Assembly: GCA_040877935.1 (NCBI GenBank)
Contig: JBBDNB010000001.1
Coordinates: forward strand, 62,001 to 126,000
Reading direction: 5' to 3'
Length of the DNA: 64,000 nucleotides
Origin: Chitinophagales bacterium
GTDB taxonomy: Bacteria > Bacteroidota > Bacteroidia > Chitinophagales > CAIOSU01
The notes under the pieces are model-generated. The model did no database searches. It worked only from the letters and a program-made list of their open reading frames with translations, and was not told where the DNA came from. The translations under genes and the position numbers were made by a program. Of this stretch, positions 1 through 64,000 are shown in pieces (positions within the stretch are counted from its first letter, which is position 1; every line of letters begins with the position of its first letter).

Positions 1-897
1 GTGTGCATTGATGTATTCTATTTCACCGGCTTTCATTCCAGCTTGTTTCAGGCACATTTCCAGCGAATCTTGCGGGCCTTCAATATTGGGGTTGGAAATA
101 TGTTCACCATTTGATGAAAAACCATATCCTACAACTTCTCCCAGTATTTTCGCACCTCTTTTTTGTGCAGATTCAAGGCTTTCGAGAATCAGTGTAGCAC
201 CTCCGCCACTTGGCACCAATCCGTCCCTGTCCTTATCAAAAGGACGGGAAGCTTTGTGCGGATCATTTTCCCGCAAAGAAAAAACACTCAGTGCATCAAA
301 ACTCCCAAAACAGTATTTATTGACTTCCTGTGCACCTCCGCAAACTACCATTTCCTGCAATCCGCTTTTTATGAGGAAGTAGCCCATTCCAATGGAATGA
401 GAGCCGCTGGCACAAGCCGCACTTATTGTGAAATTGATCCCCTTGAGCTTAAAAATGGTCGATAAATTCATCGTTACGGTAGAATTCATGGCCTGGAAAA
501 TATTTCCAGAACCCAATAGGGTTGTGTCTTTTTTCTCGCGAATAACATCTGTACCTTCTACTACTGCACGCGCAGAACTGTCATTTCCATAAATAATACC
601 TGCTTTTTTCTCCAGCAATAGTTCTTCATCCACACCGGCATTTTCAAGTGCTTCAACAGTAGCCAGGTAGGCGTATTCTACTTCTTCGGCCATTCCTACT
701 CTTTGCCTGCGCGATACCAGCCCTTTTAAATTGGGCTGTTCTACATGTCCGGTAAGTGCAGAGCGAAAACCATAATCTTTTCGTTCTTGCTCAAAAACAA
801 TTCCCGATTTCCCCTTGTACAAAGAGTTGCTGACCTCATCGACATTTTTGCCGATGCAGGAGTAAATTCCTGTGCCTGTTATAACTACTCTTTTCAT
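1..897 (-). CDS. beta-ketoacyl-ACP synthase (FabF/KAS-like), 3' part cut by window edge
   Basis: Condenses malonyl-ACP onto a growing acyl chain in the cytoplasm. Translating the minus strand from the ATG at 895-897 gives 299 residues starting MKRVVITGTG. The catalytic cysteine is C162 in SAACASGSHSIG, and the first catalytic histidine is H299 in INAH, the last codon inside the window. The second His motif and stop lie beyond base 1. It is the fourth gene of a leftward set (methyltransferase, ammonia-lyase, FabG, KAS), separated from fabG by about 40 bp. That neighbourhood points to flexirubin/aryl-polyene synthesis rather than housekeeping fatty acid synthesis. This is inference from context; a primary FabF is not excluded. 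Confidence 0.9.
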   Translation of the reverse strand, partial: MKRVVITGTGIYSCIGKNVDEVSNSLYKGKSGIVFEQERKDYGFRSALTGHVEQPNLKGLVSRRQRVGMAEEVEYAYLATVEALENAGVDEELLLEKKAGIIYGNDSSARAVVEGTDVIREKKDTTLLGSGNIFQAMNSTVTMNLSTIFKLKGINFTISAACASGSHSIGMGYFLIKSGLQEMVVCGGAQEVNKYCFGSFDALSVFSLRENDPHKASRPFDKDRDGLVPSGGGATLILESLESAQKRGAKILGEVVGYGFSSNGEHISNPNIEGPQDSLEMCLKQAGMKAGEIEYINAH

Positions 898-937
898 TTT
901 TATAAGTCTGCAAATCTAAAGGAACAGCACCTGTAAA

Positions 938-1681
938 TCAAGTGTATATTCCGCCATTCACATGAATAACTTCTCCGGTAATATATGCTGATTCAGAACT
1001 GGCCAAGAAGTTTACTATAGCTGCTACTTCTTCCGGTTTTCCAAACCTTCTAAGTGGAATAAGATTTTTAAAGTTCTCTTCCGGTATATCTTCTGTCATA
1101 TCTGTTTCAATAAATCCGGGGGCTACTGCATTCACTGTAATTTTTCTTCTGCCCATTTCCTGTGCCAGCGATTTTGTAGCGGCTATTACACCCGCTTTTG
1201 CTGCTGAATAATTGGTTTGTCCGGGCATTCCTTTTACTCCTGAAAGCGATACGATATTGATGATTCTGCCATAGCGATTGGAGATCATACCTTTTATTAC
1301 ACTGCGGGTTACGTGAAAAAAACTATTGAGGTTGGTACTGATCACATCATTCCATTCCTCATCTTTCATCAGCATCATCAGGTTGTCCTTTCTGATTCCT
1401 GCATTATTCACCAATACTTCTATATTTCCTTCCGGATGGTCTTTTTTCCAGGCATCCATAGCTGTTTCTATGGCTTTTGGATCGGAGACATCAAAAGGCA
1501 TTTTTTCGGCCTTTCCCCCGGCTGCTTTTATTTCTTCTACAGTTGCATCAGCGGCAGCTTCATTGGAGCGGTAATTGACCAAAATGGTATAATCCATCTT
1601 TGCAATTTTCAAAGCAATGGCTTTTCCAATTCCCCTGGAAGCCCCTGTTATTAATGCGTATTTATTGTCCATTGTCTTCAT
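938..1681 (-). CDS. FabG-like 3-oxoacyl-ACP reductase (SDR family)
   Basis: Short-chain dehydrogenase that would use NADPH to reduce a 3-oxoacyl-ACP to the 3-hydroxy form. The 247 residues show the Rossmann motif TGASRGIG near residue 13, NNAG near 92, and the Ser-Tyr-Lys triad as S145, Y158 and K162 (YSAAK). It ends in the usual VNGG segment. The ATG at 1681 overlaps the end of the ammonia-lyase gene by 20 bp; an in-frame ATG at 1672 is also possible. Overlap and shared strand imply translational coupling. With the ketosynthase after it and a FabZ-like gene at 60.9 kb, it fits a polyene chain-elongation cycle. A general fabG role cannot be ruled out. Confidence 0.92.
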   Translation of the reverse strand: MKTMDNKYALITGASRGIGKAIALKIAKMDYTILVNYRSNEAAADATVEEIKAAGGKAEKMPFDVSDPKAIETAMDAWKKDHPEGNIEVLVNNAGIRKDNLMMLMKDEEWNDVISTNLNSFFHVTRSVIKGMISNRYGRIINIVSLSGVKGMPGQTNYSAAKAGVIAATKSLAQEMGRRKITVNAVAPGFIETDMTEDIPEENFKNLIPLRRFGKPEEVAAIVNFLASSESAYITGEVIHVNGGIYT

Positions 1682-3212
1682 TGATCAGTGCATTGTTTTT
1701 AATCAGCTCAGTCACTTTGTGAATGGCATTGTAGGCAGGCCGGTCTTCTTTGATTGGCTCCAGTTCATTGCGGATAAGCTCGTGTAATTTTTTTCCGCAG
1801 GAGGATAGTTTGTCCTTGTTTTTTAAATAATCTATGGCCTGGCAAATGGCAATAGTTTCAATGGCCAATATTTCAAATGAATTGTCAATCACTTTTCTCG
1901 CCATCAAAGCAGAATTGGTGCCCATGCTTACAATATCCTGGTTGTCATTATTATTAGGGATGCTGTGCACATACATTGGGTTCGACAGCATTTGATTTTC
2001 TGCAGTAGTGGAGGTTGCCGTAAACTGCATGCCTTGCAACCCAAAATTGAAACCGAGTTCTCCCAGGTTTATAAATGGTGGCAATTTTTCATTGAGTTTA
2101 TTATTGAGCAAATAGTTGAGTTGTCTTTCTGCCAGCATACTCAATTTTGTAATGGCTATTTTCAGTTTGTCCATTTCGAAGGAAACATAATCGCCATGGA
2201 AATTACCTCCGTGAAATACGTTTTTATTAGCCACATCAATTATCGGGTTGTCATTGGCAGAATTGACTTCCTCCAATAATATTCTTTCCGACCTTTTTAA
2301 AGTATCGAGCACCGGCCCCAGAATTTGAGGCACGCAGCGCAGTGAATAGTATTCCTGCACTTTTTCTTTAAATACCTTAGTGACTTTATCTCCACTGTAC
2401 AAGGATTCTGAACGTTGCTTTATGCTTTTGCTGTCGGCAAGCACATGGCGCATTGTTGCGGCTATCTTTTGCTGTCCTTTGTGTTTTTTAGCACCATTCA
2501 ATTCCTTTGACAGGTGATCGTCATAGGAGCCCATTACCTCATTGATAACTGAAGATAGTGCTGTACTCCAGTTGAGCAGGCGCTGTGCTTTCAGGATATT
2601 GTTCAGGCCAATCCCCGTCATAGCTGCTGTTCCATTCATAATGGCCAGGCCTTCACGGATTTTTATTTCGGCAAACTGAATTTTATCAGCATTCTTTGAT
2701 TGAGAAACAGGTATAGTTCTACACTGTTCTATAATTTCACCTTCGCCAATCATTGTAAGCGCAAGGTGCGCCAATTGCACTAAATCTCCACTGGCGCCCA
2801 CGCCTCCATGAGAGGGGATATAGGGAATGGTATCAGTATTCAGGAAATCTTTTAGGGAATTCACCGTACTTTCATGTACTCCTGAATATCCGAGCAATAA
2901 GGTGTTTAGCCTGCAAAGCATTGTAGCACGTACATCTTCTGCAATTAATGGCGCCCCCGCTCCTGATGCATGGCTTCTGATAAGATTTAACTGTAGCTGC
3001 TTGCCTTTTTCATCTTCAACCCTGTACTGAGCCATTGGCCCGAACCCCGTATTTATGCCATAGATTACTTTATCTTTTGCAAATTCTGAAAGAAAATCAA
3101 AACTCTTATTTACAAAAGCTAAAGCGTTAGCATCTATTTGAAATGCTTGCTTGCCCTGTACAATTTCAGAAAATATATTCAGATCGAGATTTTCTCTTTT
3201 AAAACTTATCAT
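1662..3212 (-). CDS. tyrosine ammonia-lyase (HAL/PAL/TAL family)
   Basis: Probably deaminates tyrosine to 4-coumarate, the aryl starter of flexirubins. The protein is 516 aa from the ATG at 3212. An upstream start at 3284 would add a 24-residue tail overlapping the methyltransferase gene and is unlikely. The MIO cofactor triad A-S-G (about residues 140-142) lies in GGVGASGDL. Other family motifs are YGINTGFGP, SANDNPI and HGGNFHGDY. Overall it resembles the Flavobacterium johnsoniae tyrosine ammonia-lyase as I remember it, including the NLIRSH segment, more than degradative histidine lyases; no alignment was run. No hut genes lie nearby. Specificity for tyrosine over histidine is inferred from this likeness and from the fatty-acid-type neighbours. 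Confidence 0.88.
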   Translation of the reverse strand: MISFKRENLDLNIFSEIVQGKQAFQIDANALAFVNKSFDFLSEFAKDKVIYGINTGFGPMAQYRVEDEKGKQLQLNLIRSHASGAGAPLIAEDVRATMLCRLNTLLLGYSGVHESTVNSLKDFLNTDTIPYIPSHGGVGASGDLVQLAHLALTMIGEGEIIEQCRTIPVSQSKNADKIQFAEIKIREGLAIMNGTAAMTGIGLNNILKAQRLLNWSTALSSVINEVMGSYDDHLSKELNGAKKHKGQQKIAATMRHVLADSKSIKQRSESLYSGDKVTKVFKEKVQEYYSLRCVPQILGPVLDTLKRSERILLEEVNSANDNPIIDVANKNVFHGGNFHGDYVSFEMDKLKIAITKLSMLAERQLNYLLNNKLNEKLPPFINLGELGFNFGLQGMQFTATSTTAENQMLSNPMYVHSIPNNNDNQDIVSMGTNSALMARKVIDNSFEILAIETIAICQAIDYLKNKDKLSSCGKKLHELIRNELEPIKEDRPAYNAIHKVTELIKNNALINEDNGQ

Positions 3213-3249
3213 TAAGTGCTTTGAACAATTAAAATATATTATTGTTGAA

Positions 3250-4329
3250 TCAGGCCAATTTACAACGAAATAAGGTATGCCCAAGTCCTACTTCATCGGT
3301 GTCCTGATCTACTACCAAACCTGCGCGATGCACTTGTTTGATCATGTCTTTTGAATGGTACATTCTGCTATTTCCGTTGGCCATTGCAGTGAAATACAAT
3401 GAAGTGGCATTCAGGCTATAAGTTGCTGCTTCAAAACGCTGACGGTCCCAGTAAGTTTCCATAATATAGAGTTTTGTACCGGAATCCATAGCTTCTCTTG
3501 CCCGGTTTAATATACTAAGTATCTGCTCCTCGGAAAAACAATCCAGGAATTGGCTCATCCAAATGGCATCGGCTCCTTCAGGGAATTTTTGATTTTCATC
3601 CAGCAGGTTAATTTCATAGCCTTTTATTCTGTTTTCAAATCCGTTTTCTTTAGCTGTCTTTTCTGCATCTCGCAATTGTCCGGGCAGATCGAGAATAGTG
3701 ACTTCCACATCGGGATCGTATTTCACACATTCCAGGGCCCAGCGTCCGGTATTTCCACCTACATCAAATAGTTTGGCAGGTTTTTCAGAAAATACAATTT
3801 CTAAGGCTTTAGGAAAAGCATTGTCAGAATAAAAATGATCAAAAGCAAACCAGCTTTCGCGGACTTTTTCTGGAAGTTCAGAAAGAGCGTCATAGATTGT
3901 TTCCCATTCTCCAAAAACTTTCAGGCCGGAAGGTTTCTGTTTGTCAATAGCTTCACCCAGATAAAACAAGCCCTGATAACAGACATCGTGAATAAAGTCC
4001 ATGTTGACATTCGACATTTTATCATTGAGGATAAAATAGCCGGTTTTCATTAGCACGTAGCGCTCTTCTTCAATGTAATCCACTAACATTAAGCTAGCTG
4101 CCATATCAAGCAGCACTTTTACTCCATAAAGAGAAACACCTGATTTTTCATGAATCTCTCGGGCACTTATTCCTTCCTTGCCAGCATCTGAGATCAATTT
4201 GAGTATCCCTTTATCTCGAAGCACTCGAGCGCATTGAAATGCTACTGGAGCAAAGGAAAGTTTTTGCGCTTCGAATTTGGCGTCAAGAGCAGAAATGTCC
4301 TTGCGCGGAGCTATTGTTTTTTGACTCAT
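3250..4329 (-). CDS. SAM-dependent methyltransferase, O-methyltransferase family 2 type
   Basis: The 359 residues begin with a winged-helix dimerisation region (about 30-105), as in plant-like O-methyltransferases. A Rossmann methyltransferase domain follows, with the SAM-binding motif LFDVGGNTGRW near 187-197 and an acidic ILDLPGQ strand end. It is the first gene of the leftward operon and lies 37 bp upstream of the ammonia-lyase. In flexirubin clusters a methyltransferase decorates the aromatic ring or chain, and that is the inferred role; the acceptor cannot be read from sequence. A Bacteroidota-type promoter lies about 80-110 bp upstream. Confidence 0.82.
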   Translation of the reverse strand: MSQKTIAPRKDISALDAKFEAQKLSFAPVAFQCARVLRDKGILKLISDAGKEGISAREIHEKSGVSLYGVKVLLDMAASLMLVDYIEEERYVLMKTGYFILNDKMSNVNMDFIHDVCYQGLFYLGEAIDKQKPSGLKVFGEWETIYDALSELPEKVRESWFAFDHFYSDNAFPKALEIVFSEKPAKLFDVGGNTGRWALECVKYDPDVEVTILDLPGQLRDAEKTAKENGFENRIKGYEINLLDENQKFPEGADAIWMSQFLDCFSEEQILSILNRAREAMDSGTKLYIMETYWDRQRFEAATYSLNATSLYFTAMANGNSRMYHSKDMIKQVHRAGLVVDQDTDEVGLGHTLFRCKLA

Positions 4330-4405
4330 GTGGTAAATATGCTAAGCTTATTAATGTTTACAGCAAATACGATCAACTAAAATTGCTGGTGTTGGTATAA
4401 GGCTG

Positions 4406-4437
4406 CAAAATTATCGCTAAGTGCAGTAAAAACCAAA
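4406..4437 (-). promoter_or_regulatory. Bacteroidota-type promoter for the ammonia-lyase operon
   Basis: On the minus strand a perfect TAnnTTTG -7 box (TAATTTTG, 4406-4413) is preceded, after a 20-base spacer, by TTTGG (4433-4437), matching the -33 TTTG/TTG element of Bacteroidota sigma factors. It lies about 77 bp upstream of the methyltransferase ATG and points towards it. Short motifs in AT-rich DNA arise by chance, so confidence is moderate. Confidence 0.45.
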
Positions 4438-4584
4438 TTGTAGTTTATTTATAAGAGATACACTTATTGCTTTGATTTAAAGCAATTTATAGGACAGTTC
4501 TTAGCTGTAAAATTGAGTATATTGAATTGTGAAAAGTACCTTAGCAGATAAAAACATAGAGATATTGGTATATACCCAACCGCA

Positions 4585-5202
4585 TTACCACTTCTTTTTA
4601 TACTGCTTTTCTGCGTCATCTAATACCAGGTAAAAACTTTTTGCCCAATAGTTTCTAAAACCAAAGCCGCCTGCATCGCCCTGCATTTTTTTGCTGAAAA
4701 GGATTTTTCTGCTTTCAATGTCAAAAAATACCAGGTGATAGGAGCCTTTTTCAGTGGCCTTATTCAGTGTCTCTGCAATGAACACAAGTCCAATCCCGGA
4801 ATTTCCACCTGAATCATACTTCTTGATCATTCCTGCTAATTGATCCTCGCTAAATTCACTGGCCTCTTTTTTCACCAATTGATTGGGGTCAACTTTTGAA
4901 TTGAGTTTATTGACCGATTCATTGTTGTATTTTATTTCATTTTTTTTGAAAATGCCTTGAAGGTCGTATTTGTCTTTTTCGCTGATAAACAAGCCGTTCC
5001 AGGACTGGAACATGCGATTTACAATATCATTTGGATTGGTGAAGCCTGATCCTTCGGCATCTTCTATACATTGCACTTTTGTATAGTCAATTCCAAACCA
5101 AACCAATTCGTCAGCAGCTTTTACATCTTCTATTCCAGCTGCTTTAATTTGAAATAATGAAAGTAAAATAAGATTGATCATTAAAAGGCTTAGCGTTTTC
5201 AT
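4585..5202 (-). CDS. secreted hypothetical protein, 205 aa
   Basis: Not recognised. A signal peptide is clear (hydrophobic residues 4-20, likely cleavage after IKAAG), so it is exported to the periplasm or outer membrane. The mature part is mixed alpha/beta with charged stretches and no cysteine pair or known motif that I can name. It is the second of three consecutive small secreted proteins on the minus strand (4.6-6.4 kb), but a strong hairpin terminator at 5225-5266 separates it from the gene upstream, so it probably has its own promoter. It ends 255 bp from the start of the pigment operon and need not belong to it. Confidence 0.75.
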   Translation of the reverse strand: MKTLSLLMINLILLSLFQIKAAGIEDVKAADELVWFGIDYTKVQCIEDAEGSGFTNPNDIVNRMFQSWNGLFISEKDKYDLQGIFKKNEIKYNNESVNKLNSKVDPNQLVKKEASEFSEDQLAGMIKKYDSGGNSGIGLVFIAETLNKATEKGSYHLVFFDIESRKILFSKKMQGDAGGFGFRNYWAKSFYLVLDDAEKQYKKKW

Positions 5203-5224
5203 AGTTGTATTTTTTTGTTAAGAT

Positions 5225-5266
5225 AAAAAATCCCGGTACAAGCAGAAAATGTACCGGGATTTTTTT
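5225..5266. terminator. bidirectional rho-independent terminator
   Basis: A perfect 11-bp stem (ATCCCGGTACA, 5230-5240, with its complement at 5250-5260) closes a 9-base loop. A-runs on the left and T-runs on the right give a U-tract in both directions. It lies just past the stop of the leftward gene 5286-5894 and before the start of 4585-5202. Confidence 0.9.
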
Positions 5267-5285
5267 CCGCTAAATGCAGCTATAT

Positions 5286-5894
5286 TTATTTCAGTCCTTT
5301 TTTGGCGATGTATTTTGCCAATTCCTTTCCGCATTTTGCATAGGATTCAGCAAGGCGTGTTCCTGTATCGAAATCCATTCCTGCAAACTGACTACCTGGA
5401 CATCCGAAAATTGCCATTTTCAACAGTTCTTTCCCGCTTGAGTCGGTGAGAATTAACTCCCCATTAATGGAAGCTGGTTTTTTCATGACACCAATATTAA
5501 AACCAGGTTCGGTATAAGTGGTTTTAAACGTAACCGTGTGATCATTATCTCCATGTTTGACTAAAATCACACTTCCTGATTTGCCCTCGGCATGTTTGTT
5601 AAAAAGCTCTTCAAACTTGGGTTCAAAACGATTTCCCCTGTCTGCTACCCAAGACTCAGCCCAGTTGTCACCCCTTCCAGGCTCATCTTCGTTGTACTCT
5701 TTTACCTTTTTTGCAATGTAGTCCTCTTCCTTTTTGAATTTTCCCACACCCATGCTGCTGTAGTCATATTCAATATTTACAAGTTCTTTGCCTTTAAAGG
5801 CTGAGACATCTCCTTTTAAAACTTTGATTTTTTGTGCGAATGCTGTTCCACTAAAGAATAGCACCGCCATTAAAATTGGCATTGTTTTTTTCAT
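5286..5894 (-). CDS. secreted hypothetical protein, 202 aa
   Basis: Not recognised by name. Signal peptide at residues 1-20 (MKKTMPILMAVLFFSGTAFA, then Q), so periplasmic or surface located. The mature protein is rich in Lys and Glu and carries two cysteines (in GCPGSQF and AKCGKEL) that could form a disulphide. Its general plan (small, exported, acidic/basic) resembles the neighbours at 4585 and 5991, but no sequence repeat between them is obvious. It is followed at once by the strong terminator at 5225-5266, so it is the end of its transcript. I would not assign a function. Confidence 0.75.
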   Translation of the reverse strand: MKKTMPILMAVLFFSGTAFAQKIKVLKGDVSAFKGKELVNIEYDYSSMGVGKFKKEEDYIAKKVKEYNEDEPGRGDNWAESWVADRGNRFEPKFEELFNKHAEGKSGSVILVKHGDNDHTVTFKTTYTEPGFNIGVMKKPASINGELILTDSSGKELLKMAIFGCPGSQFAGMDFDTGTRLAESYAKCGKELAKYIAKKGLK

Positions 5895-5990
5895 GATTCA
5901 TGATTTTTGATGATAAAAAAATTATTTCAGTAAAAATAAACTTAAATGGGAATTTGTAGTAAAAAAACAATCAAAAATATCAGATTAAAA

Positions 5991-6401
5991 TCATTCCTTG
6001 ACGAAAATGTAAATGATTTCGCGTCCACCTTCTGGTGTACCTCCCTTCATCATACTTCCTGACTGTTGAACTGAAAAATTTGAAGAAGTGGAAGTTTCCA
6101 GCTCGTAGCCTTCATTGTATAGCTTTGCAAACTCTTCATTGATAATACGGTTATCTGAATCAATTTGTTCATTCATGCCTCCATCAATATAGCGCTGTTG
6201 TAGTTCCCTTATGATTACATCTTCACCAGGTTTTGAAATAATCAGTCTTTGCTCATCACTTTTTCGTTTTGGTGCGCCCATCCAGTTTACCAGTCTAACG
6301 GTGGCAACTTTCGTTTCGGACTGGGCAAGCAATTGATTAGAATCAGGAACAAACAACAATGCAGCAAAACAAAATAAAACCACTTTTTTCATAACACTCA
6401 A
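5991..6401 (-). CDS. secreted hypothetical protein, 136 aa
   Basis: Not recognised. Signal peptide at residues 4-26 (ending near LLAQS), then a charged domain of about 110 residues with no motif I know. The C-terminal half is Gly/Ser rich (SGSMMKGGTPEGG) before a final hydrophobic strand. The start may be the second methionine (MKKVV, 6392), which gives a more ordinary signal peptide. The gene is divergent from the di-iron protein gene at 6552, with about 150 bp between them. Confidence 0.65.
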   Translation of the reverse strand: MSVMKKVVLFCFAALLFVPDSNQLLAQSETKVATVRLVNWMGAPKRKSDEQRLIISKPGEDVIIRELQQRYIDGGMNEQIDSDNRIINEEFAKLYNEGYELETSTSSNFSVQQSGSMMKGGTPEGGREIIYIFVKE

Positions 6402-6551
6402 TACTTTTTTGATTCAATAAAACATTAAAGGTTTTAATGTATGTGTTCTTTATGGGAATTCAAATACAGCTTTGTATTTTATAGCTACAAATAGCTATTG
6501 ATCAGACAAACTACTTTCTCTAATTTCACTGAGACACAAAACCTAAGGATT

Positions 6552-7268
6552 ATGAGCAATTCATTACAGTCTTATCTAAACTCAATAGGTGAAAATTCCG
6601 ATCATCTTCAAATGGTATTGGATCGTTATCCATTGAAAATTGAAAACAGGCAAGAGCCATTTAGTAAATTTTTAACGCGAAACCAGCTGACTGAAGACTT
6701 TGTAAAAAATATTGCAGTAGTTCTTGAAAGCCCTGAAAGTTTCGAAGCTGAAAATTTTAAGTCCGCAAGCATACCGGTTGTTTTGGATTACTTAAAAAGC
6801 ACACATCAATACTATCAGTCTTATTATTTTTCAAAAATAGACCGAAGTATCGATAATCTTTATCAGCTCTATTCAGAAGCTGAAGAATTGCTTGATTTGC
6901 TCAAGCTCTTTTTTATGGATTATCAAAGGGATATTCATTTGCACATAGCGGAAGAAGAAGAAAAACTTTTTCCTTATATCTATAAGCTGCTTTGTCTGCC
7001 AAGTGTTACCTTTAAAAAAAGACACAAAAAAGGTTTTAGCATAGCACAGTTTAAAAAGCAGCACAATGATGAAAATGAGAATGCGCTGCTTCAAATTATC
7101 AATATGATTCGCCAGCGATATCCGGCTGCCGGTTTTTCCCCCTTGAATATTTTATTGCTGCAAATTCAGCTCTTTGAAAAGGATCTGCGCATTCACAGTA
7201 AAATAGAAGAGGAAGTTTTGCTGCCCAAAGCAGAAAAATTGGAAAAATTAGTGCTAAATAATTATTAG
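6552..7268 (+). CDS. hemerythrin-like di-iron protein, RIC/YtfE-related
   Basis: Four-helix-bundle di-iron protein of the family that repairs Fe-S clusters after nitrosative or oxidative damage (YtfE/ScdA/RIC). The ATG at 6552 (MSNSLQSYLN) gives 238 aa; an upstream in-frame start at 6498 adds an unlikely tail. Candidate iron ligands are H85, H129 or H131, E135 (in HLHIAEEEE), H171 (KKQHND), H215 and E219 (IHSKIEE). These spacings match the known YtfE ligand pattern. The N-terminal ScdA_N-type cysteine pair is missing, so it is a variant form. The last 15 bp overlap the end of the convergent ZIP gene. The cytoplasm is the likely location. Confidence 0.78.
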   Translation: MSNSLQSYLNSIGENSDHLQMVLDRYPLKIENRQEPFSKFLTRNQLTEDFVKNIAVVLESPESFEAENFKSASIPVVLDYLKSTHQYYQSYYFSKIDRSIDNLYQLYSEAEELLDLLKLFFMDYQRDIHLHIAEEEEKLFPYIYKLLCLPSVTFKKRHKKGFSIAQFKKQHNDENENALLQIINMIRQRYPAAGFSPLNILLLQIQLFEKDLRIHSKIEEEVLLPKAEKLEKLVLNNY

Positions 7269-8096
7269 CAGGCTAACGGCCATAACAAGCATACCGAGAA
7301 TCAGCCCATAAATAGAATGGTGATGCGCCCCGTATTTTTGTGCTGCCGGTAACAGTTCATCTAAGGAAATAAATACCATAACTCCCCCAACTGCGGAAAA
7401 TACCATTCCAAAAACGACTTCATTAAAAAAGGGCATCAGAAAAAAATAAAATGCCAGGGCTCCTGCCGGTTCAGCCAATCCGGATAGGAAAGAGTAAAGA
7501 AATGCTTTACTTCTGCTGCCGGTGGCATAATATATAGGAACTGATATTGCAATGCCTTCGGGAATGTTGTGAATGGCAATGGCTATAGCCAGGGAAATAC
7601 CCAAAGCAGGATCCTGCAGAGTAGAAAAAAAAGTGACTATTCCTTCCGGGAAGTTGTGAATGGCAATGGCCAATGCCGTAAACATGCCCATTCTGGCCAA
7701 ATATTTTTTATTAATTATATCCTTATTCTCGCCTTGTGGCAATGGCCTTAGCATTTCCTCAGTGTTTTTCAACTCATGTGGATTTTCTGCATAGGGAATC
7801 ATGCGGTCAATCAGGGCAATGATAAATATACCCGCAAAAAAACCAATAACGGTATAAAGTGTGCCTTTGGAAGTTCCGAGTTCTTCCTGCAAAATTTCCT
7901 GTGCAACCGGAAAAACCTCTATAAAAGATACATAGAGCATTACTCCCGCAGAAAAACCCAATACAGCCGAAAGGAATTTTTTATTGGTGGGTTGTGCAAA
8001 AAAAGCAAGTGTAGAACCTATACCCGTTGATAATCCGGCAAATAGTGTAAGACCAAAAGCAAGCCAAAGATTTTCACTCTCTATCATGGCTTGCAA
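7254..8096 (-). CDS. ZIP family divalent metal transporter (ZupT-like)
   Basis: Inner-membrane zinc/iron/manganese uptake protein. The 280 aa contain about eight hydrophobic segments and the two ZIP metal-site motifs on adjacent helices, HNFPEG and HNIPEGIA. A further acidic/Gly segment (SGLAEPAGA) belongs to the family. Length is slightly above E. coli ZupT (257 aa), with an extra charged loop after the third helix (PYAENPHELKNTEE). The 3' end overlaps the convergent di-iron gene by 15 bp. Which metal is carried cannot be told from sequence. Confidence 0.9.
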   Translation of the reverse strand: MQAMIESENLWLAFGLTLFAGLSTGIGSTLAFFAQPTNKKFLSAVLGFSAGVMLYVSFIEVFPVAQEILQEELGTSKGTLYTVIGFFAGIFIIALIDRMIPYAENPHELKNTEEMLRPLPQGENKDIINKKYLARMGMFTALAIAIHNFPEGIVTFFSTLQDPALGISLAIAIAIHNIPEGIAISVPIYYATGSRSKAFLYSFLSGLAEPAGALAFYFFLMPFFNEVVFGMVFSAVGGVMVFISLDELLPAAQKYGAHHHSIYGLILGMLVMAVSLLIII

Positions 8097-8253
8097 ATTT
8101 ACGTTTTTTAGAATTATCTAAAAATTGTTTTAGTGGTTTTAAATAATTTATGTTGTTAAGATTTTTCAATGGATGTGTTTTTGTCGAGAAAATTGGCTTA
8201 ACCGTATCGCCTTTATTTTGTAATATTGATATCTGCTTTTAAATTTTTTTATA

Positions 8254-9714
8254 GTGCAACAGCTTTTAATATTCTTCTTAGGATTTTTTATAGGTAATCT
8301 GGCTTTAGCTCAGGATGTTGCTTTTTCAGAGCCGGAAAAAATCTCCAGTAAAACCCCTAATTTTCAAATTCTGGGAAAGAACAATGATGGGGTTATACTT
8401 TATAAATATGGCAAAGGGGATTATGAGATCAATGCTTTCAATTCCAATTTAAAAAATATATGGTCTAAAAAAATTAGAATTCCAGAAGATGAAGCCGATA
8501 TCAAGAGATTTGTGATTTTTCCGGACTCTACCTGGATGTTTTTTTCATCAATAGATCAAAATGGGATCGGGCAGATCAAAAGCATGTTGCTGTCCTCAAA
8601 ATTTGAATATTCAAGTCAACCGATACTACTCGACACCCTAAGTCATAACAAATATCTGATTGAAGACCGGCTGAAAATAGTTCATTCTAAAGACAGGAGT
8701 CATTTAGTTGCTTATTTGCCTTTTTATGAGGGCAACAATATGGATGCGCTGTATCTCTTAGGCATACAAGGTAAAGATTCGGTATATACACGCAGCTACT
8801 TTCAAAATAATTTGCCGGGAGATTATATCCTTAGAAAAGTAGAACCCGATAGCAAGGGAAATGTATTCATTTTACTGGAACACGAAAAGAAAGGAGATAA
8901 TAGGAAACCAATGAGTCAGCCGGAATACTTGTTATGGAAATACGACAGAGTCACTGATCTTTTTATACAGATCAGAGTGGATTTTGAAAGGCCTTTTTTT
9001 GATAAGCTGATGATGGATATTGACAATCACAACGAAAGCATAGTACTCAGTGGTCTATATGCCGATGCTGAAGGAAAATTATCAGAAGGCTATTACCTCG
9101 GAATTTACGATATAAAATTGGATGCTTTAACAGTAAATCGCTATGAACCCTACAATAGAGAGATATTTGCCAAAGTTACCGGCAAGGAAGATGAAAAAAT
9201 GCAGGGGTTTTATTCTTTTAAAATAAGTGATATCGTTCTGCGCTATGACGGGGGAGTGAATATTTTAATAGAGTCCTCTTTTGACAATACTGAAAGTATG
9301 GAAATTCCTTCCTTTACACCTTCTGCCGGGCCAAATTATCGCACAGTGAATGTGATTTACTACAATGATGTGATTGTACTGTCAACTAAAGCCGATGGTT
9401 CGCTCGACTGGTATTCCGTAGTGAAAAAAAAACAGGTTTCAGAGGATGATGAAGGTTTCTTTTCTTCCTACTGCCTGCTAACAAGACACAACCACCTCCG
9501 ATTGATCTACAATGAGGAAATTTATCACAAAACCAATATCAACGCATACAGAATAGATAAGAAAGGGGGGCAGCAAAGAAAATTTGTATTGAATGCAGCA
9601 GATAATAATATTTTTCTGGTGCCCTCACTGGGCAAGCAAATTTCTGCAACAGAGGTTTTAATTCCCAGTTTTAAGCGCAATTATTTCCGGCTTGTGAAAT
9701 TTAATTTTAACTAA
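8254..9714 (+). CDS. secreted hypothetical protein, 486 aa, possible beta-propeller
   Basis: Not recognised by name. It starts with GTG at 8254 (MQQLLIFFLGFFIGNLALAQ), a clean signal peptide, so it is periplasmic or outer-membrane associated. The mature protein consists of repeated beta-strand segments with aromatic and charged ends (for example DSTWMFFSSID and LLWKYDRVTD), which suggests a propeller-like fold; that is inference. It is followed after 4 bp by the DUF6427-type membrane protein gene, so the two are probably cotranscribed and may act together at the envelope. Confidence 0.72.
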   Translation: MQQLLIFFLGFFIGNLALAQDVAFSEPEKISSKTPNFQILGKNNDGVILYKYGKGDYEINAFNSNLKNIWSKKIRIPEDEADIKRFVIFPDSTWMFFSSIDQNGIGQIKSMLLSSKFEYSSQPILLDTLSHNKYLIEDRLKIVHSKDRSHLVAYLPFYEGNNMDALYLLGIQGKDSVYTRSYFQNNLPGDYILRKVEPDSKGNVFILLEHEKKGDNRKPMSQPEYLLWKYDRVTDLFIQIRVDFERPFFDKLMMDIDNHNESIVLSGLYADAEGKLSEGYYLGIYDIKLDALTVNRYEPYNREIFAKVTGKEDEKMQGFYSFKISDIVLRYDGGVNILIESSFDNTESMEIPSFTPSAGPNYRTVNVIYYNDVIVLSTKADGSLDWYSVVKKKQVSEDDEGFFSSYCLLTRHNHLRLIYNEEIYHKTNINAYRIDKKGGQQRKFVLNAADNNIFLVPSLGKQISATEVLIPSFKRNYFRLVKFNFN

Positions 9715-9718
9715 ACCC

Positions 9719-10723
9719 GTGCTTTCATTCTTTGACAACAACAAACCATTTCTAATCCTCCCGCTTTTCCTGCTGGTATTAATATTGCATTTGCGTTTGT
9801 TTTTTGATGGAATAAGCCTGGCCCATACAGATGTACAGGCACCAATTGCACAATCTTTAGTAAGGGTGTTTGATCTAAGTAGCGGGATGCCGGTCTGGCT
9901 CGTTTTTATAATCAGTAGTGTGCTGCACTTTCTTGCTGCTTTGGTCTTTAATCAGTTTTTCAATGATTTTAAATTTATAGACCGTCAGTCACATTTGCCT
10001 GCCTATATGTATATTTTAGTCAGTTGTTATTTCACTGATTTCCTGCAATTACACCCCATGCTCTTTGCCAATATCCTCTGTCTGCTTTCCCTGAATCAGC
10101 TCTTTTTGGCATACAATGCCAAACAAGCATTTAAAGCCATATACAATGGTGGGTTTTTAATTGCACTCGCAGCACTTTTTTATTTCCCTTTTCTAATGCT
10201 TATTCCTGTTTTGATAATTGGGTTATTTGTATTCAGGGGCTTTATATGGCGCGAATGGACAATTCTTGTATTGGGAATCCTAACCCCCTTCTATCTGCTC
10301 CTGGCTTATTTTTATTTGAGCGGACAATTTGTTTCAAGATTTGGAATGCAATTGTCTCCAAAAGTAAAAACCCTGGGGCAGATGTTTGAGCAAATGAACT
10401 GGTTGGATTTTACACAATCTGCAATACTGATAATTATTAGCATATTTGCCTTATTTGTGATTCAGTCCAATTATTTCAACAGCCAGATAAAGATCAGAAA
10501 GTACTTTACTGTTTTTTACTGGTTACTGGCTTTTTGTGTTATAGCAGCTTTGGTTGAATTTCCGCCAGATCTTAAGCAATTTATGATTTTAACCTTACCT
10601 TTGTCCTTTGCTTTCAGCTACTTGATTATGAGCCTGGAAAACAAGCGCTGGGCTAATTTGCTCAATATAATTCTATTGTTGATTATATTCTCCGGACAGT
10701 ACTTTGGGATCATTTTTAATTAG
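9719..10723 (+). CDS. polytopic membrane protein, DUF6427-like
   Basis: A 334-residue protein starting with GTG at 9719, four bases after the preceding stop. It has about ten hydrophobic segments, short loops and an Asp/His-containing first loop (SLAHTDVQAPIAQ). It resembles the DUF6427 family of Bacteroidota inner-membrane proteins, whose function is unknown to me. Tight spacing suggests coexpression with the secreted protein upstream. purQ starts 49 bp downstream on the same strand and may be read from the same or its own promoter. Confidence 0.72.
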   Translation: MLSFFDNNKPFLILPLFLLVLILHLRLFFDGISLAHTDVQAPIAQSLVRVFDLSSGMPVWLVFIISSVLHFLAALVFNQFFNDFKFIDRQSHLPAYMYILVSCYFTDFLQLHPMLFANILCLLSLNQLFLAYNAKQAFKAIYNGGFLIALAALFYFPFLMLIPVLIIGLFVFRGFIWREWTILVLGILTPFYLLLAYFYLSGQFVSRFGMQLSPKVKTLGQMFEQMNWLDFTQSAILIIISIFALFVIQSNYFNSQIKIRKYFTVFYWLLAFCVIAALVEFPPDLKQFMILTLPLSFAFSYLIMSLENKRWANLLNIILLLIIFSGQYFGIIFN

Positions 10724-10772
10724 CCGCAGAAAACAAAAAAATAGCTTTTTTAATACTAAAACATAGAAACAG

Positions 10773-11480
10773 ATGAAATTTGGCGTTGTAATCTTTCCCG
10801 GATCTAATTGCGACAGAGACATGATCCATGTATTGCGCAATGTAATGGGTGCAGAAGTAATAGAATTGTGGCACAAAGCAGAAAGTTTAGCTGATTTCAC
10901 TACCGATGATTGTATTGTATTGCCAGGTGGTTTTTCCTATGGTGATTATCTGCGATCAGGGGCTATTGCGCGTTTTTCCCCTATTATGAAATCTGTTGTT
11001 GAATTTGCCAATAATGGCGGTTATGTTTTTGGTGTTTGTAACGGATTTCAGATTTTATGCGAATCGGGTTTGCTTCCAGGGGCATTACTTAGAAACAATA
11101 ATCAGAAATTTATTTGCAAAAACATACACATAGTTCGCCAAACAAAAAACACAATATTGACTCAAAGAGTGGGCGTAAATAAAGCCTTGAAGATTCCCAT
11201 AGCACATGCTGAAGGACGCTATTATGCTGATAAAGCAACGATAGAAAAATTAAATACCAACGATCAGGTGCTTTTTAGATACTGTGATAAAGATGGCGAA
11301 ATTCTAAATTTGGCCAATCCAAATGGTTCAGTAGATAACATTGCTGGAATTTGCAATGAACAACGCAATGTTTTTGGTATGATGCCTCACCCGGAACGTG
11401 CAGCTGAATCTATTCTCGGCAATGATGCCGGCTTGTCAATGTTTCAGTCATTACTAAGCGGAAAACTGCAAACTGCTTAA
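10773..11480 (+). CDS. purQ: phosphoribosylformylglycinamidine synthase, glutaminase subunit PurQ
   Basis: Class I glutamine amidotransferase that supplies ammonia to PurL in the fourth step of purine synthesis. The 235 aa match the usual PurQ length. Visible motifs are FPGSNCDRD at the N-terminus, PGGFSYGDYLR, the nucleophilic cysteine C89 in GVCNGFQ, and the His-Glu pair in MMPHPERA. It is a separate small subunit, so a separate purL and purS are expected elsewhere. Another purine gene, purD, lies at 52.4 kb, so the pathway genes are scattered. Confidence 0.97.
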   Translation: MKFGVVIFPGSNCDRDMIHVLRNVMGAEVIELWHKAESLADFTTDDCIVLPGGFSYGDYLRSGAIARFSPIMKSVVEFANNGGYVFGVCNGFQILCESGLLPGALLRNNNQKFICKNIHIVRQTKNTILTQRVGVNKALKIPIAHAEGRYYADKATIEKLNTNDQVLFRYCDKDGEILNLANPNGSVDNIAGICNEQRNVFGMMPHPERAAESILGNDAGLSMFQSLLSGKLQTA

Positions 11481-11537
11481 CTTTTTCAGTTACGGACAGG
11501 ATATAATCACATTCGTGTAAAATGTGATTTCAAAAAA

Positions 11538-11855
11538 TCATGCAGCGAAGGGGACATATTCTACTTCCTCTAAAATATATTTTCCAATAAAGGGATTGAG
11601 CGATTGGGGCGTAACTATTTCGACCTTTCTTTGGAGTAAATTTTGCAAGAAATCATGTAGGGCAACAAAGTTTTTAAGGTTTTTTTGCGCTTTGTTAATT
11701 TCAATGAAAAAATCTACATCACTATTGCTGTGGATATTTCCTTTTACAAAGGATCCGAATATACCGAGTTTTTCAACTCCGAAGCCTCGCAATTCCTTCT
11801 CTTTGGAAAGAACCTGATCAATGAGTTCTGTTTTGTTTTCTACAGGTCTGTTCAT
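11538..11855 (-). CDS. MNT-type minimal nucleotidyltransferase (MntA-like)
   Basis: Small 105-residue polymerase-beta-fold nucleotidyltransferase. The active-site motif GSFVKGNIHSNSDVDFFIEI (about residues 34-53) shows the Gly-Ser start and the two metal-binding aspartates in SDVD. Such proteins are usually the antitoxin of HEPN/MNT pairs and modify or inhibit the HEPN partner. Here no HEPN gene is seen on either side: purQ ends 57 bp away, and upstream lies only a short unassigned ORF on the other strand. So it is an orphan or the remains of a pair. Confidence 0.8.
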   Translation of the reverse strand: MNRPVENKTELIDQVLSKEKELRGFGVEKLGIFGSFVKGNIHSNSDVDFFIEINKAQKNLKNFVALHDFLQNLLQRKVEIVTPQSLNPFIGKYILEEVEYVPFAA

Positions 11856-11962
11856 AATAGATGAAATCTACGACTATCTCAAACAGTTTGTAAAAGAACA
11901 GGAAAAACCAAGGAGCCCCATTGGATTTAAACTGAAGCAGAGTTTAATTTACACTCCCTATC

Positions 11963-12352
11963 CTAGTCAAATTCTAAAAGAATATTCAAACTAAAATCTT
12001 CTGAATAACCTAGGTTTTTACAAAATTGTGAACCCAAATCACATTCGCAACAATCATAACATTCTATTATCCAATAATCCTTGTTTCTGTTATTATTTGC
12101 CGGAAATGCCCGTTCATACTTCCATACTTTATGCTCCAAGAATAATTTATTGGCTTTAGAATTATCTGTTAGAACAATTCCATTTTTTATTTCCTCGACA
12201 ATTATTGCGCTATCCGGCACATATACTATTACCATATTTGGCACATATTCTCCAGAATCTCTACAACACTCATCTTTTTCCTCCTTATTGCAAGATGTTA
12301 TTACAATACAAGAAATGGAAATTATCAAAATCAGTTTAGACAATTTAATCAT
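11963..12352 (-). CDS. small cysteine-rich lipoprotein
   Basis: Not recognised. A lipoprotein signal is clear: hydrophobic residues 7-19, then a lipobox ITSC with the acylated cysteine near residue 21, followed by Asn and charged residues. The mature part contains two cysteine clusters, ECC near residue 29 and a CYDCCEC cluster near residue 100, plus one further Cys in QFCKN. These suggest metal binding or several disulphides. It ends with a hydrophobic strand. No neighbour suggests a partner; asd starts 140 bp upstream in the same direction but is not close enough to imply an operon. Confidence 0.65.
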   Translation of the reverse strand: MIKLSKLILIISISCIVITSCNKEEKDECCRDSGEYVPNMVIVYVPDSAIIVEEIKNGIVLTDNSKANKLFLEHKVWKYERAFPANNNRNKDYWIIECYDCCECDLGSQFCKNLGYSEDFSLNILLEFD

Positions 12353-12491
12353 AACTTAATTTTTAATAAGCATTAGATATTTCCACTAATATAAAAATAA
12401 ATAGTGCATAATTACCATTATCTGTTGAATAGGGACTTAACAGATGGCAGAAGGCATCTTGCGAGAAATAATGCTGCTTAAGACAAGATCA

Positions 12492-13481
12492 CTATACCAA
12501 ACCCTTCTCCACCAAATACTCCGCAATTTGCACAGCATTGGTAGCGGCTCCTTTTCGCAAGTTGTCCGAAACAATCCACATATTCAGCGTATTGGCATTG
12601 GACTCATCCCTGCGCAGGCGGCCAACAAAGGTTTCGTCTTTATCATGGGCAAAAAGCGGAAATGGATATTCCAGCTTTTCGGGATCGTCTTTTACCACTA
12701 CACCCGAAGTATTGCTCAATAAATTTCTCACTTCAGCCAAATCAAAATCCCTTTCAAATTCCACATTCACGCTTTCGGAATGTCCGCCTACTGTGGGAAT
12801 ACGCACGGCCGTAGCGGTAATGCCAATTTGCGGAGCAGAAAGAATTTTGCGCGTTTCGTGTACCAGCTTCATCTCCTCTTTGGTGTATCCATTGTCCAGA
12901 AAAACATCACAATGTGGCAGGCAATTTTTATCAATGGCATAAGGGTAAGCCTTTTCTCCTTCCTTGCCCGCACGTTCGTTTTCCATTTGCTGCACGGCTT
13001 TCACGCCCGTTCCCGTCACCGATTGGTAAGTGGAAATCACCAAACGCCTGATGCCATATTTTTGGTGCAGCGGATTCAGGGCCAATACCATTTGAATGGT
13101 TGAGCAATTGGGATTGGCAATGATCTTATCTGTTTTTGTTAATGCAGTAGCATTGATTTCCGGCACAACGAGCGGAACATTTTTGCCCATGCGCCAGGCA
13201 GAGGAATTGTCCACCACAGTAGTTCCCACGGCCTTGAATTTTGATGCCCATTCCAGCGATACACTTCCACCTGCCGAAAACAAAGCAATATCCGGAGCAG
13301 CATCCACGGCCTCCTGTAATGTGTGAATGCGGTATTTCTTCCCCTTGAATGACAGCATTTTTCCTGCAGATCTTTCCGATGCGGCAGGAATAAATTCATC
13401 CACGGAAAAATTTCTTTCCTCTAAGACCTGTATCATTTTTTGCCCAACCAATCCGGTTGCGCCTACCAAAGCCAGTTTCAT
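12492..13481 (-). CDS. asd: aspartate-semialdehyde dehydrogenase
   Basis: NADP-dependent reduction of aspartyl phosphate to aspartate semialdehyde, the branch point to lysine/diaminopimelate, threonine and methionine. The 329 aa open with the nucleotide-binding GATGLVGQ. The active-site cysteine is C126 in NPNCSTIQ, with the substrate segment STYQSVTGTG after it and the catalytic His region GGHSESV. Length is normal. It stands alone on the minus strand, divergent from the large surface protein gene at 13608. lysA, later in the same pathway, is at 56.1 kb. Confidence 0.97.
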   Translation of the reverse strand: MKLALVGATGLVGQKMIQVLEERNFSVDEFIPAASERSAGKMLSFKGKKYRIHTLQEAVDAAPDIALFSAGGSVSLEWASKFKAVGTTVVDNSSAWRMGKNVPLVVPEINATALTKTDKIIANPNCSTIQMVLALNPLHQKYGIRRLVISTYQSVTGTGVKAVQQMENERAGKEGEKAYPYAIDKNCLPHCDVFLDNGYTKEEMKLVHETRKILSAPQIGITATAVRIPTVGGHSESVNVEFERDFDLAEVRNLLSNTSGVVVKDDPEKLEYPFPLFAHDKDETFVGRLRRDESNANTLNMWIVSDNLRKGAATNAVQIAEYLVEKGLV

Positions 13482-13607
13482 ATAGTTATTTATTGTTTGA
13501 ACATGATGCTTTGAGCTGCTTTAAAAGACAGTTTCTGAATAACATCATTTTATTAAGTCACAAAAATAAGGCTAAAAAATATCCCAAAAAATAGCTTAAT
13601 TTGCTTT

Positions 13608-16600
13608 GTGCGAATATTATTGTCCTTAATAGCTGTCCTCGGTTTTTACTTTAGTGCATTAGCGCAGTTTAGCGATGATTTCTCCGATGGAGATTTCAGC
13701 AACAATCCTACCTGGTCGGGTATGGATTCCCTGTTTGAAGTAAATGCCAGCAACCAATTGCAACTGAACGACACCGTTCCTTTGAGTGCCGCCTACCTAA
13801 GTACGGAAAGCGAAGCCATTGAAAACGGGCATTGGGAATTTTTGGTACAAATGGATTTCAATCCCTCCTCGGCCAATCTGGCACGGATCTATCTGGTTTC
13901 CGACAAAGCCAATTTGCTGGATGATGTCTTTGGCTATTATGTAGAGCTGGGCGGCACGCCCGATGAAGTAAGTCTCTACCGCCAGGATGGTTCCAGCGAT
14001 ACCAAAATTATTGATGGAAAGGACGGTAGGATCAGTATGTCATTTGTAAATGTGCGGGTAGAAGTTTTCCGCGACAGCTCTGGCAATTGGGAATTGTATG
14101 CCGACAGCACCGGTGGCACTGATTTTATCCAGGAAGGCTCGGTGTTTGACAATACTTATTTCAGCTCATCCTATTTTGGGGTACGTTGCAATTATACGAG
14201 CACCCGATCCGATAAATTTTTCTTCGATGATTTTCAGGTTAGCGGACAGCCCTATATAGACAATGTGCCGCCCGAATTGGACAATTTGCTTTTGGAAAGC
14301 GACAGCACTTTGCTCCTGACTTTTTCTGAAGGCATGGATTCCACGGCTTTGGACAATAACAATTATTCAGTCAATAATGGCATTGGAAATCCGGCAAATG
14401 CAACAGCCACACAGGCCGACCTCTCGCAAATCCGCTTGGAATTTCAACCGCCCTTTTCAGTGAATGGCGTTTATACTTTGAGCTTTTCCAATTTGACCGA
14501 TCCTGCGGGCAATCCTTTGGTGCAAAATTCATCAGACTTTACTTTTTACAAAGCTCAAAAAGGCGATGTAATCATCAATGAAATATTGGCGGACAATAGT
14601 CCTGTCGTTGCTTTGACAAATGATCCTGGACTGGAATACATCGAATTGTACAATCGCAGCAGTTTTGATATCAATTTGAATAACTGGACAATTGAGGACA
14701 ACCTTTCCAGCGGCAGCATTCCAAACATTATTTTACCAGCCGATAGCTTTGTAGTTTTAACTACTTCAACAAATAGCGACAGCCTGTCTTTTTATGGTTT
14801 TAGCGGAATTTTTGTAGGCGTGCCTTCTTTTCCCGGGCTCAACAATGGCGGTGAGCTGATTGAGCTGAAAGCACCGAATAGCAGTATAATTGATCAAGTA
14901 GAATACAAAACCGAATGGTATGGCGATCCCGTGAAGGAAGAGGGTGGCTATTCCTTAGAGCGCATCGATCCTGATTTTGAATGTCCGGGTGGAATCAACT
15001 GGTTAGGTTCCGATGCTGCTGAGGGCGGAACGCCCGGTTTTAGCAACTCCGTAAAAAGCAGCATCACAGATAATATTACACCCGAAATTGAATCCCTGAT
15101 ATTGGCAGGAGCCGATTCCCTTTTGCTTACTTTTTCTGAAAGTATGGACAGCGCTGCTTTAAATGTGGCCAATTATATTATTTCGCCCGGCAATGTTTCT
15201 GTTGCCAATATTTTGGCCGAAAACGAATTGCTGCAAACTTTCACCCTGATTTTGAATAATCCAATTAATATTGGGACTGTTTACGAACTCCTTTTAAATA
15301 ATCTGAGAGATTGCCCGGGAAATACCCTTGTCGGCAATACCGAAAATTTTGCCATTCCAGAAATGCCCAAAGCCAATGATGTGATTATTTCGGAGATCAT
15401 GCCCAAGCCTGATCCTGAAGTGGAATTGCCCAATCAAGAATATGTGGAATTGTGGAATAGAAGCGATAAAGTGCTCAACCTGAAAGACTGGGCTTTTTCT
15501 GCCAACAATTCCTCTGTAACACTGCCCGATCGACTCTTTTTGCCCGGTGACAGGATCATTCTGGTTCCCAAAGAAAATGCAGCGGATTTTGAGGCGTATG
15601 GCGAAGTATTGTCCCTTTCCCGATTGCCACAGCTCACCAATAGTTCCGGTACTTTATTGCTTTTTGACAATACGGAAAAAGTAATTGACCGAGTGCTTTA
15701 TTCCAATACCTGGTTCAATAGCAATATCAAAAAAGAAGGCGGGTGGGCTTTGGAAATTATAGATGGAAATAATCTGTGCCAGGGCGAGGGAAATTGGACA
15801 GGTTCAAAGGATGCTAAAGGCGGTACCCCGGGACAGGAAAATTCGGTAGCGGCAGAAAACCCCGATGAAATTGCTCCGCGCATCAATCACATTGTTTATG
15901 AAGCGCAAGATTCCCTCGTGTTGTTTTTTGACAGTCCCTTGGATGAAGCTGCTGTTTTGTCAGCCAATTTTGATTTGTCGCCACAAGATTTGGGTATTGG
16001 GCAGGTTTCATGGTCTGCATTGGAGCCGGAAAAAGTGCGCATAAAATTACAGGACAGTCCGCGGCAGAATACCATTTACACACTCACATGCAGCGAAATA
16101 ACGGACTGTGCCGGAAACGAGGTGGATGAAAATTTCAATTCCGCCCGCTTTGGCATTCCCGAAAAACCGGAGGAAAATGCCGTTGTCATCAATGAAATAT
16201 TGTTCAATGCCAATACTGGGGGCAGCGATTTTGTGGAATTGTACAACCGCTCCAATAAGATTTTTGATCTGCGCGATTTAGTCATTGCGCGGGCACCATA
16301 CGGCTCCCGAGACGATTATGATGCCTCTGCCATTTGTTCCGAAAATGGTTTTCAGCTTCTACCGGGAAATTTTGTGGTGCTTACCCCCGACCCTGAAAAC
16401 ATTGCGGAAAACTATACGGTGGAAGATGAAAGAACCCTGCTGGAGGTGGACGATATGCCGAACTACCTGAACAGCGATGGGATTGTGGCTCTGCTCAATA
16501 AAAGCCTGGAGCCTTTGGATCAGTTGGAATATATCGAGGACTGGCATTTTCAGTTGCTGCAAAGTGTGAAAGGCGTTTCGCTGGAGCGCATCAATTACGA

Positions 16601-17024
16601 ACGACCTACGCAGGATGCCGACAATTGGCATTCGGCAGCAGAGGCTGCGGGCTTTGCCACTCCGGGAAGGGAAAATTCCAATTTTTCAGCAAATTTCAGT
16701 ACAGAAAACAATATTCACCTGGAGCCCAAACTTTTCTCTCCCGATGGCGATGGCTATAAAGATCTATTGCAAATCCATTACCAGTTCAATCAGCCTGGTT
16801 ATGTGGCCAATATTAGGATATTTGACGGGGAAGGGCGGCCGGTAAGGAGATTGACCAATAACAAACTATTGGAAGCCAAGGGCTACCTCACCTGGGACGG
16901 CACCACGGACGATCAGACCAAAGCCCGCATCGGCACTTATATCTTAATGTTTGAAGTATTCGAGCCCAATGGCAACACTTCCAAATTCAAGAAATCCTGT
17001 GTGCTTGGAGGGAGGTTGGATTGA
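13608..17024 (+). CDS. large secreted multidomain protein with three Ig plus lamin-tail modules
   Basis: A 1138-aa exported protein starting with GTG at 13608. Signal peptide 1-19 (ending SALAQ). Residues about 20-215 look like a lectin/LamG-type sandwich starting with FSDDFSDG. Then come three repeats of an Ig-like domain (starting near 217, 485 and 751, each with LLLTFSE or LVLFFDS) followed by a lamin-tail domain (near 320, 590 and 857, each with INEIL or ISEIM and YIELYNRS-like cores). The end (from about 1035, LFSPDGDGYKD) is a FlgD/gliding-motility C-terminal Ig type, used as a type IX secretion signal. So it is probably sorted to the cell surface. No catalytic domain was seen, so an adhesive or structural role is inferred. 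Confidence 0.85.
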   Translation: MRILLSLIAVLGFYFSALAQFSDDFSDGDFSNNPTWSGMDSLFEVNASNQLQLNDTVPLSAAYLSTESEAIENGHWEFLVQMDFNPSSANLARIYLVSDKANLLDDVFGYYVELGGTPDEVSLYRQDGSSDTKIIDGKDGRISMSFVNVRVEVFRDSSGNWELYADSTGGTDFIQEGSVFDNTYFSSSYFGVRCNYTSTRSDKFFFDDFQVSGQPYIDNVPPELDNLLLESDSTLLLTFSEGMDSTALDNNNYSVNNGIGNPANATATQADLSQIRLEFQPPFSVNGVYTLSFSNLTDPAGNPLVQNSSDFTFYKAQKGDVIINEILADNSPVVALTNDPGLEYIELYNRSSFDINLNNWTIEDNLSSGSIPNIILPADSFVVLTTSTNSDSLSFYGFSGIFVGVPSFPGLNNGGELIELKAPNSSIIDQVEYKTEWYGDPVKEEGGYSLERIDPDFECPGGINWLGSDAAEGGTPGFSNSVKSSITDNITPEIESLILAGADSLLLTFSESMDSAALNVANYIISPGNVSVANILAENELLQTFTLILNNPINIGTVYELLLNNLRDCPGNTLVGNTENFAIPEMPKANDVIISEIMPKPDPEVELPNQEYVELWNRSDKVLNLKDWAFSANNSSVTLPDRLFLPGDRIILVPKENAADFEAYGEVLSLSRLPQLTNSSGTLLLFDNTEKVIDRVLYSNTWFNSNIKKEGGWALEIIDGNNLCQGEGNWTGSKDAKGGTPGQENSVAAENPDEIAPRINHIVYEAQDSLVLFFDSPLDEAAVLSANFDLSPQDLGIGQVSWSALEPEKVRIKLQDSPRQNTIYTLTCSEITDCAGNEVDENFNSARFGIPEKPEENAVVINEILFNANTGGSDFVELYNRSNKIFDLRDLVIARAPYGSRDDYDASAICSENGFQLLPGNFVVLTPDPENIAENYTVEDERTLLEVDDMPNYLNSDGIVALLNKSLEPLDQLEYIEDWHFQLLQSVKGVSLERINYERPTQDADNWHSAAEAAGFATPGRENSNFSANFSTENNIHLEPKLFSPDGDGYKDLLQIHYQFNQPGYVANIRIFDGEGRPVRRLTNNKLLEAKGYLTWDGTTDDQTKARIGTYILMFEVFEPNGNTSKFKKSCVLGGRLD

Positions 17025-17380
17025 TGGGGAAGCCCTAACAGTATTGACTCTCTGAATCAAAGACTTTATTCTATAACTATACTTCATTAATAATTGGGGA
17101 CTATAAAGACCTAAGCAGATTATAAAATTGGCAATAGGATGACTTGCATGACAAATTTGATGCCTAAGGAAATCTCCATGCGTTAAGTCTTAATAATGAA
17201 GCAACGCTTGTACAGCAAAACAGATAGCCGTCATTCTTCAACCATTATCAGATAGAGGAAAAACACTGAGAATGCCTAACTCCGACAGAGTTCACATGCT
17301 ATATTGCCTCACAAAAACAAATTCCTACAAATATTGCAACAGCGGTCAGATTGCTGATCAGAATTGAAGACTTTCATATT
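17025..17380. other. 356-bp non-coding stretch
   Basis: Lies between the surface protein gene and the convergent PiT-like gene. No convincing ORF, RNA gene, strong hairpin or terminator was seen on either strand. It is a plain AT-rich spacer as far as I can tell. Confidence 0.5.
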
Positions 17381-18505
17381 TTAAAAGCCCAACTTTTCCA
17401 TTATTACACCCTGAATTTGCGGATTGATGGCAGCAGCCAGTGCAATGGAAATAAACAGGCCAATAAGCGCATAGGTCATGTCGCGCAGTACAAGTGTAAA
17501 AGTCTGCTTTTTACTGCGACCGGTTTTGCTGTGTGGTGAAAATTGCATGGCAATTTCCCTGCCTCCGAGCAGGCCTAAAAACACCCAGGTAGTGCTCATA
17601 GGGATAGTGCTTATTTCTTTGAAGAAAAAGAGCAAAACAGCATAGACCAAATCAATAATGGATGCAGAGCGCACATCGGTTACACTCGATTTTTCTTTTA
17701 CAATACTCTGAATTTTGTCCCCTTTCAGATAAAAAAGTATCCCAAGTCCGAAAAATACAAAACCTGCAAAAGCCACATATTCCCAAATGCTCAATTGACG
17801 CGGTAGAAAAATGGCAATATTAGCAGCATCCTGCATGATCCACACCGACCAGAGCGAACCGCTTATGGTCCACTGAGCTATACGCCAGTAAGGGTGTGGT
17901 TTACCTTTTGTAAACCTTTTCAGGAATTTACCCATGCCATACCACACTACAATAGCCGTTACAAATGCAAGGCCGTATCCTGTTAAACTTTTTTGGGTCA
18001 CCCCCAGAATCGCATCTGCATCGGCACTGAAAACACTCAGCAACATAAATGTAGTCGATACCGGCATTCGCAAGCGCGTAATCATTAAGAGTATAAGCGG
18101 AGAAATCAATTGTAGAAAATGAAAAGAAGTAGGCGATTCTGAAAAACCTTTGGAAGTAAGTCTTTGAAATGAAACATCCCCGTCAAAAGTATGCCAGCTG
18201 TACAATGAAGTAACAAGGAAAATACCCCCGATAAACAACCACAGGTGCCACCATTTTCGGTCTTCATTGGAGGCAATAAAAGTACCTATGGTTTGAATAG
18301 AATCGTTGGCAATGGCCGAATAGGCTGCAAACACAAACCCTACCCACATGGCAATGGCCGGATAAGGGTAAAATATAATGGATGAAAGCAAACAGAAAGC
18401 AACCAGCCGCAAAAAAGTACGCTCACGAAAGAAAAATAGATTGAGAATGCGATAACGCTTTTCTCCTATAATGGCCGATCCTAAAGAATACCTGCTATCG
18501 CTCAT
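17381..18505 (-). CDS. PiT-family-like permease (divergent phosphate transporter relative)
   Basis: A 374-aa inner-membrane protein with about ten hydrophobic segments. It carries two copies of the PiT-type half-motif pattern: AIANDSIQTIGTFIAS near 65-79, equivalent to the GANDxxN signature, and two PxSTT turns, MPVSTTFM near 146 and IPMSTTWV near 310. These repeats imply the inverted-repeat PiT fold and sodium- or proton-coupled anion transport, but the sequence is distant from classic PitA, so the substrate is uncertain. It starts 8 bp after the end of the aquaporin-like gene, so the two are cotranscribed. No PhoU-like partner gene is next to it. Confidence 0.7.
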   Translation of the reverse strand: MSDSRYSLGSAIIGEKRYRILNLFFFRERTFLRLVAFCLLSSIIFYPYPAIAMWVGFVFAAYSAIANDSIQTIGTFIASNEDRKWWHLWLFIGGIFLVTSLYSWHTFDGDVSFQRLTSKGFSESPTSFHFLQLISPLILLMITRLRMPVSTTFMLLSVFSADADAILGVTQKSLTGYGLAFVTAIVVWYGMGKFLKRFTKGKPHPYWRIAQWTISGSLWSVWIMQDAANIAIFLPRQLSIWEYVAFAGFVFFGLGILFYLKGDKIQSIVKEKSSVTDVRSASIIDLVYAVLLFFFKEISTIPMSTTWVFLGLLGGREIAMQFSPHSKTGRSKKQTFTLVLRDMTYALIGLFISIALAAAINPQIQGVIMEKLGF

Positions 18506-18513
18506 AAAAATGC

Positions 18514-19311
18514 TTAAATATCAAAATTCGAGTCAAATTGTTCATCTATACTTATTTCCATTTCCTCTTCAGTTGAGGTAATAATATTGTCCTCCATTAA
18601 ATCTGAAAGTTTGAAATAGGCCAGTGCCGCTCCAATTGCCAGAAGTGGTGTTGCAATCAGTATTTGTTTTAAGCTTTGCTCCAGTAAATCCCCAATATGA
18701 CTGCGATAATGGTAAAAACTCAACAAAATATCCTGCCACAAAGTAATGATGGACACGCTTTCAAGCGGCAAAGTCACAGCAGAAACCATAAAAACCACCA
18801 CACTGATAAGCAATGTGCCGGTTAGTCGCTCCAACCTAAAAGAATACCTGATAAGTACCATTAGGTAGCTGAGAATATATACCAGCAGGGTAAATACAAA
18901 ACTTCTGAGAATAACATCTTTTATTTCAAAGGCATAGAAAATAGAATTGTCAAGTACAGGGCTAAGGGACAAAACAGTTTTCTGCAGTTGTAAATAAATC
19001 AAAAAGCCTAAAGCTGCTCCTATTAATTGTGCAGGAATATTGATCAACAAAGGATCCAGCGTTTTTTGTATAAAACAGCGCATTAGCGAAAAGGCGGGAA
19101 AAATATCCACTTTATAGCTATAAGAAGCGATGAAAATAACAAAGACATAAAGCATGGCTGAAAACAATGCAATTTGCAGATAGGAATAGCTGAAGCTATC
19201 TGAACTGGCTCTTCCGGCAATCACAAAATAGGCAATGGTGAAAATCAATGCTGCGGAAAATTCAGAGAAGAATATTTTCCAGTTATTTTGCATGCCCGGC
19301 AGTTTAGCCAT
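18514..19311 (-). CDS. aquaporin/MIP-like membrane protein lacking NPA motifs
   Basis: A 265-aa protein with six main hydrophobic segments. Its layout follows the MIP fold in two halves. Half one has a conserved-type Glu in FFSEFSA, a loop with DIFPAFSLMRC where aquaporins have NPAV, and IPAQLIGAALGF where they have AQxxGA. Half two has LTGTLLISVV, then LPLESVSI in place of the second NPAR loop, and ATPLLAIGAALAY, like the GPxxGA helix. Both NPA boxes are therefore lost (only PA of the first remains) and the selectivity Arg is absent. It may be a non-water channel or a structural partner of the PiT-like protein encoded 8 bp downstream. The family call is my pattern reading, not a search. Confidence 0.5.
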   Translation of the reverse strand: MAKLPGMQNNWKIFFSEFSAALIFTIAYFVIAGRASSDSFSYSYLQIALFSAMLYVFVIFIASYSYKVDIFPAFSLMRCFIQKTLDPLLINIPAQLIGAALGFLIYLQLQKTVLSLSPVLDNSIFYAFEIKDVILRSFVFTLLVYILSYLMVLIRYSFRLERLTGTLLISVVVFMVSAVTLPLESVSIITLWQDILLSFYHYRSHIGDLLEQSLKQILIATPLLAIGAALAYFKLSDLMEDNIITSTEEEMEISIDEQFDSNFDI

Positions 19312-19510
19312 ATTGAATTCAGATTAGGAGCAAATGCCCTTGAAGTGTTTATAAATCAATGATTTATTGGTATGCCAAAATCAGGTATTGTTTTCAATTA
19401 CTACTTTGGGGACAAAAATACTATACTTATTGATTTTGAAAAGCCAATGCTGATTTAATATTAGAGCTCGCCCAAAAACTTAAAACTGGCTTAACAATGG
19501 AATTCTAAAT

Positions 19511-21748
19511 TCAGGATTCTGATGCTTCAGTTTTCAAATTGTAATGGTGGTTCATTACTGCGCGAATTTCATTGTAAGAGTATCCCTCTCCCAGGCTTTC
19601 CTTTATTTCGGACATTTTGCGCGTTTCATCGCCCAGTTCTTTTAAAATGCTTTCCACTTTATCGGCTTTCACAAAATCAAAAACAGACAATTCACCTGTT
19701 TTGATAAAGGAAATCAAATGCGACTCAATAGTCCCCAGGACCAAACCTCTTTCTTCAGCTATTTCTTCTGCACTTTTTCCTTCTTTAAAATACTGCAAAG
19801 TAATTTTTTTACTTTCTCCTTTTTGGGGTTTTTGTTTGGTGAGTTTGGGTGCTTCGCTGTAGCTTGTGTTTTTTTGCACTTCGCTTCTTGTTTCCAATAA
19901 ATGCGATTGGTCTTTGCCCTGCATCAAGCCTTCGGCCAGCTGTCGGCTTTGTTCTATTTCAGTGATCTTGTGTTCGCATTCTACTGTAAGCTCATGAATT
20001 TCTTTCAGGTATTTCTTTACCCTGCGTTCTTTTTTAAAGCGTTCGGTTTGTCCCTTTAGTGCCTGGATAATTTCCAACAATCCGGGTTTGAAATATTGTT
20101 CGGCAGCTTTAATGCGCTCAAAAAGTAAAGGATAAGGATCGGATTCGGAATGGGTTATTTTATTGAGTTGATCCCTGAATTTATCGGCAGGAGTTTTTTG
20201 AAGTTTGATTTTATCACGGCATTCCTGTGCTATTTTTTCGGCTTCATCTATATGTGGAATATTACGGTTTGCATGACTTTGTACAAATTCTTTAAATAAA
20301 TTATAGGGTTTGTCCCAGTCAAAACTTTCATTGATGCAGCGGTGTATATATGCCTTTTGTTCTTCTTTAAGAACAGCTTCCAGCTTATTGTTTTGGCTTG
20401 TGCTTTCTTCCATAAAGTCCAATACCCGCTTATCGCATTGAATACTGCTTTCTCGAATTACAGATCTTAGTACCAGGCCATTTTTATTGCTCAACCTGCT
20501 CAGTGCCACATATACCTGACCGGGAGAAAATGATGCGCCTGCATCGATCACGGCCCTGTCAAATGTCAATCCCTGGCTTTTGTGAATGGTTACTGCCCAG
20601 GCAAGACGTATGGGGTATTGCCTAAAAACTCCTATTTCCTCTTCATCTAAGCGTTTTTGTGCTGAATTGTAATTGTAGCGAATGTTTTTCCATTCCTCTT
20701 TTTCCAGAAGCAGGGGCGTATCATCATCCGGGAATTCCACCCAAATCATGCGGCTTTCTATTTTTTGGATCGTACCAATTTTACCATTGTAATAGCGCTT
20801 TTCCTCCCCTTTATCATTTTTGATGAACATGATCTGTGCCCCTTTTTTCAGCTCCAATATTTCCTCTGCCGGATAGGCTTTTTCGTTAAAATCCCCATCT
20901 ATTTCAGCTTTGAATTTTTCACTGTTTCCCGACAGTTTGCGCAATTCCGATTCATTGATATTGCGTGCTTTATAATTGTGCGAACAGAGGGTAATATAAT
21001 GTTCATCTGCTTCGGGCTTAAATTCCGGCTGGTAATAGGTGTTCAGCTCCTGCAGTTCGCCTTCATCCAATTGATTGTGCCGAATCTTATTGAGCATAGC
21101 TATAAAAGCATCATCGCTCTGCCGGTATATTTTTTTCAACTCAATGCAAAGTGGCGGTGCTTCTCGCAAGGCATGGGCGTGAAAAAAGAAAGGGCTGGAA
21201 TAATAATTTTTCATCACTTGCCACTCATTATTTACCACCACCGGAGGCAATTGAAACAAATCGCCAATCAACAAAAGCTGAACTCCGCCAAAGGGCAGCC
21301 TGGGTTTCTGGCGAAAATGCCGGAGTATCGCATCTATGGCATCGAGCATATCTGCGCGCAACATTGAGGCTTCATCAATAATGAGCAGCTCCAATTCCCT
21401 GAGGATTTTCCGTTTGTTGTTGTTAAAGCGAATTTTATTGAAAAGCGTATGTTTGGTATGAGCTGAGTTTTCGCCAGATAAAAACTGTTGTGGATCGGCA
21501 CTTTCAGGTATAAATGGAGTAAAAGGCAATTGAAAAAAAGAATGCATGGTCACTCCTCCGGCATTGATAGCTGCAACTCCGGTAGGTGCTACTACAACTG
21601 CATTTTTGGTCGTATTGGCTTTGATATAATGCAGGAATGTTGTTTTGCCCGTACCGGCTTTTCCGGTAAGAAACAGATTGCGGCCAGTGTGATTCACACA
21701 GGATTCGGCCAGTTTAAAATACTTGTTTTCAGAATCTGTTTGTTGCAT
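19511..21748 (-). CDS. Pif1/RecD-like superfamily 1 helicase with C-terminal winged helix
   Basis: ATP-dependent DNA helicase, probably for repair, recombination or G4 unwinding. From the ATG at 21748 (MQQTDSENKY) it is 745 aa; upstream ATGs at 21754 and 21823 exist, but the first 25 codons overlap the divergent promoter region. Walker A is GKAGTGKT, Walker B LLIIDEAS, and motif VAPTGVAA lies between them. The late motif AWAVTIHKSQGLTFD is typical of Pif1/RecD. The middle carries a charged coiled region. The C-terminal segment (about 640-740, SAEEIAEERGLVLGTIESHL) matches the helix-turn-helix domain also found in RecQ relatives. Cytoplasmic. Confidence 0.88.
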   Translation of the reverse strand: MQQTDSENKYFKLAESCVNHTGRNLFLTGKAGTGKTTFLHYIKANTTKNAVVVAPTGVAAINAGGVTMHSFFQLPFTPFIPESADPQQFLSGENSAHTKHTLFNKIRFNNNKRKILRELELLIIDEASMLRADMLDAIDAILRHFRQKPRLPFGGVQLLLIGDLFQLPPVVVNNEWQVMKNYYSSPFFFHAHALREAPPLCIELKKIYRQSDDAFIAMLNKIRHNQLDEGELQELNTYYQPEFKPEADEHYITLCSHNYKARNINESELRKLSGNSEKFKAEIDGDFNEKAYPAEEILELKKGAQIMFIKNDKGEEKRYYNGKIGTIQKIESRMIWVEFPDDDTPLLLEKEEWKNIRYNYNSAQKRLDEEEIGVFRQYPIRLAWAVTIHKSQGLTFDRAVIDAGASFSPGQVYVALSRLSNKNGLVLRSVIRESSIQCDKRVLDFMEESTSQNNKLEAVLKEEQKAYIHRCINESFDWDKPYNLFKEFVQSHANRNIPHIDEAEKIAQECRDKIKLQKTPADKFRDQLNKITHSESDPYPLLFERIKAAEQYFKPGLLEIIQALKGQTERFKKERRVKKYLKEIHELTVECEHKITEIEQSRQLAEGLMQGKDQSHLLETRSEVQKNTSYSEAPKLTKQKPQKGESKKITLQYFKEGKSAEEIAEERGLVLGTIESHLISFIKTGELSVFDFVKADKVESILKELGDETRKMSEIKESLGEGYSYNEIRAVMNHHYNLKTEASES

Positions 21749-21771
21749 AATCATCGAATTTAATAAATTTG
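21743..21771 (+). promoter_or_regulatory. Bacteroidota-type promoter for the carotenoid oxygenase gene
   Basis: TTG at 21743-21745, an 18-base spacer and a perfect TAnnTTTG box (TAAATTTG, 21764-21771), pointing to the gene at 21842. It overlaps the first codons of the divergent helicase gene, which supports the shorter helicase start. The leader would be about 65 bases. Confidence 0.5.
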
Positions 21772-21841
21772 ATACAATTGTTGTGTGCAGTTTTAGGATA
21801 TGATTCTTAAACCCATATAGCATTAAACCCTAATAAAGACT

Positions 21842-23239
21842 ATGGCTACTTCCTACGCAAAAGGTTTTGATTCTTTGGAAAAAGAAATAAAAATTGATGA
21901 TCCGCTTATAGAAGGAAAAATTCCGAAATGGCTCAATGGCTCATTGCTGCGCACCGTTCCCTCTTTGTTTGAGGCGCCCAATAAACCGCTCAATCACTGG
22001 TTTGACGGCTATGCCATGTTGCATCAATTTAATTTTCTCAATGGTGCTGTAAGTTATCAGAATAAATTTGTGCATTCTGAATCTTACACAAGTATGCGTG
22101 AAAAGGGTAAAATGACGAGGAGCGAATTTGCTACCGATCCCTGTAGGTCTATTTTTGGATATCTTTTCAGCCTTTTCAAACCACCTCCACCTACCGATAA
22201 TCCCAATGTAAATGTCAATAAAATCGGGGATGAATTTGTGGCAATGACCGAAACCCCAATGCCCATAAAATTCAATATGGATGATTTAGCAAGCAAAGGA
22301 TATTTTGAATTTGAAGACGACCTGGAAGGTATTTTGTCAGTGGCACACCCTCATTTTGATGAGCAGGGAAACATGTACAGCTATTTGCTGGATTTTGGAT
22401 ATAAGAGTAAGTATCTGATTTATAAGCTGGCTAAAGGAAGCAAAAAGCGTGAATTAATAGCAGAAATCCCCAGCAAAAAACCGGCTTATGTTCATAGCAT
22501 AGGCTATACAGAAAACTATTTGATCCTGATTGAAGCCCCCTTTGTAGTGAATCCTCTGAAATTAAGGTTTACCTGGAAACCATTGATCACCAATTATAAA
22601 TGGAAGCCCGAATTAGGGACTCGTTTCCACATTATTGATAAAAAAGGAAAAAAGCTTTTGAAAACCATTAAAAGCTCAGCTTTTTTCAGTTTTCATCACA
22701 TCAATGCTTATGAAGAAAACGGGGCTATACTGCTTGACCTGATTGCTTATCCTGATGCAAGCGTATTAGATGATCTCTATCTTGAGAAATTGCGGAAAGA
22801 AGCGCCCAATCCTACCGGAAAGCTGTGGCGCTACCGCCTGAATGCTGAATCCGGCATGGCAAAAGGGGAATGTTTGTCAGATACTTTTATGGAATTGCCC
22901 AGAATCAATTATGCCTTTAATGGAAATGCTTATCAATATTTGTATGCCGCTTCCAATAAAATTGAAGGGAATTTTTTCGATGCGCTACTTAAGCGTAACA
23001 TGAAAAGCGGAACCGAATATTGGTGGGTGGAAGAAAAGGCATATCCCGGGGAAGCTGTTTTTGTTCCACATCCAGAGGCAAAGCAAGAAGATGATGGAGT
23101 GGTAATGTCCGTAGTATTGAATGCCAAAAATGAAAAGTCTTTTTTGTTGGTTTTAGATGCAGCTACATTCAAAGAAATAGCGCGTGTTAAACTGCCCCAG
23201 CACATTCCCTTTGGTTTTCACGGCAATTATTTTCAATAA
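21842..23239 (+). CDS. carotenoid cleavage oxygenase (RPE65/CCD family)
   Basis: Non-haem iron dioxygenase that cleaves a carotenoid double bond to aldehydes. The 465 aa show the four histidines that bind Fe(II) in this seven-bladed propeller family: H169 in AHPHFD, H218 in VHSIGY, H285 or H286 in FHHINAYEE, and H460 in GFHGNYF near the end. LNGSLLRTVP and HWFDGYAMLHQF at the N-terminus are also family signatures. The position of cleavage, and whether it makes retinal, cannot be told. No crt genes or rhodopsin gene lie in the window. It is monocistronic, with its own promoter upstream and a hairpin after the stop. Confidence 0.92.
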   Translation: MATSYAKGFDSLEKEIKIDDPLIEGKIPKWLNGSLLRTVPSLFEAPNKPLNHWFDGYAMLHQFNFLNGAVSYQNKFVHSESYTSMREKGKMTRSEFATDPCRSIFGYLFSLFKPPPPTDNPNVNVNKIGDEFVAMTETPMPIKFNMDDLASKGYFEFEDDLEGILSVAHPHFDEQGNMYSYLLDFGYKSKYLIYKLAKGSKKRELIAEIPSKKPAYVHSIGYTENYLILIEAPFVVNPLKLRFTWKPLITNYKWKPELGTRFHIIDKKGKKLLKTIKSSAFFSFHHINAYEENGAILLDLIAYPDASVLDDLYLEKLRKEAPNPTGKLWRYRLNAESGMAKGECLSDTFMELPRINYAFNGNAYQYLYAASNKIEGNFFDALLKRNMKSGTEYWWVEEKAYPGEAVFVPHPEAKQEDDGVVMSVVLNAKNEKSFLLVLDAATFKEIARVKLPQHIPFGFHGNYFQ

Positions 23240-23300
23240 AGGATGCGCTCAACACACATCCTTATGGATATTTCGCCCTTCTTTTTTTCTAAAAATAATT

Positions 23301-23342
23301 AAGGGAGTTCAGGTTAAAATTCATTAAACCTCAACTCCCTTT
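23301..23342. terminator. hairpin terminator after the carotenoid oxygenase gene
   Basis: The arms AAGGGAGTT-c-AGGTT (from 23301) and AACCT-c-AACTCCCTT (to 23342) pair with a single C-C mismatch around a short AT loop. The right-hand T-tract is short, while an AT-rich tract follows on the minus side, so it may also serve the leftward ssb remnant. Confidence 0.6.
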
Positions 23343-23356
23343 GATTGAGCACATTT

Positions 23357-23486
23357 TTACTGATTGCCATTCTTGTTGTCACTAAGCAGCAACAATTCAT
23401 TTGCCTGTACTTCGGTAATGTATTTTTTATTGCCGTCTTTGTCATTGTGCTTTACCTCAATGGCAATTTCCTTGCCCTTGGAGGTT
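23357..23486 (-). pseudogene. truncated duplicate of ssb (C-terminal part only)
   Basis: The minus-strand translation from about 23486 to the TAA at 23357-23359 reads GKEIAIEVKHNDKDGNKK and then continues to the same YITEVQANELLLLSDN end as the intact ssb at 24355. Compared with that gene about five codons are deleted (EGKLNNRSYND has become EVKHND). The nucleotide match is very close over the last 90 bases. Directly upstream the frame is closed by two TGA codons, so the OB-fold N-terminal half is missing. Lies about 1 kb from the parent copy, on the same strand, with a broken KilA-N gene between. Confidence 0.85.
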
Positions 23487-23572
23487 CATCAGCCACATAA
23501 TTGGCACATTCAGCGCTTTGAAAAGTACTTTGATGGCTGGCAGGAAATCTAAGTGTTTAAAATGCGTGAGTT

Positions 23573-24217
23573 TTATTTATCGAGCTTTTTCAGATTCGAA
23601 TTATTGACCAGTGAAGTCATTTGGGTGATGGCAATCTCGTTGAGCTGTTTTAGCCGCTTTGATTGGGAAATATTCTGGCGGATCAGCACAGCATTAATGC
23701 TTTCCAGGTTGGAGAGCACCACCAATTGCTCCAAAGTAGCCTGGTCGCGAATGTTGCCTTTAGCACCGGGGTTTTCATTTCTCCATTCTGTTGCGGTTTT
23801 TCCGAAAAGCGCCATATTGAGCATATCCGCTTCTGAGGCATACACAAACGAAATTTGCTTTTTACTGAGTCTGTCCGGGATCAGCCTTTCCTTAATGGCA
23901 TCTGTATGAATGGTGTAATTCACTTTGGCGAGGGTGCGTTGTAGGTTCCAGTCGAGTTTTTGGCGATCATTTTCATTAGCTTTAAGACGTTGAAATTCTT
24001 TTATGAGATAGAACTTAAATTCTGCACTGATCCAGGTTGCAAATTCGAAGGCGATATCGCGGTGAGCAAAAGTTCCGCCATAACGTCCGGTTTTAGAAAC
24101 GACCCCTTTGGCATTGGTGGTCTCTATCCAGCGTTTAGGTGTAAGGGAAAAACTGTTGGAGCCTGCCATATTTTTAATTCCATCGAATTCGGGCTAATTA
24201 CACAGAGACCAAAAACC
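23573..24217 (-). pseudogene. KilA-N domain gene with decayed N-terminus
   Basis: The open frame from the ATG at 24169 (198 aa, MAGSNSFSLTPKRWIE) holds the second half of the KilA-N DNA-binding domain, including KTGRYGGTFAHRDIAFEFA and EFKFYLIKEFQRL, and the usual C-terminal helical tail. Reading further upstream in the same frame gives PEFDGIKN and, before a TAG at 24194-24196, GFWSLCN, which looks like the GLWEQLNN region of intact relatives. So the gene has a nonsense codon, and sequence of about 70 residues at the start is degraded or lost. KilA-N genes are phage- and plasmid-derived regulators that are often mobile in Bacteroidota. The remaining ORF might still be expressed. Confidence 0.75.
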
Positions 24218-24306
24218 ACGTAATCAAGTCAAAATTTCCCAATTTATATTTCTCGTCCACTTTTCGTTCTTTTTCTTGTTGATCTGTCCGAGCGTGGGCA
24301 AATTTA

Positions 24307-24345
24307 AAAGAGCTCCAGAATCACAATACGATACTGGAGCCCTTT
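24307..24345 (-). terminator. hairpin terminator downstream of ssb
   Basis: Arms AAAG-a-GCTCCAG (24307-24318) and CTGGAGC-c-CTTT (24334-24345) with a loop of about 15 bases, followed on the minus strand by CTTTTAAATTT. It lies 10 bp after the ssb stop. Confidence 0.65.
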
Positions 24346-24354
24346 GCAATGTAG

Positions 24355-24702
24355 CTACTGATTGCCATTCTTATTGTCACTGAGCAACAACAATTCATTG
24401 GCCTGTACTTCGGTAATGTACTTTTTGTTGCCGTCTTTATCATTGTAGCTGCGATTGTTCAGCTTCCCTTCCACGGCAACTTCTTTGCCCTTGTCGGTGT
24501 ATTTCTCCGCAATTTCGGCCAGTTTACCCCAGGCTACTACCTGATGCCATTGGGTGTCTTCAACTTTTTCTCCTTTGCCATTGCGGTAAAACTCATTGGT
24601 GGCAAGGCTGAAGCGCGCCATTTTTTTACCGTCAAAGTCTTTGATTTCTGCCGGTGCTCCCAGGCGACCGATTAATTGTACTTTGTTTCTTAAACTACTC
24701 AT
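24355..24702 (-). CDS. ssb: short single-stranded DNA-binding protein
   Basis: OB-fold protein that coats single-stranded DNA in replication and repair. The 115 aa contain the core SSB pattern NKVQLIGRLGAPAE, FSLATNE, the Trp-containing WHQVVAWGKLAE and VEGKLNNRSY. It ends in LLLLSDNKNGNQ and lacks the long linker and acidic DDDLPF-like tip of main SSBs, so it may be a second SSB that does not recruit partners the usual way. A duplicated 3' fragment lies at 23357. The upstream region, shared with the divergent zinc-ribbon gene, carries a palindromic site. Confidence 0.93.
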   Translation of the reverse strand: MSSLRNKVQLIGRLGAPAEIKDFDGKKMARFSLATNEFYRNGKGEKVEDTQWHQVVAWGKLAEIAEKYTDKGKEVAVEGKLNNRSYNDKDGNKKYITEVQANELLLLSDNKNGNQ

Positions 24703-24794
24703 AATTGAAAAATTTTAGTGAAAAAAATAATTTAGTTTGTAAGAATTTGATTCAAAGCAAGAAAAATAATTGAATTATAATGCACTAATAATCG

Positions 24795-24834
24795 CTTATG
24801 AGCGGATGTAAGCGTTTGTAAACGCTTGCATAAG
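24795..24834. promoter_or_regulatory. nested palindrome between ssb and zinc-ribbon gene, possible operator
   Basis: AAGCGTTT-GT-AAACGCTT (24810-24827) is a perfect 8-bp inverted repeat, flanked by the outer arms CTTATG (24795-24800) and CATAAG (24829-24834). It sits in the 170-bp gap between two divergent genes, ssb leftward and 24873 rightward, where an operator for both would be expected. The regulator is unknown; no LexA gene is in the window. Confidence 0.5.
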
Positions 24835-24872
24835 TAAATATAATTTTATAGTTTCATTTAAAAATCATAATT

Positions 24873-25256
24873 GTGCCCGTTATTACTGATCAAAAAAAGG
24901 ATTGTTTGCATTGTGGTAAAGCACTTTTAGGCCGCTCTGATAAAAAGTTTTGCGACAACTATTGCCGCAGTGCATACAACAATCAAATGAAAGCAGCCTC
25001 TAATAATTATATCCGAAACGTAAACAATGCATTGCGCAAAAACAGGCGCATTTTGGAGCAATGTATTTCAAATGCTGGCAATACTGAAAAGTGCAGCCGT
25101 GAAAAATTATTGCTCGAAGGTTTTAATTTTAAATACTATACCCACACTTTTACCAATCGCAAAGGGAATATTTACTTCTATTGTTACGATTTTGGCTACC
25201 TCCCTCTGGAAAACGAGCAATACCTGATCGTGAAAGAACAGGATAAAAAAAATTAG
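24873..25256 (+). CDS. zinc-ribbon hypothetical protein, 127 aa
   Basis: Starts with GTG at 24873. The N-terminus carries a four-cysteine zinc knuckle, CLHCGK then KKFCDNYCRSAYNNQ (about residues 11-38), of the treble-clef type seen in small nucleic-acid-linked proteins. A basic helical region (NNYIRNVNNALRKNRRIL) and a beta-rich end with an aromatic YFYCYDFGYLPL segment follow. It is a conserved Bacteroidota type that I recognise only in outline. Divergent from ssb across a palindromic site, which suggests joint control and perhaps a DNA-related role. Confidence 0.7.
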   Translation: MPVITDQKKDCLHCGKALLGRSDKKFCDNYCRSAYNNQMKAASNNYIRNVNNALRKNRRILEQCISNAGNTEKCSREKLLLEGFNFKYYTHTFTNRKGNIYFYCYDFGYLPLENEQYLIVKEQDKKN

Positions 25257-25493
25257 ATTTTAAATTGCTTCCCGTAACACATTGAAAATCAGTGGTGTTT
25301 TTTTGCCTGTTCTCGACTGCTTTCGCTCCTGTTCCCGACCTTTTGGTGCGAGGCAGGCTGGATAAACTTCGCGGGTGGTTTGTTGTCCAAGCTATTTGTG
25401 AAAGTATAGTAACTGTTCATTCTTGCAATCCACCGATTATTTCTTATTTTAAAGCAAAACATTGTGCAGTATTTATTCATTAAAAACAGGACC

Positions 25494-25733
25494 ATGAGCA
25501 GCAATTCCAATTTATACAAAATTTTAAGTTCACTATTTATACTATTGTTCCTGGCATTTTTCTCAATGGCACAAATGCCCAAAAACATTCCCCATGATAC
25601 CGGGCCTGTTGAATTTTTAGATTCTCCCTTAAATATTCTGCTTTTTATTGCACTGCCTATTTTATTGGTCGTATTTTACATTTGGTGGAGGAAGTTTTAT
25701 CAAAATAAACACAAGGACAAAAAGGATCAATAA
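25494..25733 (+). CDS. small membrane protein, 79 aa
   Basis: From the ATG at 25494 (MSSNSNLYKI). An N-terminal hydrophobic segment ending FFSMAQ (about residues 9-27) reads as a signal peptide. A second hydrophobic helix (NILLFIALPILLVVFYIWW) precedes a very basic tail (KFYQNKHKDKKDQ), which should face the cytoplasm. Function unknown. It lies 52 bp upstream of the M48 protease gene on the same strand, so the two could be transcribed together. Confidence 0.65.
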   Translation: MSSNSNLYKILSSLFILLFLAFFSMAQMPKNIPHDTGPVEFLDSPLNILLFIALPILLVVFYIWWRKFYQNKHKDKKDQ

Positions 25734-25785
25734 ATAAAAACCATCCACTCAATTTCTTATTTTTACATCAATCAACCCTTTAAAT

Positions 25786-26595
25786 ATGAAAATCAATACG
25801 CTTGTTTTATCAGTAATACTGCTTTTCACAGGAAGTGTTTTTCAGGCCTGTAATAAAGATGATGACAGTGGGGGCGGCAGCTGGTTTAATGTTTTTAGTA
25901 TAGAAGACGATAAGGAAATTGGCGCACAGTTGGATGCCGAAATTCGCAGCAAACCACAGGAATATCCTATACTCAATGAAAATGATCACCAGCCGGCATA
26001 TCAATACATCAAGGATCTGCGTGATGAAATTTTAATTTCGGAAAATGTAGCGTACAGAAATGAATTTGAATGGAAAGTAACCATTATTAATGATGATGTA
26101 TTGAATGCATTTGTAGCTCCGGGCGGCTACATTTATGTTTATACCGGGTTGATCAAATACCTCGACTCAAAAGATGAACTGGCAGGTGTTTTAGGTCATG
26201 AAATTGCCCATGCAGATCTACGGCATTCAACAGAAGCACTGACCAAACAAACCAGTATTTCACTTGTAGCAGAAGTTTTATTGGGCGAAAATCAAGGTGC
26301 AATAACTGAATTGGCCCAGGGTTTGCTAGCGCTAAAATTTAGTCGGAGTAATGAAAGCGAAGCAGATGAATTCAGTGTGGTTTATTTGTGTGAAACCAAA
26401 TACAATGCATCAGGAGCAGCTGGTTTTTTTGAAAAATTAGATGCCGAGGGAGGACAACGTCCCCTGGAGTTTTTAAGCACACATCCCAACCCGGACAACA
26501 GGGTTGTTGCGATTAATGACAAAGAAACTGAATTGGGTTGCTCTGGAGATGTTACGATTTCAGATTATGATGACCTGAAAAACAGTTTGCCTTAA
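25786..26595 (+). CDS. M48 family metalloprotease, lipoprotein
   Basis: Zinc endopeptidase anchored in the envelope, of the BepA/LoiP-like group that degrades misfolded outer-membrane proteins. The 269 aa begin with a lipoprotein signal and lipobox FQAC (Cys22). The zinc site is HEIAH (138-142), and the third ligand Glu is in SNESEADEF. The segment FVAPGGYIYVYTGLI before the active site and THPNPDNR near the end are also typical. The stop codon abuts that of the convergent pcrA gene, so termination of both must happen in coding DNA. Confidence 0.92.
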   Translation: MKINTLVLSVILLFTGSVFQACNKDDDSGGGSWFNVFSIEDDKEIGAQLDAEIRSKPQEYPILNENDHQPAYQYIKDLRDEILISENVAYRNEFEWKVTIINDDVLNAFVAPGGYIYVYTGLIKYLDSKDELAGVLGHEIAHADLRHSTEALTKQTSISLVAEVLLGENQGAITELAQGLLALKFSRSNESEADEFSVVYLCETKYNASGAAGFFEKLDAEGGQRPLEFLSTHPNPDNRVVAINDKETELGCSGDVTISDYDDLKNSLP

Positions 26596-28893
26596 TCACA
26601 CTGACTTATTGCGAATCTTCAACTTGGCAAATTTGAGCATCACTTTCTTTTGTCCCAAACCATTGAAGTGAATCGTAGCAATTTTATTGGGTCCATTGCC
26701 CTCTACATTCAATACTTTTCCAAAGCCGAATTTCATATGCTCTACTTCCATACCGCTCTGTAACTCTGCAGTATCATCGGGCTTAAAGTCACTGGAAGCT
26801 TGGTGTTTTGGTTTGGGAGGAGGCGCAGCTTGAGGCTTCACCACATGCCTTTTTTCACGACTGCCGCTCTCAAAACTCCCCCAGGGATTTCTTATATCGC
26901 GTGGAATACCGGTGCTCACCTCAGGTCTTCTGCCAATTGATTCTGTCAATTCAATTGGAATATCTTCCAAAAAACGGCTGGGTTCCTGATATTGCAAATC
27001 GCCAAAGCGATAGCGGGTAGTGGCATAGGACAGGCTAAGTCGTTGCTTGGCACGAGTGGCTGCCACATAAAATAACCTGCGCTCTTCCTCCAGTTCTTCG
27101 CGCGAATTCATAGCCATTTGCGATGGAAAAAGGTTTTCTTCCATGCCTACTACAAATACATTCTCAAACTCAAGACCTTTGGCAGCGTGAATGGTCATCA
27201 GTTTCACACGCTCTTCATCACCTTCTTTTTCATCCTGATCAGTAAGCAGACTAACGTTTTGTAAATAGGCACCCAGTCCACGGTCAGACGGTAAATCTTC
27301 GTCCTGAACTACCTCATCCTGCTCAGCAAATTCTTTTATGCCATTGAGCAATTCCTGTATGTTTTCAAATCGGCTAAGCCCCTCTACGGTTTTGTCAGAT
27401 CCCAATTCCTGCAGCAATTTAGTGGATTTTGCAATGTGCATAGCAAGTTCAAAAGCATCTTTGTCTTTTAACATTGTCTGGAAGCTCTTGATCATGTTTA
27501 CAAAGTCGCTGATTTGATTTACAACGCGTGAACTCAACGGGTAGATCTGAATGTTTTCAATCACTTGCCAAATGCTTCTACCGTGCTCATTGGCAATTAC
27601 GGTTAATTTTTCAACAGTTGTTTGTCCAATTCCACGTTTGGGATAATTGATCACCCTTCTCAGCGATTCCTCATCTTTAGGGTTGACAACAAGTTTAAGA
27701 TAGGCCACAAGGTCTTTCACTTCTTTGCGCTGATAAAAAGAAAGTCCTCCGTAAATTTTATAAGGGATATTCAATCGCCTTAAACCTTCTTCAAAAGACC
27801 GCGACTGTGCATTGGTGCGGTAGAGAATGGCAAATTCACTTGCGGGAATTCGCTCATGGGTTCTGAGGTCTTGAATTTCTGCTGATATCTGTCTGCCTTC
27901 TTCACTATCAGAAACTGTAGCTCTTATTTTTATGCGGTCACCATCTTGGTTTTCAGTCCATATGGTTTTGGGCAGTTGATTTTTGTTTTTGGAAATTATT
28001 TCATTGGCAGCTTTTACGATTTGCTGGCTAGAGCGGTAGTTTTGCTCCAGTTTAAAGACTTTCAAATCCGGATAGTCGCGCTCAAAATTCAGGATGTTTT
28101 GAATATTGGCCCCCCTGAAAGAATAAATGCTTTGCGCATCATCTCCCACGACACAGATATTTTGAAAGCGATCTGCCAAAGTTTTGGTAATAAGGTATTG
28201 TGCAAAATTGGTATCCTGATACTCATCAATTAGTATGTAGCGAAACTTGTCCTGGTATTTGAGCAAAATATCCGGGTACTTGTTGATCAGTTCATAGGTT
28301 TTCATCAGCAAATCGTCAAAATCCATTGCGCCCGACTGAAAACATCTTTGCGCATAGATTTCATAGATTTTGCCGATTTTCGGCCTTCCATTGGATTCGT
28401 CTTCTGATGTGAGATCGGGGTTAGACTGGTATGCCTGAGGGCCAATTAAACTATTTTTTGCATTGGAAATGCGAAACTGCACAATATTTGCTTTGTACAG
28501 TTTATCATTTAGACCTTGTTCTTTTACAATATTTTTGATCAGGTTTCTGCTGTCTTGTGTATCGTAAATCGAAAAATTGGAAGGATAGCCAATGCGATCT
28601 GATTCTACACGCAGTATTCTTGCAAAAACGGAGTGAAAAGTTCCCATCCAGATATTCCTTGCTTCCATGCCCTTGATCTGCTCAATGCGCTCGCGCATTT
28701 CACGTGCAGCTTTATTGGTGAAGGTCAGTGAAAGAATATTAAAAGGGTCGATGCCTTGTTCTATCAAATGTGCAATTCTATAGGTGAGCACCCGGGTTTT
28801 CCCTGATCCCGGGCCAGCAATAATCATCAGCGGGCCTTCAATATGCTTTACAGCTTTTCTTTGCGATTCATTTAGTTCTTTGAGATAATCCAT
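26596..28893 (-). CDS. pcrA: UvrD/PcrA-type DNA helicase
   Basis: Superfamily 1A 3'-5' helicase for repair and replication. The 765 aa include motif Q (LNESQRKAV), Walker A GPGSGKTR, motif Ia FTNKAAREM, the DEYQDTN box, GDDAQSIYSFRGA, ATR motif VAATRAKQRL and the TIHAAKGLEF motif. The last 60 residues (GMEVEHMKFGFGKV) form the Tudor-like domain that binds RNA polymerase in PcrA/UvrD. Start MDYLKELNESQ agrees with the family. Monocistronic as far as visible, ending against the convergent protease gene. Confidence 0.96.
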   Translation of the reverse strand: MDYLKELNESQRKAVKHIEGPLMIIAGPGSGKTRVLTYRIAHLIEQGIDPFNILSLTFTNKAAREMRERIEQIKGMEARNIWMGTFHSVFARILRVESDRIGYPSNFSIYDTQDSRNLIKNIVKEQGLNDKLYKANIVQFRISNAKNSLIGPQAYQSNPDLTSEDESNGRPKIGKIYEIYAQRCFQSGAMDFDDLLMKTYELINKYPDILLKYQDKFRYILIDEYQDTNFAQYLITKTLADRFQNICVVGDDAQSIYSFRGANIQNILNFERDYPDLKVFKLEQNYRSSQQIVKAANEIISKNKNQLPKTIWTENQDGDRIKIRATVSDSEEGRQISAEIQDLRTHERIPASEFAILYRTNAQSRSFEEGLRRLNIPYKIYGGLSFYQRKEVKDLVAYLKLVVNPKDEESLRRVINYPKRGIGQTTVEKLTVIANEHGRSIWQVIENIQIYPLSSRVVNQISDFVNMIKSFQTMLKDKDAFELAMHIAKSTKLLQELGSDKTVEGLSRFENIQELLNGIKEFAEQDEVVQDEDLPSDRGLGAYLQNVSLLTDQDEKEGDEERVKLMTIHAAKGLEFENVFVVGMEENLFPSQMAMNSREELEEERRLFYVAATRAKQRLSLSYATTRYRFGDLQYQEPSRFLEDIPIELTESIGRRPEVSTGIPRDIRNPWGSFESGSREKRHVVKPQAAPPPKPKHQASSDFKPDDTAELQSGMEVEHMKFGFGKVLNVEGNGPNKIATIHFNGLGQKKVMLKFAKLKIRNKSV

Positions 28894-29042
28894 TGTTCAA
28901 AATTAAGGGATTTATATGGTAGCACCACAGCATTAACATATAAAGCTGTTTCTAAAAATCATGATTTTGGTACTCTGTAAATTTCCGATTTTCACCAATT
29001 CCCAACAGCTATTGCGGCACTTTTATAAAACTCTAAAAGTAG

Positions 29043-29050
29043 TATATTTG
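29043..29050 (+). promoter_or_regulatory. TAnnTTTG -7 box upstream of the peptide importer operon
   Basis: TATATTTG at 29043-29050, 40 bp before the ATG at 29091, with a TTTT run about 18 bases upstream in place of the TTTG -33 element. Plausible promoter for the binding protein-permease-permease operon. Confidence 0.4.
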
Positions 29051-29090
29051 CCGTTCGTGAACTAAATATTAACAAAGCCAAACCTAGCCT

Positions 29091-30893
29091 ATGAACTGCT
29101 TATTAAATTCGAGTAAATATTTTTTCATTTTGCTAGCCAGCACTCTTTTAATAGGGTGTTCAGGTGAAAGTGAAAATGCTTCTGATTCAGGCGAAGCGGT
29201 AGATGCATCAGCAGAATTCAGCAAAGAATACACCGTTACTTCCAGAGAGCTTTCAGATCCCGAATCCATCAATCTTTTGACCGGCCAGGGCGAATCCACA
29301 ACCTACTTGGGCTACTACATTATGCCCAGCCTTACTGGAGTAGATTTTAAAACTTTGAAAGTAGTTCCTTATTTGGCTAAAGCACTGCCCGAAGTTGAGG
29401 AAAAAGAAGACGGAAGAATTCATATTACCTACGAAATAAGAGAAGAAGCAGTTTGGGACAATGGCGAACCCGTTACAGCAGAAGATGTGGCATTTGGATT
29501 GAAGGTCATTAAAAACCCAAGAGTGGATTGCGAAAGAATTCGCCCCTATTTTGAATTTATAGAGGATGTGAAATTTTATCCTGAAAATCCCAAGAAGTTT
29601 ACCATCATTGGTGATGAAGCCTATATGTTGGCAGAACAGACTTCTGGTGGAATTTATATGTTTCCTCCATACATCTACGATCCGGATGGATTAATGGAAA
29701 AATTTACGGTGAAGCAATTGGCCAGAAATGCAGAGGAACTAAGGGATGATCCGGATATCAAAGCATTTGCCGATCTATTCAATTCGGAAAAATTCGCCAG
29801 AGAAGTAGTGGCAGGCTGTGGCCCTTATGAGCTTGATAAATGGGAAACCAACCAACGCCTGGTACTTAAAAGAAAAGAAAACTGGTGGGGAGATCAACTA
29901 AAAGGATTGCACTCTTTCTTTGACTACCCAAGGCCAGAGAAAATCATTTTTGAAACCATTAATGACGATGCTACGGCCATTACTGCTTTGAAAAGCCAAA
30001 AAGTGGATGTAATGCGCAGTATAGACCCCAAGGTATTTGTAAAGGATTTGCCAAAATCCGAGAAATACAACAAGTATTTCGATTCGCATACGCCAAACTT
30101 CATGGCATACGAATACATTGGCATGCACATGAAAAACCCAAAATTTGAAAGCGTAAAAACCAGAAAGGCATTGGCCTATTTGACTGATGTTCAAAAAATG
30201 CTCAAAACCATATTTTACGGTCTTGGGGAGAGAACCATCGGATTCATCCACCCATCACATGAAGATTTTTACAACGATACCATTACCCCCTATGAATTTA
30301 ATGTGGATAAAGCTCAAAAATTATTGGCAGAAGATGGCTGGGAAGATACAGATGGTGATGGCGTGCTGGATAAAATGATCAACGGTACTAGAACCAATTT
30401 CACCATTCAATTGAATTACAACAATGGAAATCCGAGAAGGGAAAAAATCGCTTTGATTTTTCAGGAGCAGGCCAGAAAAGTGGGTATCAATGTAGATGTT
30501 CGTCCATTGGAATGGTCCGTATTTTTGGAGCGCACCAAAAAGCACGAATTTGAAATGTATATTGGTGGCTGGGTAAGCTCTATTTTAGAAAGCGATCCCA
30601 AGCAAATTTGGCATACAGATTCTTACAATGATGGTTCAAACTATGTAGGATTTGGAGATGCCGAAACCGACCAAATGATTGAAGATTTGAGAAGTGAGTT
30701 GGACAAAGAAAAACGCGCCAAAATTTACAAGCAATTGCAAGTGGTTTTGCATGAAGAAGTTCCTTATATCTTTTTGTACATTACCAAGCAAAGAATTGCC
30801 ATTCACAAAAGGTTTGAAAATGCATACGGAACACCACAGCGCCCAGGTTATTGGAGAGGTGGTTTCAGATTGGCAAGTGAAGTAACTCAATAA
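29091..30893 (+). CDS. ABC transporter substrate-binding lipoprotein, peptide (SBP_bac_5) type
   Basis: Captures peptides or similar ligands and hands them to the two permeases encoded next. The 600 aa begin with a signal and lipobox LIGCS (Cys23). The binding domain follows the DppA/OppA pattern: PYLAKALPEVEE, VWDNGEPVTAEDVAFGLK, GCGPYELDKWETNQRLVLKRKENWW and the C-terminal WGGW-type segment MYIGGWVSSILESDP. Length is a little above the family norm. First gene of a three-gene operon, 15 bp before oppB-like. No ATPase gene follows, so OppD/OppF must come from elsewhere. Confidence 0.92.
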   Translation: MNCLLNSSKYFFILLASTLLIGCSGESENASDSGEAVDASAEFSKEYTVTSRELSDPESINLLTGQGESTTYLGYYIMPSLTGVDFKTLKVVPYLAKALPEVEEKEDGRIHITYEIREEAVWDNGEPVTAEDVAFGLKVIKNPRVDCERIRPYFEFIEDVKFYPENPKKFTIIGDEAYMLAEQTSGGIYMFPPYIYDPDGLMEKFTVKQLARNAEELRDDPDIKAFADLFNSEKFAREVVAGCGPYELDKWETNQRLVLKRKENWWGDQLKGLHSFFDYPRPEKIIFETINDDATAITALKSQKVDVMRSIDPKVFVKDLPKSEKYNKYFDSHTPNFMAYEYIGMHMKNPKFESVKTRKALAYLTDVQKMLKTIFYGLGERTIGFIHPSHEDFYNDTITPYEFNVDKAQKLLAEDGWEDTDGDGVLDKMINGTRTNFTIQLNYNNGNPRREKIALIFQEQARKVGINVDVRPLEWSVFLERTKKHEFEMYIGGWVSSILESDPKQIWHTDSYNDGSNYVGFGDAETDQMIEDLRSELDKEKRAKIYKQLQVVLHEEVPYIFLYITKQRIAIHKRFENAYGTPQRPGYWRGGFRLASEVTQ

Positions 30894-30908
30894 GATCCAA
30901 GCCTAAGC

Positions 30909-32369
30909 ATGTTAAAGTATATTGTAAAAAGGATATTGATATTTATCCCCACGCTGATAGCCATATCGCTACTCACCTTTATGATTAGTGTGTATGCACC
31001 CGGAGACCCTGTTTCATTAATGCTGAACGAGTCGGGTGGTGATGGACAATTGGCCGATAAACTTTCGGGTGAAAAGGCATACCAAGACATGCGCAGAAAG
31101 CTGGGTTTGAATTTGCCTGTTTTTTATTTTGCGTTGGGCAGTTCTGCCAGTTCCGATACTCTTTACCGCATTCCCAAAAGATTTCACAGAGAGACGCTGG
31201 ACAATCTAGTGAGCCTGTATGGAAATTGGGAGCAAATCATCAATTACTACCACACTATCCAAGATTTGGAATTGGATGTATTTGCCACTACAAAGGATAC
31301 CGTAGCGCAAGATGTAATTTACCTTAAAGAAAGGCTCAACAATTTATACCTGAATTACAAACCCGATGAAGTAGAACGCTATGTAAGCGAAATTTATACA
31401 AGGGTAACGAGCAAGCCGGAATTGGCACATTTAGAGGCAAAAGCCACCACACTGAAAAACAGCTACAATGCGGTGGTAAATGAAGCTACACCTTATAAAA
31501 ATTATATCCCTGCATTTCGGATTTATCCTAAAAACCAGTACCACCGCTGGTTGTTTGGCGATGGCCATTGGCTGACTGGAAAAGGAGCTGAAAATACCAA
31601 AGGTGTAATTCGAGGTGATTTTGGAATTTCCTACCAAGATAAAAGACCTATCAATACTGTTTTGGGCGAGCGCATCAAATGGACCATGTTGATTTCATTG
31701 ATCTCAATCTTTTTGACCTACATAATAGCCGTTCCCATTGGGGTTTATTCGGCCGTAAATAAAGGATCGTTCATTGACAATTCCTTCACCACTGGATTGT
31801 TTATCCTTTACTCATTGCCCAGTTTCTGGGTCGCGACCTTATTGATTTTCTTTTTTGGAGGAGGCGACTATTTTTCATGGTTTCCCACTTATGGATTGGG
31901 AAACGTGCCAGAAGGAGCTTCTTTTTGGGAAGTAATAAGAGTTAGAGGTTACCACTTGATTTTGCCAGTTTTCTGTTGGACGTACGGCAGTTTTGCTTTT
32001 CTTTCCAGGCAAATGCGCGGGGGGATGCTCTCGGTTGTCGGTCAAGATTATATCCGCACGGCCTATGCCAAAGGATTGGAAAAAAGAACCGTAATCTGGA
32101 AACATGCTTTTAGAAATTCCCTATTGCCCGTGATTACTTTGTTTGCCAATGTATTCCCATTGATGATTGGAGGTTCGGTAGTATTAGAGGTAATTTTCAC
32201 CATTCCCGGTATGGGAAAATGGGGATATGATGCAATTATAGCAAGGGATTACCCTGTAGTATTTGCCGTAATGATGCTTTCTGCAACATTGACCATTGTT
32301 GGCTATTTGGTTGCGGATATTTTATATGCCGCCATCGATCCCAGAATTTCATTTTCAAATAAGAAATAA
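30909..32369 (+). CDS. ABC transporter permease, OppB/DppB type, with enlarged loop
   Basis: Inner-membrane permease of 486 aa. The first helix (about 8-28) is followed by some 225 residues of mostly soluble sequence before the permease core starts near 256 (WTMLISLISIFLTYIIAVPI), whereas OppB normally has about 70. The EAA loop that contacts the ATPase is readable (YIRTAYAKGLEKRTVIWKHAFRN, about 20 residues before a helix pair). It ends normally in IDPRISF. The insert would lie in the periplasm next to the binding protein. Operonic with 29091 and 32376. Confidence 0.9.
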   Translation: MLKYIVKRILIFIPTLIAISLLTFMISVYAPGDPVSLMLNESGGDGQLADKLSGEKAYQDMRRKLGLNLPVFYFALGSSASSDTLYRIPKRFHRETLDNLVSLYGNWEQIINYYHTIQDLELDVFATTKDTVAQDVIYLKERLNNLYLNYKPDEVERYVSEIYTRVTSKPELAHLEAKATTLKNSYNAVVNEATPYKNYIPAFRIYPKNQYHRWLFGDGHWLTGKGAENTKGVIRGDFGISYQDKRPINTVLGERIKWTMLISLISIFLTYIIAVPIGVYSAVNKGSFIDNSFTTGLFILYSLPSFWVATLLIFFFGGGDYFSWFPTYGLGNVPEGASFWEVIRVRGYHLILPVFCWTYGSFAFLSRQMRGGMLSVVGQDYIRTAYAKGLEKRTVIWKHAFRNSLLPVITLFANVFPLMIGGSVVLEVIFTIPGMGKWGYDAIIARDYPVVFAVMMLSATLTIVGYLVADILYAAIDPRISFSNKK

Positions 32370-32375
32370 TGCTCC

Positions 32376-33734
32376 ATGTTTTTCAAGCTGTTTAAAAGAA
32401 GAAAGAAAGTAGAAGAAGCAATGGATCAAGCTGCTGAAGGGCAAAGGGAAATTGTGAATAAATCGCTGGATCAAAGCTTTAAGGCTTATGTGGTGCGTCA
32501 GTTCAGGAAAAATAAACTGGCTTTGTTTTCTTTTTACTTTGCTTCCATTTTGGCATTTATCGCATTATTTGCAGATTTTATTGCCAATGAAAAACCCTTG
32601 GTGGCGCAATATGAAGATGAGATTTTCTTCCCTGTGTTACGCGATTACTCTGTATCCATGGGATTTGCCGAATGGCCTACGCAATTTCAGAATATTACCT
32701 GGAGCGAATTGGAATACGATTGGGTCGTTTGGCCTTTGATTCCTTATCTGCCACAGAATATGGACTTTATGAACAGTCAATTTGTAAGTCCGCTGGAGGA
32801 ACAGGAAGTGAAGTCGCTAAGGTGGAAACACTGGATGGGCACCGATGCGCTGGGCAGGGATGTACTGTCGGGAATGATTCACGGTACGCGCATTGCCTTT
32901 TTGGTAGGGATTATTTCCATGAGCATTTCGGGCTTTATCGGCATTTTTTTGGGAGCACTGGCCGGCTATTTTGGCGATGATAGACTGAAAGTTTCCAGGG
33001 CTAAATTTTTCCTGAATATCCTATTTATCGTGCTGGGTTTTTACTACGGATTTGGAGTGAGAAGTTTGACATTAGAAGAAGCTTTCTCTACTTCCATTGG
33101 TGGCGGAGTTTTTCAAATTTTGATCAGCGTAATGATTGTTACGGTATTTATTGCTTTGGGAAATTTGCTGGCAATACCATTTTCAAAATTGCCCTGGCTC
33201 AAAGGAAAAATGGGCGTGCCAATGGATTTGATAATCACTCGAATGATTGAAATTATCGTTTCCGTTCCCAAATTGATTTTAATCATGTCTATAGTTGCCA
33301 TTGTAAAACCTTCGATTTTCATTGTAATGGTAATCATCGGCTTGACTTCTTGGACAGGCATTGCCCGTTTTATTCGCGCGGAATTGCTCAAAGTGCGCAA
33401 CCTTGAATTTATGGAAGCTGCTAATGCGCTGGGATTTTCAAATTTCAGAAGCCTTTTAAAACATGCCATACCCAATGCGCTTTCTCCGGTATTTATTGCC
33501 ATTGCCTTTGGTATCGCTGCTGCAATTTTAATTGAATCTACGCTGTCGTTCCTTGGAATCGGGGTGTCTGCAGAAACCATTACCTGGGGAAAACTACTCT
33601 CTATTGCGCGAAGTGCTCCTGATGCTTGGTGGCTGGCTATCTTCCCTGGTTTTGCCATTTTCATCACCGTTACTATTTTCAACCTTATTGGCGAAGGCCT
33701 TACAGATGCATTGGATCCGAGGTTGAAGAAGTAA
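32376..33734 (+). CDS. ABC transporter permease, OppC/DppC type, enlarged
   Basis: Second permease, 452 aa against about 300 for OppC. N-terminal basic cytoplasmic part, helix near 48-70, then about 100 residues of periplasmic loop, the conserved HWMGTDALGRDVLSGMIHG at about 150-170, and a further insert (about 205-270) with two extra hydrophobic segments. The EAA region is LEFMEAANALGFSNFRSLLKHAIPN. It ends in ALDPRLKK. It begins 6 bp after the first permease gene. Both permeases being enlarged suggests matched periplasmic contacts. Confidence 0.9.
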   Translation: MFFKLFKRRKKVEEAMDQAAEGQREIVNKSLDQSFKAYVVRQFRKNKLALFSFYFASILAFIALFADFIANEKPLVAQYEDEIFFPVLRDYSVSMGFAEWPTQFQNITWSELEYDWVVWPLIPYLPQNMDFMNSQFVSPLEEQEVKSLRWKHWMGTDALGRDVLSGMIHGTRIAFLVGIISMSISGFIGIFLGALAGYFGDDRLKVSRAKFFLNILFIVLGFYYGFGVRSLTLEEAFSTSIGGGVFQILISVMIVTVFIALGNLLAIPFSKLPWLKGKMGVPMDLIITRMIEIIVSVPKLILIMSIVAIVKPSIFIVMVIIGLTSWTGIARFIRAELLKVRNLEFMEAANALGFSNFRSLLKHAIPNALSPVFIAIAFGIAAAILIESTLSFLGIGVSAETITWGKLLSIARSAPDAWWLAIFPGFAIFITVTIFNLIGEGLTDALDPRLKK

Positions 33735-33735
33735 A

Positions 33736-34045
33736 AACCTGAGTTCGGAAATTATTTATTCCTCAGAATGCCAGAAAATAGTGAGATTCGACTGGAAATA
33801 TTGATGGAATAGCGGGCTATTTTGAGATATTTCCGGGAAGAAGATTGCTGTTTTCTGGCATTTGAAATCCATAAAACGCAATTTGCTGCGTTGCATTTGC
33901 TTGGTTTATCCCGATAGACCTTCACAAATGCGCCTTGCCTATTACGTTTTAATGAATTTCCCCGCCTGTCCGCCCGGCCAAACCATTCGGACGGGCATGA
34001 AGCATTCGGGCAGGTGAGCTTTTAAATAATTATCGAACTCAGGTT
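33736..34045. repeat. dispersed palindromic element, long copy with inserted centre
   Basis: The ends form a 12-bp perfect inverted repeat, AACCTGAGTTCG (33736-33747) and CGAACTCAGGTT (34034-34045). Just inside, AAATTATTTATT on the left pairs with TTTAAATAATTAT on the right. The same arms make compact elements at 42205 and 52340. In this copy about 230 bases of other DNA separate the arms. That DNA holds a further inverted repeat (AATGCCAGAAAA 33767-33778 with TTTTCTGGCATT 33851-33862) and a GC-rich stretch near 33961-34015. No ORF was seen. It fills most of the 463-bp gap after the permease operon. Confidence 0.75.
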
Positions 34046-34197
34046 AAAACACATAACTTTTTTACTGTTTTTCCGTATTATTGAGAGTGACAACAACTGA
34101 ATATTGAAACGATATAATTCATTCAACGAACATTTTCACATAATTCAGGGTTAGATATTTACGCTCAATACCTGGGTTAATATCCAAAAATAAAACA

Positions 34198-34824
34198 ATG
34201 GCAAAAGCATTACTCCTACTTTTAATATTTTCATTTACAGGTATTTTATATGCCCAGGAATACGAGCCACGTCCAGAAAAAATGGATGCTGGGAATTTTG
34301 AAATGCATTATTATCAAAAGCCCGGGAGCATCAGCTTGCACTTGAGCAATTTTATGTTTGGCGATGTGAAATCGGTTTCTATGCCCATTACTCTAAATCC
34401 ACAGATCACTGTTTTGAAGAATTTCACAATGGGACCTAGCTTTACTTATTTCAAATCAAAGTATGTTTATCAGGCAGCACATAATGTTCAGGTTTGGGAA
34501 AACAGCGATGAAACTTATCGCAGCCTAATGCCGGCAATCAGGGGTGAATATCACATTACACCACTTTTGGACAAGATTATTAACAAGCCTATTCAAGCCA
34601 TGTATGTAGATGTTTACCTACAATCATGGGTGGGTTATCAATTTGTGACGGGAGAAGCCGGAACAGCAGAAAAACCGAATTACAAAGATGAATACCAGGA
34701 TTGGCGAGGGGGCATTGGTATTGGTGTGCGCACGATGCTTTTGCCATTTATGGGTATTTTCCTGGAAGTGGGTTATTCCCGAATCGGATATGGTAGTTTT
34801 GGTCTGAGTTTTAAATTGAAATAA
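34198..34824 (+). CDS. secreted, probably outer-membrane beta-barrel protein, 208 aa
   Basis: Not recognised by name. Signal peptide 1-20 (MAKALLLLLIFSFTGILYAQ). The rest shows alternating hydrophobic/aromatic strands (FMFGDVKSVSMPITLNP, GIGIGVRTMLLPF, IFLEVGYSRIGYGSFGLSFKLK) and ends in an amphipathic strand, all typical of a small outer-membrane barrel of perhaps eight strands. It stands alone between the palindromic element and a strong terminator. Confidence 0.65.
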   Translation: MAKALLLLLIFSFTGILYAQEYEPRPEKMDAGNFEMHYYQKPGSISLHLSNFMFGDVKSVSMPITLNPQITVLKNFTMGPSFTYFKSKYVYQAAHNVQVWENSDETYRSLMPAIRGEYHITPLLDKIINKPIQAMYVDVYLQSWVGYQFVTGEAGTAEKPNYKDEYQDWRGGIGIGVRTMLLPFMGIFLEVGYSRIGYGSFGLSFKLK

Positions 34825-34835
34825 ATATATCTCAT

Positions 34836-34878
34836 AAAAAGAGTAGGGGGGGGGGGCCGGGCGCCCCTACTTTTTTTT
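34836..34878. terminator. bidirectional terminator with 11-G loop tract
   Basis: Stem AGTAGGGG (34842-34849) and CCCCTACT (34864-34871) with flanking A-run and T8 run, between the convergent genes 34198 and 34891. Eleven consecutive Gs (34846-34856) lie in the stem and loop. Confidence 0.85.
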
Positions 34879-34890
34879 GAAATTCAGCTA

Positions 34891-35634
34891 TTATGCTGAG
34901 ATAAGTCGCTTCAAAGCCATTACTTCCTTATCATTTAAAAAACGCCATTTGCCCCTGGGGAGATCCTTTTTTGTAAGATTACCATAAAGCGTCCTGTCCA
35001 ATTTCATGATTTTATAAGACAGGTTTTCAAAGATTTTTTTGATCAGGTCCTTTTGATTGTCCCACAATTCTATTCCGACTTTTGTATGATCCTCTTCATC
35101 AGGAAATGCAATCTCCTCAACTTTACAATTGCCTTCGTCCAGTTCCACCCCGTTTTTTAGCAAGTTAAAATCTTCTTCACTCAACGCTCTGTTCAATTCC
35201 AACAGATAGATTTTGCGCAGCTTTAGCTCGGGGTTTGTAATTTTTTTAGCCAGATTTTTATCGTTGGTAATCAGCAAAAGCCCCAAGTCGGCAGTTTCCA
35301 TTTGTTCTGCGGCAAAAAGGTTTTCTGCTTCAATATTTTTCACAAATTGCAATACCGTTTTGTATTGGCTGCTTTCTCCTTCTGTGAGCGTATCTTTGGG
35401 TTTGTTGAGCAAAATATAAACCGGTTTATAAGGCCATTCAAGGGTTTCATCTTTAAACTGCACCTCGTCACTGCGCTTTACCTGAATGCCCATTTCACGA
35501 ACCACTTCATTGTTGATTTTAACCAGGCCTTTTTTGATCAGATCATCAGCCTCCCTGCGTGTGGCAATGCCCGAATTTGACAAAAACTTATTCAGTCGCA
35601 TTGATTCTTCGGAACCTGTTTTTTCTTTACTCAT
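34891..35634 (-). CDS. RluB/RsuA-type pseudouridine synthase homologue with altered active site
   Basis: The 247 aa have an S4 RNA-binding domain (about 12-60, MRLNKFLSNSGIATRREADDLI) and then an RsuA-type synthase domain (YILLNKPKDT). In the family the catalytic Asp sits in GRLDxxTxGLLLLTND. Here the aligned segment reads EQMETADLGLLLITND, so the Arg-Leu-Asp is Gln-Met-Glu, and the catalytic Asp is replaced by Glu. The rest of the fold, with KIYLLEL and LPRGKWRFL, is intact. It overlaps the scpB stop by 4 bp, the usual scpB-rluB order. It may be a non-catalytic ribosome-binding factor; the family call is firm, activity is not. Confidence 0.85.
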   Translation of the reverse strand: MSKEKTGSEESMRLNKFLSNSGIATRREADDLIKKGLVKINNEVVREMGIQVKRSDEVQFKDETLEWPYKPVYILLNKPKDTLTEGESSQYKTVLQFVKNIEAENLFAAEQMETADLGLLLITNDKNLAKKITNPELKLRKIYLLELNRALSEEDFNLLKNGVELDEGNCKVEEIAFPDEEDHTKVGIELWDNQKDLIKKIFENLSYKIMKLDRTLYGNLTKKDLPRGKWRFLNDKEVMALKRLISA

Positions 35635-36230
35635 TGTGTTGTCTTCTCACTATTATCACTTTCCTCTATTTCAGCCCTATTGCCAATTTCATTTTCTTCT
35701 GTCTGCTCTATTTCCTTTAATTTGGGCAGGTCTTTGGGCGAATTGATGCCAAAATAATCCATAAACTGTGGGCTGATGCCATAGAGCAATGGCTTACCTG
35801 GGCCATCAGCTCTGCCTTTTATGCTGATCAATTCTTTTTCTAAAAGCTTTTGAACCGTATAATCACAATTAACACCTCGTATCTGCTCTATTTCTGATTT
35901 TACAATAGGTTGTTTATAGGCAATAATAGAAAGCGTCTCCAAAGCAGCAGAAGAAAGTTTTTTATTGGATTTGATGTTTAAAAACTGCGCAATCAATTCG
36001 TGGTATTCAGCTTTGCTCATAAACTGAAAGCCCCCGGCAATTTCTACTATTTCAAATGCGAAATCTTCGCCCTGATATTTTTCTTTTAAATCATTGATGA
36101 TTTCGAGCAACTCTTCCTGAGGAAGTTCCCATCCATAAATTTTTACCAGGCTTTCCTGAATTTCCTTAAGGCTGGTTGCCTGATCATTGGCAAAGATCAT
36201 TGCCTCAATATAGCGGTGGATGTTTTTCAT
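35631..36230 (-). CDS. scpB: segregation and condensation protein B
   Basis: Kleisin-associated winged-helix protein of the SMC condensin complex that compacts and segregates the chromosome. The 199 aa from the ATG at 36230 (MKNIHRYIEAMIFAND) match the family start; a longer frame to 36311 adds an unlikely tail. Motifs: EAMIFA, FQFMSKAEYHELI, LSSAALETLSIIAYKQPI and EIEQIRGVNCDY. The acidic C-terminal tail is usual. Its stop overlaps the start of the pseudouridine synthase gene (ATGA). scpA is not adjacent in this window. Confidence 0.93.
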   Translation of the reverse strand: MKNIHRYIEAMIFANDQATSLKEIQESLVKIYGWELPQEELLEIINDLKEKYQGEDFAFEIVEIAGGFQFMSKAEYHELIAQFLNIKSNKKLSSAALETLSIIAYKQPIVKSEIEQIRGVNCDYTVQKLLEKELISIKGRADGPGKPLLYGISPQFMDYFGINSPKDLPKLKEIEQTEENEIGNRAEIEESDNSEKTTQ

Positions 36231-36378
36231 TTGAAGGGACGAATTACATTGCAAATATAAAGGTATAATAGATAGAAAAGGTGAGAAGCATTGTTCGTTT
36301 AACTTTTTCAAAGTTTTAGAACTTTGGAAAAGTTTACAATTAATCCTTCAAGGTTTTTGAAGAAATAAAAAAGGCGAC

Positions 36379-36412
36379 AGAGATGTCATCTTTTTGGAAA
36401 GATGACATCTCT
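36379..36412. repeat. perfect 15-bp inverted repeat (hairpin) upstream of scpB
   Basis: AGAGATGTCATCTTT (36379-36393) pairs perfectly with 36398-36412 across a TTGG loop. It lies between the divergent genes scpB and 36540. There is no adjacent T-run of the length expected for a terminator, although TTTTTTATTT follows a few bases later on the minus strand. Downstream of it TTGCTCAGTATAA matches a string at 39465-39477. Confidence 0.7.
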
Positions 36413-36494
36413 TGCTCAGTATAACAATATTTTGATGTGTTTTATGCCTCTTTCAAAGCAACTGCACCACTTACAATCTCTGTAAGCTCTGTAA

Positions 36495-36525
36495 TTGAGG
36501 TTTTGATAAATCTATCTTAGCTTTG
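36495..36525 (+). promoter_or_regulatory. Bacteroidota-type promoter for the 36540 thioesterase
   Basis: TTG (36495-36497), a 20-base spacer, and a perfect TAnnTTTG box (TAGCTTTG, 36518-36525), leaving a very short leader before the ATG at 36540 or 36552. Confidence 0.45.
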
Positions 36526-36539
36526 CCGAAAATTTTAAA

Positions 36540-36941
36540 ATGGAGTCTGCTATGACCGAAATACCTATCAGAGGCTATCACCTTGATTTTTACCAACATG
36601 TAAACAATGCGCGTTATCTCGAATTTCTGGAAGAATCCCGCTGGAATTATTTTTCTGAGACGATTAATTCTGAATATTTTGAAACCCGTGGATGGGGTTT
36701 TGTAATTGTCAATATCAATATCAATTTCAGAATGCCCGCTGTTTTGGGTGATATAGTGCAAATTGAATGCACCATAAAGAAAATCGGAAGTCGAAGCATT
36801 ACCATTTATCAAAAGATTACGGAAAAGAACAGCGGCAAATTTGTAGGCGATGCCGATGTAACTTTTGTAGTGCTTGATATAAAGGAAAACAAAGCGGTGA
36901 AAATAAATGAGGATTTAAAGCAGATGTTTGAAAAGGCATAA
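36540..36941 (+). CDS. 4HBT/YbgC-type acyl-CoA thioesterase
   Basis: Hotdog-fold thioesterase of 133 aa. The family motif DFYQHVNNARYLEFLEESRW (about 15-34) holds the catalytic-type Asp/His-Asn region, followed by FRMPAVLGDIVQIEC. Start at 36540 (MESAMTEIPI) or four codons later. The substrate acyl-CoA is unknown. A second thioesterase of the same subfamily is at 42351 and a PaaI type at 38987. It ends at a bidirectional terminator shared with the convergent gene. Confidence 0.88.
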   Translation: MESAMTEIPIRGYHLDFYQHVNNARYLEFLEESRWNYFSETINSEYFETRGWGFVIVNININFRMPAVLGDIVQIECTIKKIGSRSITIYQKITEKNSGKFVGDADVTFVVLDIKENKAVKINEDLKQMFEKA

Positions 36942-36943
36942 AG

Positions 36944-36980
36944 AAAAAAGGCTAAAACCTCTTACAGTTTTAGCCTTTAT
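36944..36980. terminator. bidirectional rho-independent terminator
   Basis: AAAGGCTAAAAC (36947-36958) pairs perfectly with GTTTTAGCCTTT (36967-36978) over an 8-base loop, with A-rich and T-rich flanks. Located between convergent genes 36540 and 37002. Confidence 0.88.
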
Positions 36981-37001
36981 ACAATCGGTTACCTTAAACC
37001 A

Positions 37002-37913
37002 CTACTCCACATCTACAAACTGCACTTTGGTCCCCGATTGATTTCTTGCTTTGGTATTGATGTATTTTAATACCTGCGTATTTCTAAATCCTACTGAATT
37101 GAAAACATACAATTCTTCGGTGTCATTGGTCATTGCTATTCCTGTCATATATCCTTCTGTATGAGAAGAAGCGATTTTAACTGGTGTAGAAAATGCCTTA
37201 TCTATTGCTTTTCTTTGAGCATGATAAATGTGATCTCCTGAAAGTACATAAATATCAAGCTCGTCATTTGAAAGTACGCAGCTCATATTGTTTGAAACTT
37301 TAGGTATTTCAATTGCCAGTTTTTCTGGTGCTCCAAAATTTCCGTTTGCCCCGGCATCTGCTACATAAAATTCAATGTTTGCATTGTGCTGTTTAGTAAA
37401 GTACAATCTTTTACCATCGGCAGAAAGAAAAGGATAGCTGTCTGAGATATTGTCTTCACTCAAAGTTTTAAGTTCTTTGATATTGGAGACACTTCCATTA
37501 TCTAATGAAGCAGTAAACAAATTATTTCCTGATTGTGTGCCGTCTTTACTTTCAACAAAAACCAAAGTTTTTTCATCGGCACTAACTGTAGGCATTAAGA
37601 CTTGTCTTTCTTCCAGTCCTTTTACTTTAGTGCTGGCAGTAAAGTCAGCACCTTTTACAGATCTTTTGGAAATATAGAGATCGCGCTCTCCCTGGTGATT
37701 TTGAGAGGAGAAATACAACTTATTGCCATCTTTAGACATTTGACCTACCAATGGCATTATTTCAAGCCCCGGATTCACTACACCGGAATACATAAATTTA
37801 AATTTTTTGCTACTTTCCTCAGTACCTTTCATATCATATACTGATGTTGAACTGTTGCTCATTAAAAGCATGGAAAGTAAAGCAAGTGCGGGAAAACTAA
37901 GTAACTTATTCAT
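37002..37913 (-). CDS. secreted TolB-like (PD40 beta-propeller) protein
   Basis: From the ATG at 37913 (MNKLLSFPAL) it is 303 aa; the open frame runs further upstream, but that part lacks any signal. Signal peptide about 1-19. The mature protein repeats the PD40/TolB blade pattern: GNKLYFSSQNHQGERDLYISK, EKTLVFVESKDGTQSGNNLF, GKRLYFTKQHNANIEFYVAD and DELDIYVLSGDHIYHAQ. So it should be a beta-propeller of about six blades in the periplasm. Related proteins often associate with OmpA-like partners, but none is next to this gene. Binding partner unknown. Confidence 0.75.
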   Translation of the reverse strand: MNKLLSFPALALLSMLLMSNSSTSVYDMKGTEESSKKFKFMYSGVVNPGLEIMPLVGQMSKDGNKLYFSSQNHQGERDLYISKRSVKGADFTASTKVKGLEERQVLMPTVSADEKTLVFVESKDGTQSGNNLFTASLDNGSVSNIKELKTLSEDNISDSYPFLSADGKRLYFTKQHNANIEFYVADAGANGNFGAPEKLAIEIPKVSNNMSCVLSNDELDIYVLSGDHIYHAQRKAIDKAFSTPVKIASSHTEGYMTGIAMTNDTEELYVFNSVGFRNTQVLKYINTKARNQSGTKVQFVDVE

Positions 37914-38020
37914 GACTATAGATTTTTGGTTGAGAATCTGTTTCCCATTTTTACGGAGGTGAAAAGAAAAGGTTACACCCCCGACCAAAAAAATCATGAA
38001 CCCTTTGCTTTTTTATTTTG

Positions 38021-38518
38021 CTACTGCCTGAAAAAATTAGCTGTGCACTTATTGGCTGTACCGTTTACATAATATTCGTACTCAATTACTATGCGGTTGG
38101 CATTTTCAATATAATTGCCACGGCCTTGAAATCTGATAGAACCAAGATTTTGCTCGTCAAAATAAATTTCATTGCCATAAACAACTCCTTCTGCTGTGAG
38201 TCCGGTGTTTAAGGCATTGCTGATATTTACCTTATTTATACCATTTCCCGGGCTAATATAACTGAATGTCCAGCCTCTCGGAGTTCCCGGATTGCAGGAT
38301 TCATTTACATTATAATTGCCAATGTATTTGTCCTGGCTCAGGATATCACAATTGGGGCCTTCATATCCATCCGGGCACTGACAAATTCCACTAACGCAGT
38401 AGGATTCAGGACCAGTACATATCACATCGCTACATGGATCGCGGTCGCAAGACTGAAGCAACATGAAAAATGATACAAAAAGCAGTAAGACCGATGATTT
38501 AAAAATTAAATTGCGCAT
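38021..38518 (-). CDS. lipoprotein with one EGF-like domain
   Basis: 165 aa. Lipobox LLQSC (Cys24) after a hydrophobic leader. Residues about 25-58 contain six cysteines in the EGF pattern, ending with CVSGICQCPDGYEGPNC, the classic C-x-C-x(2)-G-Y-x(2)-G-x-x-C signature. The remaining 100 residues form a beta-rich domain with one further Cys pair (SCNPGTP and NKCTANFF). EGF modules are uncommon in bacteria but recur in Bacteroidota surface proteins. It is 3 bp from the upstream membrane protein gene, so likely operonic with 38521 and 38987. Confidence 0.75.
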   Translation of the reverse strand: MRNLIFKSSVLLLFVSFFMLLQSCDRDPCSDVICTGPESYCVSGICQCPDGYEGPNCDILSQDKYIGNYNVNESCNPGTPRGWTFSYISPGNGINKVNISNALNTGLTAEGVVYGNEIYFDEQNLGSIRFQGRGNYIENANRIVIEYEYYVNGTANKCTANFFRQ

Positions 38519-38520
38519 AA

Positions 38521-38985
38521 TTATTTAAAATATTTGAGTATATATTTAGCCAATTGGAATTCTAAGATAAGAATTAGCATTAAAGAAGATACTGCCGAAG
38601 CGATTAAAATTGTCCTGAAGTTTTGATAGACTTCAAGTGCAGCATCCCCGTCCAAAACAATATCTGTCCGCAAAAACTGATTGATATCATAATGGTCAAA
38701 GAGGTAAAAAAAATCCTGAAGCTGAATGATTATGGCAAAAAACAAGGGAATATTGAGCATGAAAAATAAAATTCGAACAACAATATTTTTAATCAACAGG
38801 TTTTCCTCTGTAAACAATATCATCCGGAAATAAGTAATTGCCAGGAAATTATAAAATATCAGCGGCAGCAAAAATTCATTTTTCACGGCTCCCAAAAGCA
38901 CATAACAAAATACCAATGCCAATATAAGCGCAAACAACAACCATAAAAATTCAATCAATAGGCGTAAGAAAAGGGGTTTCTTCAT
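38521..38985 (-). CDS. hypothetical inner-membrane protein, 154 aa
   Basis: Not recognised. Four hydrophobic segments (about 10-32, 34-56, 65-88 and 125-148), with a loop containing YLFDHYDINQFLR between the third and fourth. Probably a small integral membrane protein. It starts 2 bp after the end of the PaaI-type thioesterase gene and ends 2 bp before the EGF lipoprotein gene, so these three genes form one transcript. Confidence 0.68.
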   Translation of the reverse strand: MKKPLFLRLLIEFLWLLFALILALVFCYVLLGAVKNEFLLPLIFYNFLAITYFRMILFTEENLLIKNIVVRILFFMLNIPLFFAIIIQLQDFFYLFDHYDINQFLRTDIVLDGDAALEVYQNFRTILIASAVSSLMLILILEFQLAKYILKYFK

Positions 38986-38986
38986 T

Positions 38987-39412
38987 TCAGTTTCGCTTTA
39001 CATTATAAACACCTCTTCCTTCAGCAATCAGGCTCAGTTCTTCCTCCGGATGATACGCTTTCATTGCTGTAGCTACTATTCTGTTTCCACTCCTGGTAAT
39101 TTTTCCTTCCACAATCAAATCTTTGGCTTGTCCGGGGCGCAAATAATCTACCCGCATGTCAATTGTTGAAATCCGGTCTTCAAAAGAAGTAAGTGTAGTC
39201 ATTCCAGCAGCACCACCTGCGGTATCCATCACTGTAGAAATCAACCCACCATGTAGTGCATTGAGCATTGGATTTCCCACCAATTCGGGTTTAAATGGCA
39301 CTTTCAATTTCACAAAACCTTCTTTTACTTCTACAAGCTGAACACCAATAAATTTATTGAAGGGTATCAATTCCTCTACTATATTTTTAAACATTGCTAT
39401 GCGCTCATCCAT
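38987..39412 (-). CDS. PaaI/YdiI-type hotdog thioesterase
   Basis: 141 aa. The hotdog motif HGGLISTVMDTAGGAAG (about residues 55-71) carries the conserved His-Gly-Gly and the catalytic acidic residue in MDTA. The strand RVDYLRPGQAKDLIVEG follows, as in PaaI and YbdB. Hydrolyses an aromatic or long-chain acyl-CoA; which one is not clear. First of three tightly packed leftward genes (38987, 38521, 38021). A paaN homologue is far away at 54.4 kb, so a phenylacetate role would be a guess. Confidence 0.88.
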   Translation of the reverse strand: MDERIAMFKNIVEELIPFNKFIGVQLVEVKEGFVKLKVPFKPELVGNPMLNALHGGLISTVMDTAGGAAGMTTLTSFEDRISTIDMRVDYLRPGQAKDLIVEGKITRSGNRIVATAMKAYHPEEELSLIAEGRGVYNVKRN

Positions 39413-39448
39413 GATTATTGATTTAAGTGGTAAAACTACTAAGCTTAA

Positions 39449-39472
39449 TTCGATAATTATTTAATTGCTCAG
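39449..39472. repeat. half copy of the dispersed palindromic element
   Basis: TTCGATAATTATTTAATTGCTCAG reproduces one arm plus tip of the element at 52340 (read on the opposite strand there). The other arm is absent. It overlaps the last codon of the gene 39469-39969. Confidence 0.5.
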
Positions 39473-39969
39473 TATAAAGGATCGCTGAAATGGCTCAACA
39501 ATGAATCCAGCTTTTCGGCTGTTTGTTCATTAATCCTTGCTTCCAGGATAAAAAGCGCCTGAGTGGTATAGGCACCTTTTATTTGATCCCCTTCAAGTTC
39601 TATCAACCAGTCTTGCATATGCGCTGTCGGAATTTGGATTTTTTTGCCTGTGCTGTGTTGCAGTATTTCTAATTGAACAGTATCGGCACTCATCAATTTT
39701 CCCCATTCATAATGGATTAGCGTCTTTTGTGTGTCAACAGGGTATTTTACATAAGTGTTTTTAGGATACCTGGGATAATATTTCCACAAAGTATCCAGGT
39801 TTTCACTTGCCCGCTGCTTTGCGGAAATCAAAAGCGGATTTTCCTCATACACTTCTTTTAATGGAATATTAGGATTTGGTCTATCATAGAGATAAGCCAA
39901 ATATCTAAGGGTAATAGAAAGTAAAATCACTGCTGAGATCAGTAAATAGATTTTTAATGCTTTGTCCAT
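39469..39969 (-). CDS. hypothetical protein with N-terminal membrane anchor, 166 aa
   Basis: Not firmly recognised. One hydrophobic helix at 5-26, then a soluble domain rich in aromatic residues (YYPRYPKNTYVKYP). The segment AHMQDWLIELEGDQIKGAY resembles the DUF2314 type of small domain, but only loosely. The stop codon (39469-39471) falls inside a half copy of a dispersed repeat, so the natural C-terminus may have been changed. Divergent from the GGGP synthase gene, with 39 bp between. Confidence 0.6.
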   Translation of the reverse strand: MDKALKIYLLISAVILLSITLRYLAYLYDRPNPNIPLKEVYEENPLLISAKQRASENLDTLWKYYPRYPKNTYVKYPVDTQKTLIHYEWGKLMSADTVQLEILQHSTGKKIQIPTAHMQDWLIELEGDQIKGAYTTQALFILEARINEQTAEKLDSLLSHFSDPLY

Positions 39970-40008
39970 TATAATAATTAAAGCAAATGGCCTTATTATC
40001 TTTATGCC

Positions 40009-40788
40009 ATGATCAGTAAAAACAAAAAGCTTTTATCAAAGTTGCAACTTTTAAGGTCAAGCGGACAAAAAGGCTTTGCAATTTTGATTGACCCTGACAA
40101 AGATAATACCCGTTATTTTTCTGCATTGGCCGAATTGTTGCCCAATTATCCTGTTGATTTTATTTTTGTTGGTGGTTCTTTTGTTAAAAATGGAGCGACA
40201 GATTATTGCATTGAGCAGATTAAAGGCTTTACTGATCTTCCGGTGATTTTATTTCCGGGCAATTACAATCAGCTTTCGGCCAGGGCTGATGCCCTGTTTT
40301 TTTTAAGCCTGATTTCCGGCAGAAATCCTGAATATCTTATTGAACAGCATATTAAATCTGCCCCCTGGCTAAAAGAAAACAAGCTGGAAGTGATTCCCAC
40401 TTCCTATATTATTATAAGTGATTCTACTAAAGCATCCGTTTTAAAAGCTTCAGAAACCAAACCAATATCTCCAAAAGCGGAGGAAAAAATAGTAAATACT
40501 GCATTGGCCGGTTATTACCTGGGGCATCAATTGCTGTATCTCGAGGCAGGCAGTGGCAGTGAGGAGCCAATTCCAGCAAGTGTTATAGAACAAGTAGCAA
40601 AAACAGTGGATTTGCCATTGATTTGTGGCGGAGGGATTCGCAATACAGAAGCCGCTGAGGAAATATGCACTGCCGGAGCTGATGTGGTGGTTATTGGCAA
40701 TGCCCTGGAAAAAAACCCTTTTCTGTTGAAATCTCTCTCGCACAGGATTAAAAACTATAAAGCAGAGCACCCGAATTTTCAGTTATGA
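40009..40788 (+). CDS. geranylgeranylglyceryl phosphate synthase (PcrB/GGGPS, bacterial group II)
   Basis: TIM-barrel prenyltransferase that joins a prenyl diphosphate to glycerol-1-phosphate, the first step of archaeal-type ether lipids. The 259 aa include ILIDPDKD (phosphate and metal site), VGGSFVKNG, LFPGNYNQLS, YLEAGSGSEEPI and the phosphate-binding CGGGIRNTE. Group II enzymes of this kind are known in Bacteroidota such as Flavobacterium and Chitinophaga. It overlaps rsgA by 4 bp (ATGA), and rsgA overlaps dtd, so three genes form one operon. Confidence 0.9.
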   Translation: MISKNKKLLSKLQLLRSSGQKGFAILIDPDKDNTRYFSALAELLPNYPVDFIFVGGSFVKNGATDYCIEQIKGFTDLPVILFPGNYNQLSARADALFFLSLISGRNPEYLIEQHIKSAPWLKENKLEVIPTSYIIISDSTKASVLKASETKPISPKAEEKIVNTALAGYYLGHQLLYLEAGSGSEEPIPASVIEQVAKTVDLPLICGGGIRNTEAAEEICTAGADVVVIGNALEKNPFLLKSLSHRIKNYKAEHPNFQL

Positions 40789-41711
40789 GCCAAAAAGCAA
40801 CAGTCATACAATCTACCGGAAGTTGGTACCAGGTACAGTTGGAAAACGGACAAAATATTTCATGCCGCCTGAAAGGGAAGCTCAGGCTGAACGACAATAA
40901 ATTCACCAACCCTGTTTCTGTAGGAGATAAGGTATTGCTTGAAAACAAAGAGGGGGAATATGTCATTGAGCATATTGAAGACCGGAAAAACTACATTATA
41001 AGACAATCGCCTAAACACGATCATGCTCGGCATATTGTGGCCGCCAATATTGATCAGTTGATCATTCTGGCATCGGTAATGTTACCGCGCACATCATCTG
41101 GCTTTATAGACCGGCTTTTGCTTGGGGCTGAAATTTATCATATCCCTGCCATTATAGTTTTCAACAAACAGGATATCTACAATAAAAAAGCGCTGGAAAA
41201 ACAGGATTTTCTGGCTGAGATATATCAGGAACTCGAATATCCGGTACTTTTCACAAGTATTTACGATACTGAAAGTATTATGGCGTTTAAAAAGCTGTTG
41301 CCTAAAAAAGTGACTTTGATTGCAGGCCACTCTGGAGTTGGGAAATCCAGCCTGATCAATGCCGTGGAACCCGACCTGAAACTCAAAACAGCTGAGATTT
41401 CAGGTAAATTTCAAAAAGGGAAACATACCACTACTTATGCCACCATGTATGCATTGGGTTCGGAAACTTATATTATTGATACCCCCGGCATCAAGGAGTT
41501 TGGGCTTTTAGATCTGGAGCTGCACGAAGTGGGACGCTACTTCCGCGATTTTGTTCCACACCTGGAGCAATGTAAATTCAATAATTGTTTGCACCTGGAA
41601 GAGCCCGGCTGTGGAATATTGGATGCTGTTGCTGAAGGGATAATTCACCCCGAACGCTACAAGAATTATATCAATATTGTGGAATCGCTAAAAGGAAAAA
41701 AGAAATACTGA
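40785..41711 (+). CDS. rsgA: small ribosomal subunit biogenesis GTPase RsgA
   Basis: Circularly permuted GTPase that checks late 30S maturation. 308 aa: N-terminal OB domain (about 1-65), then G4 FNKQD, G1 GHSGVGKSS, switch G2 KGKHTTTY and G3 DTPG in that permuted order, and a C-terminal zinc domain with the Cys/His set in CKFNNCLHLEEPGC. Starts inside the stop of the GGGP synthase gene and ends inside the start of dtd (TGATG), so it is translationally coupled to both. Confidence 0.97.
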   Translation: MSQKATVIQSTGSWYQVQLENGQNISCRLKGKLRLNDNKFTNPVSVGDKVLLENKEGEYVIEHIEDRKNYIIRQSPKHDHARHIVAANIDQLIILASVMLPRTSSGFIDRLLLGAEIYHIPAIIVFNKQDIYNKKALEKQDFLAEIYQELEYPVLFTSIYDTESIMAFKKLLPKKVTLIAGHSGVGKSSLINAVEPDLKLKTAEISGKFQKGKHTTTYATMYALGSETYIIDTPGIKEFGLLDLELHEVGRYFRDFVPHLEQCKFNNCLHLEEPGCGILDAVAEGIIHPERYKNYINIVESLKGKKKY

Positions 41712-42163
41712 TGCGTATCATATTACAAAGAGTGGATTCAGCTTCGGTAATAGCTGACGCTGTACTGACCGGAAAAATCGATCGCGGTTTACTTTTGCTA
41801 TTAGGCATTGAAGCGGAAGACAATGAAGAAGACATCAACTGGCTGGTGAAGAAAGTACTGAACATGCGCATATTTCCTGATGAAGAAGGAAAAATGAACC
41901 TTTCGCTACTTGATATTCAGGGTGAAATACTGGTTGTAAGTCAATTTACATTACATGCCAGCACCAAAAAGGGAAACCGCCCCTCTTTTATCAAGGCGGC
42001 AAAGCCGGAGAAGGCCATTCCCCTTTATAAAAAATTTCTAAAGCAATTGAAAACAGAAAGCGGCTTGAAAGTAGAAGCCGGGGTCTTTGGTGCAGACATG
42101 TCGGTAGAGCTTGTCAATTCCGGTCCCGTGACCATATGGATAGACAGCAAGCAGCGGGAGTGA
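41711..42163 (+). CDS. dtd: D-aminoacyl-tRNA deacylase
   Basis: Removes D-amino acids (and glycine) mischarged on tRNA. 150 aa, the normal DTD length. Motifs: MRIILQRV at the start, the catalytic SQFTLHA segment, KGNRPSF, and the cross-subunit Gly-cisPro motif in NSGPVT near the end. The ATG overlaps the rsgA stop by one base. Forty bases after its stop comes a copy of the dispersed palindromic element. Confidence 0.97.
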   Translation: MRIILQRVDSASVIADAVLTGKIDRGLLLLLGIEAEDNEEDINWLVKKVLNMRIFPDEEGKMNLSLLDIQGEILVVSQFTLHASTKKGNRPSFIKAAKPEKAIPLYKKFLKQLKTESGLKVEAGVFGADMSVELVNSGPVTIWIDSKQRE

Positions 42164-42204
42164 TTACATAATTTGAAGAATGAAAATCAATAAATCATCA
42201 TAAG

Positions 42205-42281
42205 CTAAGTTCGGAAATTATTTATTGCTCAGCTTTTAAATAATTATCTGTCAAGACACTTGTCGTCTTGATCGGACTCAG
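42205..42281. repeat. dispersed palindromic element, copy with inserted short hairpin
   Basis: Left arm CTAAGTTCGGAAATTATTTA (from 42205) and right arm TTAAATAATTATC plus CGGACTCAG (to 42281), with the tip TTGCTCAG. The right arm is split by about 24 bases that form their own hairpin (TCAAGAC, loop, GTCTTGA). It lies between dtd and the thioesterase at 42351. Confidence 0.75.
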
Positions 42282-42350
42282 GTTAACAGATTGTGAACAC
42301 TGTTTCATTTCAAAAGTAAATATGTCGAACTTTGCATCAGAATATTAATA

Positions 42351-42794
42351 ATGCCAGAAAACAAAATTACATACAAACACATTACGCCAGTTCAGTTGCG
42401 CTTTGCAGACATGGATTCACTGGGGCATGTCAACAATGCCAACTACCTGACCTATGTAGAACTGGCACGTTGCAATTATTTAAATGAGGTACTCAATATT
42501 CCTGTAGATTTTTCAGACCTGAGTGTAATTCTGGCCAAAGCCGAACTCGAATTTCTTCGTCCCGCTAAATTTGGAGATCAATTAACTATTGGCTGTGCAT
42601 GTAGCCGTATTGGCAGAAAAAGTTTTGAGCTCATTTATGAAATCTTTCAGAATAATGGCAAGCAGGAAATTTCAGTACTTAAAGCCAAAACAATTCTTGT
42701 GGCATTTAATTATCCAGAAAATAAAACAGTTGAAATTCCAAAAAAATGGCGCGATGCACTCAATGATTTTGAGGAACACCTTATTGCTCAGTAG
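42351..42794 (+). CDS. 4HBT/FadM-type acyl-CoA thioesterase
   Basis: 147-aa hotdog thioesterase. The motif RFADMDSLGHVNNANYLTYV (about 18-37) is the YbgC/FadM signature with catalytic Asp and the HVNN box; FLRPAKFGDQLTIGC follows. Paralogous in type to 36540. The last bases (TTATTGCTCAG before the stop) resemble the tip of the dispersed palindromic element, probably by chance. The downstream thioredoxin-like gene starts 32 bp before its stop. Confidence 0.9.
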   Translation: MPENKITYKHITPVQLRFADMDSLGHVNNANYLTYVELARCNYLNEVLNIPVDFSDLSVILAKAELEFLRPAKFGDQLTIGCACSRIGRKSFELIYEIFQNNGKQEISVLKAKTILVAFNYPENKTVEIPKKWRDALNDFEEHLIAQ

Positions 42795-43299
42795 TATCTT
42801 ATGGTTATTCAGCTTTTCCAATTGTAATTCCGGGAATACCGAATTGATCAATGGAACTTATGCACCAGCAATTAATTTGCCCGACACCAGTGGCAAAGAA
42901 ATAACTTTAGAACAACTCAAAGGGAAAATAGTATTGATTGATTTTTGGGCATCATGGTGCAAACCCTGCCGAAAAGTCAATCCGAAATTGGTGCAACTGC
43001 ACAAAAAATACCGGGATGCGGAATTTGAAAATGCCGAAGGTTTTCAAATACTGAGTGTTTCGCTGGATGCCGATCGTGAAAAATGGATTGCAGCTATAGA
43101 AAAAGACAAGTTATACTGGCCCTGGCATGTAAGCGAACTAAAAGGATGGCAATCAAAAGTGGCTTTGGATTACAAGCTTGAATCTATTCCCGCATCCTTT
43201 CTTATTGACCAAAAAGGAATGATCATTGGCGTGGATTTAAGGCTGCGCGACCTGGAAAGAATTCTTCAAAACCGCTTAAAAAGCAACAATTTACCCTGA
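42763..43299 (+). CDS. TlpA/ResA-like thioredoxin lipoprotein
   Basis: Periplasmic thiol-disulphide oxidoreductase. The ATG at 42763 (MILRNTLLLSS) gives 178 aa with a signal and lipobox SFSNC (Cys20). An open frame further upstream is only a shadow of the thioesterase gene. The thioredoxin fold shows the AhpC/TSA start APAINLPDTSG, the redox centre WASWCKPCRK (CxxC) and the cis-proline segment SIPASFLID. It would reduce disulphides or serve cytochrome c maturation. Overlaps the preceding thioesterase by 32 bp in another frame, so coupled translation is likely. Confidence 0.9.
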   Translation: MILRNTLLLSSILWLFSFSNCNSGNTELINGTYAPAINLPDTSGKEITLEQLKGKIVLIDFWASWCKPCRKVNPKLVQLHKKYRDAEFENAEGFQILSVSLDADREKWIAAIEKDKLYWPWHVSELKGWQSKVALDYKLESIPASFLIDQKGMIIGVDLRLRDLERILQNRLKSNNLP

Positions 43300-43367
43300 C
43301 AATTTGTCCTTTATTTCAATTTGGCAGGGAATTTGAAAATTAGACGTGATTATAAAAAAAGCAGCAA

Positions 43368-43955
43368 ATGAGTGAAGAAAATCTAAAAGCAGAAGAGACA
43401 GAAAAAAGGGAGCAGGGCAATGAAGAGGAAAATGAAGACGCCCAAAAAAACCCTAAAAAGAAAAAATCAGAAAAGGGAAAAAAGACTGAAACAGCTGATT
43501 TGAAAGAGCAAATCGAGGAACTTGAATTGAAAATTGAAGAACAGAAAGACAAGTATTTGCGTCTTTATGCCGATTTTGACAATTATAAAAAGCGCGCTGC
43601 TAAAGAACGGCTCGAACTCATTAAAGATGCCGGACAGGATATTATGTCAGTCTTTTTACCTGTACTTGATGATTTTAACAGAGCAATGAAATCTTCGGAA
43701 AATTCAGATGATCCTGAAATTCTGAAAGAAGGGATGGATCTTATTTACAACAAAATGCAAAAATCCCTTGAGCAAAAAGGACTGAAAGTGATGGAGAGTA
43801 TGGGCAAAGATTTTGATCCCGAATTGCACGAAGCACTGACAGAAATTCCTGCAAAAAGCGAGGAAGAAAAAGGCAAAGTAGTAGATGTAGTCGAGGAAGG
43901 ATATATGTTGAACGATAAAATTATAAGATACGCAAAAGTAGTAGTAGGAAAATAA
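43368..43955 (+). CDS. grpE: nucleotide exchange factor GrpE
   Basis: Co-chaperone that releases ADP from DnaK. 195 aa: charged N-terminal tail (about 1-45), a long coiled coil ([20 protein letters not shown]), the signature [14 protein letters not shown], and the C-terminal beta-domain ending in [15 protein letters not shown]. dnaJ starts 2 bp after the stop, so the two form the standard heat-shock operon; dnaK is not in the window. No HrcA gene or CIRCE element was seen upstream. Confidence 0.97.
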
Positions 43956-43957
43956 TT

Positions 43958-45139
43958 ATGGCGAAAGATTATTACGATATACTGGGGGTTTCTAAAAATG
44001 CCTCAGCACAGGAAATAAAAAAAGCATACCGCAAACTTGCTGTCAAATATCACCCTGACCGGAACCCTGATAATCCCGGTGCAGAGACAAAATTTAAAGA
44101 AGCAGCCGAAGCATATGAAGTACTCAGCAATGAGGACAAAAAAAGGCGCTACGACCAATATGGACATGCCGGAGTTAAGGGTGGTCCCGGTGGTGGTGGT
44201 GGAGGCTTTTCCGGTGGCGGAATGACAATGGAAGATATTTTCGAGCAGTTTGGTGATGTTTTCGGACAGGCCGGTGGTGGAGGCGGAAGCCCCTTTGAAT
44301 CTTTCTTTGGAGGAGGAGGTCGTTCACGTAGAAGAAGCAGTGGAAGGAGAGGTTCTAATTTGAGGATAAAAATTAAAATGACGCTAAATGAAGTTGCAAA
44401 TGGCGCCAATAAAACAATTAAAGTAAAAAAATACCTCGCCTGCGATAGTTGTAGCGGTACCGGAGCTAAAGATGGAAGTGCATATAATACTTGCTCTACT
44501 TGCAATGGCGCTGGCCAGGTAAGAAGAGTTACCAATACCATTTTAGGGCAAATGGCTACCAGTTCAACCTGCCCCACCTGTCATGGAGAGGGACGTACAA
44601 TTGTAAACAAATGCGGCAAATGCAATGGCACCGGAAGAATGTACGGTGAAGAAACCGTATCGCTCGATATTCCTCCGGGTGTCAGTGATGGCGTTCAACT
44701 TTCAATGACCGGAAAAGGAAATACAGGAGAACGAGGCGGAAGCAATGGCGATTTAATTATCCAGGTAGAAGAAGTGCCACATGAAAGCCTGCAACGAGAA
44801 GGGCAGGATGTGGTTTATAACTTGCACCTCAATATCGCAGATGCGGCTCTTGGAACGACAGTAGAAGTGCCTACGATAAGCGGTAAAGCCAAAATAAAAA
44901 TTCCGGCTGGAACCCAATCGGGCAAAATATTCAGGCTCAAAGGAAAAGGAATACCTGATTTAAACAGCAGCTACAATGTAGGCGATGAGTTGATTGATGT
45001 AAATATCTGGACACCCAAACGCCTGAATGATCAGGAGAAAAAAATCTTAGAGCAGTTAAAAAATTCGGAAAACTTTAAACCCTCTCCCGGAAAAAATGAA
45101 AAAGGGTTTTTCGATCGTGTAAGAGATCATTTTAATTAA
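43958..45139 (+). CDS. dnaJ: chaperone DnaJ (type I Hsp40)
   Basis: 393 aa. J-domain 1-70 with KYHPDRNP, Gly/Phe-rich linker (about 75-125, many GGG runs), four CxxCxGxG zinc motifs ([24 protein letters not shown] and CGKCNGTG), then the C-terminal substrate-binding domains. Delivers unfolded proteins to DnaK and stimulates its ATPase. Coupled to grpE. Confidence 0.98.
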
Positions 45140-45196
45140 ACCTAATTGGCATTAAAAGTGCATAATCTGCCCGAAGGCCAAAATGTCTGGGTTAAA

Positions 45197-46339
45197 CTAT
45201 TCTTGAAAATCATTCTGAATGGGCAGTTTAATAATAAAGCTACTGCCCCTTCCTTCTGTACTTTCTGTGCTAATTATACCACGATGGATTTCCACAATTT
45301 TCTTGCAGGTACTTAATCCCAATCCCGGACCGGGATATTTGTTGCGGTCTTCCAGTTTTTCAAACATTTGAAAAATGCGATCTGCATATTTTTGATTGAA
45401 ACCTATCCCGTTGTCTTTCAATACTATTTTTAAGACATCATCGCTTATATCGCTGCTGATTTTCACTTCTGCTATATCATTGTTGTTGAATTTTATTGCA
45501 TTGCTGAGCAATTCCCTAAAAAGCTCAGTAATTAATGTTGAATAACCGGGCCACTCCGGCAACTTGTTTTCTGCCTCAATGCGCAGATTTTTTCCTTCAG
45601 ATTTCAGCGAATTTACAGCTGTTTCCAGGCATTTTTCATAGGATAATTTGTGGATTGCATCATCTGAAATTTCAATACTCCCAAAATTTTCTAAGGCTTC
45701 AATTGTATTAATCATACGCTTCCCCTCTGCAACAATCATATCTAAGTTGTCCTCTCTTCTTTCTCAATCTGCTCAGTAAATTTCTTTTGAAAATGCTGTG
45801 TCATTAAGGTGATATTCCTGAGTGGTTCTTTCAAGTCATGCGAAGCAGAATAGGTCAATTGTTTCAGTAAATTATTGGAATTTTGAAGGTCATTTGCTTT
45901 TTCCAGTAGTTTCTTTTCGGCAAGTTCTCTTTGTTTAATCTCATTTTTCAATTCCAAATTTACCACAGCCATTTGTTGAGGGCTTGGAATTTTGAGTGCA
46001 GCCGGTATTTTAACAAAAAGTACTACTGGAAACCGAAGCAGTAAAAACTTTGGCAATGCCCTCAAAGGCATAAATAGGTTCCCATACCGAAACAATGGTC
46101 AACACATGCGTGATACCGCAGGAAAGAATAAACATAGCAAAAAGGTAAAAAATACCGCGAAATCGAATGTCTGATCTTTTGCGCAGGAAATAAACCAGCA
46201 AAAAAGGAATACTGAAATAGGCCAGGGCTATTAAGCCATCTCCTATTACATTCGTCCATAGGATATCCGGACGCCAAAAATAACAATGGCCGTGCGGCAT
46301 AAACTGACCCTGGAAGAAGTTGATGATTGATAACAGCAT
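45197..46339 (-). pseudogene. sensor histidine kinase with ethylene-receptor-type N-terminus, two frameshifts
   Basis: Three consecutive minus-strand frames make one kinase. Frame one (46339-46010) is an ethylene-receptor-like three-helix sensor: D34, Y41, I44, P45, C74 and H78 sit at a constant offset of nine from the ETR1 residues D25, Y32, I35, P36, C65 and H69 that bind copper and ethylene. One extra base in an A5 run (46015-46019) shifts to frame two (to 45742), with a coiled linker and the HisKA box SASHDLKEPLRN. One missing base at about 45751-45768 shifts to frame three (to 45197), which holds the HATPase domain (NAIKFNN, DNGIGF, GPGLGLS). Either a recent pseudogene or sequencing indels. 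If intact, it would be a membrane sensor kinase of about 380 aa. Confidence 0.82.
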
Positions 46340-46469
46340 AGCTTTTCAATTTTATAGCGTAAACATATGAATTTAAATATTTGCATTCTGATTGAAAGAA
46401 TAATAAATAGAAATTGTCAATTCTAACTGATTTCTTTAGTAATTTAGTGGGCAAGCAAACTCAATTATC

Positions 46470-46688
46470 ATGAAAAAGAACATGGGTATTATTGATCGTA
46501 TAATAAGGTTTCTCATTGCTGCAGCAATAGTGGTTCTTTATATGACAGATGTAATCAGCGGCACTTTGGCCATTGTGCTACTTGTATTTGCTGCTATATT
46601 CGTTTTAACGAGCTTCATCAGCTTTTGTCCACTCTATGCTCCTTTTGGACTCAGCACATGCTCTGTGAAAGAGAAAGAAAACAGCTGA
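46470..46688 (+). CDS. DUF2892 (YgaP-type) small membrane protein
   Basis: 72 aa with two hydrophobic helices (about 13-30 and 33-56). The start MKKNMGIIDRIIRFLIA and the FCPLYAPFGLSTC end are the DUF2892 pattern, which also forms the membrane part of YgaP-like rhodanese proteins. Two cysteines flank the second helix end. Function unknown; in other genomes the domain is linked to sulphur handling. It lies about 130 bp from the divergent, broken kinase gene. Confidence 0.85.
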   Translation: MKKNMGIIDRIIRFLIAAAIVVLYMTDVISGTLAIVLLVFAAIFVLTSFISFCPLYAPFGLSTCSVKEKENS

Positions 46689-46794
46689 TTTTCAGGTGCT
46701 AAAACATAATTTGGGACAGCTTGCGTTGTATGTTGGCTGAACATGGATTTATTTTATATTCCTGAAACAATTAAAATCTGTTGACCCTTTTCAT

Positions 46795-46802
46795 TAATTT
46801 TG
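46795..46802 (+). promoter_or_regulatory. TAnnTTTG -7 box upstream of the cytochrome-like operon
   Basis: TAATTTTG at 46795-46802, 31 bp before the ATG at 46833. No clear TTG at the right distance was found, so this is weaker than the other promoter calls. Confidence 0.3.
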
Positions 46803-46832
46803 GTTGCTTATTGAAAAAATAAACATTGGCAA

Positions 46833-47588
46833 ATGCGCTTATTTTACGCCTTTAAAAAATTACTCTTTTTAATCCCTGTGCTTTTGATCTGGCACTCCTG
46901 TAAGCACGAACCTATTGATATTGAAGGTTTTGACCCCAATGATCAAAATCCAACGGATACTACAGTTACGGATACTACCGATTCGGATTGTGATCCCGAT
47001 ACGGTTTATTTTGAAAATCATATTCTCCCCATTTTTATAGCCAACTGCTTAGGTTCTGGCTGCCACAATGCGCAGGATGCACAAGAAGGGGTTATTTTAG
47101 ACAATTATGATGATGTAATGAAAGAGGTTGACCCGGGAGATCCTAATGGTAGTAAATTATATGAATTGATTACAGAAAATGATGTAGATGATTTGTATGA
47201 CCGGATGCCTCCTTCTAACCTCCCTCGACTTTTGCCAGAAGAAATTGATAAAGTAAGAACCTGGATAGATCAGGGCGCTTTGAACAACTCCTGTGATGCT
47301 GGTTCTGTTGATTGCGACACAAGCAATGTGACTTATAGCAATGATATTGCATCTATTTTACAAAACAAAGGTTGTGTTGGATGTCATAATGGAGGGAATG
47401 CTTCAAATGGAAATGTGGACTTACGTTCCTATGCAAGTGTAAAAGCCGTAGCCGAAGATAATGACAGGCTTTTTGGAGCAATTAACCATGAACCCGGTTT
47501 TGAGCCTATGCCACAAAACCAATCAAAGTTAGATGACTGTATAATTAATACCATAAAAGCCTGGATTAACCAGGGACTCCAAGAATAA
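46833..47588 (+). CDS. lipoprotein with two cytochrome c-like haem motifs
   Basis: 251 aa. Lipobox WHSC (Cys23). Two related domains follow. The first has an unusual C-x4-C-H site (C72, C77, H78 in CLGSGCHN); the second has a normal CxxCH site (near residues 182-186, CVGCHNGG). Each is followed by an MPP or MPQ segment that could give the methionine ligand, and by a WI(D/N)QG ending like planctomycete-type cytochrome domains (PSCyt1). So a dihaem surface or periplasmic electron carrier is likely, though haem attachment at the C-x4-CH site is unproven. First gene of an operon with 47594, 47984 and 48545. Confidence 0.78.
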   Translation: MRLFYAFKKLLFLIPVLLIWHSCKHEPIDIEGFDPNDQNPTDTTVTDTTDSDCDPDTVYFENHILPIFIANCLGSGCHNAQDAQEGVILDNYDDVMKEVDPGDPNGSKLYELITENDVDDLYDRMPPSNLPRLLPEEIDKVRTWIDQGALNNSCDAGSVDCDTSNVTYSNDIASILQNKGCVGCHNGGNASNGNVDLRSYASVKAVAEDNDRLFGAINHEPGFEPMPQNQSKLDDCIINTIKAWINQGLQE

Positions 47589-47593
47589 CAATT

Positions 47594-47971
47594 ATGAATT
47601 ACAAAAATATTTTTTCGCTTATTTCAATTATTCTAACAGCTATGATTTATAGTGGCTGCTATTACGACAATGAGGAAGAGCTCTACGAAGAATATTATGC
47701 ATCCCAAACCTGCGATACTGTGGCTGTAAGTTATGATGAAAGCATACGCCCTATTATTGAGAGCTCATGTAATCTATCAGGATGTCATATTGCTGGAGGA
47801 GATGGCAATGGTATTTTCACAAATTATGCAGGAGTAAAGGCCAAGGTGGACAACGGCTCAATGATGAACAGAGTGGTTGATGTAAGAACAATGCCACCAA
47901 ATACGCAATTAAATTCTTGTCAAATCAGTTTAGTAAAAGCCTGGATAGACCAAGGCGCATTAAATAATTAA
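47594..47971 (+). CDS. lipoprotein with single C-x4-CH haem-like motif
   Basis: 125 aa. Lipobox YSGC (Cys22), then an acidic linker and one cytochrome-like domain with C59-x4-C64-H65 (CNLSGCH) and the ending VRTMPPNTQL and WIDQGALNN, nearly the same as the first domain of the protein encoded 5 bp upstream. The two genes look like products of domain duplication. Two further cysteines (QTCDT and NSCQI) flank the domain. Whether haem is bound depends on whether the maturation system accepts the wider spacing. Confidence 0.75.
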   Translation: MNYKNIFSLISIILTAMIYSGCYYDNEEELYEEYYASQTCDTVAVSYDESIRPIIESSCNLSGCHIAGGDGNGIFTNYAGVKAKVDNGSMMNRVVDVRTMPPNTQLNSCQISLVKAWIDQGALNN

Positions 47972-47983
47972 AAAACAAAAACT

Positions 47984-48535
47984 ATGAAAAATTTACTGGT
48001 TATCACGCTAAGCATTTTTTCTTTTTTTGCAATAAAAGCTGAAAAATACATTACCAAAACCGGGCACATCAGTTTTTACTCAGAGGCTCCTTTGGAAAAT
48101 ATTGAAGCCGACAACAACCAGGTCACCAGCATTTTGGATACCGAAAGCGGAGAAATGGTTTTTTCAGTTTTAATGAAGGGCTTTCAATTTGAAAAAGCAT
48201 TGATGCAGGAACATTTCAACGAAAAATACATTCATTCTGAAAAATATCCCAAATCTACTTTCCAGGGAAAAATTGTGGATTTAAGTGCTGTGGATTTTTC
48301 CAAAGACGGGGAATACGAAGTAGAGGTAGAAGGTACTTTGAATTTGCACGGGGAAAGCAAAACCATAAAATCTCCCGGTACTTTAGAGGTGAAAGATGGT
48401 GAAATTAATGCCAATGCAACATTTAACCTCACAGTAGCAGATTACAATATTGAAATACCATCTGTGGTGGAAGACAATATTGCAGACGTGGTAGAAGTGA
48501 GAGTGAAAATGAATTATAAGCCCTTCAAAAAATAA
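47984..48535 (+). CDS. YceI family periplasmic protein
   Basis: 183 aa with a signal peptide (1-19). The lipocalin-like YceI fold is shown by the TKTGHISFYSEAPLENIEADN opening (isoprenoid-binding strand), FEKALMQEHFNEKYIHSEKYP, STFQGKIVDLS and LNLHGESKTIKSPGT. YceI proteins bind polyisoprenoids such as quinones in the periplasm. Inside an operon with haem-motif lipoproteins it may carry a quinone-type or lipid cofactor for a redox pathway; that link is inference. A second YceI, a lipoprotein, is at 53679. Confidence 0.9.
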   Translation: MKNLLVITLSIFSFFAIKAEKYITKTGHISFYSEAPLENIEADNNQVTSILDTESGEMVFSVLMKGFQFEKALMQEHFNEKYIHSEKYPKSTFQGKIVDLSAVDFSKDGEYEVEVEGTLNLHGESKTIKSPGTLEVKDGEINANATFNLTVADYNIEIPSVVEDNIADVVEVRVKMNYKPFKK

Positions 48536-48544
48536 AATTATATC

Positions 48545-49495
48545 ATGCTTAAAAAGTCGATTGTACTGTTGTGCGTCCTGTCGTTGTTTTCAATGCCATT
48601 GTTTTCCCAGGAAGAGGAAGAAGATGATGATTTGATGGCCTTGCTTGAAGAAGAGGAAGAAGAAACCACCGATTATACCATTGCTACTTTTAAAACAGCA
48701 AGAATAATCAATAATCACTCCATAGAGACAGTAAATGAAGGGGTGTTGATGTTTATTATAGGACACCGATTTGGGCGTGTCAACAGTGGAATCAGGGAGT
48801 TTTTTGGAATTGACAATGCCACAATCCGTTTGGGTTTTGAATATGGTGTTACCGATAATTTCACCATAGGCTATGGGCGTAGTTCTTTCGAAAAAACCTA
48901 CGATGGTTTTCTCAAATACAAAATCCTGAGGCAAAGCACCGGAAAAAAACGAATGCCCATCACATTGACCGCATTTGCAGATGCCGCCATTAATAGTGCG
49001 CGATTTCCAGAACCGGATCGCGAAAACTATGCTACTTCCAGGTTTACTTATACCTATAGTTTGCTTATTGCCAGAAAATTCAATGAATATTTTTCCCTTC
49101 AATTATCGCCAACTATGATCCATAGAAATTTGGTAGCAACCAAGGCCGATAATAATTCCGTATTTGTAATGGGTGCAGGAGGCCGTGTGAAGTTGACGGG
49201 CAGCCTGGCTGTCAATATGGAATATTCCTGGATTATTCCCGGGCAAATCGAATCCAAACTCTATGGTGAAAATGTACAGGATGCATTTTCCGTTGGTATT
49301 GATTTAGAAACTGGCGGGCATATTTTCCAGTTGCATTTCACAAATTCCAGGGGCATGATCGAAAAAGCAGTGATGACCGAAACAACCGGTCGCTGGCTGA
49401 ATGGCGATATTCACTTTGGGTTCAATGTTACCAGGGTGTTTACCATTTACGACAAAAACAAAAGGAAAGCCAAGAAAGCGGAAAAGAAAATGTAG
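48545..49495 (+). CDS. DUF5777-type outer-membrane beta-barrel protein
   Basis: 316 aa. Signal peptide 1-21 (ending SMPLFSQ), a very acidic stretch (EEEEDDD and EEEEEETTD, about 22-41), then a beta-rich domain with strands such as EGVLMFIIGHRFGRVNSG, IRLGFEYGVTDNFTIGYGRS and DAFSVGIDLETGGHIFQLHF, as in the DUF5777 family. Ends with a basic Lys-rich tail (KNKRKAKKAEKKM). Last gene of the operon with haem-motif lipoproteins and YceI. The recurrent company of these families suggests a shared envelope redox or lipid function, but its nature is unknown. Confidence 0.82.
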   Translation: MLKKSIVLLCVLSLFSMPLFSQEEEEDDDLMALLEEEEEETTDYTIATFKTARIINNHSIETVNEGVLMFIIGHRFGRVNSGIREFFGIDNATIRLGFEYGVTDNFTIGYGRSSFEKTYDGFLKYKILRQSTGKKRMPITLTAFADAAINSARFPEPDRENYATSRFTYTYSLLIARKFNEYFSLQLSPTMIHRNLVATKADNNSVFVMGAGGRVKLTGSLAVNMEYSWIIPGQIESKLYGENVQDAFSVGIDLETGGHIFQLHFTNSRGMIEKAVMTETTGRWLNGDIHFGFNVTRVFTIYDKNKRKAKKAEKKM

Positions 49496-49576
49496 CCTCC
49501 TTCGATTTTGAACAATATTCGAGTTCTGCTATTTTACTTTCATATCACTTTTGATTAGTTTGTTTAAAAAATCGAG

Positions 49577-49810
49577 ATGGAAAAGAAAATAGCACAAAAA
49601 TCACCTTACGTAATAGAAGTAAAGCCCGGCACCTATGCATGGTGTGAATGTGGGCATTCCGGAAAGCAACCTTTTTGCGATGGCTCTCACAAAGGCACGG
49701 AATTTTCACCTGTAATCGAAAAAGTGGAAGAAACAAAAACCGCGGCTTGGTGTGGTTGTAAGCACTCTGCCAACAAACCATTTTGCGATGGCACACATGC
49801 AAAGCTCTAA
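49577..49810 (+). CDS. tandem CDGSH iron-sulphur protein
   Basis: 77 aa with two CDGSH domains. Each has the C-x-C-x(n)-C-x(3)-H set that binds a 2Fe-2S cluster: CECGHSGKQPFCDGSH (about 23-38) and CGCKHSANKPFCDGTH (about 59-74). This is the compact double form, related to MitoNEET, found in many bacteria, probably used in electron transfer or Fe-S exchange. Short intergenic distance (about 80 bp) from the redox-like operon upstream. Confidence 0.93.
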   Translation: MEKKIAQKSPYVIEVKPGTYAWCECGHSGKQPFCDGSHKGTEFSPVIEKVEETKTAAWCGCKHSANKPFCDGTHAKL

Positions 49811-50280
49811 GCCTAAATTCGAATAACAAGTAAGACCCCGCTGTGGTCTGCAAAATTTTTTTTTGCTTTTTATAAACATCGAATGTATCCGGCATTGCCA
49901 TCGCTGCATATTCAATTCTATTGGGCAGGGAAAACATTAAAAACCAATGGACATCTCTTCAAACAAAGCCAATTGATCCCAGCGGGGATCAGATGTTTAT
50001 AAAAAAGTATCCCCACCACCGCCCGATCCCGGAGGGATCGCACATTATAATACATAAAACCATGGTTTAAAATTGAACCGATTTTTTTGTAGAGGACGAC
50101 TTTTAGTCGGCCACTTGGAAAGAATATTATTATCACGTAAAACCATTCTCGGTTTACTTGGAATTTTCATGCAAAAGGCACGGAACGTCCTGTAAAGCAA
50201 TTTGAAAATCGTGCTTTGTGAAGGGCAGTAACACATTTTTTCTTTAAAACGAGAATTGCCGGTGGTGCTTTGAAGAAAAA
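49811..50280. repeat. 470-bp non-coding stretch with several palindromes, candidate dispersed element
   Basis: No convincing gene. A 14-bp perfect inverted repeat, TTTTTATAAACATC (49867-49880) and GATGTTTATAAAAA (49992-50005), encloses about 110 bp. Two similar small palindromes follow: GATCCC-AGCG-GGGATC (49975-49990) and GATCCC-GGA-GGGATC (50025-50039). A short CGAC-TTTTA-GTCG hairpin is at 50097-50109. This arrangement suggests a non-coding mobile or REP-like element, but no second copy was found in this window. Confidence 0.5.
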
Positions 50281-50922
50281 TTACCTTCCCCAAACTTCTG
50301 GTGCATTTCTCCATTCGTTCAACAAAGCTAAATCAGCTTCTTTGATATCGCCATTTTGCAAGGCTATTTTAAGCAGCGCATTATAATCTGAAAGGCTGTA
50401 GTAGATCGAACCGGCATTTTTAAAATTTTCCCTTGCCTGCTCAAATCCATAGGAAAAGATTGCAGCAGTCCCCAACAATTCCAGTTCTGCTTCTTCCAGT
50501 GCAGAAAAAGTTTTTATACAACTTTTTCCTGTAGATACCAGGTCTTCAATTAAAACCACTCGCTGACCAATTTCGACACGGCCTTCTATTTGCTTGCCCA
50601 TACCGTGTTTTTTTGGTTCAGGACGTACATAAGCGAAAGGTAAGCCCAGGTACTCAGCCACCAAAGCCCCCTGCGCAATCCCGGCAGTTGCAACACCCAT
50701 TATCAATTGCACATCGGGAAAACGATCGGAGATCAATTGTGCCAAATGCTTTTTAATATAAGTTCTCAAATCGGGATAAGAAAGTGTGACTCTATTGTCG
50801 CAATAAATCGGAGAATTCCAACCTGATGCCCATTTGAAAGGTTTATGAGCTTGTAATTTTATTGCTTTTATTTGCAGCAGTTTTTCTGCAAGCGTTAGTG
50901 CTACTTTATCGTCAAAAATCAT
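50281..50922 (-). CDS. pyrE: orotate phosphoribosyltransferase
   Basis: Makes orotidine 5'-phosphate from orotate and PRPP in pyrimidine synthesis. 213 aa. The PRPP-binding motif is RVVLIEDLVSTGKSC; the flexible-loop motif RPEPKKHGMGKQIEG and the N-terminal FKWASGWNSPIYCDNR also fit. Its ATG (50920-50922) overlaps that of the divergent NUDIX gene: the four bases CATG serve both starts, so each promoter must lie inside the other gene. Confidence 0.96.
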   Translation of the reverse strand: MIFDDKVALTLAEKLLQIKAIKLQAHKPFKWASGWNSPIYCDNRVTLSYPDLRTYIKKHLAQLISDRFPDVQLIMGVATAGIAQGALVAEYLGLPFAYVRPEPKKHGMGKQIEGRVEIGQRVVLIEDLVSTGKSCIKTFSALEEAELELLGTAAIFSYGFEQARENFKNAGSIYYSLSDYNALLKIALQNGDIKEADLALLNEWRNAPEVWGR

Positions 50923-51589
50923 GTCCCAAAACTATCAAATCTTTTTCAATAAAAGCCTGATTTCAATAGCTTTCAAAGAAGGAGCTGGCCGGGAAGTTTA
51001 TTTCTCCAATCTTCAAAACCCCATACGGCTATCAGAAAAACGCAAATTCAAGGCTGCTTTTAAGGCGGGTTTGTTGGAAATTGAACACGGCTCAATGGAA
51101 GAATTGGAAATATTATCCAATGATCCAAAAGCTGTTTTCAAAGCTGTGAAAAGCTGTTTTGACGAATACATTAAAGCCGGTGGTGGAATTGTCCGCAACA
51201 GCATGGGGGAAATTCTCTTTATTTTTCGCAAGAAAAAATGGGACCTGCCCAAAGGAAAAATTGAAAAGGGAGAAACCATTAAAGAAGGCGCGCGCAGGGA
51301 AGTAATGGAAGAATGTGGAATTGAGCAGCTTAAAGTGCGCCAAAAAATTGCCACTACATTCCACGCTTATGAAATGAAGCAAAAAAGTGTGCTGAAAAAA
51401 ACCAATTGGTACCTGATGTTTTCCGATGCCACACAATTCACTCCACAGCAAGAAGAAGACATTAGTAAAGTGCGCTGGATTAAATCAACAAAAATGAAAA
51501 AGGTGTATAAAAACACCTACCGGAATATCAAAAGTTTGCTGAAGGGATATTTGGGCGAATCAAAAAATAATCAAATATTCCCTCAATAA
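50921..51589 (+). CDS. NUDIX hydrolase
   Basis: Hydrolyses a nucleoside diphosphate linked to X. 222 aa: about 95 residues of unassigned N-terminal domain, then the NUDIX box GKIEKGETIKEGARREVMEE with CGIE (about 108-131), which fits GX5EX7REUXEEXGU exactly. LPKG before the box and WYLMFSD after it are usual. Start codon overlaps that of pyrE on the other strand, and its last 30 bp overlap the convergent trmN6-like gene. Substrate unknown. Confidence 0.92.
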   Translation: MSQNYQIFFNKSLISIAFKEGAGREVYFSNLQNPIRLSEKRKFKAAFKAGLLEIEHGSMEELEILSNDPKAVFKAVKSCFDEYIKAGGGIVRNSMGEILFIFRKKKWDLPKGKIEKGETIKEGARREVMEECGIEQLKVRQKIATTFHAYEMKQKSVLKKTNWYLMFSDATQFTPQQEEDISKVRWIKSTKMKKVYKNTYRNIKSLLKGYLGESKNNQIFPQ

Positions 51590-52270
51590 TTCCCGATAAG
51601 CATTGGAATAAGACTCGTCAGGATTGCGTATGATCAATTGCTGAACATCAAGTGATTTAGGCTTCTGAAAAGCAAAGCAAGCGGCTTCGCGCAAAACCGG
51701 TTTTCCGGGTTTATGGATCAATTGCAATTTTTCATGTAGATACAATCCATTTTCAGACGCGAGCAATACAAAATGCTGCATGGTTTCAGGCGGCAAAAGC
51801 ACATAAAATTTGCCGCTTTTTTGAAGCAATCTTAAAACGGCATATATCAAATCCCCAAGGCTCAAAGATTCATTGTGCATAGCCCTGTTTTTGGACTCCT
51901 GTTTTCTTTTGCTCTGCTTAAAGAAAAAGGGCGGATTACAAACTATGGCATCGTATTTTTCAGCAGAATCAAAATTTTGAATGCTGCTATGATGAATCTT
52001 CAATCGCTTTTTCCAGGGACTGTTTTTGAAATTATCAGCACAAATTTCCATTGCTCCTTTTTGAATTTCAATGGCCTCAATTTGGGCATTTGATTTTTGT
52101 GCCAGCATCAAGCTCAAGACACCTGTTCCCGCTCCTATGTCCAATATGTTTTGTGCTTTTTCTGCATTGACCCAAGCCGCAAAGAGGGTAGCCTCAGTTG
52201 TTATTTTGAGATGGTTTTCACTTTGGATAAGCTGGAATTGTTTGAAACGGAAAGTTGAAATATGGTTCAT
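51560..52270 (-). CDS. tRNA1(Val) (adenine37-N6)-methyltransferase-like protein (YfiC/TrmN6)
   Basis: 236 aa from the ATG at 52270 (MNHISTFRFKQF); a GTG further upstream at 52312 is less likely. SAM motif I is ILDIGAGTGVLSLML, and the adenine-methyltransferase motif NPPFF follows in IVCNPPFFFKQSKR, which marks an N6-adenine enzyme. The FKQFQLIQSENHLKITTEATLF start is typical of YfiC. It would methylate A37 of tRNA1Val. Its 3' end overlaps the NUDIX gene by 30 bp. Confidence 0.9.
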   Translation of the reverse strand: MNHISTFRFKQFQLIQSENHLKITTEATLFAAWVNAEKAQNILDIGAGTGVLSLMLAQKSNAQIEAIEIQKGAMEICADNFKNSPWKKRLKIHHSSIQNFDSAEKYDAIVCNPPFFFKQSKRKQESKNRAMHNESLSLGDLIYAVLRLLQKSGKFYVLLPPETMQHFVLLASENGLYLHEKLQLIHKPGKPVLREAACFAFQKPKSLDVQQLIIRNPDESYSNAYRELLREYLIIF

Positions 52271-52339
52271 CGTGAATTGTAAAATTACAAGCTTTAAAAA
52301 ACAGTTTAGCACTGCAATGGAATTTCATAACTTTACCAC

Positions 52340-52393
52340 CTGAGCTCGGAAATTATTTATTGCTCAGAGCTCTTAAATAATTATCGAACTCAG
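52340..52393. repeat. dispersed palindromic element, compact copy
   Basis: Complete 54-bp copy. Left arm CTGAGCTCGGAAATTATTTA (from 52340), tip TTGCTCAGAGCTC, right arm TTAAATAATTATCGAACTCAG (to 52393), then GTTAAAAC as in the 33.7-kb copy. It would fold into a long hairpin. It lies 15 bp before the purD start, in the gap between trmN6-like and purD. Confidence 0.8.
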
Positions 52394-52408
52394 GTTAAAA
52401 CCAATCAT

Positions 52409-53686
52409 ATGCGCATATTACTCATTGGCTCGGGAGGCAGGGAACATGCTTTGGCCTGGAAATTGGCACAAAGCCCTAAATGTGAAAAATTATTTATTGC
52501 CCCTGGCAACCCCGGAACTGCACAGCATGGCGAAAATATTTCCCTGGATACCACTAATTTTGAAAAAGTAGCGGACTTTGCCGTTCAGGAAAAAATAAAC
52601 ATGATTGTTGTTGGCCCTGAAGATCCTTTGGTAAATGGTATCAGCGACTATTTTTACGATCACTCCGATTTAAACCATATCGCAGTTATTGGCCCGGTAA
52701 AAGCAGGTGCTTTGCTGGAAGGCAGCAAAGCTTATGCAAAAGCATTTATGAAAGAAAACAATATTCCCACAGCTGGTTATACTGAAATAACTGCCGATAA
52801 TCTGGAAGAGGGAATGGATATAATCGATAAAAAAACAACACCTATAGTGCTAAAAGCCGATGGCTTAGCTGCCGGAAAAGGAGTTTTGATTTTATTGGAT
52901 GAAAAGGCTGCCAAACGCAGTTTGCGCGAAATGATCATGGATGAAAAATTCGGTGAAGCTTCACAAAAAGTGGTCATTGAGGATTTTTTGGATGGCATTG
53001 AATTCTCCGTATTTGCATTATGTGATGGAGAAAACTATAAACTGCTTCCCACTGCCAAGGATTACAAACGCATTGGCGAAGGAGACAAAGGCTTGAACAC
53101 AGGCGGAATGGGCGCGGTGAGTCCGGTGCCTTTTGTAGATGAAGCATTGATGCAGAAAGTAGAGGAGCGCATTGTAAAACCTACCATTGAGGGCTTAAAA
53201 AAACGCAATATCGAGTACAAGGGATTTATCTATTTCGGCCTGATAAAAGTAGGAAACGATCCTTATGTAATTGAATACAATGTGAGACTTGGTGATCCCG
53301 AGGCACAAGTGGTCATTCCTTCCATAAAATCCGATTTGGTGGATTTGTTTGAGGCCACTGCCAATGGCAAGCTGAATGAGATTGGGATTGAGAAAGATTC
53401 CCGCTCATGTGCTACAGTGGTTTTGGTTTCAGGAGGTTATCCTGAAGCTTATGAAAAAGGCAAAGAAATATCCCTTCCCAGGGAAACAAATGATAGTATT
53501 ATTTTTCACGCTGGCACCAAAACAGACGATGGTTTATTGAAAACCAGCGGAGGAAGGGTTTTGGCCATCACCTCTTTTGACGATACATTAAAAAAGGCGC
53601 TGGAAAAATCCAAACGCCTTTGTGATACCATTGATTTCGATAAAAAATACTACCGAAAGGATATCGGTTTTGATGTACTTACATAG
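52409..53686 (+). CDS. purD: phosphoribosylamine-glycine ligase
   Basis: ATP-grasp enzyme of the second step of purine synthesis. 425 aa, the normal length. Motifs: MRILLIGSGGREHALAWKLA, VVGPEDPLVNG, PIVLKADGLAAGKGV (ATP grasp), NTGGMGAVSPVPF, and the metal-binding IEYNVRLGDPEAQVV. A compact palindromic element lies just before the start and may affect its promoter or leader. The last 8 bp overlap the convergent YceI gene. Confidence 0.97.
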   Translation: MRILLIGSGGREHALAWKLAQSPKCEKLFIAPGNPGTAQHGENISLDTTNFEKVADFAVQEKINMIVVGPEDPLVNGISDYFYDHSDLNHIAVIGPVKAGALLEGSKAYAKAFMKENNIPTAGYTEITADNLEEGMDIIDKKTTPIVLKADGLAAGKGVLILLDEKAAKRSLREMIMDEKFGEASQKVVIEDFLDGIEFSVFALCDGENYKLLPTAKDYKRIGEGDKGLNTGGMGAVSPVPFVDEALMQKVEERIVKPTIEGLKKRNIEYKGFIYFGLIKVGNDPYVIEYNVRLGDPEAQVVIPSIKSDLVDLFEATANGKLNEIGIEKDSRSCATVVLVSGGYPEAYEKGKEISLPRETNDSIIFHAGTKTDDGLLKTSGGRVLAITSFDDTLKKALEKSKRLCDTIDFDKKYYRKDIGFDVLT

Positions 53687-54377
53687 CCTGTGCAGCTCCC
53701 TTTATAATCAGTGTAAGTTTCACCTGGTTTTTAATGGCCTTGTCTTTCACCACTTCAAAGAAATCATCCGATCCGTATTTTACATCAAATTTGGTGCGGT
53801 CAAAAACCATTGCTCCGTTAGCATTGAATTTGGCTTCATCATACTCAATATTTATGGGAAAGTTTACTTCATTGGTATTTCCTCTGATAGTAAGGTTTCC
53901 AGTAGCGGTATGTGAAAAACCATCCGCTTCACTTTGCCCAATCTTAGTCAATTCAAAAGTGGCCTCCGGAAATCTTTCTACATAGAAGAAATCGTCCGAT
54001 TTTAAGTGCCCTACCAGTTTTTCATAACCATCTTTTCCTTTCAGATCGGTATTGTCAATGGTAGTCATGTCTACTGTAAACTCTGCATCCGTGATTGCGC
54101 CATTCTCAACTCTGATCTTTCCGTTTTTAAACTTTATAGTTCCTTTATGGGAAAATTCAATAAATTTTTTGGTGCCTTCCCATTTGATCTGGGATGTTTG
54201 CGGATCAAGCACATAAGTAGTTGAGAGGCCGGATTCTTCACTGTCCTCTTTGGAATCTTTCACTTCTGATTCAGCTTCCTTTTCTTCAGCAGAGGAATTT
54301 GATTCACCCCCGCCCTGGCAAGCGGCAAAAAACAGGAGTGCCAAAGCCATTGTAAATAATTGAGTCTTAGTTTTCAT
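53679..54377 (-). CDS. YceI family lipoprotein
   Basis: 232 aa. Lipobox FFAAC (Cys19), then an acidic, low-complexity linker (about 22-50, rich in Glu, Ser and Asp) and a YceI lipocalin-like domain: TSQIKWEGTKKFIEFSHKGTIKF, EFTVDMTTIDNTDLKG, HLKSDDFFYVERFPEATFELT and GNLTIRGNTNEVNFPI. Probably binds a polyprenyl lipid at the outer membrane. Alone on the minus strand, 20 bp downstream of paaN; a common transcript is possible. Confidence 0.9.
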   Translation of the reverse strand: MKTKTQLFTMALALLFFAACQGGGESNSSAEEKEAESEVKDSKEDSEESGLSTTYVLDPQTSQIKWEGTKKFIEFSHKGTIKFKNGKIRVENGAITDAEFTVDMTTIDNTDLKGKDGYEKLVGHLKSDDFFYVERFPEATFELTKIGQSEADGFSHTATGNLTIRGNTNEVNFPINIEYDEAKFNANGAMVFDRTKFDVKYGSDDFFEVVKDKAIKNQVKLTLIIKGAAQAM

Positions 54378-54396
54378 AATTCATGGTTTTAGTTTT

Positions 54397-56052
54397 TTAA
54401 GCAATTTTTTTATGTCCAACCCAAACAAATCGTTTATTTACAAATTCGGGATTCGTAAAACTGGCATTCCCGGCAGGGTTTCCTCCCGAAACATGAAAGT
54501 CTGAAAATCCCGCATTTTGGTTGACCCAAATTGGGCCTGATAAATTCAAACTTACCGGGGTAAACACAGACTCCATTTCTTCCAAAATTCTATCAATAAC
54601 TTTTGCATCGGTGCTGTATGCTGCACAGGTAATTGCGCCCTTCCTTTCTGCCATATTTTTTGCCAGCTCAATAGACTGGTCGGTATTTTTTGTTTTTACA
54701 AAAACCACGAGCGGTCCAAACAACTCTTTTTCATAAATATTCAATTGATCGGCATTTACCTTAATAATGCCCGGTGCACAAACCCTTGCATTGGAAAATT
54801 CTGCGTTTTCCGCTTTAGCAGGTTCCAAAACCAGTTCTCCGCCCAATTGTTTTGCAGATTTTACACGGTTTAAAGTGTTTTCGTTCTGAATGGCGCCCAA
54901 GGTACCAGCCCCCATTTTCGGGTGATTGGCCAGACCTGATACTGCTTTTTTAAAGCCTTCTACGACTTCATCAAAAGAGACATTTCCATCGGGGGTTTTC
55001 ACTCCGCTTTCCGGGACAAAAAAGTTTTGTGGCGCTGTACACATCTGTCCTGAATACAGGGATACAGAAAAGGACAAATTGCCCAGGGTATCTTTCAGGT
55101 CATTAGTAGAGTCCAAAATAACTGAATTGACACCTGCTTTTTCGGTGAATACTGTTTTTCCGGGCAAGCTTTCTACATAGTCTCCAAAAGTATTTCCTCC
55201 GGTATAGTCTATCAATTTTACTTTTGGATGTTCTGCCAGCTCTATGGTATTGGGGACTTCTTTTTTATCTACTGCCAACTGAACAGTCAAAGTATTCAAT
55301 CCTTTTTCCTTCAGTGCATTTTGAATTTCAGCTACTACTATAGCGATGGGCAAAACTGCTCCGGGATGTGGTTTTACAATGACACTATTTCCAGTCATCA
55401 GCGAAGCAAAAATACCGGGCACACTATTCCAAACGGGAAAAGTAGAACAACCAATGGCCAATGCTACTCCTTTTGGAATTGGCTTAAAACTTTTTTCCAG
55501 CTTTACTGAAAATTTGCCCATAGGCTTTTCCCATTCTACCTGGCTGGGATAACGGGTAAGCTCTTGATAGGCCAAGGCCATCGCTTCCAGTGCGCGATCA
55601 TTGGAATGTGGGCCGGATGCCTGAAAAGACATCATAAAAGACTGTCCGGTGCTGTGCATAGTAGCAAAAGCGATGTCAAAAAAGCGTTCTTTGATTTTTT
55701 CCAGGGCTTCAACCAGTACTTCTGCACGGTCTTCTACAGATACTTTCTTCCAACTTTGAAAGGCATTGTCAGCATTTTCAACTAAAGTATCTACATCAAA
55801 GGCCGGATAAGTAATGCCCAGTGCATCAGATGTGTATGGAGAAACTTCTTCTCCTATCCATTCTGCCGGATTGCCTTGTTGCAATTCTTCAAACTTTTTG
55901 TTGAGCAGCCCTTTGAAATAGCTTTCAGCTTTTTGTGTAGCATCTTCAGGATATGCTTTGGGATGCTCGGGATATTGCGCATAAAATTTACGAGCTTCTA
56001 TTGCTTTAATAGCGCCTTCAATAATCTGTCTATAATTTTCACTTAATGCCAT
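54397..56052 (-). CDS. paaN: PaaN-like aldehyde dehydrogenase
   Basis: 551 aa, an aldehyde dehydrogenase of the PaaN group, which acts in phenylacetate breakdown by oxidising the ring-opened aldehyde. Motifs: IAIGCSTFPVWNSVPG, GNSVIVKPHPGAVLP, the region LIDYTGGNTFGDYV, and the candidate catalytic cysteine in LYSGQMCTAPQNFFV. The stand-alone form without an enoyl-hydratase half matches the PaaN-only type. No other paa gene lies in the window, so the pathway role is uncertain and it may act on another aldehyde. Confidence 0.85.
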   Translation of the reverse strand: MALSENYRQIIEGAIKAIEARKFYAQYPEHPKAYPEDATQKAESYFKGLLNKKFEELQQGNPAEWIGEEVSPYTSDALGITYPAFDVDTLVENADNAFQSWKKVSVEDRAEVLVEALEKIKERFFDIAFATMHSTGQSFMMSFQASGPHSNDRALEAMALAYQELTRYPSQVEWEKPMGKFSVKLEKSFKPIPKGVALAIGCSTFPVWNSVPGIFASLMTGNSVIVKPHPGAVLPIAIVVAEIQNALKEKGLNTLTVQLAVDKKEVPNTIELAEHPKVKLIDYTGGNTFGDYVESLPGKTVFTEKAGVNSVILDSTNDLKDTLGNLSFSVSLYSGQMCTAPQNFFVPESGVKTPDGNVSFDEVVEGFKKAVSGLANHPKMGAGTLGAIQNENTLNRVKSAKQLGGELVLEPAKAENAEFSNARVCAPGIIKVNADQLNIYEKELFGPLVVFVKTKNTDQSIELAKNMAERKGAITCAAYSTDAKVIDRILEEMESVFTPVSLNLSGPIWVNQNAGFSDFHVSGGNPAGNASFTNPEFVNKRFVWVGHKKIA

Positions 56053-56143
56053 AATATTAATTTGGTTTTAAAGATGAATACCAAATTTAAAAATTATAGC
56101 GTAGTAAATGGGCTTAATAAAATATAAAAAGTGCTAAAGTGGT

Positions 56144-57376
56144 TTAATCCTTCAAAACAACCTGATTGCGCAGTAGGTCTTTCATGGTTTCCCGCTTTCT
56201 GATTAAGTGTGCTTTTCCATCTTTGATCAAAACCTCGGCAGGGCGGAACCGCGAATTGTAATTGGAGGCCATCATCATGCCATAGGCTCCGGCATTTTGA
56301 AAAGCCAGAATATCGCCCTCGCGAATTTCGTGAATTACACGATCCCAGGCAAAAGTATCTGTCTCGCAAATATAGCCGACTACGGTGTATATGCGGTCTT
56401 TTCCATTAGGGTTGGAAATATTGCTGATATGGTGATAAGCATCGTAAAACATAGGCCGGATCAAATGATTGAGACCTGAGTCCACTCCTGCAAAAACTGT
56501 GGCAGTAGTTTGTTTCAATACATTAACGGTTGCGAGAAATACACCGGCTTCGCTCACCAGAAATTTGCCGGGTTCAAACCAAAGCTCCAGGTCTTTTCCG
56601 TAGTCCTTACAAAAATCATTGAATCGCTGCGATAGTTGTGCGCCCAATTCATCTATATCAGTTCCGATATCTCCGGGTTTGTAGGGAATTTTGAAGCCGC
56701 TGCCGAAATCAATAAAGTCGAGATTTTTAAAATGTGCTGCTGCATCAAATAGCATTTCTGCCCCTTGCAAAAAGACATTCACATCAAGAATATCTGAGCC
56801 GGTGTGCATGTGCAATCCATTCACATGAATTCCTGTAGAAGCGACCAACCGCTCTACATGGCGCAATTGATAAATGGAAATGCCAAATTTGGAATCGATA
56901 TGTCCGGTAGAAATTTTTACATTTCCTCCTGCAAGAATATGTGGATTGATTCGGATACAAACAGGCACTGATCCACCAAAGTGATGCCCAAATTGCTCCA
57001 GAATAGAAGTGTTGTCAATATTGATCTGTACTCCTAATTCTACTGCTTCTTTGATTTCTTCAAATGAAATTCCATTCGGTGTATAGATGATGTCTTTGGG
57101 GTCATATCCCGCTTCCAGCCCAAGCCTTATTTCATTGATTGAAACGGTATCCAATCCCGAACCTTCATCTTTAAGTATCTTAAGGATATTAATATTCGAA
57201 AGTGCTTTACAGGCGTACTTAATCTTTACATTGCTTGCTGAAAAGGCCTTTGTGAGCTTTCTGTATTGCTCCTGAATTTTTTCGGCATGATAAACATAAA
57301 GCGGAGTATCAAATTCCGCAGCAACTTTCAATAAGTCTTTACCGCCCATTTGATAGCGGCCATTAACAATTTCCAT
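56144..57376 (-). CDS. lysA: diaminopimelate decarboxylase
   Basis: PLP enzyme making lysine from meso-diaminopimelate. The ATG at 57376 gives 410 aa; a TTG seven codons upstream lies inside the promoter box and is unlikely. The fold-III barrel shows YACKALSN (PLP lysine), HTGSD, DFGSGFKIPYKPG and the C-terminal CETDTFAWDR and GAYGMMMASNYNSR with catalytic Cys and substrate Tyr regions. Monocistronic as far as seen. asd at 12.5 kb supplies the same pathway. Confidence 0.96.
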   Translation of the reverse strand: MEIVNGRYQMGGKDLLKVAAEFDTPLYVYHAEKIQEQYRKLTKAFSASNVKIKYACKALSNINILKILKDEGSGLDTVSINEIRLGLEAGYDPKDIIYTPNGISFEEIKEAVELGVQINIDNTSILEQFGHHFGGSVPVCIRINPHILAGGNVKISTGHIDSKFGISIYQLRHVERLVASTGIHVNGLHMHTGSDILDVNVFLQGAEMLFDAAAHFKNLDFIDFGSGFKIPYKPGDIGTDIDELGAQLSQRFNDFCKDYGKDLELWFEPGKFLVSEAGVFLATVNVLKQTTATVFAGVDSGLNHLIRPMFYDAYHHISNISNPNGKDRIYTVVGYICETDTFAWDRVIHEIREGDILAFQNAGAYGMMMASNYNSRFRPAEVLIKDGKAHLIRKRETMKDLLRNQVVLKD

Positions 57377-57394
57377 ATTTTTAATTTGAGGGGG

Positions 57395-57402
57395 CAAAGA
57401 TA
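57395..57402 (-). promoter_or_regulatory. TAnnTTTG -7 box of lysA
   Basis: On the minus strand TATCTTTG at 57395-57402 lies about 20 bases before the lysA ATG. No clear -33 TTG was found at the ideal distance. It helps to reject the upstream TTG start of lysA. Confidence 0.4.
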
Positions 57403-57417
57403 ATATAAGTGGGGTAA

Positions 57418-59241
57418 TTATTTAGGAACGGGACTTTCAGCCAATACCTTGATCATTTTTTCGAGTAGTATGTTTACTTCTATTGGCTTACTGACATAAT
57501 CATTCATTCCGGCTTCGAGCACCCCTTCTTGTACATCCAGCAATACAGATGCAGTGAGTGCTATTATGGGTACATTTTTAAAGTACTCATCATCCATAGC
57601 ACGGATATTTTTAGTGGCTTCATAACCATCCATTATAGGCATTTGCAAATCCATTAAAACCAGGTGGTACTGCTTATTTTGAATAAGCTGACAGGCAGAA
57701 CTTCCGTCTTTTACAATTTCATGGGCCACCCCGTTGTTTTTTAGAATTTTAGAAACAACCTTGATGTTTATCTCATTGTCTTCTACAATCAGCACTTTAA
57801 TGTTTTTGGGCAATTCCGGCAGCTGAGTAGATTTAGAACTTGCCTTTTTATCATCAATCTTAACTTTGGTTTGGTCTTGTTGATTTTTGGCCAGCTTCAA
57901 TGTAATTGTGAAGTAAAACAACGCCCCTTTGTTTTCTTCGCTTTCAACTTTTAATTCACCACCCATCAACTGCACCAATTTACGGGTAATACTCAGGCCC
58001 AGACCTGTGCCTCCAAATTTTCGTGTTGTATTGCTGTCGGCCTGTTCGAAAGCCTCAAAAATTGCCTTTTGTTTCTCCTTTGGAATACCAATACCAGTGT
58101 CTTGTACCTCCCATCTTAAAATTAAATGGTCTTCCTTTGTATCAATCAGTTTGCAATTAAATTTTACGGTTCCTTTATCGGTAAATTTCAATGCATTGCT
58201 GATCAGATTGTTCATTATTTGGGTAAGCCGAACAGGATCGCCTATCAATACTTCTGCAGGTAATTGGTCAATTTCAAAACTTAGTTTAATTCCTTTTTCC
58301 TGGGCTTTATTCTGAAATGAACGCTGCAAATTATCCAATAATTTTTCAGGTCTAAAAGACACCTGCTCCAGTTGTATTTTACCGGCTTCTATTTTAGAAA
58401 AATCGAGGATATCATTAATCAACGATAGCAAGTTATCGGCTGAAAATTGCAGTGTTTCAAGATCATCCAGCTGGTCTTCGCGCGGATTGTTTTCGACCAA
58501 AAGATTGGTTAAGCCAATTACTGCATTTAAGGGAGTGCGCAATTCATGGCTCATTGTTGAGAGGAAGTTTTCCTTGGCTTTTGAAGCTTGAAGCGCTATT
58601 TCTTTGGCTTGTTCTACTTTTACTAGGCTTGTCTTTAATTCTTCCGATTGTTTTTCCAGTTCGGTTTTAGCCACCTTTAATTCTTTGTTTTGCTGCTGCT
58701 CTGTTTCCCGTGCTTCTTCGAGGTTTTTAAAGTTCAGCTGTATAATGCTGTTGGCAATAAAGGCAAGAATAATTGCTGCAATTAATGAAAAAACATAGTG
58801 CCCCCATTCTGAGCTAAACCCTAATTGAACAGCAATAATAAGCCAGACAAGTGTTGTGATTGTGATAATTCCAGCAAACCAGGAACGCTTTATTACAATA
58901 ATTCCCACTCCCACATGTAGTAATAAAATGTTACTTGTTTGCAATGGATCATTATACAACCACATGTGCAGAAGTGTATTAAAATAGGGCAGTATAAAAA
59001 TAACTCCGGTAAGTAATGAGGTGTAATTGTAGAGCGCATTTTCTTTTCTGAGAATCAGAAATAAAGCGAAATATACAGTAGTTGCAAAAGAAGTCAGGGC
59101 AAGTATTATCCACTTTTCAGGGCCTTGCAGTAAAAAATAATTGTAAAATGTGAAAAAAGCAGAAAGTACAGTAAGGCCAAAAGCAGTAGGCTTTAAGCTT
59201 GTATAAGAGAATCTAACATGTGCTGCTTTAGGGTTATTCAT
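57418..59241 (-). CDS. hybrid sensor histidine kinase with receiver domain
   Basis: 607 aa. N-terminal membrane region of about six helices (20-175) without a recognisable ligand domain. A coiled coil (about 178-225, NFKNLEEARETEQQQNKELK) leads to HisKA with the phospho-His in MSHELRTPLNAVIGL, then HATPase with NALKFTD, DTGIGIP and GTGLGLSI. The C-terminal receiver domain (about 480-600) has VLIVEDNEIN and the phospho-Asp in LMDLQMPIMDG. No separate response regulator follows, so a Hpt partner or other output must exist elsewhere. Confidence 0.95.
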   Translation of the reverse strand: MNNPKAAHVRFSYTSLKPTAFGLTVLSAFFTFYNYFLLQGPEKWIILALTSFATTVYFALFLILRKENALYNYTSLLTGVIFILPYFNTLLHMWLYNDPLQTSNILLLHVGVGIIVIKRSWFAGIITITTLVWLIIAVQLGFSSEWGHYVFSLIAAIILAFIANSIIQLNFKNLEEARETEQQQNKELKVAKTELEKQSEELKTSLVKVEQAKEIALQASKAKENFLSTMSHELRTPLNAVIGLTNLLVENNPREDQLDDLETLQFSADNLLSLINDILDFSKIEAGKIQLEQVSFRPEKLLDNLQRSFQNKAQEKGIKLSFEIDQLPAEVLIGDPVRLTQIMNNLISNALKFTDKGTVKFNCKLIDTKEDHLILRWEVQDTGIGIPKEKQKAIFEAFEQADSNTTRKFGGTGLGLSITRKLVQLMGGELKVESEENKGALFYFTITLKLAKNQQDQTKVKIDDKKASSKSTQLPELPKNIKVLIVEDNEINIKVVSKILKNNGVAHEIVKDGSSACQLIQNKQYHLVLMDLQMPIMDGYEATKNIRAMDDEYFKNVPIIALTASVLLDVQEGVLEAGMNDYVSKPIEVNILLEKMIKVLAESPVPK

Positions 59242-59309
59242 TATTACATTGGGTTCGTGCTTTGTACGGAAAGATATCGAATTAGTTAAGCTAAATTTTA
59301 TCTTTTGCT

Positions 59310-60887
59310 CTATTCAATATCTTCTTCTGACTGGATATAGACTTCTTCCCTATAGAATATTGCCAAAATTATAAATAGCACGGCAGTTCCGCACATAAGT
59401 GCAGCAAAGAAATAAAAATAATTGCTCCCCGTAAGCTTAAAAGTACTGAGTTCCGCTTTTTCAAAACTTTTAGTTTCTCCAAATGTCTCAAGTCCTTTGC
59501 GTTCAACATCTATCACTTGCATCAAACCGCTTTCTGTATCAATTTTCTCAATAATAAATGTACCGTTCAGGGCGGTTTCCTTAGCAGCATCCAGATAAAC
59601 GCCCTCTAATTGATCAATATTGATCTTCTGCCCTACAATATAATCTTCGGCATTTTTAACTTCAATGGCAGTATTTTTTCCGGTGATTACATTTTCTACC
59701 TCAATGGGTTTTATTATAAATTTATTCACTACTGTAGTGATGCTGTTTCCCAGCGAAACGGAAAGCATATACAATCCCATAATAAAGGATTTCATAGAAT
59801 TTGGAGCCTGCGTATAAGAAAATTCCAGTGCAGTAATTGAAACCATTACTTCTGCGGCAGTAAGAATGGCAAAAGCCACAAATTGCCACATTATGCTTAC
59901 CGTAATGCCATTTTGAATCAAACCTTCTGCATAACCTACAATCACAAAAGAGAGGGCAGCAATAAACATCCCAACTGTGATCTTCCACATGGGTTTTACC
60001 CGGCCAAAGCGGGAAAATAAGGGGTATACTAAAAAAGTGAAAAGCGGTGTAAATAATAAAATAAACAGGGGATTGGCAGCTTGTATCTGTGCGGGCAAAA
60101 GTGTAAAGGAGAATCCAAAAATATCTACAGATTTGTCCATAAAACTGCTCTTGGCCTGCAAGACCCAGGTAGAAGCTGTTTGATCAAAAAGTGCCCAGAA
60201 AACTGCTATAAAAACATAAATAACACTTAGCGTAAGCACACATTTAATACCTCTTCTGCTTTTAATGTCTTTTAAAAATTCATTCCGCATCGGTCGGATA
60301 GCAATGAATTTCTTTCTCCCCAGCCAAAAAATAAAGGTGGCGATAAACATGAGTAATCCGGGAACACCAAAGGCTACAGAGGGCCCATATATTTGCAGAA
60401 GAAAAGGGGTAGCAAGAGTGGAGATAAAAGCCCCGAGATTAATTGACAGGTAAAAATAGCTGAACACTCTTTCTATAAGGTGCTTATTTTTGGATCCAAA
60501 CTGATCGCCCACATGCGCTGAAACACAGGGCTTAATACCTCCCGATCCAATAGCAATAAGAGTGAGCCCGGCTGCCAGTCCATTTTGCGTTTCAAATAAA
60601 GCCAAAACCAAATGCCCCAAGCAATAGACTATAGACAAGCTCATGATGGTTTTGTATTTGCCAAAAACCAAATCTGATAATAAGGCGCCAATTAAAGGGG
60701 TGGCATAAACTCCGATTCCAAATGTGTGCAGCCAAATAGTCGCATCATTGTCGTTCATGCGCAAATAACCGGTCATAAAAACCACCAGTATGGCTTTCAT
60801 ACCGTAGTAGCTAAATCTTTCTGCGGCTTCATTGCCAATGATGTAGGGAATGCCTTTGGGCATGCCCACTGACCGATCGTGTGACAT
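59310..60887 (-). CDS. POT family proton-dependent peptide transporter
   Basis: 525 aa, 12-14 helices, MFS fold. The POT signatures are EAAERFSYYGMKAILVVFM at the start (ExxERFxYY) and SINLGAFISTLATPFL for the PTR2 pattern. Imports di- and tripeptides with protons at the inner membrane. Between about residues 390 and 490 an extra, mostly hydrophilic stretch (IEVENVITGKNTAIEVKN onward) separates the last two helices, larger than in DtpA-type proteins and probably outside the cell membrane. It starts 43 bp after the end of the FabZ-like gene. Confidence 0.92.
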   Translation of the reverse strand: MSHDRSVGMPKGIPYIIGNEAAERFSYYGMKAILVVFMTGYLRMNDNDATIWLHTFGIGVYATPLIGALLSDLVFGKYKTIMSLSIVYCLGHLVLALFETQNGLAAGLTLIAIGSGGIKPCVSAHVGDQFGSKNKHLIERVFSYFYLSINLGAFISTLATPFLLQIYGPSVAFGVPGLLMFIATFIFWLGRKKFIAIRPMRNEFLKDIKSRRGIKCVLTLSVIYVFIAVFWALFDQTASTWVLQAKSSFMDKSVDIFGFSFTLLPAQIQAANPLFILLFTPLFTFLVYPLFSRFGRVKPMWKITVGMFIAALSFVIVGYAEGLIQNGITVSIMWQFVAFAILTAAEVMVSITALEFSYTQAPNSMKSFIMGLYMLSVSLGNSITTVVNKFIIKPIEVENVITGKNTAIEVKNAEDYIVGQKINIDQLEGVYLDAAKETALNGTFIIEKIDTESGLMQVIDVERKGLETFGETKSFEKAELSTFKLTGSNYFYFFAALMCGTAVLFIILAIFYREEVYIQSEEDIE

Positions 60888-60929
60888 CTGTTAGAGATTG
60901 CTTATCAAGCGGCAAAGATATAAATATAC

Positions 60930-61304
60930 TTAAACAGCTACAGCTGAAATAAATGTGCCGGAAAATTTAAAGTGATTTCCACGGTTGCTGTTTAATGTGG
61001 CCTTGACTTGCACGGTATCATCCAATTTACTTTTGGTGATTTCAAAATGTAGATCCGATACTTTTCCAGGCACAATGGTTTGGGTAAACTTTATGATTTT
61101 GGCTTCATTGAGCACAAGCGTTTCTTTGCTTTCACTGTTGATGATGTCGGTAAGCATTTGCACCATACAGACACCGGGTAAAACAGGATTTCCGGGAAAG
61201 TGGCCATCGAAAATGGGGTGTTGTTTATCAATTGTAATATAAACCAAAAATGAATTTTCTAATTCTTTTATTGTAATTATCCTGAAAAGCTCTCGTTTCA
61301 TCAT
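60930..61304 (-). CDS. FabZ-like 3-hydroxyacyl-ACP dehydratase (hotdog fold)
   Basis: 124 aa. The motif HPIFDGHFPGNPVLPGVCMV (about 28-47) is the FabZ signature with the catalytic His in DGHFPG. In FabZ a catalytic Glu follows in LIIEALA; here the aligned residue is Gln (VCMVQMLTD), as I recall for polyene-pathway dehydratases in Bacteroidota. It would remove water from 3-hydroxyacyl-ACP in polyene chain building. Same strand as the LolA and lipoprotein genes to its right, but an AlbA_2-type gene lies between. Confidence 0.82.
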   Translation of the reverse strand: MMKRELFRIITIKELENSFLVYITIDKQHPIFDGHFPGNPVLPGVCMVQMLTDIINSESKETLVLNEAKIIKFTQTIVPGKVSDLHFEITKSKLDDTVQVKATLNSNRGNHFKFSGTFISAVAV

Positions 61305-61371
61305 GTTTTTTACTACGGGTTAAGTTTTTTATCTAAAGTTTATCTAACAATATGATTTTTCAAACAAGATT

Positions 61372-63039
61372 TTAGATGTTTTTTTGCCATATTGGTTTTC
61401 TTGTAGTTCCTTTGTTTACAATGGTTTTACCCCTTTTATGCATGGTATAAAGTAAATTTCTCACCTTGTTTTCTTTCTGATGTTTATCTAAAACATTTGG
61501 AAGTATATCTAAAATAAGATTGTCTATATCTTTTTTTGAAGCAGAGCCATATTCCCCTAAGTATGATATTATCATGTCTTTATAATGTTGATCTTTAAAA
61601 CCACGGTTCTTGACATAATCAGCTTTCTGGCCGGTTATTTCAGCAATACTTGAAGAAATATGAAAATTAGGTTTTCTTCCCTCAATTAATTTCTTTCTTC
61701 TTAACAGTTTTATTGCATCATTTGTAAGTGGTAGGTTCTTTTGTACTTTGTCTAAAAGAACAACTTCTGTTAAGCTCAACTCATCTTTCTTTTCGATCAA
61801 AAGTTTTGAATAATTTTCATCAATGGCTTGACCATAAATTTCAAGAACGACTTTATCATTAGTGGACTTGGTATAATCAGGAAGAGGAAAAAAGCGATTT
61901 CTTTGTTCTATATACATCCTGTGAATACCATAACCCATAGTGTCGATCATATTTAGATTGACCATAGCATTTACTAAGCATTTGTTTCTGTATTTTTCCG
62001 GGGTTTTTTCCCCTGAAGAATAATCTTCAGCACTACCTTCAAAAAATCTACCTGCATTTGTAAATATCAATTTATTAGCTTTTTCGGTTAAAATTATTCT
62101 TGAATTTTTACTATAATCCTGATGAGCTATACAGTTGTTGAGTGCTTCTAAAATTACTTTAGTATTATATTTTATAACTTCAGTTGATAATAGCGAGTTG
62201 TTTGGGAAAAATTTGTATTTGACATTTCTGATCTGCTTTAAAACCTTATTGATTGATAGAAACAAGGGCATTTCAAAATGATCATATGCCTGTTCCTCTA
62301 CAGTATCTAATTTCCATGTGATCTGTGAGACAGCCGGGGAGATTAAATAGGCCGATTCAGGCTTTCCTAAGAGAATGAGTGCGGTATTGGTGATTTTTCC
62401 GCCTATAGTGATTTTTGCTTTATCTAAAAAGGTAAGCGCATTCCAAGTATCAATTTCTTTATAAAGTGAAGAACCTGCTTTCTTTTCTTTGAATTTTTCT
62501 TTAGCAAGTTGAATTGCTTTTTCGTCTAAATCATTAACTGTTGCTTTTTCGATAATGTTGGCTGACCAGTCAATCTCAGAATTATAAATTGCTCTGTTGA
62601 AATCAGGATATTTTTTTAGTTCTGTAAGACTACTGTTAAATCTAATATAAGCCTGGGTTTTAAAATTTGTTGGTTCACCTTTAGCAGCGGGGATTTTAAA
62701 AACCTCTATATGTTTATTTTGGTAATTACATTCAAAATGTTGAAACCTGACCGATGGAGTTAAAAGCCTTCTTATCCATAATTCAAGTTCCTCGTTACCC
62801 TCTTTTAGGTGTTTAAATCTATAAGGTGTTCCAATTACTTGATGGGTTTCGTCTTGTATTCCAAAAACTATATAGCCATAATCCTGATTTTCAATACAAG
62901 CAGCATTTGAAATGGCAAAGATGTATTTACCTAAGCGTTCATTCGAGGTTGCTTTACCTGATTTAAACTCTACCCATTCATTTTCCTTAGGTAGTTTAAT
63001 TAATTTATCGACTAATGAGATTAGCTCTTGTGTATGCAT
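61372..63039 (-). CDS. AlbA_2/Schlafen-type ATP-binding protein with C-terminal winged helix
   Basis: 555 aa. N-terminal AlbA_2 (AAA_4, Schlafen-like) domain: ENEWVEFKSGKAT, then AISNAACIENQDYGYIVFGI (about 25-65). A middle domain related to the GHKL-type C-terminal half shows ALNNCIAHQDYSKNSRI and TMGYGIHRM. The last 130 residues contain helix-turn-helix segments (LTNDAIKLLRRKKLIEGRKP). Such proteins act as regulators, helicase-linked factors or in phage defence, and are often horizontally spread. It sits 8 bp after the lipoprotein gene and 67 bp before the FabZ-like gene, so it interrupts a pigment-type operon. Confidence 0.85.
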   Translation of the reverse strand: MHTQELISLVDKLIKLPKENEWVEFKSGKATSNERLGKYIFAISNAACIENQDYGYIVFGIQDETHQVIGTPYRFKHLKEGNEELELWIRRLLTPSVRFQHFECNYQNKHIEVFKIPAAKGEPTNFKTQAYIRFNSSLTELKKYPDFNRAIYNSEIDWSANIIEKATVNDLDEKAIQLAKEKFKEKKAGSSLYKEIDTWNALTFLDKAKITIGGKITNTALILLGKPESAYLISPAVSQITWKLDTVEEQAYDHFEMPLFLSINKVLKQIRNVKYKFFPNNSLLSTEVIKYNTKVILEALNNCIAHQDYSKNSRIILTEKANKLIFTNAGRFFEGSAEDYSSGEKTPEKYRNKCLVNAMVNLNMIDTMGYGIHRMYIEQRNRFFPLPDYTKSTNDKVVLEIYGQAIDENYSKLLIEKKDELSLTEVVLLDKVQKNLPLTNDAIKLLRRKKLIEGRKPNFHISSSIAEITGQKADYVKNRGFKDQHYKDMIISYLGEYGSASKKDIDNLILDILPNVLDKHQKENKVRNLLYTMHKRGKTIVNKGTTRKPIWQKNI

Positions 63040-63047
63040 TGTTCAAT

Positions 63048-63677
63048 TTACTTTAACAAACCCAATCGAATATCGATTTTTTTATCCAAATGCCTGAGCT
63101 GTATTTCTGATGCAGACTTGAAGCGATATTTTTTGATTTCGATCACCACTTTTTTCTTGCGTTTTTTAAACTGCTCTATGCGTTTTAGCGCACCATCATT
63201 ATTTACAAAATAGAACTGAGTGAGCTTTCCTGTTTTGTGGCGAAACACATAATTTCCAGTGTCTGGATTGTGAAATGATTCCAGTTGCGACAGATCCACA
63301 TTACTCATCAGCAGCAATTGAAAATCATTTTTGATAACCTCTACCAATGCAGGTCGATTCATCTTATCCATGATTTTATGGACTTTAAAATCAGTGCCAT
63401 CAAATCCAAAATCGAAGAATTTCAAACCCAGGTAGCTGGTGAGTATAACACGATAACTGCTATCTGGCATTTGACGGATGGCCAAAATCCCCGAAACTTT
63501 TTCGCCATAAAGCAGTGCATTGCTTTTGTATATATAGGCGTGTTTTCTTTCGAAAAGTTTATTGAGTTCAGGAGCTGAATCGGTTCTTGCCAGTTGGCTG
63601 TATTCTTTAGTGGCACAACTGCTGCTCAGAAAAAGCAGGCTAATCAGCAGAAAAGGCAGCATCGGGAATCGTGGCAT
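63048..63677 (-). CDS. outer-membrane lipoprotein, possibly LolB/DUF3261-like
   Basis: 209 aa from 63677, or 204 aa from an internal ATG at 63662. Lipobox LSSSC (Cys21). The mature part is beta-rich with a basic C-terminal half (QFKKRKKKVVIEIKKYRFK) and resembles the half-barrel lipoproteins (LolB or DUF3261 type) found next to LolA in aryl-polyene clusters. The match is by layout and context only. Its start overlaps the end of the LolA gene by 38 bp, which implies coupled translation. Confidence 0.65.
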   Translation of the reverse strand: MPRFPMLPFLLISLLFLSSSCATKEYSQLARTDSAPELNKLFERKHAYIYKSNALLYGEKVSGILAIRQMPDSSYRVILTSYLGLKFFDFGFDGTDFKVHKIMDKMNRPALVEVIKNDFQLLLMSNVDLSQLESFHNPDTGNYVFRHKTGKLTQFYFVNNDGALKRIEQFKKRKKKVVIEIKKYRFKSASEIQLRHLDKKIDIRLGLLK

Positions 63678-64000
63678 TCAGAGTTTTTTCCGAAAATACG
63701 ATTTTTGTATAGTCTCCGCTCATTTCATTCATTTGAATATGCTGTAATTGCAATTCCTGGCGATCGAAAAACAATTCAATATTTTCAAGAAAATCTGCCA
63801 TTTGACTTTCTACCGGAACTAAAACAACTTTATACATTTCCCCATTTTCAAAAAAAGTGGCTTTGTAATCACCACTCTCAAAGAAATTACCCGTCACCAG
63901 GTTGATCATCATATTGTTGATGGCAGAAAATGCCTGGTTGCTGCTGATATCGTATTCTTTCAATTGCCCTTCATCATTGATCAGCATTTTATCCCCTTTT
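63640..64000 (-). CDS. LolA-family outer-membrane lipoprotein carrier, 5' part cut by window edge
   Basis: The frame runs through the ATG at 63987 to the right edge (KGDKMLINDEG), so at least 120 residues belong to a longer protein. The DKMLINDEGQLKEYDISS strand and INNMMINLVTGNFFES pattern resemble the C-terminal half of LolA-type half-barrel carriers. In aryl-polyene and flexirubin clusters a LolA homologue helps to move the product or lipoproteins to the outer membrane. It is the first visible gene of the leftward right-end set; the N-terminus lies beyond 64000. Confidence 0.7.
   Translation of the reverse strand, partial: KGDKMLINDEGQLKEYDISSNQAFSAINNMMINLVTGNFFESGDYKATFFENGEMYKVVLVPVESQMADFLENIELFFDRQELQLQHIQMNEMSGDYTKIVFSEKTLNATIPDAAFSAD

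Follow-up and report, generated by a model that had tools for sequence, protein, structure and literature searches.

The window, the whole stretch of 64,000 nucleotides analysed here, carries on its minus strand, from 46339 down to 45197, what is probably a bacterial ETR1-type ethylene receptor gene that was inactivated recently, and signalling by the sensor has most likely ceased. By descent, its domains place it as a broken copy of the ETR1-type receptor kinases, and it is not a working member as assembled. Reading-frame analysis of the window resolved it into pieces A, B and C, which occupy two frames, as follows.

46013..46339, minus strand: piece A, three-helix ethylene-binding domain ETR1_N (Pfam PF25487, E 4.4e-32; AlphaFold2 helices; conserved residues)
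46013..46027, minus strand: first frame change, frame 0 to +1 (codon-score switch; homology limits)
45745..46027, minus strand: piece B, linker and phospho-acceptor helix (sub-threshold HisKA match, E 0.006; collinear with relatives; positive codon scores in frame +1)
45745..45768, minus strand: second frame change, +1 to frame 0 (piece B open to its stop, piece C open from 45763; codon-score switch)
45197..45763, minus strand: piece C, catalytic ATPase domain HATPase_c (PF02518, E 1.8e-22; collinear with relatives)

Piece A has a start and a stop of its own (ATG at 46339, in-frame stop at 46010-46012) and is 109 residues long. The open frame of piece B extends from 46095 down to 45742, with the stop at 45742-45744, and piece C terminates at the stop at 45197-45199. 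The first frame change falls directly after the last transmembrane helix and spans a 5-base homopolymer at 46015-46019, while the second sits inside the DHp (HisKA) domain.

Codon usage and the alignment with intact relatives agree on exactly two frame changes, at ~46013-46027 and ~45745-45768. With codon scores trained on 33,780 codons from the window's own contig, the best frame is 0 down to ~46030, +1 from ~46024 to 45755, and 0 again to the stop. The switches are sharp, near 46020 and near 45755. The codon scores show the same switches as the alignment, so the frame assignment has support besides homology. The three pieces are collinear end to end with the intact relatives and no block is missing (6-108, 110-186 and 193-381 in the relative L009). 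Homology to the relatives stops at residue 107 of piece A and starts at residue 24-25 of piece B. The two breaks cancel in frame, and the total length equals that of the relatives. This agreement is far beyond chance. The initial annotation had described the same coordinates and strand and a sensor kinase broken by two small frameshifts, which the domains, codon scores and alignment all bear out. Its finer placement of the breaks, in the A5 run and at 45751-45768, is compatible with the alignment, which locates each break only within about 15-25 bases.

Piece A (46339-46010) matched the Pfam ETR1_N profile at 110.7 bits against a cut-off of 27 bits, so the search against ethylene-binding profiles proposed in the initial annotation came out in favour of the sensor. 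The NCBIfam profile search with piece A gave zero matches, and none of the PDB chains searched by sequence matched the sensor domain. The HATPase_c match in piece C is clear. The HisKA match in piece B alone is sub-threshold because the second break cuts this domain; the H-box SASHDLKEPLR is whole in piece B, with its histidine at 45838-45840 on the minus strand. The kinase domains are thus present, yet they are split over two further frame pieces and do not share a single open frame with the sensor. The full protein could not be made from the gene as assembled, which would yield at most the sensor domain without the kinase.

All seven ethylene-binding residues of plant ETR1 are kept in piece A: D34, Y41, I44, P45, I71, C74 and H78. 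We take these to be the counterparts of D25, Y32, I35, P36, I62, C65 and H69 of ETR1, at a constant offset of nine, so that the copper-site residues Asp25, Cys65 and His69 and the four other binding residues are shared with the plant receptor. Six of them had been read correctly before, and I71 completes the set. The columns of the seven residues are almost invariant in 59 domain rows from the relatives. K97, presumably at the place of Lys91 in ETR1, is also nearly invariant in the domain alignment; Lys91 matters for binding in ETR1. The AlphaFold2 model of piece A (mean pLDDT 81) shows three transmembrane helices, as in ETR1-type receptors, at 24-54, 61-86 and 90-107, with D34 in helix 1, C74 and H78 in helix 2, and K97 in helix 3. 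In ETR1, Asp25, Cys65 and His69 form the copper site (PMC12643061), and the seven residues are required for ethylene binding in AtETR1 (PMC11819568). AzoEtr1 keeps the same seven residues and binds ethylene (PMC11819568). Judged from the sequence, the window gene is an ETR1-type ethylene-receptor sensor kinase by descent, with predicted copper and ethylene binding.

Just before helix 1, a PHGxCxxW motif is conserved in the bacterial ETR1_N domains (46274-46297, minus strand, in the window). Its Cys19 and Trp22 are found in 57 of the 59 domain rows. A role in a dimer disulphide or in copper delivery is possible. The motif belongs to the bacterial proteins; plant ETR1, with its different N-terminus, has no counterpart of it except one cysteine. 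GAF and receiver domains are further features of plant ETR1.

Ethylene receptors of bacteria are already a recognised class of protein, with SynEtr1 and AzoEtr1 as characterised examples. The novelty implied by the initial annotation is therefore not upheld, and the domain recurs across the phylum. AzoEtr1 of Azospirillum brasilense has, like the window gene, an N-terminal three-helix ETR1-type domain with the seven residues and a C-terminal histidine kinase, and it is accompanied by a predicted response regulator gene (PMC11819568). It differs in being intact, 525 aa long and equipped with a PAS domain, whereas the window gene has no PAS domain, is broken and lacks a regulator next to it. SynEtr1 of Synechocystis sp. 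PCC 6803 also combines an ethylene-binding domain with a histidine kinase and signals by phosphorelay, according to PMC11819568 and PMC6682694. Unlike the window gene, it is functional and is also a light receptor.

The intact relatives have the same simple layout and are 382-396 aa long. The closest comparison is with two genomes of the same family, G001 (G001:C13) and G006 (G006:C57), whose kinases of 390 aa and 387 aa consist of ETR1_N, HisKA and HATPase_c in the same order and at the same length as in the window gene, with 54-57% identity in the sensor. In contrast to the window gene, both are open frames, have different neighbours, and overlap by four bases a gene for a 144-residue CheY-like Response_reg protein. 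In the tree, built on a short alignment, the window domain groups with those of G001 and G006 and with a clade whose members belong to a single other family of the phylum (support 97/81). ETR1_N was found in 3 of 7 genomes of the family, above the cut-off in 16 of 299 genomes sampled from the order, and in 18 of 296 sampled from the phylum, a frequency of ~5-6% in the latter two samples. It is also present in many Pseudomonadota and one Acidobacteriota. G001 has a second, more distant ETR1_N kinase of 521 aa with adjoining response-regulator-like genes (L072, 5499-7064, on G001:C13). The ETR1_N sensor in the complete genome of Hankyongella ginsenosidimutans (L040, 4900-5300) is likewise split over two frames.

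No response regulator was found among the neighbouring genes examined beside the window gene; dnaJ, on the other strand, ends 57 bp from it. A similar regulator adjoins the kinase in some other relatives, not in all, and such linkage, common in near relatives and not universal, is not strictly defining for ETR1-type kinases. A partner might be encoded at another locus of the genome; the closest match away from the site is 46% identical and adjoins another kinase. Adjoining the broken gene, at 46833-49495 on the plus strand, is a cluster that encodes a cytochrome-c-like lipoprotein, a YceI protein, a further small secreted protein and a DUF5777 outer-membrane barrel. The scan for the Bacteroidota -7 promoter motif gave 67 matches against 83 expected.

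In the proposed mechanism, the three transmembrane helices would coordinate one Cu(I) via Asp34, Cys74 and His78, and ethylene would be bound there. The sensor would be joined directly to the HisKA/HATPase_c kinase. In the intact relatives, ethylene binding would alter autophosphorylation of the H-box histidine, and the phosphate would pass to the single-domain CheY-like response regulator from the next, overlapping gene. By analogy with SynEtr1 and AzoEtr1 (PMC11819568; PMC6682694), working relatives are expected to bind Cu(I) and ethylene and to change kinase output. In the window genome, with the frame broken twice and the regulator absent from the site, signalling through the sensor has most likely been lost. 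The statement of the initial annotation that this bacterium has, or recently had, such a sensor is right as to the kind of sensor; that it still has one is doubtful.

It is possible, though we doubt it, that the gene is intact in the cell as a working orphan ethylene-receptor kinase and that the two breaks are local artefacts of assembly or sequencing; the initial annotation had allowed for an assembly error. The sensor motifs are all preserved, as are nearly all of those in the kinase; one of the breaks is located at a homopolymer, the breaks offset each other in frame, and the overall length matches that of the relatives. Retention of 28 of 30 highly conserved positions would fit an error as well as a recent loss, and it agrees with the recent breakage proposed earlier. 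On the other hand, a frame-switch scan of 164 kb of the same contig, which recovered 57 of 62 simulated single-base deletions (92% detection), found ordinary gene junctions, the two changes in the window gene and no other clear single-gene break. With errors scattered at random, a second one would hit this 1.1-kb gene with a probability of ~0.7%. Five bases make a short run for an error of the homopolymer type, and no partner response regulator is present at the site. A recent real loss is favoured because two breaks fall in one gene, no other clear break occurs in 164 kb, and the partner regulator is missing; we consider a pseudogene about twice as probable as an assembly error. The frequency of breaks was judged on these 164 kb and on the 37 HATPase_c matches in the genome, among which short frames occur only in the window gene and one other, on contig C11. 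The other frame-switch candidates on the contig were read as ordinary neighbouring genes, except a short PIN-like remnant. Outside the window, G000:C1 encodes at 56319-56626 a short PIN-like protein with a small partner, and the two resemble a toxin-antitoxin remnant.

Whichever state the gene is in, the signal sensed by the domain may be a different one: copper as such, a small olefin or gas other than ethylene, or light in addition, as in SynEtr1. Residue conservation points to the copper site and not to the natural ligand, and SynEtr1 reportedly perceives light as well as ethylene (PMC11819568). This is unlikely, as the window gene retains all seven residues required for ethylene binding in AtETR1, and AzoEtr1, which has this set too, does bind ethylene (PMC11819568).

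A recoded or split but functional gene, with two ribosomal frame shifts or with the 109-residue sensor acting by itself in the membrane to bind copper and ethylene, with no kinase coupled to it, is highly improbable: piece A does contain the whole sensor domain between a start and a stop of its own, and a T5 run could allow P-site re-pairing, but programmed frameshifting was rejected since two opposite shifts are needed and the intact relatives are read in one frame, the canonical slippery heptamer is not seen at the second break, and we know of no conserved recoding element for ETR1_N kinases.

The window gene, probably a recent pseudogene, is an unremarkable representative of a known family, with a broken reading frame. 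For Bacteroidota-type bacteria, an assignment based on gene content and on the relatives in the tree, it provides a further clear example of such a kinase, albeit a broken one. The patchy presence of the domain in the family, together with the broken copy, suggests a trait that is easily gained and lost. The kinases of G001 and G006, intact and with paired response regulators, would be suitable starting points for studying ethylene sensing in this group.
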